A DNA stretch of 42,080 nucleotides from a virus. This document shows positions 1 through 42,080 of the stretch, piece after piece (within the stretch, counting starts at the first letter, position 1; every line of letters begins with the position of its first letter). Under the pieces are notes generated by a model, which made no database searches, was not told the origin of the DNA, and worked only from the letters and a program-made list of their open reading frames with translations. The position numbers were made by a program, and so were the translations under genes. Where the stretch lies: the IMG/VR virus record IMGVR_UViG_3300049479_000132, positions 1 to 42,080 of that record; one strand, 5' to 3'.

Positions 1-12
1 CTTGATAACCGC

Positions 13-38
13 TCTCAATAAGGTTGCCGTTATTGAGA
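13..38. repeat. Perfect 9-bp inverted repeat at the left edge
   Basis: TCTCAATAA (13-21) and TTATTGAGA (30-38) are perfect reverse complements around an 8-bp spacer. The element lies upstream of the small terminase gene, where cos-type phages carry terminase or IHF sites and where a late operator could also sit. No T-run follows, so it is not an obvious intrinsic terminator. Its function is unknown. Confidence 0.6.
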
Positions 39-70
39 ATCAACAATAGGTTTTGGAGCTTGCCATGCCG

Positions 71-88
71 TGGTGCGAATGCACATCT
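71..88. promoter_or_regulatory. Dyad operator site 1, upstream of terminase
   Basis: This is one of twelve copies of an 18-bp imperfect dyad. Half-sites TGGTGCGAA and (reverse strand) AGATGTGCA fit the consensus NRRTGYGSA; the core is TGCG-AATG-CACA. It sits 25 bp before the terminase ATG, with a TAACCT -10-like hexamer at 101-106 between. It probably controls the packaging/structural transcript. Confidence 0.6.
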
Positions 89-100
89 GCAACCGAGCGG

Positions 101-108
101 TAACCTAG
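101..108 (+). promoter_or_regulatory. TAACCTAG, -10-like element before terminase
   Basis: TAACCT lies 7 bp before the small terminase ATG and resembles the TAGCCT(G/A) elements seen at other structural gene junctions. No clear -35 box is visible at 17 bp. It is a weak candidate on its own and is supported mainly by recurrence. Confidence 0.3.
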
Positions 109-112
109 TTGC

Positions 113-685
113 ATGACGGTTGCAAATGGCCAACTACTCAGTGCTGGCAAGGGTGCTGAGCTGATCCGTTCGAATACCGGCCGGAGTTGTACTAGGCAGA
201 ACTTGGAGAAGTTGTGCAAGCAAGGCCGGCTGCCGCGTAGCACGGCAAGCGCTGCGCCGGTGCGGGTGCGGGCTGATCTGCTGGTAGATGAATACCTGTC
301 AAACGTCGCGCCACATCAGGCCGAGGCACGGCAGCCAAGGGCCAAGCGTCAGCGGGCGATGGCAACTGCACCAGTGCCTGCACAGCTGCCGCCGGAGCGG
401 CCTGATGATCTGCCGGAGTACACGATCAGCCGTGCCCGTTCAGAGTTTGAGAAAGCGAACCTGCTGGAGCTGGATCGCAAGACGAAGGAAGGCCAGCTGC
501 TGCGGCGTGAGGATGTAGAGCAGGCCTGGGCCAGCGCTGTAAACATCACCCGTACCAAGGTGCTGGGCGTGCCGAGCCGTGCCAAACAGCAGATCCCGCA
601 CCTGTCGCCTGATGAGGTGGAGCTGATTAGGGACCTGATACGCGAGGCCCTCGATGAGCTGGCCGCTGGTGAGGTGACGGCATGA
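113..685 (+). CDS. Terminase small subunit (Nu1-like)
   Basis: A 190-residue protein directly upstream of, and overlapping by ATGA, a GpA-type large terminase; this is the standard position for the small subunit that recognises packaging sites on concatemeric DNA. The N-terminal ~60 residues look like a winged-helix/MerR-type DNA-binding region (SCTRQNLEKLCKQGRLPR), which matches the Nu1 style. The middle is an Ala/Pro/Arg linker. The C-terminal half (residues ~105-190, from EKANLLELDRKTKEGQLL) is a charged helical region like the Nu1/DUF1441 oligomerisation and large-subunit-binding part. The ATG at 113 is the first good start and is preceded by a dyad operator. Family assignment rests on motif style and position rather than on a clear signature. 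Confidence 0.75.
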   Translation: MTVANGQLLSAGKGAELIRSNTGRSCTRQNLEKLCKQGRLPRSTASAAPVRVRADLLVDEYLSNVAPHQAEARQPRAKRQRAMATAPVPAQLPPERPDDLPEYTISRARSEFEKANLLELDRKTKEGQLLRREDVEQAWASAVNITRTKVLGVPSRAKQQIPHLSPDEVELIRDLIREALDELAAGEVTA

Positions 686-2586
686 TCACGGCGGACGTTG
701 GCCAGCTGACGCGGCAGATCCTGGCAGGGTTTAAGCCACCGCCGAGGTTACGGCTGAGTGAGTATGCCGATGAGTTCTCGGTGATGACCGGCAGCGCGGC
801 GGAGAAAGGCCGCTGGCGGACGCTGCCATATCAGCGGGAGATCCTCGATCAGTTCACCACGCCTGGCGTTGAGATCATTGCCTGCATGAAATCAGCCCGT
901 GTGGGCTGGACCAAGTGCCTTGGTGTGGTGGTGCAGTACTTCAGCCACCAGGACCCGTGCGAGATCATGATTGTGCAGCCGGTGAAGGAAGACGCGGAGG
1001 GCTATAGCAAGGAAGAGATCAAGCCGCTGTTTGAGGATACGCCGGTGCTGCGCGGCCTGATCAGCGAGGCGAAGGCTAGGAACACGGCAAGCAACACGAT
1101 TCTGCTGAAGCAGCTCAGCAATGGCGGGCTGATTGATGTGGTGAATGCGGCCAGCGGTCGAGCGTTCCGGCGTAAGTCGCGGAAGGTGGTGTTGTTTGAT
1201 GAGCCCAGCGCGTACCGGCGCATTGATGAAGGCGATCAGATTAAGCTGGGCCGCAACCGTGCGGATTACTACTGGGACCGAAAGATTGCGATTGGTGGCA
1301 CGCCGATCTATCCCAATGACAAGACGCATGAGTGGTTCCTGCGCGGTGATCAGCGCCGGTATTTCGTGCCCTGCCCGTTCTGTCAGGAGTATCAGGTGCT
1401 CCGGTGGGAGCAGATGCGCAAGGACGGCGATGGTGCTGGCCAGTACGAGTGTGCCCACTGCGCTGAGCTGATCCCGCATAGCAAGAAGCGCTGGATGGTG
1501 GAGCGTGGTGAGTGGCGAGCTACTGCCGAGTCACAGCAGCCAGGGCTAGTGAGCTTCCACCTGTGGGCTGGATATAGCTACAGCCCTGCAGCGGACTGGT
1601 CGGTCTTGGTGCGTGAGCACCAGGAAGCGCTGGAGGCAATGCGCCGTGGCGACCCTGACGCCATGCAGACGTTCCATAACACGGTGCTGGGTGTGCCGTG
1701 GGAAGACACGCTGGCCGGCAAGCTGACAGGTGATGGCCTCGCTAAGCGCCGGCAGGACACAGCAGCTGGCAATGGGTATCCAGTGGGCAGCGTGCCCGAT
1801 GACGTGCTGCTGATTACGGCCGGCGTGGACGTGCAGGGCGGCGGCGGCACGGTTGGTGAGCGGCTTGTGGTGACGCTGTGGGGCTGGGGCCGTGGCGAGG
1901 AAGCATGGCACCTGGGGCACTTTGAGATTGATGGCGACCCGCAGCAGCCGGAGACTCTGGCTCAGCTGGATCAGGTAGCAGAGACGCGGTGGAAGCGTGA
2001 CGACGGCATCGTGCTCACCTTGACGCTGGGTGGCATCGACGATGGCGGCATTGCCACCCAGGAGGTTCGGGAGTGGTGCCGCACCAGATCGGCAACATGG
2101 GTGCCAATGAAAGGCGCTCACCAGAAAGGCAAGGCATTGATTGGCCGTGGTGTGCCGGTGGATGTGAACCGGAAGAATCAGGCGGTGCTCAAACGCGGCG
2201 TGCTGCTGTACCCGCTGGGATACGACGCGAGCGTGAACCACCTACAGGGTCGATTGCGGAATGAGCAGCCAGGGCCTGGGTATCTGCACTTTGGCGAGGC
2301 AGCTACGGATCAGTTCTTGGATGAGCTATTCCCATGGAAGCGGATGCCGCGACGTGACAAAGGGCAGGTCAGCTACCACTGGGTGTTGCCGCCTGGGTCA
2401 CGGGATGAAGGTGGCGACTGTACGAGGATGGCGTATGCAGCGCTGCAGATCGTCTCGCGCAAGTACACGCGGGCCACCATCTGGGACCAGATCGAAGCGC
2501 AGGTAGCGGCCAGCGCTGCTGGCCCTACATCACAGCAGGCGCCGGCCGTTGCTCGCAGACGCGGCAGCTGGCTAAGCCGGGACTGA
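682..2586 (+). CDS. Terminase large subunit (GpA family)
   Basis: A 634-residue ATPase/nuclease that translocates and cuts DNA at the portal; length is typical of lambda GpA. A Walker-A-like deviant P-loop is at residues ~68-78 (CMKSARVGWTK) and Walker B at ~169-174 (VVLFDE). A zinc knuckle with CPFC and CAHC follows at ~230-260, as usual in GpA. The nuclease half includes acidic residues in AGVDVQGGG and LGGIDDGG. It overlaps the small subunit by 4 bp and is followed by gpW-like and portal genes, the canonical lambda order. This is one of the most secure calls in the window. Confidence 0.95.
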   Translation: MITADVGQLTRQILAGFKPPPRLRLSEYADEFSVMTGSAAEKGRWRTLPYQREILDQFTTPGVEIIACMKSARVGWTKCLGVVVQYFSHQDPCEIMIVQPVKEDAEGYSKEEIKPLFEDTPVLRGLISEAKARNTASNTILLKQLSNGGLIDVVNAASGRAFRRKSRKVVLFDEPSAYRRIDEGDQIKLGRNRADYYWDRKIAIGGTPIYPNDKTHEWFLRGDQRRYFVPCPFCQEYQVLRWEQMRKDGDGAGQYECAHCAELIPHSKKRWMVERGEWRATAESQQPGLVSFHLWAGYSYSPAADWSVLVREHQEALEAMRRGDPDAMQTFHNTVLGVPWEDTLAGKLTGDGLAKRRQDTAAGNGYPVGSVPDDVLLITAGVDVQGGGGTVGERLVVTLWGWGRGEEAWHLGHFEIDGDPQQPETLAQLDQVAETRWKRDDGIVLTLTLGGIDDGGIATQEVREWCRTRSATWVPMKGAHQKGKALIGRGVPVDVNRKNQAVLKRGVLLYPLGYDASVNHLQGRLRNEQPGPGYLHFGEAATDQFLDELFPWKRMPRRDKGQVSYHWVLPPGSRDEGGDCTRMAYAALQIVSRKYTRATIWDQIEAQVAASAAGPTSQQAPAVARRRGSWLSRD

Positions 2587-2587
2587 G

Positions 2588-2596
2588 TAGCCTGAG
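2588..2596 (+). promoter_or_regulatory. TAGCCTGAG junction element
   Basis: TAGCCTGAG lies between the large terminase stop and the gpW-like ATG, 2 bp before the start. The same 9-mer occurs at 4219 and 17558, and near copies at 9950, 16721 and 24957. It could be a -10-like promoter element for a phage sigma factor or a translation-related signal. Confidence 0.35.
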
Positions 2597-2598
2597 CT

Positions 2599-2799
2599 AT
2601 GGCCAGATTCACGCAAGCCCAGCTCGATGATCTGCGTGCAGCAATCGCTGAGGGCGTGCTGCGTGTCAGTGCTAATGGTCGTTCTACGGAGTTTCGCAGC
2701 TTGGCTGAGATGCGCGAGCTGGAGCGCATGATGGCCGCCGAGCTGGAGAACAGCAGCTATCGCCCAAGCCGTACTTACGTGTCGTTCAAGAGGGCGTGA
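2599..2799 (+). CDS. gpW-like head-tail joining protein
   Basis: A 66-residue, mostly helical, charged protein between large terminase and portal. That size and position match lambda gpW, which seals the portal vertex after packaging and forms the base for the tail. The sequence (FTQAQLDDLRAAIAEGVLRV near the start, then RSLAEMRELERMM) has the amphipathic helix, turn, helix pattern of the GpW/Gp25-like family. The tail end (SSYRPSRTYVSFKR) is basic. It overlaps the portal start by one base (TGATG). Confidence 0.8.
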   Translation: MARFTQAQLDDLRAAIAEGVLRVSANGRSTEFRSLAEMRELERMMAAELENSSYRPSRTYVSFKRA

Positions 2800-4226
2800 T
2801 GGGAAAGCGCAAAGACCTTGAAGATGCTCTGAAGGCAACCAAGATGCAGCTGGCTATAGAGCACCTGCGATCCTTTGAAGCGGCCAAGCTGAGCCGGCGT
2901 ACGGACAACTGGCTGACCAGTAACAACGGCCCGAATGCTGACCTGCGGCTGTCGCTGCAGCGGATGGTCGCCAGGCATCAGGACCTGGTGGATTCAGACC
3001 CGTGGGCCAGTAAGGCGGTTGCAGTGGTCGTCAATAACTGGGTGGGCGATGGCATTGCCGGTGCGCCTGTTGGTGCGACGCGACGGTATGCCGATGGCTA
3101 CCGCGAGTGGGCAGAGAGTACGGACTGCGACTGGACCGGTCAGCACAACTTCTACGGGCTGCAGTCGCTGATTGCTCGAACGGTAGCGGTGCGCGGCAGC
3201 TGCCTGGTGCGACGGCGGTTTGATGAAAGCCAGCTGGCGCGTGGCCTCAGTCCGCTGCAGCTGCAGGTGATGGAGCCGGACTACCTGGACTTGAGCAAGG
3301 ACGATGGCGCCAAGATCAGGTTTGGCAAGCAGTACACCGATAGCGGGAAGCTGGAAGGGTATTGGATCCGGCTGTCGCATCCGGGTGAAAGCGACTGGAC
3401 CGGATCTATCAGGGTGCAAAGCGAGTTTGTGAATGCTTCAGAGATCTGCCATGTGTTTGACGTACGCCGGCCTGGCCAGGCCACTGGCGTACCGTTTGGC
3501 GTGAGTGCGCTGCTGAAGCTGCGAGACGTAAGCGACCGTGACGCGGCGCAGCTGCTGAAGGACAAGCTGGCGGCGTGCTTCATGGCATTCGTGTCAGATG
3601 CTGACGCTGACGCTGTGGCCAGTGGTACGGAGCTTCTCGACACGCTGGAGCCTGGCGTGATTGAGAATCTGCCACCTGGTAAGTCGATCACGTTTGCGCA
3701 GCCGCCTACGTCAGGCGACTACGTGGCCAATCAGAAGTACCACCTGCTGAGCATTGCGCAGGCGTATGAGATCACGTATGAAGCGCTGACTGGCGATCTG
3801 GGCAACGTCAACTTCTCTAGTGGCCGGATGGGTTGGATGGAGATGCGCCGCGCTGTTGCCCGCTGGCGCTGGGGCATCATGATCCCGCAGCTGCTCAACC
3901 GCGTCGCTGGCTGGTATCGAGACGCTGCAGCAATGTCAAACACGGGCCGTGCTACCGCACGGTTTGAGTGGACACCGCCGATCACCTGGCTGGTAGATCC
4001 GGCCCGCGAGATCCCGGCTTACGTCGATGCAGTGCGTGCTGGCTTCATGAGCTTGTCCGAGGTGCAGCGGATGCTCGGGTACGTGCCCGAGCTGGTGATC
4101 CAGGAGCTTGGCGCTGATATGGATCGCGCAAGGGCTGCAGGGTTGAAATTGGATGTAGACCTAGCATCAACAACTGGCACTGTTCGGCCGATGCCTATGG
4201 ATGCAAATGCACAGTCCATAGCCTGA
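2799..4226 (+). CDS. Portal protein (lambda gpB family)
   Basis: A 475-residue protein of the lambda portal family, forming the dodecameric ring through which DNA enters and leaves the capsid. Recognisable stretches are the N-terminal SRRTDNW...DLVDSDPWASKAVAVVVNNWVGDG, the FDVRRPGQATGVPFGVSALLKLRD segment, and the ITYEALTGDLGNVNFSSGRMGWMEM segment near residue 330, typical of gpB portals. Length is slightly under lambda gpB. I chose the ATG at 2799 over the adjacent GTG at 2796; it overlaps the upstream stop. A fused protease/capsid gene follows 4 bp later. Confidence 0.95.
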   Translation: MGKRKDLEDALKATKMQLAIEHLRSFEAAKLSRRTDNWLTSNNGPNADLRLSLQRMVARHQDLVDSDPWASKAVAVVVNNWVGDGIAGAPVGATRRYADGYREWAESTDCDWTGQHNFYGLQSLIARTVAVRGSCLVRRRFDESQLARGLSPLQLQVMEPDYLDLSKDDGAKIRFGKQYTDSGKLEGYWIRLSHPGESDWTGSIRVQSEFVNASEICHVFDVRRPGQATGVPFGVSALLKLRDVSDRDAAQLLKDKLAACFMAFVSDADADAVASGTELLDTLEPGVIENLPPGKSITFAQPPTSGDYVANQKYHLLSIAQAYEITYEALTGDLGNVNFSSGRMGWMEMRRAVARWRWGIMIPQLLNRVAGWYRDAAAMSNTGRATARFEWTPPITWLVDPAREIPAYVDAVRAGFMSLSEVQRMLGYVPELVIQELGADMDRARAAGLKLDVDLASTTGTVRPMPMDANAQSIA

Positions 4227-4227
4227 G
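4219..4227 (+). promoter_or_regulatory. TAGCCTGAG junction element
   Basis: The second exact copy of TAGCCTGAG. It contains the portal stop codon and ends 3 bp before the capsid ATG. Because it overlaps coding sequence, part of its conservation could be coincidental. Confidence 0.3.
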
Positions 4228-4230
4228 GCC

Positions 4231-6144
4231 ATGGAACAGCAGCTCCAACGGATGGCGCTTTTGGCGCCCAATAGCTGGGACGAGGAAACTCGTTCGGCGA
4301 CGATTGTCATCTCTACGGATGCCGACGTTGGAGATGGGTTCCAACTGCTCCACACGCCTGAATCAATCCGCTGGCCGGAGCGGCCATTACCGGCCGACTA
4401 CGACCACAAGCGCACGTCAGAGAGTATCTGGGGTGCGGTGATGGATCTCAGCTTGGAGCGTGCCGCTGATGGCACGAATCAGCTTGTAGGGCGCGTGGTG
4501 GTAGATGGTCCAGCTGAGGCAGTGGACATTGCACTGCCAAGGTTCAGGACCGGATCTGCGCGGTTCTCTGTTGACGCACGGATCTACGCCTGGCGTGAAG
4601 GTGATCCAGGCACACCGCTTGTTGCGACTGAATGGTCGCCGCAACTGGTGAGCTTGGTATCAGCTGGCCAGGACACGCACGCTGTGATGCGCAGTACCAA
4701 CCCAACCGTGGACACTTCCATGACCGTTGAATCGCAGGCCGGGAGTGACCCGGTGATTGAGAACACTGATGCACCTGTAGCAGCTGCCGAAGCTGCTGTG
4801 TGTGCTGCACCGATTGCTGAACCCGAGGCGGATGACGCTGTGCAGCGTGCTGCAGCTGACAAGCTGGAGCTCGTTGTGCGTCGTGCTGCTTCTGAAGCCA
4901 AGCTGCCTGAGGATGTGGTGCAGCGGATTCTCTCTGAGAACCGTGGCCGCTCGCAGGTTGAAGCACTCACCGCTGTGGTGCGTGAACACCGTATTGCCGT
5001 TGAGGCTCAGAATCCCGTGAACCCTGGCTTTGGCGCACCGATCACTGTTGTGCGCGATCAGGGTGAGACCCTGGTGCGTGCGTTCGATTCCGAGCTTCAG
5101 CGCCGCGCTGGCCTGATCTCTGCTCCTACCGAGGAGGGCAAGGCGGCCTATGGCCTGACCTGCCTGGAGATGTGCCGCAACTACCTCAGCTCCCGTGGGG
5201 TGAACACCCTGGGGATGAGCAAGAACGAGGTGGTGTCGCGTGCTTTCCATAGCACCAGCGACTTCCCCAACCTGTTCGCCAACGTCGCCAACAAGACGCT
5301 GCTGGCTGCTTACGCCGAAGAGCCGCAGACCTGGGCGCCGCTGGCCCGTCAGCGTAACCTGCCCGACTTCAAGCAGGTGACTGATCTGCAGATTGCCGGT
5401 CAGATCGTCCCCGAGAAAATCCTCGAAGGTGGCGAGTACAAGAGCGGCACGCTGACTGAAGGCAAGGCCACCTGGAACCTGGCCACTTACGGCAAGCGGA
5501 TTGCCGTAACAAGGCAGGCGATCATCAACGACGATCTGGACAGCCTGAGCCGTGTGCCCGAAATGCTGGGCCGTGGCTGCCGACTGCTGGAGTCGAACAT
5601 GGTGTGGGATCTGCTGACCACCGGCGCCAGCGGTGCAACGGTGAGCCTTGACGGTCAGGCACTGTTTGCTGCAGGGCATAACAACACCATCACTGGTGCT
5701 ACGTCGGTGATTGGTATTGCTGGCATGGATGCCGCCAAGGTGAAGCTGCGTAAGCAGACCGACCTGGCTGGCAACCGCCTGAACTTGTCGCCTGCCTATC
5801 TGGTGGTGCCTGTGGAGCTGGAGACCACTGCGCTGCAGTTCCTGTATCCCACCGGCTATGCCCCTGCTGCTCTGACCGGTTCTGCTGGCCCCAACCCGTT
5901 TGCTGCTGGTGTGCAGCTGATCGTTGAGCCCCGCTTGTCAGATGACAGCACGGCTTATTGGTACCTGTGCTCTAGCCCCAACCGCGTGGAGATGATCACC
6001 TACGGCTACCTCGCTGGCGAGGCTGGCCCGACAATCACCACCACCGAGAAGCGTGATCCTGATGGTGTGGAGCTGCTGGTTCGTATGGACTTCGGTTGCA
6101 CCCTCAGCGACTATCGCGGTTTCGTGCGCTCGGCTGGCGCTTGA
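4231..6144 (+). CDS. Prohead protease / major capsid fusion protein
   Basis: A 637-residue protein combining two head functions that are usually separate. Residues ~1-155 (LQLLHTPESIRW, then LPADYDHKRTSESIWGAV and RFSVDARIYAWREG) resemble a prohead protease with a His in DYDHKRTSE. Residues ~165-255 are an Ala/Glu-rich helical linker, likely the scaffold segment removed on maturation. Residues ~275-637 (FANVANKTLLAAYAEEPQTW, then ATYGKRIAVTRQAIINDDL) are an HK97-fold/gpT-like major capsid protein. Protease/capsid fusions are a known arrangement. The expected products are a protease, a discarded scaffold and the mature capsid subunit; the cleavage site is not identifiable by eye. Confidence 0.88.
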   Translation: MEQQLQRMALLAPNSWDEETRSATIVISTDADVGDGFQLLHTPESIRWPERPLPADYDHKRTSESIWGAVMDLSLERAADGTNQLVGRVVVDGPAEAVDIALPRFRTGSARFSVDARIYAWREGDPGTPLVATEWSPQLVSLVSAGQDTHAVMRSTNPTVDTSMTVESQAGSDPVIENTDAPVAAAEAAVCAAPIAEPEADDAVQRAAADKLELVVRRAASEAKLPEDVVQRILSENRGRSQVEALTAVVREHRIAVEAQNPVNPGFGAPITVVRDQGETLVRAFDSELQRRAGLISAPTEEGKAAYGLTCLEMCRNYLSSRGVNTLGMSKNEVVSRAFHSTSDFPNLFANVANKTLLAAYAEEPQTWAPLARQRNLPDFKQVTDLQIAGQIVPEKILEGGEYKSGTLTEGKATWNLATYGKRIAVTRQAIINDDLDSLSRVPEMLGRGCRLLESNMVWDLLTTGASGATVSLDGQALFAAGHNNTITGATSVIGIAGMDAAKVKLRKQTDLAGNRLNLSPAYLVVPVELETTALQFLYPTGYAPAALTGSAGPNPFAAGVQLIVEPRLSDDSTAYWYLCSSPNRVEMITYGYLAGEAGPTITTTEKRDPDGVELLVRMDFGCTLSDYRGFVRSAGA

Positions 6145-6175
6145 TCAATCATCCTGATTCTGAGGTAAGCAGCTC

Positions 6176-6511
6176 ATGAAGAACTACATTCAACCGGGTG
6201 AGAACATCACTCTCACCGCTCCTTACGCCCGACTGTCGGGTGAGGGTGCATTGGTCGGCGCACTGTTTGGTGTGGCCATGACTGATGTGGACAATGCCGC
6301 CGAAGGCGTGTTTGTTACTGAGGGTGTCTTCACCCTGACCAAGGCCACTGGTGCCAGCACCGGCGGCGCCCAGGGCGCTAAGGCGTACTGGGTAGCGGCG
6401 AGCAAGTCGGTTAGCGCAGCGTCTGCTGGTAACACGCTGATCGGTTGCTTTGCATCTACCTGCGCTGATGGTGACGCAACCGCTTCTGTTCGTCTGAACG
6501 GCACCGTCTGA
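6176..6511 (+). CDS. Capsid cement protein (DUF2190)
   Basis: A 111-residue protein beginning MKNYIQPGENITLTAPYA and containing GEGALVGALFGVA, VFTLTKATGA, KAYW and TLIGCFA, the successive short beta-strand signatures of DUF2190 proteins that decorate the capsid surface. It lies just after the capsid gene, the normal position for a gpD-type stabiliser. Its start is preceded by a clear Shine-Dalgarno (GAGGT, about 10 bp upstream). Its stop overlaps the next start by one base. Confidence 0.88.
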   Translation: MKNYIQPGENITLTAPYARLSGEGALVGALFGVAMTDVDNAAEGVFVTEGVFTLTKATGASTGGAQGAKAYWVAASKSVSAASAGNTLIGCFASTCADGDATASVRLNGTV

Positions 6512-6810
6512 TGAGCTGGGCCAGCCGTCACAACCTGCTGGCCCGGTCTGTCAACCGTTCGCTAGGCGGCGTCTCAGTTGTCTGGGGCGCCGTTTCTGGC
6601 TTGGCATTGTTGGAACAGAACACCGAGATGGTGATTGGCGACCAGGTGCTGAGCATTGAGTATGCGTTGCACAATCTGCCGGCTGCATCGTTTGGTGGCA
6701 TGGCCCACGGTGATGCTGTCACTGTTGATGGCGTGAGCTACACAGTGCGGCACGCACCAATGCTGGTGGGTGATGGACGGTTCTGTGTGGTGGCGTTGAG
6801 CAAGGCCTAG
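6511..6810 (+). CDS. Head-tail joining protein (gpFII-like)
   Basis: A 99-residue protein following the cement protein. The segments DAVTVDGVSYTVRHAPMLVGDGRFCVVALSKA and VIGDQVLSIEYAL fit the beta-rich FII/HK97-gp10-like connector that attaches the tail to the filled head. Length and order support the call. In lambda the next genes would be gpZ and gpU; here a fibre module is inserted and a gpZ-like gene lies at the far end of the window. Confidence 0.7.
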   Translation: MSWASRHNLLARSVNRSLGGVSVVWGAVSGLALLEQNTEMVIGDQVLSIEYALHNLPAASFGGMAHGDAVTVDGVSYTVRHAPMLVGDGRFCVVALSKA

Positions 6811-6849
6811 CAGAGGTCCACAGACTGTAGACAAGAAAACTAACGGGCC

Positions 6850-7440
6850 ATGACGCTGACCAACTTTATTGGAGCTGACGGCAAAGGCCGGACAGTCAGC
6901 ACAACCGATCCATTGCCTGTGGGCGATACCGGTGGCAGCCTGACGGTCGATGGCAAGGCGTACCGCGCCAGCGTAGACATCACCCGCCCCGCCAACGTGA
7001 CGGCCTACACGGCACTGGACGTGATCGGCACCGGCACCGGCGATGACGCCATCATCACGCTCAGCAACATCGGCCCCAGCGCTGGTTTTGTGCTGGTGCA
7101 GAGCATTGAGTTGGTGATCGGCATCAGCGCTGTGCCCAGCGGGATGACGAGCTTCCGGCTGCACTTCTATAACGCCAAGCCAAGTGCAGCGGCGGATAAT
7201 AGCGCCTTTGACTTGGGCAGCGCCGACCGCTCCAAGTACGTGGGCTACATCGACCTACCGACACCGGTTGACCTGGGCTCAACGTGCTTCACGCAGATCG
7301 ACTACCCCGGCAAGCTGTTCAAGCTGGACACCGCCAGCACCAGCCTGTTCTGTGAGCTGCAGACCATTGGCGGTTTTACGCCAGCGGCCAACAGCGAGGT
7401 GTACAGCCTGCGCGTGAAGACGCTGGAGGCTGGCCTGTGA
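6850..7440 (+). CDS. Virion beta-sandwich protein, function unknown
   Basis: A 196-residue protein with an extended beta-rich sequence (DGKAYRASVDITRPANVTAY, then SIELVIGISAVPSGMTSFRLHFYN and YVGYIDLPTPVDLGSTCF). Similar proteins are common in phage head or tail modules, often next to fibre genes. It starts 39 bp after the head-tail joiner and overlaps the fibre gene by 4 bp, so the two are probably co-translated and may interact. No enzymatic motif is visible. Because it sits inside the head module it may be a head-fibre base or decoration component; this is inferred from position only. Confidence 0.65.
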   Translation: MTLTNFIGADGKGRTVSTTDPLPVGDTGGSLTVDGKAYRASVDITRPANVTAYTALDVIGTGTGDDAIITLSNIGPSAGFVLVQSIELVIGISAVPSGMTSFRLHFYNAKPSAAADNSAFDLGSADRSKYVGYIDLPTPVDLGSTCFTQIDYPGKLFKLDTASTSLFCELQTIGGFTPAANSEVYSLRVKTLEAGL

Positions 7441-9227
7441 GCCTGGCATTAGCAACCCGGAAGGCAGCGCTAGCGCCTGGCAAGTGGGTGTCGTTTCCTG
7501 ATGCGCTCTGGCGCCGCGCCAGGGCTGTGCCCAGCCTCGACCTGCGGTTTGCTGATAACAAAAGCCTGACCGACGCCGTTACCGGCCAATCGCTGGTCAC
7601 CTTCACCCGCGCCAGCAGCGGCACGTACGTGGGCAGTGATGGGGTGCTGCGGACGGCGACGACGAACCTGCTGCTCAGGAGTCAAGAGCTGGCAACAAGC
7701 CCTTGGTTTAATGCAGGCGTTACTATTGCAAATAATTCAACCGATGTTTTGGATCCCGTAGGTGGATCTACCTCTACCAAGATTGTTGCAACCGGAACTG
7801 GCAGTGCTGTCGGGCAAGGCGCAACTATTTCGTCGGTATCCACGGGAAGCATCTGGCTGCGTACTAGTACCGGGACAGCCAACTTTAGCCTGATCATTTA
7901 TTTATCAAGCTCGCCATTTACAAACATTGGAACTGCCAACATTACGGTTACAACTACATGGCAACGCTTTAGTGTCACGTCATCTGCGCCTGCGTCAGCC
8001 GCCAGTTACAACTTCCAACTGCAAGCAATTCCAGCCACAACGCTGTATGCCTGGGGCGCCCAACTAGAGCAGTCCAGCACGGTGGGCGAGTACATCCCCA
8101 CCACCAGCACGATCAACTCGGCCCCCCGCTTCGACCACAACCCCACGACCGGCGAAAGCCTGGGGCTCCTGGTGGAGGAGCAGAGGACGAACAGCATCCG
8201 CAATAACACGATGGTGGGTGCGGTGGCTGGGACGCCGGGGACGTTGCCGACTAATTGGGCTATCGGCAATGCCGGCACCCTGTCCACATCCATCATTGGC
8301 ACTGGCACAGAAAGCGGAATCACCTATGTTGATTTGCAAATCAGCGGAACATCCAGCACTGGAGGCCCCAGGATAAGATTTGAAGCTCTAGATTCAATTA
8401 CTGCTGCATCTGGGCAGACATGGACTGGCAGCGTATACGTAAGGCAAGTTGGCGGCTCTACGACCAACATCACCAGCCTTACAGCTGATGTTTTTACAAG
8501 AGATACTGCTCAAACTACAGAGGTTGAAACTTTTGCTGGATCAAACATTACTTCTCTTGGCGTTTCAAGCATTATCCGGAGTCGTTCCACCGTAAGCGGA
8601 ACTCTTGCCAACGCATCCAGCACACGAGTTTGCTCGCGCTTAACCTTGAACTGCAGTTCAGGTGTCGCCATCGACATCACCCTACGCATCGGCCTGCCCC
8701 AGCTAGAGCAGGGAGCGTTTGCTACTTCGGTCATCCCCACCGCCACCGCCACGGTCACCCGCAGCGCTGACGTGGCCAGCATCACGGGGACTAATTTTAG
8801 TAGCTGGTACCGGCAGGATGAGGGGACGGTGTTTGCCAGCACCTCAAATGCTGGAACAGGGGCTTCTTTTATGTTTTCAATACACGATGGCACTCAAAAT
8901 AATCGCATCACTCAATTTAGGACTACTTCAGCAGTAGGCAGCCGTCACGTTGTTGCCGGAGTAGCTTCAAACCCTGGTGATGTGTTCTTTTCAGGCGGAG
9001 CGTCTGCACAGGTGAGGTCAGCACTTTTTGTGTCATCTTCGTCTTCTGTTGGTTGTGCAAATGGCGTTCTTTCAACAGCATCATCGGCTGGCTCAATGCC
9101 AGTTGTTACCACACTTGGTATTGCAATGGCACCTGCATCAGATTTTCAACTTAACGGCACCATCCGCCGCCTCACCTACTGGCCCCGCCGTCTCGGCAAC
9201 GAGGTGCTCCAGGAGGTGACCCGATGA
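7437..9227 (+). CDS. Large fibre/spike with lectin-like modules
   Basis: A 596-residue Ser/Thr-rich protein with a modular plan. The N-terminus (LDLRFADNKSLTDAVTGQSL, then TFTRASSGTYVG and LLLRSQEL) is typical of phage fibres carrying carbohydrate-binding-like domains. Two sandwich modules end in GAQLEQSSTVGEYIPT (~residue 210) and LPQLEQGAFATSVIPT (~425), each followed by a TRA/TRSADV-type strand. A C-terminal LamG/concanavalin-like domain (~455-596) ends in IRRLTYWPRRLGNEVLQ. DNA for the module interiors is visibly AT-richer than the boundaries, indicating patchwork exchange. The position between head-tail joiner and tail terminator suggests a head fibre, though a tail fibre is possible. 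Confidence 0.8.
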   Translation: MSLALATRKAALAPGKWVSFPDALWRRARAVPSLDLRFADNKSLTDAVTGQSLVTFTRASSGTYVGSDGVLRTATTNLLLRSQELATSPWFNAGVTIANNSTDVLDPVGGSTSTKIVATGTGSAVGQGATISSVSTGSIWLRTSTGTANFSLIIYLSSSPFTNIGTANITVTTTWQRFSVTSSAPASAASYNFQLQAIPATTLYAWGAQLEQSSTVGEYIPTTSTINSAPRFDHNPTTGESLGLLVEEQRTNSIRNNTMVGAVAGTPGTLPTNWAIGNAGTLSTSIIGTGTESGITYVDLQISGTSSTGGPRIRFEALDSITAASGQTWTGSVYVRQVGGSTTNITSLTADVFTRDTAQTTEVETFAGSNITSLGVSSIIRSRSTVSGTLANASSTRVCSRLTLNCSSGVAIDITLRIGLPQLEQGAFATSVIPTATATVTRSADVASITGTNFSSWYRQDEGTVFASTSNAGTGASFMFSIHDGTQNNRITQFRTTSAVGSRHVVAGVASNPGDVFFSGGASAQVRSALFVSSSSSVGCANGVLSTASSAGSMPVVTTLGIAMAPASDFQLNGTIRRLTYWPRRLGNEVLQEVTR

Positions 9228-9523
9228 CGCACTACATCCGCTTCCCCGACGAAGCCACCGGCATGGCGGCCCTGGCCGAAGCCGGCTTTACCGCCACCGA
9301 TGAGGACGGCACCGTGCGGATCCTCACCGCCAGCCACACACACACCCTCGACTGCATTGGCACCATCACCCGTGGCGGCGAGTATGACCCCGAGACCGGT
9401 GAGGTGATCACCCCTCCGACCGTGCTGGATGGCTGGCACGTCAACTACATCGGTGAGCTGCCCGAGGGCTGGAACACCTACGTGGTCAGCCCTGAGCAGC
9501 CGGTGAGGGTGTTTGCGTCATGA
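9224..9523 (+). CDS. Fibre-associated small protein
   Basis: A 99-residue protein beginning MTHYIRFPDEATGMAALAEAGF and ending in VLDGWHVNYIGELPEGWNTYVVSPEQPVRVFA. Proteins of this layout commonly follow fibre genes in many phages. It overlaps the fibre stop and the next start by 4 bp each, so it is translated with them. No catalytic residues are evident. It may be a fibre chaperone or a small virion component; the sequence does not decide. Confidence 0.7.
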   Translation: MTHYIRFPDEATGMAALAEAGFTATDEDGTVRILTASHTHTLDCIGTITRGGEYDPETGEVITPPTVLDGWHVNYIGELPEGWNTYVVSPEQPVRVFAS

Positions 9524-9945
9524 CCGCCAGCAAGCGAGAGCAGATCCTGGCCGCCATCACTACCAGCCTGGCCGGCACCACTGGCGTCGGCAGCAGGATC
9601 TACCGCTCGCGGGTGGAGGCCTTTGCCCGCAACGAAGCTCCTGCCATCGTGGTGGAAGGTGGGCGGGAGACGGCAGCGACCTACAGCACCTGCAAGCTGG
9701 ACTGGAGCATGGATGTTCTGGTGGCGATCTACGCCAGGGGCAATATCCCTGATCAGCTGGCGGATCCAGTTCGCGTCAGCGCTCACGCGAAGCTCATGGC
9801 CGATCGCACCATCGGCGGCCTGGCAATGGACATCGTGCCAACCAGCGTTGATCCGCAATTGGAAGCCGGCGATCAGCCAGCGCTGTGGATGGTCTGTACC
9901 TATCAGGTCCGCTATCGCACCGCTGCAAATGATCTGACGGCGTGA
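9520..9945 (+). CDS. Tail terminator protein (gpU-like)
   Basis: A 141-residue protein beginning with KREQILAAITTSLAGTTGVGSRIYRSR and containing the sequence WSMDVLVAIYARG followed by a helix and the strand ALWMVCTYQVRYRT. This alpha/beta pattern and size match minor tail protein U, which caps the tail tube and joins it to the head. It precedes the tail tube gene as in lambda (U before V). Recognition is by pattern and order. Confidence 0.72.
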   Translation: MTASKREQILAAITTSLAGTTGVGSRIYRSRVEAFARNEAPAIVVEGGRETAATYSTCKLDWSMDVLVAIYARGNIPDQLADPVRVSAHAKLMADRTIGGLAMDIVPTSVDPQLEAGDQPALWMVCTYQVRYRTAANDLTA

Positions 9946-9949
9946 TTCA

Positions 9950-9958
9950 TAGCCTGAA
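9950..9958 (+). promoter_or_regulatory. TAGCCTGAA junction element
   Basis: A one-mismatch copy of TAGCCTGAG in the short gap between the tail terminator stop and the small ORF at 9976. It is 17 bp before that ATG, a spacing that would suit a -10 element with a short leader. Confidence 0.35.
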
Positions 9959-9975
9959 CCATCTGCATCTGCAGC

Positions 9976-10131
9976 ATGGCGCGTTCAGCTCCAGCATCTA
10001 TCCCACCGCTGCCTACTGAAGGCGGCTCGTATCTGCTGGATGGCGGGCAGTGGGTATGTACACAGCAAACCCTGCCTGTGCAGCCTGAGCCGGCAGCGCC
10101 TGTTGAGTCTGCCCCGATCTCTGAGGATTGA
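9976..10131 (+). CDS. Small proline-rich protein, unknown
   Basis: A 51-residue open frame with ATG at 9976 and TGA ending at 10131. The protein begins MARSAPASIPPLPTEGGSYL, has a central LDGGQWVCTQQT, and ends in a Pro/Glu/Ala tail. It fills the gap between the tail terminator and tail tube genes. The GGSYLLDGGQWV segment looks like a short beta hairpin found in small tail-module proteins. Coding is supported by tight packing and codon style; the function is unknown. Confidence 0.5.
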   Translation: MARSAPASIPPLPTEGGSYLLDGGQWVCTQQTLPVQPEPAAPVESAPISED

Positions 10132-10133
10132 TC

Positions 10134-11063
10134 ATGGCCCTGTGGCGTAATCGTCTGGCACTGGTAAAGGCCGAGGGCTCCTACGGCGTCAGCTCCAGCC
10201 CTGCTGCAACCGATGCCCTCCTGTTCACTGAACTGGACATTGAACCGCTAGCGCTGGAGCTGGTTGAGCGTGAAACGATCCAGTCGTACCTAGGCAACCG
10301 GGCCAGCGTCGTCGCGCAGCGCTCGGTGCCGGTGAAGGGCACGGTCGAGCTGGCTGGCTCTGGCACTGCTGGCACTGCCCCTAGATGGGGCGCCATGCTC
10401 AAAGCTTGCGGGCTGAGCGAGACCGTGGTGGCTTCCACCAGCGTGACCTATACGCCGGTGAGCAGCAGCTTCAGCAGCTGCACCATGGACTTCTACGCCG
10501 ACAACGGCAGCCGGCAGGCCATCACCGGCATCCGTGGCACGGCAGAGTTGAACCTAGAAGCCGGCAGTATCCCCACGCTGGCCTTTGACCACATGGGAAT
10601 CTATGCCGCGCCTGGTGCTCTGAGTCGGCCCACGGAAACGTACAGCGCTCAGGCTTCGCCGTTGGTGGTGAATGCCGACAACACCACCGTGAGCGTGCAT
10701 GGGATGTCGGCTTGTATGTCCAGCTTCAGCCTCAGCCTTGGCGTCGAAATGGTCTTCAGGCAGCTGGCCGGCTGCTCCAAGCAAGTGCTGATCACAGATC
10801 GCAAACCCAGCGGCTCGATCACCATCGAGCTGCCAGCTTTTGCCACGAAAGATTTCCTGGCGATCGCCAGCGCTCAGACCGCCGGTGCGATCACCTGGAC
10901 CCACACCGGCCCTGCCGGCAACATCGTCACCTTCACCGCCAGCAACTGCGCCTTTGATGGCCCGACGCTGGATGAGAGCGATGGCATCACCAACATTACC
11001 CTGCCTTTCCGCCCGCTGCCTACAGCAGCTGGCAACGACGAGTTCTCCATCGCATTGACCTGA
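10134..11063 (+). CDS. Major tail tube protein
   Basis: A 309-residue protein (start chosen at the ATG 10134, MALWRNRLALVKAEGSYG) between the tail terminator and tail-assembly chaperone genes, the position of the lambda V-type tube subunit. It contains two related beta-sandwich halves: ALELVERETIQSYLGNRASVV with VPVKGTVELAGSG, and VNADNTTVSVHGMSACMSSFSL with RKPSGSITIELP, each followed by a helix. This two-domain plan is typical of longer tail tube proteins in phages with gpB-type portals. A TTG 6 bp upstream is possible but less likely as a start. Confidence 0.82.
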   Translation: MALWRNRLALVKAEGSYGVSSSPAATDALLFTELDIEPLALELVERETIQSYLGNRASVVAQRSVPVKGTVELAGSGTAGTAPRWGAMLKACGLSETVVASTSVTYTPVSSSFSSCTMDFYADNGSRQAITGIRGTAELNLEAGSIPTLAFDHMGIYAAPGALSRPTETYSAQASPLVVNADNTTVSVHGMSACMSSFSLSLGVEMVFRQLAGCSKQVLITDRKPSGSITIELPAFATKDFLAIASAQTAGAITWTHTGPAGNIVTFTASNCAFDGPTLDESDGITNITLPFRPLPTAAGNDEFSIALT

Positions 11064-11064
11064 T

Positions 11065-11445
11065 ATGGGTTTCATCCTTGAGCAGTCACCTACGTTCTCC
11101 TGGCCTATCACCATCAGGGAGCGGCAAGACGGCGGCCGGTATCGCACCCATACGTTTGATGCGATCTTCAAGCGGCTGCCGCAGAGCCGTATGGATGAGA
11201 TCATGCTGGAGTACCAGCGCATCAAGTCTTGGGCTGCCAAAGATGAGGTGATCAGCGAGCTGCCCACTAGGGCAATCGCCAGCGAGATCCTGGCCGGCTG
11301 GTCTGGGATCTTTGAGTCTGATAACACCACACAGGTGCCATACAGCGAGGAGGCAAAAGCTCAGCTGCTGGAGATCGAAACGGTGGCGGATGTGCTGGTG
11401 GCGACGTTTATTGACAGCGCGGAGAAGGCCAAGGCAAAAAACTGA
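11065..11445 (+). CDS. Tail assembly chaperone (gpG-like)
   Basis: A 126-residue, mostly helical protein after the tail tube gene and before the tape measure, the place of lambda gpG. The N-terminus (FSWPITIRERQDGGRYRTHTF) is a beta hairpin followed by helices, usual for this family. The coding sequence ends in GCA AAA AAC TGA, placing a classical slippery heptamer exactly in register before the stop, so a fraction of ribosomes should shift to the -1 frame and make a longer G-T-type product. The two forms chaperone the tape measure during tail assembly. Confidence 0.85.
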   Translation: MGFILEQSPTFSWPITIRERQDGGRYRTHTFDAIFKRLPQSRMDEIMLEYQRIKSWAAKDEVISELPTRAIASEILAGWSGIFESDNTTQVPYSEEAKAQLLEIETVADVLVATFIDSAEKAKAKN

Positions 11446-11493
11446 CCGGCGCCGTTGATCACTTATTGCGATCACGCAAGGGTGACACGGCGC
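11436..11493 (+). promoter_or_regulatory. Programmed -1 ribosomal frameshift signal
   Basis: The heptamer A AAA AAC (11436-11442) is in the correct X-XXY-YYZ register for the upstream frame. The zero-frame stop follows immediately (11443-11445). After 6 nt, a 7-bp stem forms between GCGCCGT (11449-11455) and ACGGCGC (11487-11493), enclosing a TTGCG/CGCAA hairpin. The -1 frame from 11442 is open through the DUF1799-like gene to 11780. This has all parts of a lambda G/GT-like frameshift site. Confidence 0.85.
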
Positions 11494-11780
11494 AACTGCA
11501 GGCTGATGCTGCCGCTTATGGCGTGATTCTGGAGGCGCATCACCTGGCGCCGGCTGAGTATGTGCTGTGGCCTGAGCACTGGTCTGCAGTCGAACTGTTC
11601 ACCCGTTGCGCCACACAATGGCGGGCTGATGGTAATGGGTTGATCGGGTTGGATTATGGCGTGGTGTTGCAGATGGCTAGCCTGTATCAGATCAAGGATC
11701 TGCCCAGCGTGATGGAGGATCTGCAGGTAATGGAACTGCACGCACGCGAGCTGATCAACAAGAAAGCAGGAGCGAAGTAA
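11466..11780 (+). CDS. DUF1799-like tail chaperone extension (gpT-like)
   Basis: A ~104-residue reading frame whose sequence EYVLWPEHWSAVELFTRCATQWR and GLDYGVVLQMASLYQI matches the DUF1799 pattern, in which a WPENW-like block is followed by a FLA-x-TQWR helix. It has no good start codon of its own (only a TTG at 11466) and is in the -1 frame of the preceding chaperone. It is therefore probably translated mainly as the C-terminal part of a frameshift fusion from 11065, as with lambda GT. It overlaps the tape measure start by one base (TAATG). Confidence 0.8.
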   Translation: MRSRKGDTAQLQADAAAYGVILEAHHLAPAEYVLWPEHWSAVELFTRCATQWRADGNGLIGLDYGVVLQMASLYQIKDLPSVMEDLQVMELHARELINKKAGAK

Positions 11781-13495
11781 TGGCTCAGATGGAAGCGCTG
11801 CTGAAGATCAAGGCCGACGTGCAGGGCGAAGGGCAGGTGCAGGCGCTGGGCCGTGCCATTGGTGGGTTGAGCGGCACTGCAGGGAAGGTGTCTGGCACTC
11901 TGGGCGGCCTGGCTCGTAGCGCTGGTGGGCTGAGCGGTGCGCTGGGTTCATTGGTGCCGTTGGCGACGGGTGCTGGCCTGGCAGCGATGGCCAAGGGTGC
12001 CATTGATGCTGCGGACAATATGCGCGACATGTCGCAGAAGACCGGCGTCAGCGTGGAGCAGCTGAGCAAGTTTCAGCAGGCTGCTAATGCAAGCGGCACC
12101 AGCATTGAGGGCGTGAGCAGCGCAATCGTGAAGTTGAACAAGGGACTGGTTGCCGGCGGCACTGGCCCTGCTGCTGAAGCATTGAAAACGCTTGGCATCA
12201 ACGCCACTGATGCAACCGGCAAGCTGCGCAGCACTGACCAAGTTATGCTGGACGTGGCAGACAAGTTCAGCAAGATGCCAGACGGCGCGAAGAAGACCGC
12301 GCTGGCACTTCAGCTGTTCGGCAAGGCTGGCGCTGACATGATCCCGCTGCTCAATGGAGGCCGTGACGCCATCGATGGGTTGTCAGCAACGATGACCACG
12401 AAGTTTGCTGAGGGTGCCGACCAGCTGAATGACAAGCTCGCGGCGCTTCAGGGCAAGCTGCTGGAGCTAGGCGTGAACTTAGGCACGGCGTTGATGCCGG
12501 TGCTGAATGTGATCTCAGATGCAGTGCTCGCCCTTGCCAATGGGTTTAGCCAGCTGCCAGGCCCCCTGCAGGCCATTGTCGGTGGGGTAGTGGCCTTGGC
12601 GGCTGCATTTGTGGTGCTGGCTCCTGCGATCACGGCTGCCATCTCCATCGCTACTGCGTTGTCTGGGCTGCAGCTCGGCGCAGTCATCGGCGGCTGGGCT
12701 GGTGCCATTGGCCCTGCCATTGCAACCATCACCGCTGCGTTCTCCGGTCTGCTGGCTTGGATTGGCAGCACCCTCATTCCCGGTCTGCTGGCGTTCTTCT
12801 CTGGCCCTGTTGGCTGGACCGTGCTGGCTGTTGCAGCAGTGGTGGCAATGTGCATTGCCTTCCGCGAGCCGATTGGCAAGTTCTTTGTCTGGCTTGGCAC
12901 GGCCATTAGCGATGGTCTTAAAGTGCTCTGGCAGTGGGGTGAGCCAATACGCAAGTTCTGGGCTGGCGTCTGGGACAGCGTTGCCAAGCTCGCCAGCAAT
13001 GCTTGGAGCGGCATGGTGAACGGCATCAAAGGCGCATTCCGTGGTGTGCTGCAGTACGTGGCCAATCAGATCAACACCGTCACCGGCCTGGTAAATCGAC
13101 TGATTGCTGGCTTTAACCGCCTGCCAGCACCTGACATCCCGCTGATCCCAACCATCACTGTGCCCGCTTTTGCCCAAGGTGGTGTGGTGTCACGGCCCAC
13201 GATGGCGATGGTGGGTGAAGGTGGGCAGCGTGAATACATCGTGCCCGAGTCCAAGATGGCCGGTGCGTCCATGGCCTACCTCTCCGGTGCTCGTGGTTCA
13301 GCGGTGCTCTCCGGCAGTGGTGCAGGCGCCACGGTGCGGCCACAGATCAACATCACCACTGGCCCGGTGCTTCAGCAAGACGGGCAGCAGTGGGTGAGCA
13401 TGACCGACCTAGAGCGTGCCATGCGCAAGACCGCTGATGGTGTGATCTCCAGGCTCCGCACACCCTCAACCCGTATCGCGTTGGGAGTTGGCTGA
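11780..13495 (+). CDS. Tape measure protein
   Basis: A 571-residue protein that sets tail length and is probably ejected with DNA. Residues ~1-60 are Gly/Leu-rich helical (GRAIGGLSGTAGKVSGTLGG). The segment AADNMRDMSQKTGVSVEQLSKF and the following ~150 residues match the conserved core of the TP901/lambda-type tape measures. Residues ~260-370 hold several hydrophobic, membrane-compatible stretches (IVGGVVALAAAFVVLAPAI, VAMC...). The C-terminus has the FAQGGVVSRPTMAMVGEGGQREYIVPE signature common in tape measures. It is short relative to many relatives, implying a short tail. Confidence 0.92.
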   Translation: MAQMEALLKIKADVQGEGQVQALGRAIGGLSGTAGKVSGTLGGLARSAGGLSGALGSLVPLATGAGLAAMAKGAIDAADNMRDMSQKTGVSVEQLSKFQQAANASGTSIEGVSSAIVKLNKGLVAGGTGPAAEALKTLGINATDATGKLRSTDQVMLDVADKFSKMPDGAKKTALALQLFGKAGADMIPLLNGGRDAIDGLSATMTTKFAEGADQLNDKLAALQGKLLELGVNLGTALMPVLNVISDAVLALANGFSQLPGPLQAIVGGVVALAAAFVVLAPAITAAISIATALSGLQLGAVIGGWAGAIGPAIATITAAFSGLLAWIGSTLIPGLLAFFSGPVGWTVLAVAAVVAMCIAFREPIGKFFVWLGTAISDGLKVLWQWGEPIRKFWAGVWDSVAKLASNAWSGMVNGIKGAFRGVLQYVANQINTVTGLVNRLIAGFNRLPAPDIPLIPTITVPAFAQGGVVSRPTMAMVGEGGQREYIVPESKMAGASMAYLSGARGSAVLSGSGAGATVRPQINITTGPVLQQDGQQWVSMTDLERAMRKTADGVISRLRTPSTRIALGVG

Positions 13496-13959
13496 TGGCC
13501 CGCGCACAGTCGCAGTATTTGCGGATTTACGACACTGGCGGCACCACTTACCAGCGGTGGCAGAGCTACTACGGCAATGCCACTGTGAGCTTTGCCAGCG
13601 CCAGCTGGGAGTATGTGCCGTTCATTGCCGATGGCTTCACTGCTGGTGTAAGCGGTGATGAGACTGACATCAGCGTGAGTGCTCCAGCTATCGCTCCTGT
13701 GATCTCAGCGTTCGAGGCTGCCATTCGCAATGGGCGATTGGTGGAGCTGAGCATCTATCAATTTGATCCAACTCTCGGCAACGACACGCCGCAGGCCGGT
13801 CAGACGCTAGTGGCGGGGTACACCGGGCAGGTGGTTGGCGGTAGCGGCGGCCTCACCAGCCTCATGCTGCAGCTTGGTTCAGCACTCAGCCCAGTAGGTG
13901 CGCAGCTGCCGCCTCGGAAGTTCACCACGGCCCTGATCGGCAAGGGGTGCCGGCTATGA
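13495..13959 (+). CDS. Minor tail protein (gpL-like)
   Basis: A 154-residue beta-rich protein between the tape measure and the tail-tip hub, the place of lambda gpL/distal-tail components. It contains WEYVPFIADGFTAGVSGDETDISVSAP, in which a short sandwich is followed by DPTLGNDTPQAGQTLVAGYTG. It ends in PRKFTTALIGKGCRL, similar to the basic Cys-containing ends of gpL/DUF1833 proteins. Its stop overlaps the hub start by ATGA. No Fe-S cysteine cluster like that of lambda gpL is evident in this shorter version. Confidence 0.72.
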   Translation: MARAQSQYLRIYDTGGTTYQRWQSYYGNATVSFASASWEYVPFIADGFTAGVSGDETDISVSAPAIAPVISAFEAAIRNGRLVELSIYQFDPTLGNDTPQAGQTLVAGYTGQVVGGSGGLTSLMLQLGSALSPVGAQLPPRKFTTALIGKGCRL

Positions 13960-16211
13960 GCTGGATTAGCGCAACAGATCCCCTGGCGCTACTCGCCATC
14001 CAGGCGGGGCAGGTTGGCACGCCTGCCACTGAGGCTGGTGCTGCAGCAAGCCGCAAACTCGACGCGCCCCAGCGGGCGATTGAGTTGGGTGAGCCGGTGC
14101 CGATTGTGTTCTGCCGCCGGCGCAACAGCAAAGGTGGCGTGCTGGTGAGCCCTGGTGCCACAGAGGCCCGCTTCGAGAACGACGCCACCAACAGCGTCAC
14201 CGCCTACTACCACCTGGTGCTGAGCGAGGGGCAGATCGACAGTATCCCGGTGAAAGATGTCTTTCAGCGCAGCTGCCGGGTGGGCAGCCATACCCAGACC
14301 TACAACCGCCGCGCTGGTACCTGGACGCCTGGCAACGCCATTTTGGCCAGAGCTGGGTACGACATGCCTGAGTGCCCGTACTACTGCGGCTCGGTGGGCG
14401 CCTACACAGGGATGAGCACCCTTTCATTCCAGGTCACCATCCCGAACGGGTTTGACCAGTGGAACCGGCAGGTTCATGCCTTCATCCGTGGTGGGATGCG
14501 TGTGACCCGGCTGCAGGATGGTGTGACCGGGGCGAGCGACAGTTTCGCTGATCTGATCCGCTGGGCGTGGGTGAATAGCAGCAGGGTGCCGAGCGCTCTG
14601 ATTGACACCACCACGCTCAGCGTGGCTGACGACTTCCTAGAGGCCAACGGGTTCACCTGCAACTGCTGGATCACCAACAGTCAGAACGTGGGTGACGTGC
14701 TGGCGAAGTGGGCGCCGTACTTTCTGCTGGGTGAAAGCAACATTGGCGGAAAGAAGGGCCTGCAGCCGCTGTTGCCGATCAATGTAGATGGCACGATCAA
14801 GACCGGCCCAATCAGCTGGGAATACGAGTTCACCGAGAACACGATCATTCCAGACAGCTTGGAGATCAGCTACAGCAGCTATGCCGACCGCTTGCCGTTT
14901 GTTGCGCAAGTGACTTGGCGGCAGCAGCTGGAAGACGACTTTGGCATTATCCGAACTGCCGAGGTGCGCTACAGCGGCACAGCTGCGTCAGGTCCTTATG
15001 AGAGCCATGATCTCAGCGAGTTCTGCACCAACGAAGCTCATGCTGTGAAGGTGGGCGCCTACATCCTGTCCAAGCGAATCAATACCACGCACACGATTCG
15101 GTTTGTGGCCAGGCCTGAGGCGCACAATACGATTCTCACGCAGGGTGACATCATCCGCGTAAAGCTGGCCCGCAATGCCAGTGGCTACTCGCTGACACAC
15201 CATGATTACCTGTATCAAGTAGAGCGAATCACCAAGACCCTGGCGGGTGATGTCAGCTACGAGTGTTCGCACTTCCCTGTGGATGACACCGGCGCAAGCC
15301 TGGTGGCATTGGACGTGGCAGCTGCTACAGGCACTGGGGTGCTGTTGACCAGCAACAAGACGGGCGTGGGGTGCGATGTGAACAGCTCCACGGATAACAC
15401 GATCCCAGCAGAGACTTGGAGCGCGGTGGATTCAACGGTGGCGGCCGGTGGGGTGACCACAGATCTTACCCAGCCAATTGAGGATGATCCTCTCCAGATC
15501 CTATCTCCTATTCCTACGCCATCAACATCCTTTACTGGGCCCAGTGCTCCAGTTGTTGGCGATACCCTCAGCGTCCCCAGTATCTGCGAAGGCGGCTACG
15601 TCCAATGGTATCGGGAAGACAAAGCAACAGGAGTGCGTACGCCTGCTGGACAGTCAAGCCCTGAAGGGTGGACATTAGGTACCCAATTTAGTATTACGAC
15701 ATCGGACATTGGCTACTGGCTTCAAGGCGAGATGGTCTGCCCTCTGCCAGGCCAAGGCGGCTTGCTGGGTGAAGTTGGACCGGTGACTGTATTTGATCCT
15801 TCTGCTTACACCTGGGTCAGGTGGTTAGGAACTACGAGCTATTGGCAAAGCGGCTCTTACGTGACCAGCTCGGTTACAACAAGGTGGTTTGGCATAAATG
15901 CTGGAGCGTATGTGATGCAGCTTTATTGCAGCCCCGGCGTCGGCGGTTCGCCGACAGGCTTGCAGGGGGCATGGAAATCTGGAGTGACAACCAGCATCCC
16001 TGCGGGCTCTGTCAACGGGACGGTCATTTCTCTGTATATGACAACCTCGGGAGGTGTTGTGTCTGAAACTCTTGCTCTTGTGTCTACCAATGGCCCACCG
16101 CAGCCTCCCGGAGGTGGTGGAGCCGGTGGCGTAACTGGTGCTGCATCAGGCTCCTGGCAGTTCTCCAACGACAAGACAACAATCCTCAAGACTTGGGCAG
16201 GTAACGCATAG
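13956..16211 (+). CDS. Tail tip hub / host-specificity protein (gpJ-like)
   Basis: A 751-residue protein (start at ATG 13956) following gpL-like. The first ~470 residues look like a baseplate hub: VPIVFCRRRNSKGGVLVSPGATEARF, TLSFQVTIPNGFDQWNR and EYEFTENTIIPDSLEISYSSYADR with DIIRVKLARNASGYS fit the gpJ/central-tail-hub fold. Residues ~510-751 are a different, Pro/Ser/Gly-rich region with Ig-like segments (GPSAPVVGDTLSVPSICEG...YVQWYRE) and a Gly-rich hinge (PPGGGGAGG). The DNA from ~15480 to 16200 is AT-richer and less biased than upstream, consistent with an exchanged receptor-binding end. It probably contacts the host surface. Confidence 0.82.
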   Translation: MSWISATDPLALLAIQAGQVGTPATEAGAAASRKLDAPQRAIELGEPVPIVFCRRRNSKGGVLVSPGATEARFENDATNSVTAYYHLVLSEGQIDSIPVKDVFQRSCRVGSHTQTYNRRAGTWTPGNAILARAGYDMPECPYYCGSVGAYTGMSTLSFQVTIPNGFDQWNRQVHAFIRGGMRVTRLQDGVTGASDSFADLIRWAWVNSSRVPSALIDTTTLSVADDFLEANGFTCNCWITNSQNVGDVLAKWAPYFLLGESNIGGKKGLQPLLPINVDGTIKTGPISWEYEFTENTIIPDSLEISYSSYADRLPFVAQVTWRQQLEDDFGIIRTAEVRYSGTAASGPYESHDLSEFCTNEAHAVKVGAYILSKRINTTHTIRFVARPEAHNTILTQGDIIRVKLARNASGYSLTHHDYLYQVERITKTLAGDVSYECSHFPVDDTGASLVALDVAAATGTGVLLTSNKTGVGCDVNSSTDNTIPAETWSAVDSTVAAGGVTTDLTQPIEDDPLQILSPIPTPSTSFTGPSAPVVGDTLSVPSICEGGYVQWYREDKATGVRTPAGQSSPEGWTLGTQFSITTSDIGYWLQGEMVCPLPGQGGLLGEVGPVTVFDPSAYTWVRWLGTTSYWQSGSYVTSSVTTRWFGINAGAYVMQLYCSPGVGGSPTGLQGAWKSGVTTSIPAGSVNGTVISLYMTTSGGVVSETLALVSTNGPPQPPGGGGAGGVTGAASGSWQFSNDKTTILKTWAGNA

Positions 16212-16213
16212 CA

Positions 16214-16723
16214 ATGGCCACATTCCCCGCTCTCAACCCAAGCACTCGCATCTTCACGCCTGGCGATTATCCCAGCAGTTCATTTGGCTCTTGGTCTGGT
16301 AGCGAAAGTCGCGTGCGCAACAGCAACATCATGCAGTCCAGTCAGCTGCGATTGCGCTTCATTGGCATCACCGAAGCGCAAATGCTCAGCATTGTTACCC
16401 ACTACCAAGGGCAAGACGGATCCTTTGAAGCGTTCACGCTTCCATCTGAAATCTGGAGCGGCACCAGCAACCCAGCCGATTACGGCCTGACAGGCTACAG
16501 CTGGCGATATGCAGAAGGCTCACCGCCATCTGTTGATGACATGCCCTGCGGTGGTCATGACGTGGAGGTGCTGCTGGTCTCGGCTCAACTGGCAGGCGCC
16601 ACAACATTGACTGTCAACCTCACCGTGAATATTGCCCTTGCGGCTGGTGTTGCCACAGCTCCAGCACCATTTAACCAGACAGTATCAGTCAGCCTTAGCC
16701 CTGGGGCAGCATCTGGTTCATAG
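16214..16723 (+). CDS. Tail-tip accessory protein, paralogue of 17175 gene
   Basis: A 169-residue protein beginning MATFPALNPSTRIFTPGDYP. The gene at 17175 starts almost identically (MATFPALAPATRKYTLGSYP) and shares the plan: a helix near ITEAQMLSIVTHYQGQDGSFEAF against LTQAETKLIRDHYRGQQGGFLPF, then a Trp-containing strand. The two are therefore diverged duplicates flanking the gene at 16753. This copy has an extra ~45-residue Ala/Thr-rich tail. Location after the hub suggests a fibre adaptor or tail-tip part. Confidence 0.7.
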   Translation: MATFPALNPSTRIFTPGDYPSSSFGSWSGSESRVRNSNIMQSSQLRLRFIGITEAQMLSIVTHYQGQDGSFEAFTLPSEIWSGTSNPADYGLTGYSWRYAEGSPPSVDDMPCGGHDVEVLLVSAQLAGATTLTVNLTVNIALAAGVATAPAPFNQTVSVSLSPGAASGS

Positions 16724-16728
16724 CCTAG
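16721..16728 (+). promoter_or_regulatory. TAGCCTAG junction element
   Basis: A near copy of the TAGCCTGAG element that includes the stop codon of the gene ending at 16723. It is followed by a 24-bp gap before the GTG of the next gene. Confidence 0.25.
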
Positions 16729-16752
16729 GGACAGTTAATAGCATGATGCGCA

Positions 16753-17172
16753 GTGGCTTCGTTCATCTATACATCTTGCATTGATGATGAGGCAAAGGGT
16801 TCGATTAACTTCAACTCGGACACCTTCAAGCTCATGCTGGTCACCAGCAGCTATGCAGCTGATCAGGATGCGCACCTAAAGCGCAGCTCTGTCACCAATG
16901 AAATTACAGGCACTGGCTACACAGCTGGTGGCGTCACGCTGACCAAGAGTGTCACCAAGGATACGGCAACCAACAAGGTCACAATCACATTCAATAGTAC
17001 CAGCTGGGCTAGCAGCACCATCACCGCTCGCGCTGGTGTGATCTACAAGAGCCGTGGTGGTGCATCATCAGCTGATGAACTGGTGGCATATATTGATTTT
17101 GGCGTTGATGTGAGCAGCACCGGCGGCACGTTCAACGTCAGTGCCAGTACAATCACCAAGCAGTTGGCGTAA
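16753..17172 (+). CDS. Small virion/fibre-adaptor protein
   Basis: A 139-residue protein beginning (GTG) with MASFIYTSCIDDEAKGSINF. The signature NSDTFKLMLVTSSYAADQDAHLKRSSVTNEITGTGYTAGG...ARAGVIYKSRGG...LVAYIDFGVDVSSTGGTFNV is a widespread phage single-domain beta protein found near fibres and tail tips. It is probably a structural component. A GTG start is used; no better ATG lies in frame. Confidence 0.75.
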   Translation: MASFIYTSCIDDEAKGSINFNSDTFKLMLVTSSYAADQDAHLKRSSVTNEITGTGYTAGGVTLTKSVTKDTATNKVTITFNSTSWASSTITARAGVIYKSRGGASSADELVAYIDFGVDVSSTGGTFNVSASTITKQLA

Positions 17173-17174
17173 CT

Positions 17175-17546
17175 GTGGCCACTTTCCCTGCTCTGGCTCC
17201 TGCGACGCGCAAGTACACGCTGGGCAGTTACCCCGTGACAGTACCATCTGCGTTCCCAGGTGGCGGTCCACGGTTTCGCCATAGTCAGATCAATGTGGCG
17301 CATCAACTGGAGCTGGGATTCACTGATCTTACTCAGGCTGAGACTAAATTGATCCGCGATCACTACCGTGGCCAGCAGGGTGGATTCCTGCCATTTGCCC
17401 TGTCAGCTGAAGCATGGGCAGGTCATACATCATCAACCGACATTGTGGCATCAGGGCTGCAGTGGAAGTATCTAGAACAACCGGAAGAAACCCAGAAGTC
17501 TGGCGGCTTGGTGGATGTTGCCGTAAAGCTTGGCAGCGTGTACTAG
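17175..17546 (+). CDS. Tail-tip accessory protein, paralogue of 16214 gene
   Basis: A 123-residue protein from a GTG, beginning MATFPALAPATRKYTLGSYP; clearly related to the 169-residue protein encoded at 16214 but without its Ala/Thr tail. It contains FRHSQINVAHQLELGFTDLTQ and IASGLQWKYLEQPEETQKSGG, the latter like the W-K/RY strand of its relative. Phages often carry such small proteins, beginning MATFPA..., just downstream of their tail-tip genes. The specific function is unknown. Confidence 0.7.
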   Translation: MATFPALAPATRKYTLGSYPVTVPSAFPGGGPRFRHSQINVAHQLELGFTDLTQAETKLIRDHYRGQQGGFLPFALSAEAWAGHTSSTDIVASGLQWKYLEQPEETQKSGGLVDVAVKLGSVY

Positions 17547-17557
17547 GGGACGGCCCA

Positions 17558-17566
17558 TAGCCTGAG
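17558..17566 (+). promoter_or_regulatory. TAGCCTGAG before the lysis genes
   Basis: The third exact TAGCCTGAG copy, in the 41-bp gap ahead of the holin-like gene and 21 bp before its ATG. This copy is wholly non-coding, which makes it the best candidate for a promoter -10-type function, here for the lysis genes. Confidence 0.4.
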
Positions 17567-17587
17567 TGCAGCACGCAACCCTTGGAC

Positions 17588-17773
17588 ATGGAACGGATCT
17601 CGGATTACGTCGCCCTGGCTGTGGCCATTCACGGCGTTGCAGTTGTGGTGGTAAATCTCACGCCCACACCTAAGGACAACGATGCCTTGAACGCCTACAG
17701 CCGTATGGCTGTGAAGCTATACCGGGCCCTGGAGATCCTCGCTGGCATCGTCACCCCCCTTGCCAAGCACTGA
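17588..17773 (+). CDS. Holin-like small membrane protein
   Basis: A 61-residue protein (ATG 17588) with one strong membrane segment at about residues 8-23 (VALAVAIHGVAVVVVN) followed by NLTPTPKDNDALNAYSRM and a helical second half. The NLTPTPKD motif after a membrane helix is typical of small phage holin-type proteins placed before an endolysin. It is followed 2 bp later by a second membrane protein and then the endolysin, which supports a lysis role. A second weaker hydrophobic stretch is at the C-terminus (YRALEILAGIVTPLA). Confidence 0.65.
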   Translation: MERISDYVALAVAIHGVAVVVVNLTPTPKDNDALNAYSRMAVKLYRALEILAGIVTPLAKH

Positions 17774-17775
17774 TC

Positions 17776-18018
17776 ATGATCGAAGTGCTGGCAGCTCTCG
17801 TCGGCGCCGTGCTGGGCATTGGCGCCAGCAGTGTGGGCGGCTTCATGCGCCGCGATGAAGAAGCAGGCAAAGCAGTCGTGCGCCTTACTGCAGCGGTTGA
17901 ACACATCGCTGGTGAGGTGTCAATGCTTAGACAGGAGATTAAGGAAGATCGGCAAGAGCTATACCCAAGACTGAATGTTATTGAGCAACGACTGGCCAAG
18001 CTGGAGGCTAAGCCGTGA
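17776..18018 (+). CDS. Membrane-anchored coiled-coil lysis accessory protein
   Basis: An 80-residue protein with an N-terminal membrane segment (IEVLAALVGAVLGIGASSVGGF) and a C-terminal coiled coil rich in Glu/Arg/Leu (HIAGEVSMLRQEIKEDRQEL, then LNVIEQRLAKLEA). Such proteins next to endolysins act as holin partners, XhlA-like anchors or inner-membrane spanins. There is no lipoprotein partner gene nearby, so a two-component spanin is not supported. It overlaps the endolysin start by 4 bp (GTGA). Confidence 0.6.
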   Translation: MIEVLAALVGAVLGIGASSVGGFMRRDEEAGKAVVRLTAAVEHIAGEVSMLRQEIKEDRQELYPRLNVIEQRLAKLEAKP

Positions 18019-19199
18019 ACACCATCGCCAAAGTTCGCGCTGCTGTAGAGCACGCAGCACGACAGGGCCAGCTGAGTCCGCAGCAGCTGGCAGCGGCCAG
18101 CTGGCTGGATGAGCACCTCACACAGGAGCAGCAGCAAGGCTTCACTGAGCTGTGGCGTGCAGAGGGCAGCCCTGCCCAGGCTCCAAGCAAGCTGCCGGCA
18201 CCGCTGTGGCTGGCACCGGCACTCAGGTTGATCAAGGAGTTCGAGGGCTGCCGCCTAGAAGCCTACCGGTGCCCTGCAGGTGTGTGGACCATCGGCTGGG
18301 GCAGCACCCGCCTGATCAATCAACCCGTCCGCGAGGGAGACAAGATCACACAGCAGATGGCTGATGAGCTGCTCCAAAACGAGGTGGAAAATCTCTTCGC
18401 ACCAGGCCTGTTCACCCTGCTGCCGCTGGCCAAGCGCTGGCGACCTGAGCAGCAGGCTGCACTGATCAGCTTCTCCTACAACGTCGGCCTTGGAGCGCTG
18501 GAAGAGTCCACGCTGCGGAAGCGGATCCTGGCTGGTGAAGATCCAATCAAGGTGGTGAGGGAAGAGCTACCGCGATGGAACAAAGTTGATGGCGGCAAGC
18601 CGCTGGCTGGCCTAGAGCGTCGCCGTGCTGCTGAGGTGGCACTGTTCTGTGGTGGGCAGGTGCCAGCACCACTGAAGGTGCCGTACTACTCGCAGCGGGA
18701 CAGTGCCGTTGACGGGCAGGCCCAGCGGATGTGCTTCTCCTCCAGCTGCGCCATGCTGACCGCCTACCTCAGGCCGGGAAGTATTGCCGGCCCTAACGCT
18801 GATGACCAATACCTCAAGCGGGTGCAGCAGTACGGCGATACCACCAGTGGCATTGCGCAGATCAAAGCGCTCGCCAGCTACGGCATCACGGCACGATTTG
18901 TCCATAACGCTGATTGGGCCGACATCGAGCGCCAGATCAACCGTGATGTACCGGTGCCTTGCGGGTTCCTCCACCACGGCCCCAGCTCAGCACCAACGGG
19001 TGGTGGCCACTGGCTGATCGTGATTGGGTACACACCCACCGCTGTGATCGTCAATGATCCATGGGGTGAGATGCTCGTCGCCCAGGGCAGTTACCTTGGC
19101 CCGCGTGGTGCTGGGCTCTGCTACAGCCGCAAGAACTGGGGACCACGGTGGCTGGCAGAAGGTGCCCGGTCTGGCTGGGCGATCATTGCGGAGCCGTGA
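18015..19199 (+). CDS. Bifunctional endolysin: GH24 lysozyme + C39-like peptidase
   Basis: A 394-residue protein with two enzyme-like parts. Residues ~70-220 form a GH24 (T4-type) lysozyme: catalytic Glu in IKEFEGCRLEAY, then CPAGVWTIGWGST, where Cys stands in the place of T4 Asp20 (a known variant) and the catalytic-site Thr is retained. The segment ALISFSYNVG is the family's helix signature. Residues ~225-394 resemble papain-like C39-type peptidases: Cys in RMCFSSSCAML, His in GGGHWLIVIGY, Asp in VNDPWGEM. It could cut both the sugar backbone and the peptides of peptidoglycan. A start GTG overlaps the upstream stop. Confidence 0.88.
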   Translation: MNTIAKVRAAVEHAARQGQLSPQQLAAASWLDEHLTQEQQQGFTELWRAEGSPAQAPSKLPAPLWLAPALRLIKEFEGCRLEAYRCPAGVWTIGWGSTRLINQPVREGDKITQQMADELLQNEVENLFAPGLFTLLPLAKRWRPEQQAALISFSYNVGLGALEESTLRKRILAGEDPIKVVREELPRWNKVDGGKPLAGLERRRAAEVALFCGGQVPAPLKVPYYSQRDSAVDGQAQRMCFSSSCAMLTAYLRPGSIAGPNADDQYLKRVQQYGDTTSGIAQIKALASYGITARFVHNADWADIERQINRDVPVPCGFLHHGPSSAPTGGGHWLIVIGYTPTAVIVNDPWGEMLVAQGSYLGPRGAGLCYSRKNWGPRWLAEGARSGWAIIAEP

Positions 19200-19387
19200 T
19201 GGCTCTCAAAAACGCCTATCAGCTGCAACCTGGCCTCTGGCGTGTCACCAGAGATACCACTGGTGTACAGCTGTGGATCGCTATCGCCAATGGCATCACG
19301 CTCTACAGCTACAGCGAGGATTACGCCCGGTTGTGGCTGAGTCGTGAGCAGGACATCCCCGATCCACCTGGCCCAGTAGCGGCATAG
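19199..19387 (+). CDS. Small protein downstream of endolysin, unknown
   Basis: A 62-residue protein with ATG at 19199 overlapping the endolysin stop. The sequence LQPGLWRVTRDTTGVQLWIAIANGITLYSYSEDYARLWLSREQD is a compact mixed fold with many aromatics; no transmembrane or catalytic motif is present. It ends the lysis operon. It could be an endolysin regulator or an unrelated moron; nothing in the sequence decides. Confidence 0.6.
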   Translation: MALKNAYQLQPGLWRVTRDTTGVQLWIAIANGITLYSYSEDYARLWLSREQDIPDPPGPVAA

Positions 19388-19400
19388 CTGCCGGTCGTGC

Positions 19401-19418
19401 TAATGTGCATTTACGCCA
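19401..19418. promoter_or_regulatory. Dyad operator site 2
   Basis: TAATGTGCA (left half) fits the phage-wide consensus NRRTGYGSA well; the right half (TGGCGTAAA on the other strand) is poor. It lies in the 72-bp gap between the lysis operon and the membrane-HTH gene at 19460. A position 42 bp upstream of that start would suit transcription control. Confidence 0.5.
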
Positions 19419-19459
19419 GCTGTTGAGCGCTGCTCCAGCTGGCAACTGCATTTTCCATC

Positions 19460-19645
19460 ATGACCACCACCATCCTGTGGGTGCTGCTGGTGCCGCTGGT
19501 GATCGCCATTGGCGTGATCCTCTGGCTCAGCGAGACCACACCCCAACGCATCAACCGCCTGCGCCGCTACGGCTGGAGCCAACAACGCATTGCTGATCAT
19601 CTTCGCATCAGCCGCTATGCCGTACGTCAAGTGCTGATGACTTAG
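19460..19645 (+). CDS. Membrane-tethered helix-turn-helix miniprotein
   Basis: A 61-residue protein with an N-terminal membrane helix (residues ~5-23, ILWVLLVPLVIAIGVILWL) followed directly by a basic HTH-like unit (PQRINRLRRYGWSQQRIADH, then LRISRYAVRQVL), similar to resolvase or sigma region 4 HTHs. The topology N-out, C-in would place the HTH in the cytoplasm. A membrane-bound DNA-binding miniprotein could sense envelope state, tether DNA or act as a lysis/lysogeny switch. It has its own upstream dyad operator and is followed by a convergent gene. Confidence 0.6.
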   Translation: MTTTILWVLLVPLVIAIGVILWLSETTPQRINRLRRYGWSQQRIADHLRISRYAVRQVLMT

Positions 19646-19833
19646 GGCGTCGGTAACCCCATCTGCCGGCGCAGCTCGCGGCATAGCTCCATTGCTCGAT
19701 GGCCAGACGCCAGCTGGATGCAAACTCCACGGTTCACCACCTCCCAGCACGCTGAACCGCGATCATCAATTCCTACGCGCACGTATGGGTCGTCTGGGTC
19801 GTCGTCAGACTGAGGCAATGCAGATGGTGCCAT
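19642..19833 (-). CDS. Small acidic protein, unknown
   Basis: A 63-residue protein beginning MAPSALPQSDDDPDDPYVRVGI, with a central GSACWEVVNRGVCIQLASGHRAMELCRELRRQM. The second half is helical. It converges with and slightly overlaps the HTH miniprotein gene. Its start codon is antiparallel and interlocked with the start of the gene at 19832 (both use the same CATG). Function is not recognisable. Confidence 0.5.
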   Translation of the reverse strand: MAPSALPQSDDDPDDPYVRVGIDDRGSACWEVVNRGVCIQLASGHRAMELCRELRRQMGLPTP

Positions 19834-20116
19834 GGATCCCGGCTGGTTGATTCCTACCCTCAGCCTGCAGACCCAGCTGTCCCAGGAGCGTGCGCGGCGT
19901 GCTATCGCACGGATGAGCCGTGATCAGTTGGCGGTGAAGGCTGATGAGTTGATCCAGAAGTGGTTCCTGCAGCAGGAGCTCATCAACCGCCTGCTGGGCC
20001 GCGTACGTGAGCTGGAGGTGCAAGTGGCGCTCAAGGATGCTGCACCCCTGGGCCCGCCACGGGCTGAGCACCACCAGTGGGCGGCGGAGCTGCTCGGCAG
20101 GGATGGGGTGAGCTGA
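19832..20116 (+). CDS. Small coiled-coil protein, unknown
   Basis: A 94-residue helical protein (MDPGWLIPTLSLQTQLSQER...) with a repeated Leu/charged pattern in MSRDQLAVKADELIQKWFLQ and RLLGRVRELEVQVAL that suggests a coiled coil. It ends 6 bp before the stop of the convergent sigma factor gene. Its ATG overlaps the start of the minus-strand gene at 19833. There are no catalytic motifs. Confidence 0.55.
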   Translation: MDPGWLIPTLSLQTQLSQERARRAIARMSRDQLAVKADELIQKWFLQQELINRLLGRVRELEVQVALKDAAPLGPPRAEHHQWAAELLGRDGVS

Positions 20117-20122
20117 GCGGCG

Positions 20123-21073
20123 CTACGCCGCAAACAAGCTCAGCTGCTCCGTCACCCCCATCGGCTCCACCGGCCTGATTACCGGCCGCTTTGATGGCAC
20201 CACATCCCTAATCATCTGCATCGCCTGCAGCTGCTGTTGCAGATACCGCAGCCGGCCATCAACACGTGCCGGTTTCATCCCAAGCTGCGTAGCAATCTCA
20301 GAGCGCTCCACCGCTGGACCATCCAATCCCCACGCCATCGCCAGCAACATCTGATCACGGCTTGGCAACGTCGCCATCAGCTCGCGCAGCTGCTCGGCCT
20401 GCTGGTACCGCTCGTCCTGGGCTTCATACTCTTCAGGCGTTGAATCCCAACAGGCCACCACATCACCTAGCTCTAGCCCGTCGTCACTGATCACCTGATC
20501 CAGGCTGGCAACAGGCCTAGCGTTCACCAGTAGCTGATCCATCACCCGCTCAGACACCCCAAGCTCTGCAGCGATCTCATCCTGCGTCGGCTCACGCCCC
20601 AGCTCCATCGCCAGCCGTCTGCGGATTGGACCGAGCTTCCCAAGGTGCTGGCTGTGGCTGCCGGGAATCGCCACCAGCCTGGTGTGATGATCAGCCCAGT
20701 GACCTACCGCCTGACGGATCCACCAGTAGGCGTAGGTGCTGAACCGATACCCCCTGGTGGGATCGAACCGTTCTACCGCTCGGATCAATCCCTCGTTGGC
20801 GGCCTGCACCAGATCATCAATGCTGTGGTCCTTGGCCATGCGGTGGCAGTGCTTTGACACATACGCCACCGCAAGCCGTAGGTTTCCCTTCACAAACCTA
20901 TCTTTCGCCCGCTTGCCGCGACGTTTGATGCCAGGCGGGCAACTATCTGGAAATCCCGGATGGTTCAGCCAAGCTTGTACCTGATTGCCCAGCTCGATCT
21001 CCTCAGCAGGCGTGAGCAGCGGGATGCGGCCAATCTGATCAAGCCACCAACTCAGTCCAGATGGCGGTGCCAT
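20123..21073 (-). CDS. Sigma-70 factor ending in a clamp-binding motif
   Basis: A 316-residue primary/group-2-type sigma factor directing RNA polymerase to phage promoters. Region 1.2 is at ~1-35 (IPLLTPAEEIELGNQVQAWL), region 2 at ~55-120 (NLRLAVAYVSKHC, DLVQAANEGLIRAVERFDP, RGYRFSTYAYWWIRQAV), region 3 at ~130-190 and a divergent region 4 at ~230-280 (RSEIATQLGMKPARVDGRLRYL). After region 4 an extra ~30-residue tail ends TEQLSLFAA. QLSLF equals the consensus bacterial sliding-clamp-binding pentapeptide, a feature I do not expect in ordinary sigma factors. It forms an operon with a second sigma factor 4 bp upstream. Confidence 0.92.
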   Translation of the reverse strand: MAPPSGLSWWLDQIGRIPLLTPAEEIELGNQVQAWLNHPGFPDSCPPGIKRRGKRAKDRFVKGNLRLAVAYVSKHCHRMAKDHSIDDLVQAANEGLIRAVERFDPTRGYRFSTYAYWWIRQAVGHWADHHTRLVAIPGSHSQHLGKLGPIRRRLAMELGREPTQDEIAAELGVSERVMDQLLVNARPVASLDQVISDDGLELGDVVACWDSTPEEYEAQDERYQQAEQLRELMATLPSRDQMLLAMAWGLDGPAVERSEIATQLGMKPARVDGRLRYLQQQLQAMQMIRDVVPSKRPVIRPVEPMGVTEQLSLFAA

Positions 21074-21077
21074 GGCA

Positions 21078-21965
21078 TCACGCGGCGCAGTTGAGTTGAT
21101 TGCGCATCCGCATCAATGCTCTTCGTTCACGCTGACGGATTCGCTCACGGCTCACGCCAAGCGATGCACCAATCGCTCGTAACGTGGTCGGCTTGCCTTG
21201 CAGGTACCGCTCACGGATGATCATCCGATCCATCGGGTCCAGCTGCTGCAGGATTGCAACGCTGCTTTGCAGTAGGTCGCCGTGCTCATCCATGAAGCTG
21301 CTGTCTGTAGCTTCAGCAGCGACCTGATCTAGGTACGTGGACGCCTCGCTGCCACGGTTACCGCTGTCGCTGCGCAGGTTCTGATCCAGGCTGATCGCCG
21401 GTTGCGCATGAGCCAGCGTCGCTTTCAGCGTTTCCATGTTGCAGCCGACATGCTCAGCAATCTCAGCTAGCTGCGGCTTCCGGCCGGTCTTCATGACCTG
21501 CTCGTCGCAATAGATGGATGCCTTTCGCAATAAGGTCAGGTTGTGGCACGGGAGGCGGATCATCCGCGCCTGGCTCTCAATCGCCCTGTTGATGCTCTGC
21601 CGTATCCAGTTGAACGCGTAGGTGCTGAACTTGTACCCACGTGAGGCGTCGAACTTGGTGATGGCCCGCTGCAGGCCAATCAATCCCTCCTGCACCAGGT
21701 CCTCAACGGTGAGGTGTGGCTCGGCACGCTTGGTATGGCGCTTGGCAATCAGCACCACCAGTCGAATGTTGGACAGGAAGAACCGGTCCCATGCCCGCTT
21801 GCCACGGCGCTGGATCGCTCGCTGTTTGGCCGTGGGCGTGGCCAGGTCCTTAATCGCCAGCCAGGCCTGAACGTCGCGGCTCAGCGTGATCTCCTGTTCA
21901 GTCGTCAGCAGCGGGTAGGCGCGGCTTTGCTGCATCAACCAGTCGAGTGGTTCGGCCATGGGCAT
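21078..21965 (-). CDS. Second sigma-70 factor
   Basis: A ~295-residue sigma factor with region 1.2 (YPLLTTEQEITLSRDVQAWL), region 2 (NIRLVVLIAKRH, DLVQEGLIGLQRAITKFD, RGYKFSTYAFNWIRQSI), region 3 and a canonical region 4 (LRAIGASLGVSRERIRQRERRALMRMRNQL). Region 4 is much more typical than in the neighbour sigma, so this protein probably recognises a more standard -35. I place the start at ATG 21965 (or 21959); a longer frame to 22106 is open but its extra residues look non-coding and would cover a dyad operator. It is the first gene of a two-sigma operon, under the dyad at 21988. Confidence 0.92.
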   Translation of the reverse strand: MPMAEPLDWLMQQSRAYPLLTTEQEITLSRDVQAWLAIKDLATPTAKQRAIQRRGKRAWDRFFLSNIRLVVLIAKRHTKRAEPHLTVEDLVQEGLIGLQRAITKFDASRGYKFSTYAFNWIRQSINRAIESQARMIRLPCHNLTLLRKASIYCDEQVMKTGRKPQLAEIAEHVGCNMETLKATLAHAQPAISLDQNLRSDSGNRGSEASTYLDQVAAEATDSSFMDEHGDLLQSSVAILQQLDPMDRMIIRERYLQGKPTTLRAIGASLGVSRERIRQRERRALMRMRNQLNCAA

Positions 21966-21987
21966 CCGTCGATCGGCTGCACCATAG

Positions 21988-22005
21988 CGGTGCGGATGCA
22001 CATTG
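21988..22005. promoter_or_regulatory. Dyad operator site 3, upstream of sigma operon
   Basis: CGGTGCGGA|TGCACATTG matches the operator consensus strongly in both halves (core TGCG-GATG-CACA). It lies 22 bp upstream of the sigma operon start and 124 bp upstream of the divergent RHH gene, so it may control both transcripts. Confidence 0.65.
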
Positions 22006-22129
22006 CCACCGCTTTGCCGCAGATCCGTGTCTCCGTGTTGACGCGAGCCTGTGCCCGTGGCCACGGTTGTGGGGTGGACCGGCGGTGCGTCAACACCCCG
22101 GCCCATGACCGATCCATTGCTCTGGACCG

Positions 22130-22321
22130 ATGACCACAGTCAACCTCACTGCCCACACCACCGCAAGCGGCCTGGCGCTTGCTTGCCGCCATCCACAGCG
22201 CATCAGCGTCAGCATCAGCTGGGCGCTGCATCAACGCTTGATTGAGCTCAGCGACCACGAGGGCCGCAGCCTGAGCAACCTGGCGGCACACCTCCTAGAG
22301 ACGGCCCTGCCACGTCGCTAA
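22130..22321 (+). CDS. Ribbon-helix-helix (CopG/Arc-like) regulator
   Basis: A 63-residue protein with the RHH pattern: a beta strand (RISVSIS) then helix A (WALHQRLIELSDHEG), a turn and helix B (SLSNLAAHLLETALPRR). RHH dimers bind short dyads through the strand, as in P22 Arc and Mnt. The first ~22 residues are Thr/Ala-rich and of unclear role. The gene faces away from the sigma operon with a dyad operator between, so it is a candidate regulator of this locus. Confidence 0.7.
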   Translation: MTTVNLTAHTTASGLALACRHPQRISVSISWALHQRLIELSDHEGRSLSNLAAHLLETALPRR

Positions 22322-22349
22322 CTGTTGCGAGGCTGCATCGTGGTGATGC

Positions 22350-22367
22350 GGTTTTGCATCCGCTTTG
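22350..22367. promoter_or_regulatory. Dyad operator site 4
   Basis: GGTTTTGCA|TCCGCTTTG; on the minus strand CAAAGCGGA|TGCAAAACC. This is a more degenerate copy of the operator in the 76-bp gap between the RHH gene and the Gp157 gene, 31 bp before the latter's ATG. Confidence 0.45.
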
Positions 22368-22397
22368 CTACGGTGCGGTCGGCCATCACGCCATGCC

Positions 22398-22949
22398 ATG
22401 ACCGCAACCCTATTTGACCTGACCGGCGATGCGCTGCGGCTGCAAGCCCGCATCAATGCCGCTGCTGAAGGCCTGTTCAGCGAAGACCCTGCTGATGTGG
22501 CCAATGCCACCGGACAGCTGGAATCGCTGATCAGCGCTGAAGCGGACAACCGCCGCGCTGTAGAAGCCAAGGCTGATGCCTGGTGCTGGGTGATTGATCA
22601 CCTCCGCGCTCAGGCCGTAGCCAGAGCTGAGCACAGCCGCCGCCTGGCAGACCTGGCCAAAGCCGCTGAGCATCAAGCCGAGGTGCTGCAGGAGCAGCTG
22701 ATCAGCGCATTGCAGCGTGTGGCGCCAGATGAAACCACCTGGAAGCTGCCCGATCACAAGATCACCAGCAGGAAAACCACCAGCGTGGAGCTCGATCCTG
22801 ATATGCAGGTGCTGGATCTGCCGGAGGAGTACCAGCGGGTGAAGACCACGTACAGCGCTGACAAGACGGCGCTGAAGGCTGCCCTGGCCCTTGGTGCACA
22901 GATTGAAGGTGCGCAGCTGGTCGAGCGCCGTAGCTGGAAAATCGCCTAA
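22398..22949 (+). CDS. Siphovirus Gp157-like protein
   Basis: A 183-residue protein matching the Gp157 pattern: a long N-terminal coiled coil with LESLISAEADNRRAVEAKADAWCWVIDHLRAQA, then EQLISALQRVAPDETTWKLP and the small C-terminal beta domain KITSRKTTSVELDPDMQVLDLPEEYQRVKTTYSADKTALK...GAQLVERRSWKI. Gp157 proteins occur with phage recombination/replication genes and have been linked in some phages to host-interference resistance; here the role is not shown. I chose ATG 22398 (MTATLFDLTGDAL) over an upstream ATG that would overlap an operator. Confidence 0.85.
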   Translation: MTATLFDLTGDALRLQARINAAAEGLFSEDPADVANATGQLESLISAEADNRRAVEAKADAWCWVIDHLRAQAVARAEHSRRLADLAKAAEHQAEVLQEQLISALQRVAPDETTWKLPDHKITSRKTTSVELDPDMQVLDLPEEYQRVKTTYSADKTALKAALALGAQIEGAQLVERRSWKIA

Positions 22950-22956
22950 CCTCCCA

Positions 22957-22974
22957 TGATGCAGATTCACATTC
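22957..22974. promoter_or_regulatory. Dyad operator site 5
   Basis: TGATGCAGA|TTCACATTC; the right half (GAATGTGAA on the other strand) fits the consensus. It lies in the 36-bp gap before the gene starting at 22986. The stretch up to the ATG resembles the region just upstream of the SSB start, at the same distance from the ATG. Confidence 0.5.
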
Positions 22975-22985
22975 ACACCCCTGCG

Positions 22986-23330
22986 ATGGAATGCGAGGCG
23001 GCATTGTCAGATCAAGTGCTGCAGGCGGCACGGGCTGCAGTGCCAGCTGATGCCGCCCGGTATTTCGCTGATGCGATGCGGCTGAGCAGCGCCGGCCCAC
23101 GAAATGAGCCGTTGCTGCCGCTGCTGATCGCCTTGCTAGATGCCACCAAAACCGTGGCGGCTGCTGTGGCGGATAACGCCTGGGACGAATGCCGGCCCAT
23201 CGACCGACAGCTCACCACCGACCTGGCACGTCAGGCGCAGGCGATTGCTGCAGACATCACCAACGCCAGCGACTGCCCCAATGCAGCCGGCTGGAGCCTC
23301 CCATCTATGAGCGGAAAGGAACTCGTATGA
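22986..23330 (+). CDS. Hypothetical helical protein
   Basis: A 114-residue Ala-rich helical protein beginning MECEAALSDQVLQAARAAVP. It has no membrane segment or catalytic motif. I prefer the ATG at 22986 because the upstream in-frame ATGs fall within the dyad operator. Its stop overlaps the next start (ATGA). It belongs to the Gp157 operon and its function is unknown. Confidence 0.6.
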   Translation: MECEAALSDQVLQAARAAVPADAARYFADAMRLSSAGPRNEPLLPLLIALLDATKTVAAAVADNAWDECRPIDRQLTTDLARQAQAIAADITNASDCPNAAGWSLPSMSGKELV

Positions 23331-23560
23331 CCACCACCAGGCAATCCAATGCAGCGCTTTACGACTCTGTGGCTGCTCAGTATCTGTACCGTGCGCAACG
23401 GCGGCGTGCTCGTACTGCTGCCAAGGCCGATGCCCGTCGCAGAAGCTTGATCAATCTTGCCCTCACCGCATTGATGGTGGCTGGGTTCGTGAGCTATGCC
23501 GCCGCGTTGCACGGCGAAGAGCAACTGCTGGAGCTGGAGCGGAATGGCAGCATCCGCTGA
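23327..23560 (+). CDS. Small membrane protein, unknown
   Basis: A 77-residue protein: an N-terminal arginine-rich helix (YLYRAQRRRARTAAKADARRRS), then one membrane segment (LINLALTALMVAGFVSYAAAL) and a short charged tail (HGEEQLLELERNGS). The basic N-terminus suggests a cytoplasmic N-terminal side. It overlaps the previous gene by ATGA, so it is co-translated. A host-envelope or superinfection role is possible but not indicated by sequence. Confidence 0.6.
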   Translation: MTTTRQSNAALYDSVAAQYLYRAQRRRARTAAKADARRRSLINLALTALMVAGFVSYAAALHGEEQLLELERNGSIR

Positions 23561-23705
23561 GCGGCCGAAGCTCATGACGCTCCGCGAAGCGTTGCTGTCA
23601 CGGTTTAAGAGCTACGAGGCCGAGGTTCTATCGGGTCGCCATGAACCCCTACCGCCACGGCCCGCAGAACAGCCTGAAATATCACACGCTGTTCGTCTGT
23701 CGTAG
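23544..23705 (+). CDS. Possible small ORF overlapping the recombinase end
   Basis: A 53-residue frame from ATG 23544 (MAASAERPKLMTLREALLSR...) overlaps the end of the membrane protein gene and about 100 bp of the convergent recombinase gene. The helix LMTLREALLSRFKSYEAEVL looks protein-like. The long antisense overlap makes it uncertain; it could be the true end of the plus-strand operon or chance. Confidence 0.3.
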   Translation: MAASAERPKLMTLREALLSRFKSYEAEVLSGRHEPLPPRPAEQPEISHAVRLS

Positions 23706-24927
23706 CATCACTGAAGAAGAGCGGATCCTGCAGGGCCTTGTAGAACCTTGGATCAATCTCAGGTTTTGCATCCCGTTGCAGTGCTTCAATCCGTTGCCGT
23801 TGCTCAGCCACGGCTGCTGACATGGCGCGGTTGTCTGGATTCCTCGCTGCCATCCGCTCCATTAGCTCCAGTTCATCAGCCATCGCGGCAATTGCTGGAT
23901 TGAGCTGGTGGTGACTGGCGACAGCGGACGACAGCCGATGAGCTTCAGCGATACACGCATCAATCACAACCGGCAGGATCCGCTCTTCGCGGGCACCACC
24001 GCGAGCATTGCAGAGGCGATGCCGGCACCGCCACCACGCAACACCAGCTGACGTGTTGCGGCGCATCAGATGGCCACAGCTAGCGCACCGCAGTAGGCCG
24101 GTTAGAGCGTGCCGGGTCTCGGTGCCGACTGCTCCACCCCTAAATCGGTTTCGTGGGCGCTGCAGCAGTGCCGCCAGTTCACGCCAATCGGCCTCGCTGA
24201 TCAGCGCTGGATGCTGGTCGTAGTACATCTCACCCCAGACCTGCCCCCAGCCTTTGCCGGTGCTGCGGTCGCGGTGGTGGCCAATGTGGCCACGGATCAC
24301 TGGATTGCAAAACCAGTTCTGCAGGTTGCAGGCTGATGGCGTCCACTCGCACCACTGCGTCATCCACCTGGCAACACCGGTGAAGCTGCCCTGTATGCGC
24401 AGCTCTTCAATCACCCGCAGCGCTTGCGGCCAGTGCTCAGGGTGTGGCTGCAGTCTGTGATCGGGACCGCCCTGGTAGCCAAACGGCTTGCGCCGGCGCA
24501 AGTGCCGACCCTCGGCGCGGTAGACGCTGAATTGACGCCGGAGCCGTAGCGAGAGCATCCGACTCTCCATCTCTGCTAGGCCGGTCTGCAGCCGTGCCAT
24601 CAAGAAGCCCTGCGGCGTGGCGGTCTCGATGGTGCCGCCGTCCAGGGCGCGAACACTGACGCTGTGCGCCTCACACTGGGCCAGTAGAGCGTCGGTGTAT
24701 GCCGCGTCACGGCCAAGCCGATCCACTCTGGTCACAAGCAGCTCTGTGACCTGACCGGCTCGCACCATTGCCATCAGTTCCAGCAGCCCATCGCGGTCAG
24801 TGCTGCGGCCGGTCTCAATGTCAGTGATGACCTGGCTGCAGCCGGCAGCCTGAAGGCGCGAGACCTGTGCTGGCAAGCTCCCGGCCTGATCGTCGGTACT
24901 CACCCTGGCGTAGCCAACAGCGGGCAT
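23605..24927 (-). CDS. Serine recombinase (XisF-like phage integrase)
   Basis: A 440-residue large serine recombinase. The N-terminal resolvase domain carries the catalytic Ser10 in VGYARVSTDDQ and the active-site Arg region (LLVTRVDRLGRD, residues ~64-75). The recombinase domain (~150-260) contains RRKPFGYQGG and WFCNPVIRGHIGHHRD. A zinc ribbon (LLRCASCGHLMRRN...CRHRLCNA) and a coiled coil (~350-400) follow. Size is at the short end of phage integrases; it resembles cyanobacterial XisF-type excision recombinases. It probably integrates and excises the phage. It is divergent from an HTH protein that could be its directionality factor. Confidence 0.9.
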   Translation of the reverse strand: MPAVGYARVSTDDQAGSLPAQVSRLQAAGCSQVITDIETGRSTDRDGLLELMAMVRAGQVTELLVTRVDRLGRDAAYTDALLAQCEAHSVSVRALDGGTIETATPQGFLMARLQTGLAEMESRMLSLRLRRQFSVYRAEGRHLRRRKPFGYQGGPDHRLQPHPEHWPQALRVIEELRIQGSFTGVARWMTQWCEWTPSACNLQNWFCNPVIRGHIGHHRDRSTGKGWGQVWGEMYYDQHPALISEADWRELAALLQRPRNRFRGGAVGTETRHALTGLLRCASCGHLMRRNTSAGVAWWRCRHRLCNARGGAREERILPVVIDACIAEAHRLSSAVASHHQLNPAIAAMADELELMERMAARNPDNRAMSAAVAEQRQRIEALQRDAKPEIDPRFYKALQDPLFFSDATTDEQRVIFQAVLRAVAVGVHGDPIEPRPRSS

Positions 24928-24956
24928 AGGATCGGCCCAGAAAGCCCATGGAATCT

Positions 24957-24965
24957 AGCCTGCGC
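24957..24965 (+). promoter_or_regulatory. TAGCCTGCG element before the HTH gene
   Basis: TAGCCTGCGCTATG here parallels TAGCCTGAGCTATG at 2588, with the same spacing of 1-2 bp to the start codon. It lies in the 39-bp divergent gap between the recombinase and the HTH gene. Confidence 0.3.
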
Positions 24966-24966
24966 T

Positions 24967-25218
24967 ATGAACACCTACTCCTTCGATAGGGATGCCATAG
25001 CGCACAGGCCAGAAGTCAGGCTGCTACTGACTGTTACCGAAGCTGCCCATGCGTTTGGCGTCAGTGAACGGCACATCAAGACCCTGATTGAGGAGGCAAC
25101 GAAGTGCCGGAAGTCCCGTTGGCGTTTTGGCCGTGAGTTGATTGACCTGGCACCGCTTGCCAGTCAGCGGCGGATGGTGCGCATCAACGCTGGGGCTGTG
25201 GTGCCGAACTTAACCTGA
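24967..25218 (+). CDS. Excisionase-like HTH protein, candidate directionality factor
   Basis: An 83-residue protein with an excisionase/MerR-type HTH: LLTVTEAAHAFGVSERHIKTLIEEATK followed by a wing-like WRFGRELIDLAPLASQRRMVRI. It is divergent from and 39 bp away from the serine recombinase. Directionality factors of serine integrases vary but are often small DNA-binding proteins encoded nearby, so this is the best candidate in the window. It might instead be a regulator of integrase expression. Confidence 0.65.
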   Translation: MNTYSFDRDAIAHRPEVRLLLTVTEAAHAFGVSERHIKTLIEEATKCRKSRWRFGRELIDLAPLASQRRMVRINAGAVVPNLT

Positions 25219-25237
25219 AACGGTTGCCACTGCTTAG

Positions 25238-26113
25238 ATGGCGCATGACAGGTTGAAACTGGTGCGCCACAGTCCTGAGCTGCTGGAGATCCGCATCCCA
25301 TACGGACGCTATGACCAGCATGAGTTCCTGCTTTGCTCAGACATCCACCTTGACAACCCGAAGTGCGATCGTGAGCTGCTCCGTAAGCACCTGAAGCAAG
25401 CGCAGGGCCGCAACGGTCATGCCCTCTTCTTCGGTGATGTGCTCTGCCTCATGCAGGGCAAACGGGACCGCCGCGCCAGCAAGGGCAGCATCAGGCCTGA
25501 GCACCTCGGCTCCAACTACTTCGACCTGGTGTTCTCCGAGGCCGCTGACTTCCTCGCGCCATTTGCCTCGAACATCCTGATGATGTCGGACGGCAACCAC
25601 GAAACCGCCGTCCTCAACAACAACGAGGTCGACCCCCTGGGCAATGTCGTGCGGCTGATGCGCGACCGCCACGGCTCACCGGTTGAGCACATGCGTTACC
25701 AAGGCTTCATCTGGTTTACGTTCTACCGTTCCGGCTCAAGCGGCAAACCCGAGCGCACACGTCGCATTACCCTGTTCTTCCACCATGGGGCATGGGGCGG
25801 CATCATCACCAAGGGCACCATGGGTGGTGGTCGCTATGCCTCGATCGCTCCTGATGCAGACCTGATCATCAACGGGCACAACCACGAACGCTCGATGGTG
25901 TCACACCCCTGCTACCGCCTGACCAGTGCAGGCAAGCAGCGCATTGCTACCCGCTGGCACATCCAGACAGGGACCTACAAGGAGGAGTTCGCTGATGGTG
26001 GGGGCTGGGCTGTAGAGCGCATCGTCATGCCCAAGTCACTTGGTGGTGTCTGGTTACGGCTCAAGCCATCAAAGGAGAGCGGTGTAGAGATCAGCTGCGA
26101 GCCTGCCGGTTGA
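25238..26113 (+). CDS. Calcineurin-like metallophosphoesterase
   Basis: A 291-residue protein with the five metal-binding blocks of this family in order: LLCSDIHLDNPKCD (D-x-H), FFGDVLCL (GD), MSDGNHET (GNHE), FFHHGAWG (H), and LIINGHNHE (GHxH). It should bind two metals and hydrolyse phosphoesters; nuclease (Mre11-like), nucleotidase or phosphatase activities are all possible. It follows the HTH gene by 19 bp and may be co-transcribed. No capping domain or membrane helix is seen. Confidence 0.88.
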   Translation: MAHDRLKLVRHSPELLEIRIPYGRYDQHEFLLCSDIHLDNPKCDRELLRKHLKQAQGRNGHALFFGDVLCLMQGKRDRRASKGSIRPEHLGSNYFDLVFSEAADFLAPFASNILMMSDGNHETAVLNNNEVDPLGNVVRLMRDRHGSPVEHMRYQGFIWFTFYRSGSSGKPERTRRITLFFHHGAWGGIITKGTMGGGRYASIAPDADLIINGHNHERSMVSHPCYRLTSAGKQRIATRWHIQTGTYKEEFADGGGWAVERIVMPKSLGGVWLRLKPSKESGVEISCEPAG

Positions 26114-26123
26114 TTGCAAGCGC

Positions 26124-26139
26124 TGCAGGCGTACCTGCA
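26124..26139. terminator. Small hairpin in a convergent gap
   Basis: TGCAGG (26124-26129) and CCTGCA (26134-26139) form a 6-bp stem with a CGTA loop between the convergent ends of the metallophosphoesterase operon and the RecT-SSB operon. No T-run follows on either strand, so this is at best a weak terminator. Confidence 0.25.
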
Positions 26140-26180
26140 ATACAGAGCAGCAGCTCGCAGGGCGGCGGAAGAGAGGGTGG

Positions 26181-26777
26181 TCATGGCTGCGGCACCGGCA
26201 GCGCGTGGTGGGGGAGCCAGTGGGTAAGCGAGGGCATGATGCTCGGAGCTTCAATCAAGACCTGCCACCACACGCCATCCGGCTCGTACATCCAGCACCA
26301 GCCTTCGCCGTCGCAATCCTCCGGCCCCGGCAACCGCTCAGCGACGGGCACCGGCTCGATGGCGGGACTCCACCTGCTGCCGGGGTGGCTCAGGATCGCT
26401 TCGGCCAGCACTGCGGCGCCCTTGTCGTGGTTGCCATCCACCTCGCGGATGATCTCAGCCAGCCTGAGGATGTGGCCGACCCTTGGGGGTAGGCCTTCGC
26501 TCACCGGCACCGGCTCGATGGCGGCGCGGCCCCAGCGGGCGAGCACGGCGCGGGCAAAGTGCCCAGCCATGTCGCCAAGTGTCTTGCAATCGTGGAACGC
26601 CATCACTTCTGAGTACAACGCAACGGCTTCTTCATCCGTCGGCCCCTGCTGCTCGGGCTGGGCCAGGGCGGCGCGGGCGCGATCCATAACGTCGGCAACG
26701 TCGCAAAGATCGTCAAGTTCAGCGGCGTTGTCCCATTTTTCAACCAACTCAGCGCAAAGCGCACGAAAGTCAGTCAT
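26181..26777 (-). CDS. DUF551-like protein with internal repeat
   Basis: A 198-residue protein starting MTDFRALCAELVEKWDNAAEL. The C-terminal ~60 residues resemble DUF551: PVPVAERLPGPEDCDGEGWCWMYE...WW...LTHWLPHHALPVP. A partial second copy lies just upstream: AAIEPVPVSEGLPPRVGHIL against PAIEPVPVAERLPGPEDC, indicating an internal duplication of the block start. The N-terminal helices resemble small proteins in cyanobacterial phages. It is the last gene of the RecT-SSB operon and overlaps the preceding gene. Its role is unknown. Confidence 0.65.
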   Translation of the reverse strand: MTDFRALCAELVEKWDNAAELDDLCDVADVMDRARAALAQPEQQGPTDEEAVALYSEVMAFHDCKTLGDMAGHFARAVLARWGRAAIEPVPVSEGLPPRVGHILRLAEIIREVDGNHDKGAAVLAEAILSHPGSRWSPAIEPVPVAERLPGPEDCDGEGWCWMYEPDGVWWQVLIEAPSIMPSLTHWLPHHALPVPQP

Positions 26778-27273
26778 CGGGCAGGGCCTCAATGGCGCGG
26801 CGGATGGTGTCGGTGATCTCGGGTAAGTAGTGCGCGTCGCGCTCAATCGTCCCCAGCATCTGCAGCGCAATGCTGTTCAAGCTCGGAGGCTTGGGGCGGC
26901 GGGCGGCGCGGAGGTCGGAGGGACCAGCCATGAAATCGCGGTCCATCAGCTCACAGCACGCCTCCAGCTCCTGGTTTGCACCCCATTGGGCGGCGCGGGT
27001 AGCAAGGAATCGCTCTGAATCACTCAGCTCACCGCTAACCGTGCAGCCGAAGAACTCGCCAAGCCACTGCTGCACCAGCTCCGGCGGTGGGGTGATCTCA
27101 GAACTCCTAATTTGGCGATCATTAGGAAATGATTTGGAGTTCATGGCCCATTCAATGCAAAGGATGGCAAAGGTCTTGAGGTAGCCAGCGCCATTCCGCT
27201 TGTTGCTCTCGTCGCGTGCCTGCGTCGAAAACTTTTTCAGCAGATGCGGTGGCGGTGGGGTGATGTTGCTCAT
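26770..27273 (-). CDS. Hypothetical operon protein
   Basis: A 167-residue protein with two ITPPP motifs (ITPPPPHLLKKF near the start and ITPPPELVQQWLGEFFG at ~60). The central FLATRAAQWGANQELEACCELM is of a type I associate with Synechococcus and cyanophage hypothetical proteins. No enzymatic motif. It overlaps both neighbours in the RecT-SSB operon, indicating co-translation. Confidence 0.65.
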   Translation of the reverse strand: MSNITPPPPHLLKKFSTQARDESNKRNGAGYLKTFAILCIEWAMNSKSFPNDRQIRSSEITPPPELVQQWLGEFFGCTVSGELSDSERFLATRAAQWGANQELEACCELMDRDFMAGPSDLRAARRPKPPSLNSIALQMLGTIERDAHYLPEITDTIRRAIEALPDD

Positions 27274-27485
27274 TGATCCAGCTCCTTAATGAGTTTCTTC
27301 AGGGCCTTGAACTGGCCCCAGGTCAGACAGAAACGCTGTTCGCCGTTGCTGTTGAGGTTCACATCGAAGCCTTCGCTGTTGTGCCATAGCGACACCTCAA
27401 TGAAACTATCGGGCTTGGCGAATGAATCGAAGTCGCTCAGCTTGGCGAAGGCTGCATCAAGCTTGTAGGTGGTGATGTCAGCCAC
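27270..27485 (-). CDS. Hypothetical small protein
   Basis: A 71-residue protein. I chose a GTG start at 27485 because an AGGAGG sits about 6 bp before it; the frame is open a little further to a TTG. The sequence ADITTYKLDAAFAKLSDFDS...FIEVSLWHNSEGFDVNLNSNG...FCLTWGQFKALKKLIKELD is a small alpha/beta fold. It overlaps both neighbours in the operon. Function unknown. Confidence 0.6.
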   Translation of the reverse strand: MADITTYKLDAAFAKLSDFDSFAKPDSFIEVSLWHNSEGFDVNLNSNGEQRFCLTWGQFKALKKLIKELDQ

Positions 27486-27951
27486 GCTCGGCCTCCTGCT
27501 CAAGCCAGTCGGCAGCAGCAGCGCCAGCGCCTACGTTTTGCGCTCGCAGCCACGCTGCTACTTCACGGATCGCGGCGCGGGCATCGTCGTACCACAACTC
27601 ATGCGGGTCCTCACTGTCAGCAATGGCGCCTGCTACACGCTCTACCAGCGAATTGCGCTCGGGCAGCTCGGCCGCCGCACGGATCTGCTCTGGCGTGGCG
27701 TTGCGGATCAGGTCCATGCACGCATGAAACCGCCGGTCGTTTTCTTCCTCGTCAAACGGCTCAGGCTGCTGCTGCGCGGCCTCCAGCTTCATGATCCGCT
27801 GCAGGTGCTGATCACTCCAGCTCATCAGCTTGTCCACGTCCTTGCCCCACTCCAGAGTGGCAAGGCGCATGGTCTCGTACGTGCGCTCCAACGCCTCAAC
27901 GCGGGCGCGGAGTTCAGCCCACTGCTCAGTCGTTGCTTTGTAGTCAGTCAT
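27478..27951 (-). CDS. Hypothetical coiled-coil protein
   Basis: A 157-residue helical protein: an N-terminal coiled coil (EQWAELRARVEALERTYETM), a middle acidic PFDEEENDRRF block, and a C-terminal segment (EDPHELWYDDARAAIREVAAWL). The C-terminal layout recurs in cyanobacterial phage hypotheticals in my recollection. It overlaps both neighbours in the RecT-SSB operon. Confidence 0.6.
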   Translation of the reverse strand: MTDYKATTEQWAELRARVEALERTYETMRLATLEWGKDVDKLMSWSDQHLQRIMKLEAAQQQPEPFDEEENDRRFHACMDLIRNATPEQIRAAAELPERNSLVERVAGAIADSEDPHELWYDDARAAIREVAAWLRAQNVGAGAAAADWLEQEAERG

Positions 27952-28166
27952 CGGAGATTGGAATTACGTTGTTCAGCAGTCAGTGATGGGTGGCTGTCCC
28001 AGGTCTCAGGTGGATCTAGGCACGCCGCGTGATGCTCTGTCCATTCCTCAGCCAGCCAGGCCGCTTCATGCAGCGGGATCGGCAGCACCAGCACCTGCTC
28101 AGCACCGCACAGCTCGCAGCGGAACAGCGGCGGCTGACTGGTGAGATCAATCACGCAGTGGGTCAT
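27948..28166 (-). CDS. Small zinc-finger-like protein
   Basis: A 72-residue protein with FRCELCGAEQVLVLP followed by WTEHHAACLDPP; CxxC plus HHxxC is a plausible zinc site. The first strand, MTHCVIDLTSQPP, precedes it. Such small zinc proteins often bind DNA or partner proteins, but no target is evident. Both ends overlap neighbouring genes in the operon. Confidence 0.6.
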   Translation of the reverse strand: MTHCVIDLTSQPPLFRCELCGAEQVLVLPIPLHEAAWLAEEWTEHHAACLDPPETWDSHPSLTAEQRNSNLR

Positions 28167-28381
28167 GGCTGCGCTTCCTGCCGCAGCAGCAGCGCCAAGC
28201 TGTGAACATCCATCCCAGGCCGACGCTGGGACAACTCCACCAGCTCGTAGCTGAGGTGATTGAGCACAGCAGCTGTGCCACGACGGCGAGCTGACGAGTC
28301 GGGCCAGCTGCTTATCGCCTGCTCAAAGGCTTCGACGTAAGCCACGGTGCAACGGCCCAGCAGGGTGTTCTCGGTTGCCAT
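28163..28381 (-). CDS. Hypothetical helical protein
   Basis: A 72-residue protein (ATG 28381) beginning MATENTLLGRCTVAYVEAFE with a basic turn SSARRRGTAAVLNHLSYELVEL. All-helical by eye and without a known motif. It overlaps the upstream gene by one base and the downstream gene by 4 bp, so it is part of the RecT-SSB operon. Confidence 0.55.
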   Translation of the reverse strand: MATENTLLGRCTVAYVEAFEQAISSWPDSSARRRGTAAVLNHLSYELVELSQRRPGMDVHSLALLLRQEAQP

Positions 28382-28626
28382 CACCGCAGCCCCCGCATAT
28401 GGTCTTCAACAATCTTCAGCAGGGTCTGTGGCACTTGCCGAGGGTTAGGCCGCCAGCGGGTTCCGCTCCAATCGCTGCCATCCCAGTGGGCGATCTGATC
28501 CAGCAACTTGCGCTGCTGGCCCATCTTCATAAAGCGCACCAAATTGGGGAGCCTGTCGTAGGGCCGTTCAACGGTCCAGCGCGGACCAAACTTCAGGTCG
28601 TGCGTGTCCTGGTGAATGAGTGTCAT
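28381..28626 (-). CDS. Hypothetical operon protein
   Basis: An 81-residue protein (MTLIHQDTHDLKFGPRWTVE...) rich in Arg and Trp, including LVRFMKMGQQRKLLDQIAHW and WRPNPRQVPQTLLKIVEDHM. The basic/aromatic character is compatible with nucleic-acid binding, but no family is recognised. It overlaps both neighbours. Confidence 0.55.
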   Translation of the reverse strand: MTLIHQDTHDLKFGPRWTVERPYDRLPNLVRFMKMGQQRKLLDQIAHWDGSDWSGTRWRPNPRQVPQTLLKIVEDHMRGLR

Positions 28627-28904
28627 CCCTCCACCTCCAGCACTTGGCGACGGAGTGCAGTGAGCACCAAGGCATTGGTGCCAGCACGCTGCAACATGTC
28701 CAGCTGGGTGTCAATCAACGCGAGGATCCGATCGCGTTCAGTGGCGAGGGCCTGCTGCCAAGCGGCCTGAACTGCACGCTCCTGGCTCAGCTGTTCAGCA
28801 GCGCGAGCAAGCGCACACTGCTCAGCCTCGATGGCGGCACGCTCGCTGGTGATCTCAGCCAGCAGCGCATCAAGCTGCAGGCGGGTTCGCGTCAGGGTTT
28901 CCAT
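28623..28904 (-). CDS. Coiled-coil protein downstream of SSB
   Basis: A 93-residue, almost wholly helical protein with heptad-like spacing (LDALLAEITSERAAIEAEQC, then ALATERDRILALIDTQLDML). It starts at the stop of the SSB gene (TGATG), so it is translated right after it. It might be a partner of SSB or RecT, but there is no motif to say so. Confidence 0.55.
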   Translation of the reverse strand: METLTRTRLQLDALLAEITSERAAIEAEQCALARAAEQLSQERAVQAAWQQALATERDRILALIDTQLDMLQRAGTNALVLTALRRQVLEVEG

Positions 28905-29350
28905 CAGAAGGGTGCCTCCTCGTCGTCGCCTTGCCAGCCGCTGCTCCAGTCCTGCGCGGGCTGCGCAGCCTGTTGTGCTGGTTTGGTTGGCTTTGCCGGG
29001 GCCTTACCGCCTACCGGCTGCCAGTCGTCCACCATCACCACCAACCCGGTGCGGGTCTCGCCGGTGGACTTGTCCTCCCAGCTCTCACTCTTCACCCGGC
29101 CGCTTACGTCGCACAGGTCGCCCTTGCGGTGCGCATCAGCAAATGACGTGGCCAGGTCGTTCCACAGCTCCAACTTGAAGCCATCAGGCTCCTGCCCGTC
29201 GTCGCGTTTGGCGCCGGGGCGGTTGATCAGGATGCGGACATTGCAAACGCTCTTGCCCGACTCGAAGTAGCGCATCTCAGGGTCACGGGCCAGGCGGCCA
29301 ATGAAGCGGTGCTGGCTGGCACGAAGCACAGCGGCGATCAGTTCGTTCAT
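28904..29350 (-). CDS. ssb: Single-stranded DNA-binding protein
   Basis: A 148-residue OB-fold SSB: HRFIGRLARDPEMRYFESGKSVCNVRILIN, then LELWNDLATSFADAHRKGDLCDVSGRVKSESWEDKSTGETRTGLVVMVDDWQ. A Pro/Ala/Gln-rich linker leads to the acidic tip DDEEAPF, equivalent to the DDxxPF tail by which SSBs recruit repair and replication proteins. It follows RecT in the operon, which suits recombination-dependent replication. A dyad operator (29362-29379) is just upstream of its start. Confidence 0.93.
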   Translation of the reverse strand: MNELIAAVLRASQHRFIGRLARDPEMRYFESGKSVCNVRILINRPGAKRDDGQEPDGFKLELWNDLATSFADAHRKGDLCDVSGRVKSESWEDKSTGETRTGLVVMVDDWQPVGGKAPAKPTKPAQQAAQPAQDWSSGWQGDDEEAPF

Positions 29351-29361
29351 CTAGGTGATGT

Positions 29362-29379
29362 GAATGTGAAGGTGCATTG
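29362..29379. promoter_or_regulatory. Dyad operator site 6, upstream of SSB
   Basis: GAATGTGAA|GGTGCATTG (minus strand CAATGCACC|TTCACATTC). Both halves fit the operator consensus. It lies between the RecT stop and the SSB start, 12 bp from the latter, suggesting that SSB and downstream genes have their own regulated promoter in addition to read-through from RecT. Confidence 0.6.
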
Positions 29380-29389
29380 CCCAAGGCCG

Positions 29390-30235
29390 CTAGGCAGCCC
29401 AGGCGGCAGGCAGGTCATCAGGGTCTTCGTCGTCGCCGTTGCACCTGGCGACGGTCTCGGCGCTGATGCCGTGCTTCACCAGCTTCTGCAGGGTGGCGAC
29501 CGGCAGCTGATCCAGTGTCTCGGCGCTGCCCTTGCTGATCTCAGCAATCAGGGCAATCAACCCGTCATCAGACAGGCCGGCATCAACGCACGCTGCATAC
29601 GCCTGCGCCAGTAGCTGCGCATCAGGGCCTGTCTCGGCTGCTGCTGCCGGCTGCACCTCAGCCACCTCCACCGCCTCGACCGGCTGTGCATCGTCACCGA
29701 GCTCCTCGGCCGTGTACGCCGTGGCGCCGTTCAGCGCATCCGGGCAGTGCGTACGCATCCCGGCCGTTAGCGCCCTGGAGAACAGCATGGCTTCGGGATA
29801 CGAGCGCCAGGTTGGGTTCTTCAGCAGCCCAGCACGCTCGGCCATCTCGATGGTGAACGTCTCATCACCCAGCGTCTCGCCCTTGGCTAGAAACCGAATC
29901 CGGCAGACAGTGTTCGACTTCTCCAGCACCCGGTAGTCGTACACCGGATGACGGCGCACGGCCTGGGCCAGCAGGTTGGAGCTGAACGCAGGCTTGCCGT
30001 TGATGATGTGAACGCCGGTGGCACTGGCAAACGGACTGAAGCCCGCTTCCATACCAGCCATCAGGCGGATGGCGCACTCAGCGATTTGCGTGTCCTGGTT
30101 GCCGTTGCGGCCAAACAACCCGCTGGCTGCAAACACCCGCGCTAGGCGGGCTAGGTCATCAACGGAATGGACCTGCAATGACAGGCCTGGACTGGTCGTG
30201 GTCGCCAGCGCAGAGCTGGCGGAAGTGGAAGCCAT
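29390..30235 (-). CDS. RecT-family single-strand annealing protein
   Basis: A 281-residue recombinase annealing complementary single strands. RecT-superfamily signatures: IAECAIRLMAGMEAGFSPFASATGVHIINGKPAFSSNLLAQAV, WRSYPEAMLFSRALTAGMRTHCPDALNGATAYTAEELG. The Ala/Pro-rich C-terminal ~100 residues carry a small helical domain (LDQLPVATLQKLVKHGISAE). No partner exonuclease of RecE/Exo type is adjacent; the VRR-NUC protein at 31315 is the only nuclease-like candidate nearby. First gene of the minus-strand recombination operon, with a dyad operator and a long inverted repeat upstream. Confidence 0.85.
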   Translation of the reverse strand: MASTSASSALATTTSPGLSLQVHSVDDLARLARVFAASGLFGRNGNQDTQIAECAIRLMAGMEAGFSPFASATGVHIINGKPAFSSNLLAQAVRRHPVYDYRVLEKSNTVCRIRFLAKGETLGDETFTIEMAERAGLLKNPTWRSYPEAMLFSRALTAGMRTHCPDALNGATAYTAEELGDDAQPVEAVEVAEVQPAAAAETGPDAQLLAQAYAACVDAGLSDDGLIALIAEISKGSAETLDQLPVATLQKLVKHGISAETVARCNGDDEDPDDLPAAWAA

Positions 30236-30269
30236 CAGTAGCGGTTAGCGGTGGCTTGTGCCATCCTAG

Positions 30270-30287
30270 CAATGCGGATGCAAATCT
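30270..30287. promoter_or_regulatory. Dyad operator site 7, upstream of recT
   Basis: CAATGCGGA|TGCAAATCT. The 27-bp stretch from CTAGC at 30266 is nearly the same as those at 36653 and (minus strand) 40088. It is 34 bp upstream of the RecT start and also upstream of the divergent gene at 30387. Confidence 0.65.
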
Positions 30288-30299
30288 GCACCGCTTTCC

Positions 30300-30324
30300 C
30301 CGTTATGCCGATCCTGCATAACGG
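30300..30324. repeat. Perfect 9-bp inverted repeat, possible operator
   Basis: CCGTTATGC (30300-30308) and GCATAACGG (30316-30324) are perfect complements around a 7-bp spacer. No T-run follows. The arm element CATAACG also occurs in direct repeats in the candidate origin (39498 and 39506), so the same protein may bind both. It lies between divergent recT and the gene at 30387. Confidence 0.6.
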
Positions 30325-30386
30325 TTGCAAGCCAGTACCGGTGTACTGCTAGCCAGGGTTAGGACTGTTCCGCCGCCACCTATCGC

Positions 30387-30587
30387 ATGATCCAGATCCA
30401 CTGCAGCAACCACCAAGAAGCCGATGCCGCCTGGCGACTGCTCACAGCAGTGCCGCACTGCAGCTTCACGCCCGTTGAGCTGCACCTAGACGGCTACGGC
30501 CTCCTGTACCAGGTGGTCAGGCTGGACGATGGCTCTCAGGCAGCAGTTCGGCCCGCAGCTCAGTTGGCCCATAGCTACCAGCCTTAA
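30387..30587 (+). CDS. Hypothetical small protein
   Basis: A 66-residue protein (MIQIHCSNHQEADAAWRLLTA...) with an alpha/beta pattern and the strands ELHLDGYGLLYQVVRLDDGSQAAV. It is divergent from recT, under the 30270 dyad and 30300 inverted repeat, and overlaps the end of the convergent gene by about 70 bp. No family is recognised; it could be a small early regulator or modulator. Confidence 0.5.
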   Translation: MIQIHCSNHQEADAAWRLLTAVPHCSFTPVELHLDGYGLLYQVVRLDDGSQAAVRPAAQLAHSYQP

Positions 30588-31293
30588 GACCACGCAGCAC
30601 ACGCAGCAGCTCAGCCAGTGCATGGAGCTCGGATTCCAGCTCCTCACGGCTCAGCTGCTCGTCGCCCAATATCACCGCCTGCAGCCGACGCTGCCGTGCT
30701 GCATCGTTAGTGGGGTACGCATCCTCCACCTCAGCCTTTGCCTCGCGTGGGCTCCAGCCACGCTCAACCGCAACAGCATTCAGCAGCGCCGCCAGACGCT
30801 CTGAAGCCTGCCGTGCCTCACCAGGCGTCAGTAGTGCAGTGGCCAGGTACGGCAGCTGCAGGTGACCGACAAACACCGATGCCAGCTCAGGAAACCGCAG
30901 CGGCTGGTCAGGCTGCCCCGGTACCGGCAACCACTCCGCAGCATCCAGCCACTTCTCGTCAATGCCCCAGCTGCTCTGCGGCCCCAGCTTCTCGCGGGCT
31001 GCATCAGGCCCCTGCACCTTCCACAGCCAGATGGCCTCGTTTGCGGCTGCCAATGCGTCGGTGTTCTTCCAGCTGGCGCCTTGCGCATTACGGCTGTTGC
31101 GGGCACGTGAAAGCCACGATGGATCCAAAATCCCCGGCTCGCCCATTCCCCATGCGGCGATGGTCGCCATACGGTCATGGCTCAGCCCGCTGCGGCCTAG
31201 CCAGTAGTTCACCAGCGCTGGCACCTGCGCAATGCCACGTTCATGCCGTTCGGTAGCAGGGCGCATGGAAGGGGTGTGATCGCGCTTTTGCAT
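30517..31293 (-). CDS. Hypothetical protein, possibly DNA-interacting
   Basis: A ~258-residue protein; the start may be at 31293 (MQKRDHTPSM...) or 31266 (MRPATERHER). The N-terminal part VNYWLGRSGLSHDRMATIAAWGMGEPGILDPSWLSRARN reads like an HTH-type helical unit, followed by NTDALAAANEAIWLWKVQGPDAAREKLG. The C-terminus is helical with acidic EQLSREELESELHALAELL. I do not recognise a family. It has a good dyad operator (31305) immediately upstream, so it belongs to the controlled early genes. Confidence 0.6.
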   Translation of the reverse strand: MQKRDHTPSMRPATERHERGIAQVPALVNYWLGRSGLSHDRMATIAAWGMGEPGILDPSWLSRARNSRNAQGASWKNTDALAAANEAIWLWKVQGPDAAREKLGPQSSWGIDEKWLDAAEWLPVPGQPDQPLRFPELASVFVGHLQLPYLATALLTPGEARQASERLAALLNAVAVERGWSPREAKAEVEDAYPTNDAARQRRLQAVILGDEQLSREELESELHALAELLRVLRGLKAGSYGPTELRAELLPESHRPA

Positions 31294-31304
31294 GGATCGC
31301 CGGA

Positions 31305-31322
31305 ACCTGTGTAATCACACCG
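31305..31322. promoter_or_regulatory. Dyad operator site 8
   Basis: ACCTGTGTA|ATCACACCG, with a perfectly symmetric TGTG-TAAT-CACA core, lies 12 bp upstream of the gene starting at 31293 and overlaps the stop of the VRR-NUC gene. Flanking bases are less conserved than in other copies. Confidence 0.55.
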
Positions 31323-31689
31323 TACCGGAACCGGATTCGCATTGCCCAGTGAGGATGCGGTTTGCGTCATCAACGCTGCGGGCGATTCCCGCCCTTCCCC
31401 CAGCGCTGCTGATGTGCTCAAGAAATGCCAGCTGCTGCTCTGTCGGCCGGCCACGCTCGGCTTTCACCTCCACCGCTGCAAACACCGCCACGGTCTGTCC
31501 CACCATCTCGGGCGTGATGGTCACGCTGCGGTAGCCGATCAGGTCGGCGCTGCCAGGGCACAGGCCAAACGTCACCAGCTGCCCACGCTCATCCCGCAAC
31601 CGCCCGGTGTTGTTGCGCCACAGCCGCGTGTCACCCGTGCTGCAGGCCAGCCGGATCTGCTGCTGGATCGCCTGCTCGGATGTTGCCAT
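31315..31689 (-). CDS. VRR-NUC domain nuclease
   Basis: A 124-residue protein (start chosen at ATG 31689, MATSEQAIQQQIRLACS). The core of the VRR-NUC fold is visible: LWRNNTGRLRDERGQLVTFGLCPGSADLIGYR, then VFAAVEVKAERGRPTEQQLAFLEHISSAGGRAGIARSVDDA. The D (SADLIG), E-x-K (VEVK) and Q (TEQQ) residues form the PD-(D/E)xK active site. Phage single-domain VRR-NUC proteins are thought to be Holliday-junction or structure-specific nucleases. A role in recombination with RecT or in resolving concatemers is plausible. Confidence 0.85.
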   Translation of the reverse strand: MATSEQAIQQQIRLACSTGDTRLWRNNTGRLRDERGQLVTFGLCPGSADLIGYRSVTITPEMVGQTVAVFAAVEVKAERGRPTEQQLAFLEHISSAGGRAGIARSVDDANRILTGQCESGSGTV

Positions 31690-31694
31690 GATGG

Positions 31695-31712
31695 GAATGT
31701 GCATCACCATCG
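31695..31712. promoter_or_regulatory. Dyad operator site 9, divergent gap
   Basis: GAATGTGCA|TCACCATCG; the left half is a consensus match. It occupies the 29-bp gap between the VRR-NUC start (31689) and the ThyX start (31719), so one site could repress both divergent genes. Confidence 0.6.
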
Positions 31713-31718
31713 GTTTAG

Positions 31719-32443
31719 TGACGATTGACCCCCGCTTCCGCGTTACCCTGCTGGCGCAGACGCCCAACCCACAGCAGGCGATCTGGCGGGCGATGCACCA
31801 GGACTACAGCGAGGGGTTTGCTGCTGATGACCCCTGCCCATCAGAACCGCAGGCCGGCGCCATCGCCGTGAAGCGTCTGCTGTCTGGTGAGCGGGGGCAT
31901 TACGGCCCGCTGGAACACGCGCAGATCGTGCTCAATGCCGGCTGGTTCCCGCACAGCGTTATGCAGCAGGCCCGCACTCATCGCGTGGGGGTCAGCTTTG
32001 ATGTGCAGTCGCTCCGCTATACCTCCCAGCGCATCATCGACGTTGCTACCCGCGACCGAGACATCGAGGAGGTGTTCTACCTCAGGCCTGAGGGCACGTA
32101 CACCGACCGCCAGGGGGCGAAGTACGACTACAGCAAGTCGATGCGCCTGATGGACTTGTCTAGGTGCTACGACGCTGCAGCGCACTACGCCCACCAGCTA
32201 CGGCAGGGCATGGCTGAAGAGCACGCTCGCGGGATGCTGCCGTTCGACTACCGGCAGCACTTCGTGGTCTCCTTCACTCTGCGGGCGCTGCTGCACTTCC
32301 TGGATTTGCGCAGCAAGGCAGATGCACAGCTGGAGATCCGGCATTTGTGCCTGCTGATGTGGCCGTACCTGCAGGGATGGGCGCCGGCCATCTCCGCCTG
32401 GTACGAGAAGACGCGGCTGGGGAAGGCCAGGCTGGCGCCTTAG
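31719..32443 (+). CDS. thyX: Flavin-dependent thymidylate synthase ThyX
   Basis: A ~241-residue enzyme making dTMP from dUMP using FAD, NADPH and methylene-THF. Near the N-terminus FRVTLLAQTPNPQQAIWRAMHQDYSEG is typical; the ThyX motif region reads QQARTHRVGVSFDVQSLRYTS, with the His/Arg pair and Ser of the dUMP/FAD site. The C-terminal FDYRQHFVVSFTLRALLHFLDLRSKADAQLEIR is also diagnostic. I chose GTG 31719 (VTIDPRFRVTL); an ATG at 31692 is in frame but would cover the operator. It supports phage DNA synthesis. Confidence 0.95.
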
Positions 32444-33033
32444 GCAACCAAGCTGAGCTGTTCAACGGCTGCGGGCAAGGGCCTACAACCCCACTGATCG
32501 CCCATCGCATCGGCCACGCCTTGATAGGTGCGGCTCCTCTCCTTCCATCGGTCCGGGCCTGGTGGCATCCGATGCACCTTTGCCTCCCGGCCATCCACGC
32601 ACTGGGTCGGCTTGAGCTTGGGCAGGTTCTTGAGCCAAAGGCAGGTGGCCTTCACCTCGCCATGGCCAAACTGCCACGGTTGAATGATCTGATCTGGTGG
32701 GGTGATGGCTGAGCTGATCACGCTCACTGGGTTTTCAATGCACCATCGCTCGATTGGTGCCGCCATCAGCAGTCGCACGAAATCCAGCGCATCTGCCTGC
32801 TCCTGTTGTTTGCGGTGGAAATGACGCGATCCTGAAATAGCAAGGTGCGTGCAAGGCGGATGCGCCACCATCAGATCCCAACCATCGGCCAGCACGTCCT
32901 CAACCGGACCTTGGATGTGCCACTGCGCATCAGCTTCACACTCCAGCAGGTCACAGCTCCATGCGTCATGGCCACGGCTGCGAAAGGCATCGCGCACCCT
33001 GCCGCTGTATTCGCAGGCAACCAACACCCGCAT
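32440..33033 (-). CDS. C5-cytosine methyltransferase-like protein
   Basis: A 197-residue protein (ATG 33033). Motif I-like MRVLVACEYSGRVRDAFRSRGHDAWSCDL could bind SAM, PPC in VAHPPCTHLAISGSRHF corresponds to the catalytic Cys motif of C5 methylases, and WCIENPVSV resembles the ENV motif. It lacks an obvious target-recognition domain, so it is shorter than stand-alone Dcm enzymes; this compact type is common in phages. The last residues are VEQLSLVA, close to the sliding-clamp-binding consensus QLSLF. Overlaps the ThyX stop (convergent). Protection from host restriction is likely. Confidence 0.8.
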   Translation of the reverse strand: MRVLVACEYSGRVRDAFRSRGHDAWSCDLLECEADAQWHIQGPVEDVLADGWDLMVAHPPCTHLAISGSRHFHRKQQEQADALDFVRLLMAAPIERWCIENPVSVISSAITPPDQIIQPWQFGHGEVKATCLWLKNLPKLKPTQCVDGREAKVHRMPPGPDRWKERSRTYQGVADAMGDQWGCRPLPAAVEQLSLVA

Positions 33034-33035
33034 AG

Positions 33036-34430
33036 CTAAGCCACCACCGCCCAATGCCCCTTCGCCTGGCGGGCAGCCAGCACATGGCGGGCCCACGCGC
33101 GTGGTTGCTTCATGCCCCTGCGGCGGCCGAGCTCTACCAGCTGCTCCAGCGTGGTGGCCTGCGCTTGCTCGCGTTTTGCCTCGCGCCTCTGCTGCTCATG
33201 GTCAACCTCGACCAGCTCGCCATCCACGTGCTCGAGCTCGCGCCGCTCGGGCGCGAACTCATGGCCGCACTCAGGGCATTGCGGGCAGCCTGATGGCATC
33301 GCAGCAAAGCAGCGGGGGCACACCTTCACCGATGGCGCCTTGTCGCGGTCCTTCTTCGGTGTGCCCTCCAGCGTCCATTCCCGATCCTCCAGGTGGTGGC
33401 CCAGCCGCTGAGTGTTCCCAACGTGATCAAGGATCACGGCGGTCTTCCCGTCCTGGGGCCTGAGGCAACGGCCGATCATCTGGAGATGCAGGCTGACGCT
33501 TTGCGTTGGCCGCAGCAGGATGCAGCCGGCCACGCTCGGCACGTCCACACCTTCACCGATCAGGCTGCAGCTGGTCAGTACCTTCAACCGGCCAGAGCCA
33601 AGGTCGCTCAGCAGCTGCTCACGCTGCAGGCTGTCCATCGTGCCGTCGATGCTCGCCGCTGCAATCCCGTGGTCGTTGAACAACTGAGCCACCGCTTCGG
33701 CATGGGCCACGCTGCAGCAGAACGCAATCGCCGTCTGGCCATCCAGGTACTTCCGGTAGTGCGATAGACAGTCACCCATCGCCTGCCCCGCCTGCAGGGC
33801 TTGGCCGGCCTGGCTCATGTCGAAGTCGCCCATCCGCTTCCGCAGGCCCTTGGTGCTGAATCCAGGTGGTGCCAGCACCTTGGCCGGTGCCAGGAAACCA
33901 GCAGCTGTCAGCTCTGCAGGGCTGGGGCCCAGCACCATCGCGCCATACCACTCACCCAGGCCACGGCCATCACTGCGGCACGGTGTCGCAGTCACACCCA
34001 ACACCCGTGCGCGGTGGAAGTGGTTGAGCACGGTGGCCCAGGTGCCGGCATTGCTGTGATGCGCTTCATCCACCACCAGCAGCTGGAAGAACTCACGCGG
34101 CAGCTTCTGCAGCCGGCGGGCCAGGGTCTGCACACTGGCCACCTGCACCAGCTGGCTCAGATCCATGCTTCGGCCGGCGGCAATCAACCCATGCGGCACG
34201 CCAAGGCTCTGAAGTGATGCGCTGGCCTGTCTGAGCAGCTCCTGCCGATGCACCAAGATGCAGATGCGGTTGCCCTTGCGGCTGGCCTGTTCGGCAATGT
34301 GGGAGAAGACAACCGTCTTGCCGCCGCCGGTTGGCAGCACAAACAGCACTGAGCGGTGGCCATCGACCCGGTAGGCGGACCGGATCGTGGCGACGGCTTG
34401 CTGTTGGTAGGGGCGGAGTTCAATACTCAT
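33036..34430 (-). CDS. SF2 DEAD/DEAH-box helicase
   Basis: A 464-residue superfamily 2 helicase: Q-motif-like ELRPYQQQAVATI, Walker A LPTGGGKTVVF, motif Ia/Ib ILVHRQELL, Walker B LLVVDEAHHS, motif III VTATPCR, motif V LIGEGVDVPSV, motif VI QMIGRCLRP. A zinc ribbon (VCPRCFAAMPSGCPQCPECGHEF) and a coiled/basic tail follow. It resembles phage DNA-repair/replication helicases of the UvsW/RecG-like or restriction-type class. The upstream HTH gene overlaps its start by 4 bp. Confidence 0.93.
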   Translation of the reverse strand: MSIELRPYQQQAVATIRSAYRVDGHRSVLFVLPTGGGKTVVFSHIAEQASRKGNRICILVHRQELLRQASASLQSLGVPHGLIAAGRSMDLSQLVQVASVQTLARRLQKLPREFFQLLVVDEAHHSNAGTWATVLNHFHRARVLGVTATPCRSDGRGLGEWYGAMVLGPSPAELTAAGFLAPAKVLAPPGFSTKGLRKRMGDFDMSQAGQALQAGQAMGDCLSHYRKYLDGQTAIAFCCSVAHAEAVAQLFNDHGIAAASIDGTMDSLQREQLLSDLGSGRLKVLTSCSLIGEGVDVPSVAGCILLRPTQSVSLHLQMIGRCLRPQDGKTAVILDHVGNTQRLGHHLEDREWTLEGTPKKDRDKAPSVKVCPRCFAAMPSGCPQCPECGHEFAPERRELEHVDGELVEVDHEQQRREAKREQAQATTLEQLVELGRRRGMKQPRAWARHVLAARQAKGHWAVVA

Positions 34431-34636
34431 GGGCTCATAACCCTCCGCGTGCGCTTCGCCAGGGCCTCCTCAAGCAAGGCTGCACACCACAACAGGCTGG
34501 GCGCCTTCTGCCCCATGCCGGTGGCAATGAAGTGAGTGCCGGGGCGGAAGTAACCAGCCTTGCGCATCCGGCGCAACGTGGACTCTGAAATGTGCAGCAG
34601 CTCGCAAGCTTGCTTTGAAGTGATGTCGTATTTCAT
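34427..34636 (-). CDS. MerR/excisionase-type HTH protein
   Basis: A 69-residue protein (ATG 34636) with YDITSKQACELLHISESTLRRMRKAGYFRPGTHFIA, a classical excisionase/MerR-like HTH plus wing. The rest (GQKAPSLLWCAALLEEALAKRTRR) is a dimerisation-like helix. Encoded just before the SF2 helicase and overlapping it. Preceded by an intrinsic terminator for the upstream operon, so it needs its own promoter. Probable regulator; excisionase function is an alternative. Confidence 0.7.
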   Translation of the reverse strand: MKYDITSKQACELLHISESTLRRMRKAGYFRPGTHFIATGMGQKAPSLLWCAALLEEALAKRTRRVMSP

Positions 34637-34643
34637 GGGGGTG

Positions 34644-34673
34644 GTGAAAAAGAAGGCCGGCACTTGGCCGGCC
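34644..34673 (-). terminator. Intrinsic terminator (minus strand)
   Basis: On the minus strand, GGCCGGC-CAAGT-GCCGGCC forms a 7-bp GC-rich stem with a 5-nt loop, followed by TTCTTTTTC. It ends the transcript from the 360-residue protein gene just upstream (stop at 34679) and lies before the HTH gene start at 34636. Confidence 0.8.
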
Positions 34674-34678
34674 AGAAC

Positions 34679-35761
34679 TTACACCTCGATGGTTTGTGCG
34701 TCGATGCCGGTTGATGGATCAGAGCTTTGGGCCAGCTTCACAACAGCCATCAGCTCAGTTCCCATTTCCTGCAGCCTCTGCATGTCGTCACCAACGGTGA
34801 TCAGGCCCAGCACGTCAATGCCACGCATCTCATCCAGCAGCTGGGTGCCATGCGTCCGCGAAAGCGTTTGCAGGTATCCCAGTAGTTCGTGAATCGCCTT
34901 GCTGGCGTCATGAAGGCGCCGGTTGTAATGGCGCACTTGTTCTTCCAGCTCATGCCGATGCTCACGCTCGGCTGCATCAATCTGCTGCCTGACGTGATCC
35001 ACCTCAACCTTGGTTTCACGTTCCGCTTTGGTGTTGCGGATCTTGGCCATGGTTTCGCGAAACGCTGCAGCCTTGCGCTCCTCCTCTGCTGGATCAACGG
35101 CGCTGACGTTGATCGTCCGCTGGCGGGCAGCCTCCACGCGAGCAGCCGTAGCCGCCTGGAAGGATGCCGGGGCTGATCGGATCAGTCCCTGCTGCTCCAG
35201 CGCGGGGCGGAGTTCCTCGCGCGCAGCTCGGACATCCTCAGCTGTGGGGCCGTTCTTGCGCTGGTTGCGCTCGGCGTTGGTGCATGCCAGCTCCCAGACC
35301 TTGGCGATGCCTTGGGCTGCGTCAGGGTCGTCAAGGACGGCGGGGTTCCAACTGCCGCCACTGCCTTCGTCATGGCGAAAATCATGACGAAGAATCAAAG
35401 GGCGCAAGGCTTCCGCCTGTTGAACTCGCTCGGGCAACTGCGCTCGGGTTCCCGAGCCCGATAGGAGCATCCTTGCCTCATGCAGAGCCCTGAGGTTGTC
35501 AACCTGTGTTTTCTTTGGAGCATCGGGCAACCATTTGGGAAGCTCAGTTGCCACATAGTCCGCCCAGCTTTGACATCCGTCATCTCCGCGAAAAAGACGG
35601 TTGTTGTAGATGTGACTTAAAACTGCTCCGACTCCTTCCGATAAGGCTTGGAGTTTGTGGTGTGAGTTGTCGCGGTCTCGCTTTTCTGAGTCACTCATGG
35701 GGCCGCTAGGCAGCCCCAGAGCTTCCTCATTGGCGACCACCGCAAGGGCGGTCGCTTCCAT
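34679..35761 (-). CDS. Large coiled-coil protein, unknown
   Basis: A 360-residue protein (MEATALAVVANEEALGLPSG...). The N-terminal half contains SHHKLQALSEGVGAVLSHIYNNRLFRGD and SWADYVATELPKWLPDA, which looks like a folded helical domain. Residues ~220-290 are a strongly charged coiled coil (RKAAAFRETMAKIRNTKAER, then VRQQIDAAEREHRHELEEQV). It is co-translated with the upstream HTH-like gene (ATGA overlap) and ends at an intrinsic terminator, so the pair form a discrete two-gene unit. Plasmid-partition or DNA-binding functions are possible but there is no diagnostic motif. Confidence 0.6.
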   Translation of the reverse strand: MEATALAVVANEEALGLPSGPMSDSEKRDRDNSHHKLQALSEGVGAVLSHIYNNRLFRGDDGCQSWADYVATELPKWLPDAPKKTQVDNLRALHEARMLLSGSGTRAQLPERVQQAEALRPLILRHDFRHDEGSGGSWNPAVLDDPDAAQGIAKVWELACTNAERNQRKNGPTAEDVRAAREELRPALEQQGLIRSAPASFQAATAARVEAARQRTINVSAVDPAEEERKAAAFRETMAKIRNTKAERETKVEVDHVRQQIDAAEREHRHELEEQVRHYNRRLHDASKAIHELLGYLQTLSRTHGTQLLDEMRGIDVLGLITVGDDMQRLQEMGTELMAVVKLAQSSDPSTGIDAQTIEV

Positions 35762-36306
35762 CAGGCAGCCTCCTCTGAGGTTGCAGCCAGCAGCAGAGCT
35801 TGAACCTTGGGCGTCAGCTGAACAGGGGCATTGCTCTTAGCCAAGCTGAGAGCGCAAGCTTCGAGCTTTTTAAGGGCAGGCTGTACCTGTTGATTGAACA
35901 CCTTCAATACGCGGTCAGCACGCTCACGAGCATCATTGGCGGCAACAATGCGGACGTTGTCACCTTCGGTGATGATCTCAATGCCAAGGGCCGCGCGGAC
36001 TGCTACACGAGCTTCACGCATGTATTCCTTGGCAGTCTCGTTGGTGACCTCTAGTGCTGCGGCAATGGCGGTATAGCTGGTGTCACGCCCATATTCCTCA
36101 AATACTGCAAGAGCCTTGAGGCATGACTGTGGAGTGCTGCCGCGCATGGTTTCTGCGCGGAATTCCTGTTTCATGAGCTTGCAAATACCGTGCTTTGCAG
36201 CAAGAACCGTCTCGACTTGCTCAGCAGTCAGGCCAAGGTCTCGAAACTTTGGCTGCTGTTGCTCGTTGTCATTGTCGTTGAGAAAGGAGAAATCAAACGG
36301 GGACAT
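35761..36306 (-). CDS. HTH-containing protein, possible regulator
   Basis: A 181-residue protein (ATG 36306, MSPFDFSFLNDNDNEQQQ). A sigma-region-4-like or LuxR-like HTH is suggested by DTSYTAIAAALEVTNETAKEYMREARVAVRAALG. Before it is a helical region starting LGLTAEQVETVLAAKHGICKLM; after it are strands EIITEGDNVRIVAA and a helical tail. A longer frame to 36702 is open, but the extra residues look unlike protein and would cover two dyad sites. The upstream non-coding region 36307-36710 carries operators at 36444 and 36657. Confidence 0.6.
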   Translation of the reverse strand: MSPFDFSFLNDNDNEQQQPKFRDLGLTAEQVETVLAAKHGICKLMKQEFRAETMRGSTPQSCLKALAVFEEYGRDTSYTAIAAALEVTNETAKEYMREARVAVRAALGIEIITEGDNVRIVAANDARERADRVLKVFNQQVQPALKKLEACALSLAKSNAPVQLTPKVQALLLAATSEEAA

Positions 36307-36475
36307 GGAGAATAGGGCCAACCTGCGGCTGGCCATGAAGGTGGTGTTGGCCAAGGGCCAGGAGCGGGGCGGGGTGGAGCCCGCCTTGTTCCGCCTGCCA
36401 GAGACCATAGCCCGCCCGGTGCAGGTCTGCAACTGTCTGGAGCGGGTGCGCATTTGCACCGCCCCATTGCAATAG
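36305..36475 (+). CDS. Possible small divergent ORF
   Basis: A 56-residue frame (MENRANLRLAMKVVLAKGQE...) whose ATG interlocks with the start of the minus-strand gene at 36306 in the same CATG. It ends just past a dyad operator. Composition is plausible (LFRLPETIARPVQVCNCLER) but there is no ribosome-binding site and no relative I recognise, so it may be spurious. Confidence 0.25.
   Translation: MENRANLRLAMKVVLAKGQERGGVEPALFRLPETIARPVQVCNCLERVRICTAPLQ
36444..36461. promoter_or_regulatory. Dyad operator site 10
   Basis: GGGTGCGCA|TTTGCACCG; both half-sites (GGGTGCGCA and CGGTGCAAA) match the consensus RRTGY. It lies 138 bp upstream of the HTH-like gene start at 36306, in the same non-coding region as site 11. 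The rest of this region, 36476-36652, holds no gene I can support. Confidence 0.5.
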
Positions 36476-36656
36476 GTGCCACCACCGCTGCCCCGCTTGC
36501 TGCCGCCCATGCAGGACGACAAACCCCGGCGCCAGCGGCAGTCCTCGACGGGACCATTGATCAGGCCAGAGGCCAGTTGCACCCACCACCTGGGCCGGGC
36601 AGTGGCTGGCGTGGCCATGGAGCGGAGCATCAGCGGCAGTGGCCTGCCAACCCTAG

Positions 36657-36674
36657 CAATGCGGATGCACATTG
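36657..36674. promoter_or_regulatory. Dyad operator site 11 (best match)
   Basis: CAATGCGGA|TGCACATTG is the best-conserved copy, 7 of 9 bases symmetric. It is preceded by CCTAG and overlaps TTGACA, and is followed by a TATGCT -10-like hexamer (36682-36687), 24 bp before the RHH start. It probably controls the primase operon. Confidence 0.7.
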
Positions 36675-36710
36675 ACACCCCTATGCTGGGCTTTCGCATC
36701 ACATCGCACC

Positions 36711-36893
36711 ATGCCCACCTGGCCCACGCCCGAAGGTCGCAAAACCATCACCATCGAAGTCCCAGCTGGGCTCCTAGAGCACATCGACGCTCAAGCCACC
36801 TACCTCGGCTGCAGCAGAGCCGCATACCTCCGTCAGCTCATGGTCCGCGACATCGAGCGCCAAGGCCCCGGTAAGCGCACCGCCAAGGCCTGA
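36711..36893 (+). CDS. Ribbon-helix-helix regulator upstream of primase
   Basis: A 60-residue RHH protein: strand KTITIEVP, helix A AGLLEHIDAQATYLG, turn C-S, helix B RAAYLRQLMVRDIERQG, then a basic tail (GKRTAKA). Among the predicted regulators here it has the cleanest RHH pattern. It lies directly under the strongest dyad operator and upstream of the primase-helicase, so autoregulation is plausible and it is my first candidate for the protein that reads the phage-wide dyad. Confidence 0.78.
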   Translation: MPTWPTPEGRKTITIEVPAGLLEHIDAQATYLGCSRAAYLRQLMVRDIERQGPGKRTAKA

Positions 36894-36897
36894 CCAC

Positions 36898-39417
36898 ATG
36901 CGCTCCGCCCTAGACCAAGCCTCCGGGCGTTGGCCGGAGCTCTTGATCGCGCTCGCCCATCTGTCCCCAGACCAGCTCACCGACAAGCACCAACCCTGCC
37001 CCGCCTGTGGTGGCACCGACCGCTACCGCTGGGACCGCGATGACGGCCCCGGCGGCTGGTACTGCAATCAATGCGGCGGCAAAGACCACGCTGGTGGTGC
37101 CGGCTCCGGCATGGACCTGCTCACCCGCGTCACCGGCTGGGACTTCAAGCAGGCCGTTGCACGCATCCAGCAGCACCTCGGCATCGATACCGCCGCACCC
37201 ATCCCCGAGCCTCCAACAGCTGGCGCTGAGCACGTCTGGCGATACACCGACACCTTCTACGTCTGCCGCTTCCCAGGCAAACGCATCCGACCGCTCACCT
37301 ACGACGGCACCACCTGGCGGTGGAAGTCACCCGCCAAGCCACGCCCCCTCTACTGGGCACGCCGCAAAGCCGGTGCTCCAGTCCTGATCGCGGAAGGCGA
37401 GAAAGCCGCCGACGCTGCTGCCACCCTGTTTCCCGATCACGCCATCTGCACCTGGCCTGGTGGTACCAGCAACGTCCAGCACGCCGACTGGAGCGCCCTG
37501 CGTGGCTGCACCGTCACCATCTGGCCAGACGCTGATGACGTCGGCCGCAAGGCTGCTGCTCAGCTCGCACGCATCCTCCTAGGCCTCAACTGCACCGTGC
37601 AGGTGGTCAACATCCCCGATGGCGCACCACAAGGTTGGGACGCGGCTGATGCACTTGCTGAAAGCTGGACGCCAGCGCAGGCCGCCAGGCTCGTTGAGCG
37701 GTTTGGCAAGGCCGTGGAGCTGCCAGCGGAGCCGGAGCCAGAGCCAGCAGCAGAGCCGGGCCCTACGCCAGCTGCTGCACCTGCAGCCACGGCGCCCTTC
37801 GTTTGCCTGGGCTTCGATGGTGAGGATTTCTTCTACCTGCCACATTCCACCGGCCAGGTCACACGCATCAGGCGCGGGCAGCACACCGGTACGCCGCTCG
37901 TATCCCTAGCGCCCATCAGCTACTGGGAATCCATCTACCCATCCAAGACCGGCGTCAACTGGCCAGCAGCTGCATCAGGCCTCTTCCAGAAGCAAGCCGC
38001 CATCGGTGTCTTCGACCCGGATCGCATCCGTGGTCGTGGTGCATGGCTCGACGATGGCCGCGTGGTCTTCCACCTCGGTGATCGCCTGATCGTTGATGGC
38101 AGCGCTCACAGCGTCCTGCAGCCACCTCCTACCCGCTTCTTCTACGAGCACTCTCGTCACCTCGACGGCCCCAGCAATGCACCGCTCAGCGATGGTGAAG
38201 CCCTCCAGATTTCAACCATTGCCGAGCGCTTCCCATGGGAGGTGCCAGCATCGGCACACTTCCTCACCGGCTGGATTGTCCTAGCGCCTGTCTGCGGTGC
38301 CCTCAACTGGCGGCCGCACATCTGGGTGACAGGTGGCGCTGGCACCGGCAAGACCACCATCCTCAAGACCTTCATGCGGCCGCTCATGGGCGGCGTGCTC
38401 CAGACCGCTACCGGTGGCACCACAGAGCCTGGTCTGCGGGGCATCCTCAAGTCCGACGCCATACCCGTCGTCTTCGACGAGTTCGAGCAGAACGAAGCCA
38501 AAGACAAGGCCGTGGTGCAGAACGTGCTCCAGCTGGCACGCATCGCCTCATCAGAAGGCGGAAAGATCTACAAGGGCCTACCCACAGGCGGCGCCAATGG
38601 CTACGAGATCCGCAGCATGTTCTGCGTCTCCTCCATCAACGTCTCCCTGATCAACAAGGCCGACATTGACCGCTTCTGCGTCCTGGGCCTGCGGAAGCAG
38701 CCAATGGACAAGAACGAGTGGCTGGACTTCGAGCGGCAGATCCTCGCCGTCGCCACCGTTGACAACGGCCGCGCCCTGATCGCTCGCACCCTGTCGCAGC
38801 TGCCGACCATCGCACAGAACGCTCGCACCCTCGCACAGGCCCTTGGCCGGCGTTTCGGCCAGCGCTTTGGTGATCAGCACGGCACCCTGCTGGCCGGCGC
38901 CTGGAGCCTCGAAGCCAACGGCGGTGGCGTGCTCAGCATCGAAGACGCAGACCAGTGGATCGCCTCGATGAACTGGGACCATCAGCAGCACGATGCCAGC
39001 GACGCTGATGAGCTCAAATGCCGCGACACGATCCTGCAGCAGATCGTGCGCTATGGCGGTGGCCTAGACGCCTCGCTGGGCGAGATGGTGCAGTCCGTCG
39101 CCACACAGCAGTCGCTGGGCGCGACCCTTTGGGATCAGCTGGTGCCGATCCTTGGCCGCTATGGCCTGAAGGTGTTCCGCGACGGCCAGAAGCTCCCCGA
39201 TGGTGAGCAGGCAGCAGGTCACTTCCTGGCGGTCGCCAATGGCAATGCGCAGCTTGACACGCTGCTCAGGAGCACCCCATGGGGCAATGGCGCCCACCGC
39301 TCGGCATTACGACGCATCAGCGGAGCACTCACACCGGCCAAACCGACCCACTTCGCCGGCATCGGCGCGAAACGGTCCACGGTGATACCAATTCCGGCCG
39401 ACGACCTGGCCGCGTAA
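36898..39417 (+). CDS. Primase-helicase (zinc finger, Toprim, AAA-like)
   Basis: An 839-residue replication protein. Residues 34-59 carry a CHC2-like zinc site (CPAC ... CNQC). Toprim motifs follow: EGEKA at 166-170 and WPDADD at 209-214. A Pro/Glu repeat linker (~277-299) leads to the helicase half: Walker A GGAGTGKT at 479-486, Walker B VVFDEFE near 522 and a sensor-like MFCVSSINVSL. It should open the origin and prime synthesis; no DNA polymerase is encoded, so the host enzyme is used. It is followed by the candidate origin and preceded by an RHH gene. Confidence 0.92.
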   Translation: MRSALDQASGRWPELLIALAHLSPDQLTDKHQPCPACGGTDRYRWDRDDGPGGWYCNQCGGKDHAGGAGSGMDLLTRVTGWDFKQAVARIQQHLGIDTAAPIPEPPTAGAEHVWRYTDTFYVCRFPGKRIRPLTYDGTTWRWKSPAKPRPLYWARRKAGAPVLIAEGEKAADAAATLFPDHAICTWPGGTSNVQHADWSALRGCTVTIWPDADDVGRKAAAQLARILLGLNCTVQVVNIPDGAPQGWDAADALAESWTPAQAARLVERFGKAVELPAEPEPEPAAEPGPTPAAAPAATAPFVCLGFDGEDFFYLPHSTGQVTRIRRGQHTGTPLVSLAPISYWESIYPSKTGVNWPAAASGLFQKQAAIGVFDPDRIRGRGAWLDDGRVVFHLGDRLIVDGSAHSVLQPPPTRFFYEHSRHLDGPSNAPLSDGEALQISTIAERFPWEVPASAHFLTGWIVLAPVCGALNWRPHIWVTGGAGTGKTTILKTFMRPLMGGVLQTATGGTTEPGLRGILKSDAIPVVFDEFEQNEAKDKAVVQNVLQLARIASSEGGKIYKGLPTGGANGYEIRSMFCVSSINVSLINKADIDRFCVLGLRKQPMDKNEWLDFERQILAVATVDNGRALIARTLSQLPTIAQNARTLAQALGRRFGQRFGDQHGTLLAGAWSLEANGGGVLSIEDADQWIASMNWDHQQHDASDADELKCRDTILQQIVRYGGGLDASLGEMVQSVATQQSLGATLWDQLVPILGRYGLKVFRDGQKLPDGEQAAGHFLAVANGNAQLDTLLRSTPWGNGAHRSALRRISGALTPAKPTHFAGIGAKRSTVIPIPADDLAA

Positions 39418-39670
39418 TGCGATTTGGGCCGAAAATTACCGGCCTTGTAATGAGCAGATCGCTTGCGGCGCAGTGGATCTGCTGCGCTCATTACGGTCAT
39501 AACGCCATAACGCCTCCAAGACAGACATATACGAGACGCGTAGAGAGCTCATGACGTTCTGAGAGAGCTCTCTCTACTATCTATCTTATTCTTGTAATAG
39601 GTGTTATTTCGTTATAGGCCAGTCACGGACAGGGATCTCGGCATTACGGTCCATTACGGTGGCGTAATGA
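39411..39670. other. Candidate replication origin with iteron-like repeats
   Basis: This 300-bp gap after the primase holds repeated CAT(T/A)ACG units: direct copies at 39489, 39498, 39506, 39642 and 39652 and inverted copies at 39413, 39446 and 39663. Three are in tandem (8-9 bp apart) and two are 10 bp apart, as iterons usually are. A perfect palindrome GAGAGAGCTCTCTC lies at 39561-39574, followed by an AT-rich stretch (39575-39620) that could unwind. Position after a primase-helicase supports an origin. No DnaA-box search was run. Confidence 0.55.
39561..39574. repeat. Perfect 14-bp palindrome in the origin region
   Basis: GAGAGAGCTCTCTC is self-complementary over 14 bp and could form a hairpin or a protein site. 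The preceding AGAGAGCTC at 39542-39550 shares its core. It borders the AT-rich stretch of the candidate origin. Confidence 0.6.
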
Positions 39671-39720
39671 CTTGCCTGGCCGGATCTTGCTTCTAACCTC
39701 TTACCAGTTGCAAGATTTCA

Positions 39721-39996
39721 ATGGCCATTGAGATTCTCAGCACTGGTGAGATCCCCCAAGAAGCGGCTGCTCTGATCGCCAAAACCAAGACGCGGCTGCC
39801 GGATCTGCCCTTTGACTCACTGGATGCCTGGCAGTCCATTCGCATCCCCTTTGCGGACCTTGCAGGGCATGACATCGCCACGGCGGCCAATGCCATCCGT
39901 GTTCGTGCCCATCGAGCCACAAGGCGCATTGGCTGGCACTTCCACGTCCATCAGGCCGAAGACGCCTTCTACGTGACCAAGGGCCACAAGGCCTGA
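39721..39996 (+). CDS. Small basic protein downstream of candidate origin
   Basis: A 91-residue protein (MAIEILSTGEIPQEAAALIA...) with LPFDSLDAWQSIRIPFADLAGHDIATAANAIRVRAHRATRRIGWHFHVHQAEDAFYVTKGHK. The region DIATAANAIRVRAHRATRRIGW could be a basic DNA-contacting helix. Position right beside the iteron-like repeats makes it a possible origin-binding protein, but the family is not recognised. Confidence 0.6.
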   Translation: MAIEILSTGEIPQEAAALIAKTKTRLPDLPFDSLDAWQSIRIPFADLAGHDIATAANAIRVRAHRATRRIGWHFHVHQAEDAFYVTKGHKA

Positions 39997-40066
39997 TGTC
40001 AGCCACCGCAATGGCTCAGCCCTGGTGGAGCAGCCTGCACCATGCGCCCCTGCACTGCCCCGGTGC

Positions 40067-40084
40067 GCTTTCACATCCGCATTG
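40067..40084. promoter_or_regulatory. Dyad operator site 12, upstream of the RNA locus
   Basis: On the minus strand CAATGCGGA|TGTGAAAGC; the left half is a perfect consensus, the right half is degenerate. The 27-bp minus-strand stretch from CTAGC at 40088 matches those at 30266 and 36653. It lies just before the structured RNA element. Confidence 0.55.
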
Positions 40085-40099
40085 CTAGGGTTAAGCCAC

Positions 40100-40231
40100 A
40101 GGGCCTCTAGGCTGGCCCTGCCGGGTCGGTCCTACCCGCAAGGATGGACGCGGTGGTGGTGCCCCGAGGAGTGCCACCTGGAACCGCACTGGAGGCCTGG
40201 TAGGGAGAGGGCTGGCTTCGGCTGGCCCTTT
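40100..40231 (+). ncRNA. Candidate structured RNA, c4-like, upstream of antirepressor
   Basis: A closing stem joins GGCCTC (40102-40107) to GAGGCC (40192-40197). Inside are GGGT/ACCC (40123-40137) and a two-part stem, GCGGT with ACCGC plus GGTGG with CCACC. It ends at an intrinsic terminator (40208-40231). No open frame explains it. Position directly upstream of an antirepressor gene matches phage P1/P22 c4 RNA, which represses ant translation. CTGCCGG (40118-40124) and GCACTG (40186-40191) are complementary to adjacent leader segments CCGGCAG and CAGTGC (40368-40380). The identification is an inference. Confidence 0.45.
40208..40231 (+). terminator. Intrinsic terminator with a UUCG tetraloop
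   Basis: GGGCTGGC-TTCG-GCTGGCCC (40209-40228) forms an 8-bp stem, with two G-U pairs, capped by a C(UUCG)G tetraloop, one of the most stable loops known, and is followed by TTT. It would end a transcript running through 40100-40200. Confidence 0.7.
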
Positions 40232-40253
40232 CCTGCATCTGGCGCTTGGCAAA

Positions 40254-40276
40254 GGGTGTCAGTTGAACTGACACCC
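40254..40276. promoter_or_regulatory. Perfect 11-bp-arm dyad upstream of antirepressor
   Basis: GGGTGTCAGTT (40254-40264) and AACTGACACCC (40266-40276) are perfectly complementary around a single G. Preceded by GCAAA, as is the next dyad. Odd-centred perfect palindromes of this size are typical repressor operators; there is no T-run for a terminator. Confidence 0.65.
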
Positions 40277-40293
40277 CTGCGTTACACCCATTG

Positions 40294-40324
40294 CAAAGGG
40301 TCGGAATTGAAATCCGATCCTTTG
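40294..40324. promoter_or_regulatory. Second dyad adjoining the antirepressor promoter
   Basis: CAAAGGGTCGGA (40294-40305) and TCCGATCCTTTG (40313-40324) pair over 12 positions with one G-T, around a 7-bp spacer. It shares the leading GCAAAGGGT with the first dyad and ends 4 bp before the -35 box. It could be a repressor or activator site, or a leader hairpin. Confidence 0.65.
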
Positions 40325-40328
40325 GCTC

Positions 40329-40359
40329 TTGACACGCTGCACCTTGCTGTGCTTATGCT
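40329..40359 (+). promoter_or_regulatory. Sigma-70-like promoter for the antirepressor
   Basis: A consensus -35 TTGACA (40329-40334) and a -10 TATGCT (40354-40359) are spaced by 19 bp, a little long. The predicted start is near 40366, giving a ~40-nt leader before the GTG at 40406. This is the clearest standard promoter in the window. Confidence 0.55.
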
Positions 40360-40405
40360 GAAGGGGTCCGGCAGCAGTGCTGGATAGTTCCTCGACTGAA
40401 TTGAA

Positions 40406-41143
40406 GTGACCCGATCCTTTGATCGCGTTTGCCGCTGCTGCGGCACGCCCTTCATCGCGTTCAACGCAACTGCCAAGTGGTGCAGCACCCGTTGCTCCAT
40501 GCGCGCATTCCAGCGCCGCCGTCGCGGCGCTCCTGAAGCCGATCACGGTGTGTTGATCCCCCCGGCTGTAGTGCAGCCCGTTGTATTCGCTGACGACGAC
40601 CTGCCCGCCGCCTGGAGGGAGCATCAGGAGGTGGCCGCTCTCGCGCCTTTTGCCTACCAAGGCCATCAAGTGCGAGTGACCACCGACGAGCACGGCGTGA
40701 CCTGGTTCGTGGCAGCCGACGTGTGCGATGCGCTTGATCTTGGCAATACCTGGATGGCCCTTGATCGCCTCGACGATGACGAGAAGGGCGTCAGCTCTAT
40801 CCCAACCCCTGGTGGCCAGCAGTCCATGACCACCGTCAACGAGCCCGGCCTCTACTCCCTCATCCTCGGCAGCCGTAAACCCGAGGCCAAGGCCTTCAAG
40901 CGCTGGGTCACCCATGAAGTCCTGCCCGCTATTCGACGCACCGGGAGCTACTCCACAGCCCCCGCTGCACCCACCCTCACCCCAGGTATCCACGTCGTCG
41001 CACGCAGCCAACGCCAAGCCAGCTGGCTATGGGCTGAAGCCGTTGAACGCCACGTCGGCGCAGCTCTCATGCTCGACATCGCTCACGGCCCTCGTACCCA
41101 ATCTCAACCCTCCTTCCAGCTGCATCTCCTGCCCACCACCTGA
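40406..41143 (+). CDS. BRO-N antirepressor with N-terminal zinc finger
   Basis: A 245-residue protein from a GTG. Residues ~9-32 have CRCCGTPF ... WCSTRC, a small zinc-binding motif. The BRO-N domain spans ~82-170: FAYQGHQVRVTTDEHGVTWFVAADVCDALDLGN...ALDRLDDDEKG...VNEPGLYSLILGSRKPEAKAFKRWVTHEVLPAIRRTGSY. The C-terminal ~70 residues are of unknown fold. Phage BRO-N proteins are typically antirepressors (Ant-type) that switch lysogens to lytic growth. Upstream lie a structured RNA, two dyads and a promoter, suggesting tight control at more than one level. Confidence 0.9.
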   Translation: MTRSFDRVCRCCGTPFIAFNATAKWCSTRCSMRAFQRRRRGAPEADHGVLIPPAVVQPVVFADDDLPAAWREHQEVAALAPFAYQGHQVRVTTDEHGVTWFVAADVCDALDLGNTWMALDRLDDDEKGVSSIPTPGGQQSMTTVNEPGLYSLILGSRKPEAKAFKRWVTHEVLPAIRRTGSYSTAPAAPTLTPGIHVVARSQRQASWLWAEAVERHVGAALMLDIAHGPRTQSQPSFQLHLLPTT

Positions 41144-41155
41144 CCTCACCCCCAC

Positions 41156-41178
41156 GCCCCGCTCTCACCCAGCGGGGC
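41156..41178. terminator. GC-rich hairpin after the antirepressor
   Basis: GCCCCGCT (41156-41163) and AGCGGGGC (41171-41178) form a perfect 8-bp stem with a 7-nt loop in the 67-bp gap after the antirepressor stop. No T-run follows, so it may be a Rho-type or partial terminator or a processing hairpin. Confidence 0.45.
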
Positions 41179-41210
41179 ACCCATACCCTGATCACAGCGG
41201 CCACCGCGCC

Positions 41211-41423
41211 ATGAAGCGTCTCGCCACCATCTCCTGGCTCCTCGATCGCCAAAATCCCTGGCTCCCCTGGTGGCAGGAGCTCATGCTCAACTGGGTCGCC
41301 TCCTGGTCCACCATCGGCACCATCCACATCACCGCTGCAGATGGTGAACACTGCTGCGAATGGTTCTTACCCTCCGACCTTGAACATCAACGCGCTGAAC
41401 TTGAGCAGCTCTTGGAGCGCTAA
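41211..41423 (+). CDS. Small protein, unknown
   Basis: A 70-residue protein starting at ATG 41211 (MKRLATISWLLDRQNPWLPWWQEL). It is rich in Trp, with the segment STIGTIHITAADGEHCCEWFLPSDLEHQRAELEQLLER. It may be helical with an exposed aromatic face; the Trp-rich N-terminus could associate with membranes but no proper transmembrane segment is clear. It is 3 bp upstream of the gpZ-like gene and may be co-translated. Confidence 0.5.
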   Translation: MKRLATISWLLDRQNPWLPWWQELMLNWVASWSTIGTIHITAADGEHCCEWFLPSDLEHQRAELEQLLER

Positions 41424-41426
41424 GCC

Positions 41427-42044
41427 ATGGCATCCATATCAATCACTGTCTCTGGTATTGCAGAGCTCAAACGCCTGCAACTCGCTCTTGACCCAAAGCT
41501 CTACACCAAGGCAATGCGTGGTGGCATCTCCTACGCATCTAAAGCCGTACCACCTGCCGTAGCCAAAGGCATCTCCTCTACATACAACATCGCATCCTCA
41601 CGCGTCAAGAAAGACATCAGTGGTATTCGCTTTGAAGAACAAGGCCAGTCCGCTTCTATCCGCTTCAGTCGTCGTTCACCAACCCTCACACAGTTCAGAC
41701 CCAACCCAGGCCGTCGCTCACCCCAACCTGGCCTAGGCCGTGGCATGGGCTGGGGCAAGCCACGCAAACCCGGCCGGCCCCTAACCGCCAATCTCATCAA
41801 GGCCAATGGCCGTCAACCATTCACCGGCGCCTTCCTCGCTCAAGGTCTCAACAGCAACAGCCTGGTGCTGCGCAAGGACTCATCAGGTCGCTTCTATGGC
41901 GTCTATGGCCCGTCCATCGGATCCATCTTCTTAGGTCAGTCCAACATCGGCCCACAGCTCCGCGATGACGTGGCCCAACGCATCAACGAGCAGTTCATCA
42001 AAGGATTTCAACGCGTTCTTGACTCAGCAGCTCGCGGGCGCTGA
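41427..42044 (+). CDS. Minor tail protein Z-like (gpZ family)
   Basis: A 205-residue protein whose N-terminus SISITVSGIAELKRLQLALDPKLYTKAMRGGISYASKAVPPAVAKGISSTYNIASSRVKKDI matches the pattern of prophage minor tail protein Z (helical pairs, S-x-x-V-K-K-D motif). Gly/Pro-rich middle (PGRRSPQPGLGRGMGWGKP) and a C-terminal FIKGFQRVL helix follow. In lambda, gpZ lies between FII and U; here it is displaced to the opposite end of the window and would adjoin the terminase if the ends join. Codon use leans slightly to A/T compared with the head genes. Confidence 0.75.
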   Translation: MASISITVSGIAELKRLQLALDPKLYTKAMRGGISYASKAVPPAVAKGISSTYNIASSRVKKDISGIRFEEQGQSASIRFSRRSPTLTQFRPNPGRRSPQPGLGRGMGWGKPRKPGRPLTANLIKANGRQPFTGAFLAQGLNSNSLVLRKDSSGRFYGVYGPSIGSIFLGQSNIGPQLRDDVAQRINEQFIKGFQRVLDSAARGR

Positions 42045-42080
42045 CCTACACCAAGTGCGGGTCCCTCCGACGGGGGGGGG
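42045..42080. other. Right-edge non-coding tail with G-run
   Basis: After the gpZ-like gene, 36 bp remain: a short stretch with GGGTCCCTCCGACG, then a run of eight or nine G. It may be part of a packaging site region or simply a contig end; no gene fits. The G-run is also typical of assembly or sequencing ends. Confidence 0.4.

Follow-up and report, generated by a model that had tools for sequence, protein, structure and literature searches.

In phage P22, the cis-antisense transcript sar overlaps its target region and controls the translation of ant. In phages P1 and P7, a structured antisense RNA, C4, lies directly upstream of the antirepressor operon and carries a short segment complementary to the leader, and the heteroimmunity of the two phages is due to specificity alleles of C4 (PMC12197685). 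The C4 RNA of P1 combines two recognition segments with a long closing stem and is released by RNase P from a precursor transcript that it shares with ant (PMC5320573). In Acinetobacter baumannii, C4-derived sRNAs matching the Rfam C4 family form large chromosomal families (PMC5320573).

A locus of this kind was analyzed in a 42-kb viral contig (IMG/VR record IMGVR_UViG_3300049479_000132; its whole length of 42,080 nt is referred to as the window), where an earlier note had described a c4-like antisense RNA controlling an antirepressor. This main idea appears well supported, because covariation involving five alleles was found between the RNA and the leader, the RNA seems to possess its own -10 element and terminator, the target is placed where the mRNA is predicted to begin, and the arrangement persists across swapped antirepressor domains; the second contact, the closing stem, the argument from segment order, and the membership in the C4 family were not supported. 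The locus probably encodes a trans-acting antisense RNA that would block a BRO-N antirepressor by pairing with the loop of its leader, keeping the prophage dormant.

By its logic and gene order, which are those of P1 c4-icd-ant, the locus is best described as an analogue of c4, and membership in the C4 family is not supported. As in P1 and P7, the structured RNA is located upstream of an antirepressor-type gene, encoding a BRO-N protein (PF02498) in the window and a KilA-N protein (PF04383) in relatives, and specificity alleles are common to both systems. The same logic, the P1 gene order, and the same kind of target gene would also fit true homology with the Rfam C4 RNA (RF01695; family threshold, 45 bits) after strong divergence, but no match to this family was obtained in the window at the gathering score or at E-values up to 5, or in the relatives at E-values up to 10 (one MAG gave chance-level matches elsewhere only), whereas the same search scored P1 at 68.8 bits. 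Moreover, the conserved structure differs from the C4 architecture of a long closing stem, a UUCG-type hairpin, and a second hairpin with a recognition loop: the RNA has other stems, with a 5-bp closing stem and a single covarying segment, which differs from that of C4 in place and order, is located 3' of the inner arm, and has as its target a hairpin loop at the mRNA 5' end. Homology with C4 is thus unlikely. A 16-bit match to Rfam BASRCII26 was discarded, as it reflected just the UUCG hairpin.

In contrast to the processed C4 of P1, the RNA appears from its sequence to have a promoter and a terminator of its own. The A. baumannii sRNAs likewise make up a C4-like family in which the recognition loops vary, but here the RNA and its cognate leader occur together in each phage. 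Antisense control of an ant-type gene would be shared with sar of P22; however, the RNA and its target here share a strand without overlapping.

The window is very likely derived from a temperate phage of freshwater picocyanobacteria, since it contains a serine-integrase-like gene (between positions 23605 and 24927) and a terminase sharing 79% identity with its counterpart in the freshwater Synechococcus phage S-LBS1, which by terminase is the closest phage in culture, and since relatives of the RNA locus are present in MAGs labelled Synechococcaceae and uncultured cyanobacterium. DNA similarity searches against phage records gave only chance matches of 23-29 nt for the window and no match for one relative, and no copy of the RNA was present in S-LBS1 when it was checked directly. 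The primase-helicase gene of the window ends at position 39417, and the contig itself ends in a G run (42073 to 42080) that looks like a sequencing or assembly artefact.

Predicted small RNA and its relatives

Relatives were gathered from loci with a gene for the primase or the BRO protein and from contigs containing a 15-mer of the RNA core (CTGCCGGGTCGGTCC). The 15-mer was found in 96 contigs, about two thirds of which were chance occurrences and were left out. This gave 30 distinct loci in which both the RNA and the leader are complete, mostly from IMG/VR contigs, with cyanobacterial MAGs in addition; as they were collected by the RNA 15-mer, they are related to one another. Their comparison revealed an RNA family with a common fold, a covarying pairing between the RNA and the leader, and the persistence of both across swapped antirepressor domains.

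A -10-like element of the small RNA, TAGGCT (40108 to 40113, plus strand), follows the pattern TAnnnT in all 30 loci, and its distance to the sequence GCCGGG is invariably 6 nt. On account of this fixed spacing, the RNA most likely starts at G40120. Together with the match to covariance model R1, the relatives, and the fold, this defines a putative c4-like antisense RNA between positions 40120 and 40235 on the plus strand, with a three-helix core and a terminator hairpin at the 3' end. Model R1, for which the window served as one training sequence, matched positions 40114 to 40204 (90.8 bits, E-value of 2.7e-22). The predicted folding energy of 141 nt was -84.1 kcal/mol, compared with -66.7 ± 3.7 kcal/mol for shuffled sequences (z = -4.7; 0 of 200 shuffles).

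The closing stem is formed by GCCGG (40120 to 40124) and CCTGG(T) (40197 to 40201), which are paired in 95% of the alignment cells of the 30 sequences. It is followed by helix 1, a hairpin of the form GTCGGTCC-loop-GGATGGAC (40125 to 40149), paired in 100% of cells with G-C/G-U and U-A/U-G variation, and by helix 2 (40150-40154/40183-40187), which surrounds the variable helix 3 (40155-40161/40172-40178), the arm extending from 40150 to 40187. Double-sided changes were observed at six of the seven pairs of helix 3. This architecture, consisting of a 5-bp closing stem, a hairpin with a 9-nt loop, and the helix 2/3 arm, is conserved. A hairpin with a TTCG loop and a short T run (40207 to 40235, plus strand) is the probable terminator of the small RNA, in agreement with the UUCG-loop terminator proposed earlier; a hairpin recurs at this position in the relatives. 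The generic terminator scan of the window did not call this hairpin, and its T run is poor.

On the alignment of the 30 sequences (A1), a structure made up of the leader hairpin, the helix between RNA and leader, and four helices of the RNA had 95.1% of its cells paired, and 97 cells carried double-sided changes, compared with 29 ± 6 in shuffled alignments. When the structure was slid along the alignment, pairing dropped to 33-46%. The multibranched RNA of the earlier note is retained in terms of its strong fold, but not its closing stem, GGCCTC/GAGGCC: GGCCTC overlaps the invariant TAnnnT element at 40108-40113, upstream of the predicted start, and is for this reason probably not transcribed.

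A covariance-model search of 399 genomes of the order yielded only two further convincing matches, both without a leader, and two doubtful ones (L352 and L341). The convincing matches, L350 (328 to 418, 49.8 bits) and L351 (15 to 112, 41.4 bits), are from cyanobacterial genomes, where the RNA relatives precede other small genes; their recognition alleles are ACCG/ATCG, and no matching leader hairpin was found in the downstream sequence that was read.

Pairing between the RNA and the antirepressor leader

The antirepressor mRNA is predicted to open, almost from its first nucleotide, with a leader hairpin (40367 to 40384, plus strand; loop AGCAGT at 40373-40378), which is paired in 97% of cells and shows double-sided changes in four of its six pairs among the 30 sequences. 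It ends approximately 20 nt before the start codon, and the distance between the -10 element and the hairpin core is 10-11 nt in all 30 loci. The motifs on which the earlier note had based its proposal were all located as described (CTGCCGG at 40118-40124, GCACTG at 40186-40191, CCGGCAG at 40368-40374, and CAGTGC at 40375-40380). In the window, GCACTG, the recognition segment b', is complementary to CAGTGC (plus strand), which comprises part of the loop and the next bases of the leader hairpin; covariation and duplex energies mark this sequence as the putative target site of the small RNA.

The variable core of the recognition segment (40188 to 40191) covaries with the leader loop (40375 to 40378). 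The two are paired in 89% of cells, and 25 cells were changed on both sides and none on one side among the 30 loci; the covariation score was 0.51, compared with 0.22 in shuffles and 0.03-0.15 when slid. The complementarity of GCACTG and CAGTGC is thus maintained by compensatory changes involving multiple alleles. Five RNA/leader allele pairs were found (CTG/CAG in 7 loci, TCG/CGA in 12, CCG/AGG in 7, TCC/GGA in 3, and ACG/GTC in 1; n = 30), and mixed combinations did not occur in any of the 30 loci. The single ACG locus (L081) read ACG/AGT in the first register and ACG/GTC in the alignment, with two Watson-Crick pairs either way. The paired core is short (4-6 nt), CCG/AGG leaves a G.A mismatch, and TCC/GGA loses an A-U pair.

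Allele matching gave 82 of 90 possible pairs, compared with a mean of 56.9 (sd 3.1) and a maximum of 72 in 100,000 permutations. As the permutation ignores relatedness, a tree was built without the pairing columns. The tree implied 13 allele changes in the RNA and 13 in the leader, with states agreeing in every row, although 13 is a rough figure since the tree is short and poorly supported (three starred branches). Two pairs of near-identical loci, L189/L204 and L134/L140, differ in their matched alleles, and the window and L002 provide a further agreeing example on the tree. Based on the near-identical pairs, it is very likely that several paired allele changes occurred independently. The predicted duplex energy was -8.2 kcal/mol with the own leader and -5.0 kcal/mol with non-cognate leaders, and the own leader was better in 30 of 30 loci, a preference that partly restates the covariation.

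Six-base matches are individually common, and 344 nt of GC-rich DNA folds readily, so that a chance complementarity next to an ordinary terminator, with nothing regulatory, might be imagined. The covariation in 30 loci and the z-score of the fold contradict this reading, which we regard as having a negligible probability.

The earlier note had included a second contact, in which CTGCCGG (segment a') would also pair with the leader at CCGGCAG, giving a two-segment mechanism as in P1 and P22. These sequences can pair in 95.7% of cells, compared with 18-59% when slid. However, no double-sided change was found and shuffles reached the same values, in a test that is weak because the RNA side is constant partly through the collection of loci by the RNA core. 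Of the two complementary segments, GCACTG/CAGTGC is preserved in relatives by compensatory change, and CTGCCGG/CCGGCAG shows no covariation. Structural grounds also speak against CTGCCGG as a leader contact, since it sits in the closing stem of the RNA itself and its first two bases precede the predicted start, while the leader arm CCGGCAG shows covariation with the 3' arm of the same hairpin (helix 6). Nor does the order of the segments fit, as had been suggested: the RNA segments and their adjacent targets run 5' to 3' in the same order, which is impossible for a single antiparallel duplex, whereas in P1 the order of the recognition segments is reversed relative to the targets, as such a duplex needs. 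A mechanism using both segments is accordingly very unlikely.

Antirepressor-type gene, locus arrangement, and proposed control

The gene directly downstream of the leader (40406 to 41143, plus strand) encodes an N-terminal zinc-ribbon-like part and a BRO-N domain (PF02498, E-value of 2.6e-22), confirming the BRO-N gene noted previously. Its start is probably GTG at 40406, which is aligned with the ATG of relatives, and its product is taken to be an antirepressor from knowledge of the family. The promoter-like element of this gene consists of TTGACA (40329 to 40334) and TATGCT (40354 to 40359) on the plus strand. The strong promoter noted earlier upstream of the gene is supported insofar as the element and its 19-nt spacer are conserved in 11 of 11 type I loci, but it was not called by a generic promoter scan with a spacer of 16-18 nt. 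Two tandem sigma-70-type genes are present on the minus strand of the window (20123 to 21073 and 21078 to 22106), and one sigma-70-type gene is also found in S-LBS1; the tandem genes might act at promoters with a spacer of the unusual length of 19 nt.

The loci fall into two arrangements. In type I (11 loci including the window), a TTGAC-19 nt-TATGCT/TAAGCT promoter lies between the RNA and the leader. In type II (19 loci), the leader follows close behind the RNA hairpin, some tens of nucleotides from the RNA, and in the loci read it is followed by a small ORF of about 60 amino acids and a KilA-N gene. The type II order of RNA, target, small ORF, and KilA-N gene corresponds to c4 - a2,b2 - icd - ant of P1. 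The small ORF (MKTLAMPAFPGGSPFAS...; e.g., L130, L132, and L134) is conserved at the position of icd, and no match was found for it in a Pfam search. The downstream gene is of the BRO-N type in the window, L001, and L002, and of the KilA-N type (PF04383) in L081, L090, L094, L186, and the type II loci. As the same RNA and target are kept before either gene, the RNA module is, judging from these sequences, independent of the protein it would control.

The same pairing could also operate in cis, with a read-through transcript folding on itself by a long-range kissing contact and thereby governing whether the antirepressor operon is read through or translated, so that no separate small RNA would be needed. 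Covariation alone cannot separate cis from trans, and in type II the RNA lies only some tens of nucleotides from the leader, a stretch in which no TTGAC-19-TATGCT promoter was found. In type I loci, including the window, however, the two are parted by the hairpin terminator, mostly at least one dyad, and the conserved promoter, with 10-11 nt from the end of its -10 element to the core of the target hairpin. Separate transcripts are the simplest explanation of this layout, and control in cis retains a small, though appreciable, probability.

In the favored trans-acting mechanism, we infer that a separate RNA is produced, works in trans, and represses translation or mRNA stability. An RNA of approximately 115 nt, transcribed from its own -10 element and ended at its own terminator, would fold into a closing stem that encloses two hairpin arms, leaving 5'-GCACUG-3' free. 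During lysogeny, this segment would pair with the loop, and the bases after it, of the hairpin with which the antirepressor mRNA begins, at a site 26-31 nt ahead of the start codon. The pairing may block ribosome loading or trigger decay, and by preventing production of the BRO-N antirepressor it would let the prophage stay dormant. Given at least five mutually exclusive recognition cores, the RNA should decide which incoming relatives are silenced, resulting in immunity grouping.

To our knowledge, very little is known about how dormancy is kept or broken in temperate cyanophages. The locus would represent a dormancy switch that can be read from the sequence, with at least five specificity alleles of an antisense RNA and a cognate target for each, and the RNA/leader alleles would predict which phages share immunity. 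A further suggestion from the locus is that c4-type control of antirepressors has more than one origin or has diverged too far for the present RNA model to recognize.

Inverted repeats upstream of and within BRO-N genes

The two long dyads mentioned in the earlier note were found at 40250-40276 (dyad 1, GGGTGTCAGTTGAACTGACACCC core) and 40294-40324 (dyad 2, CAAAGGGTCGGAATTGAAATCCGATCCTTTG), both in the stretch that separates the terminator of the RNA from the promoter of the antirepressor gene. These inverted repeats are near-matches to palindromes that other phages carry within their BRO-N coding sequences, with identities of up to 90-96% over 26-29 nt. The dyads of the BRO-N phages (the window, L001, and L002) belong to one sequence class (GGGTGTC..., GGGTCGG...), and those of the KilA-N phages to other classes, such as CGTTATCGGAAATCCGATAACG; the class thus follows the antirepressor type among a few type I relatives. 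Nearly all type II loci looked at were without dyads. It is a reasonable guess from these few loci that the dyads are operators for the DNA-binding domain of the antirepressor itself.

Taken further, and only tentatively, temperate picocyanophages may possess an independently evolved c4 system in which the three-base RNA allele and the leader loop define immunity groups, the RNA, the leader, and the kind of antirepressor (BRO-N or KilA-N) move as exchangeable modules, and the dyads before the antirepressor promoter act as operators that vary with the antirepressor type.

Most BRO-N genes contain a palindrome at one fixed coding site, between the codons for DDDEK and NESGLY, whose arm sequence is free (e.g., L012 at 3142-3168, L455, L503, and L513); the counterpart in the window (40784 to 40810) is degenerate. 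An open literature search on this intragenic palindrome found no paper. In a non-redundant set of 170 BRO-N genes, collected by protein similarity, the mean inverted repeat score was 7.0, compared with 4.5 in synonymous shuffles and 4.7 and 4.5 in neighbouring windows, and a score of 8 was reached by 38% of the genes, compared with 2% and 0% in the controls. When the right halves were dealt to other BRO-N genes, pairing decreased from 8.42 to 6.55 of 13 (sd 0.13), indicating that the arms co-evolve at the DNA level. The palindrome was rejected as a general operator recurring nearby, as there was no excess of second copies. A.C mispairs (79) exceeded G.U mispairs (28), partly since T-P codons force A.C at the edge, and an mRNA hairpin is therefore unsupported. 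Candidate causes are an operator or the correction of imperfect palindromes by template switching. The complementary codons of the palindrome arms couple residues such as V-D, V-H, R-P, and V-Y.
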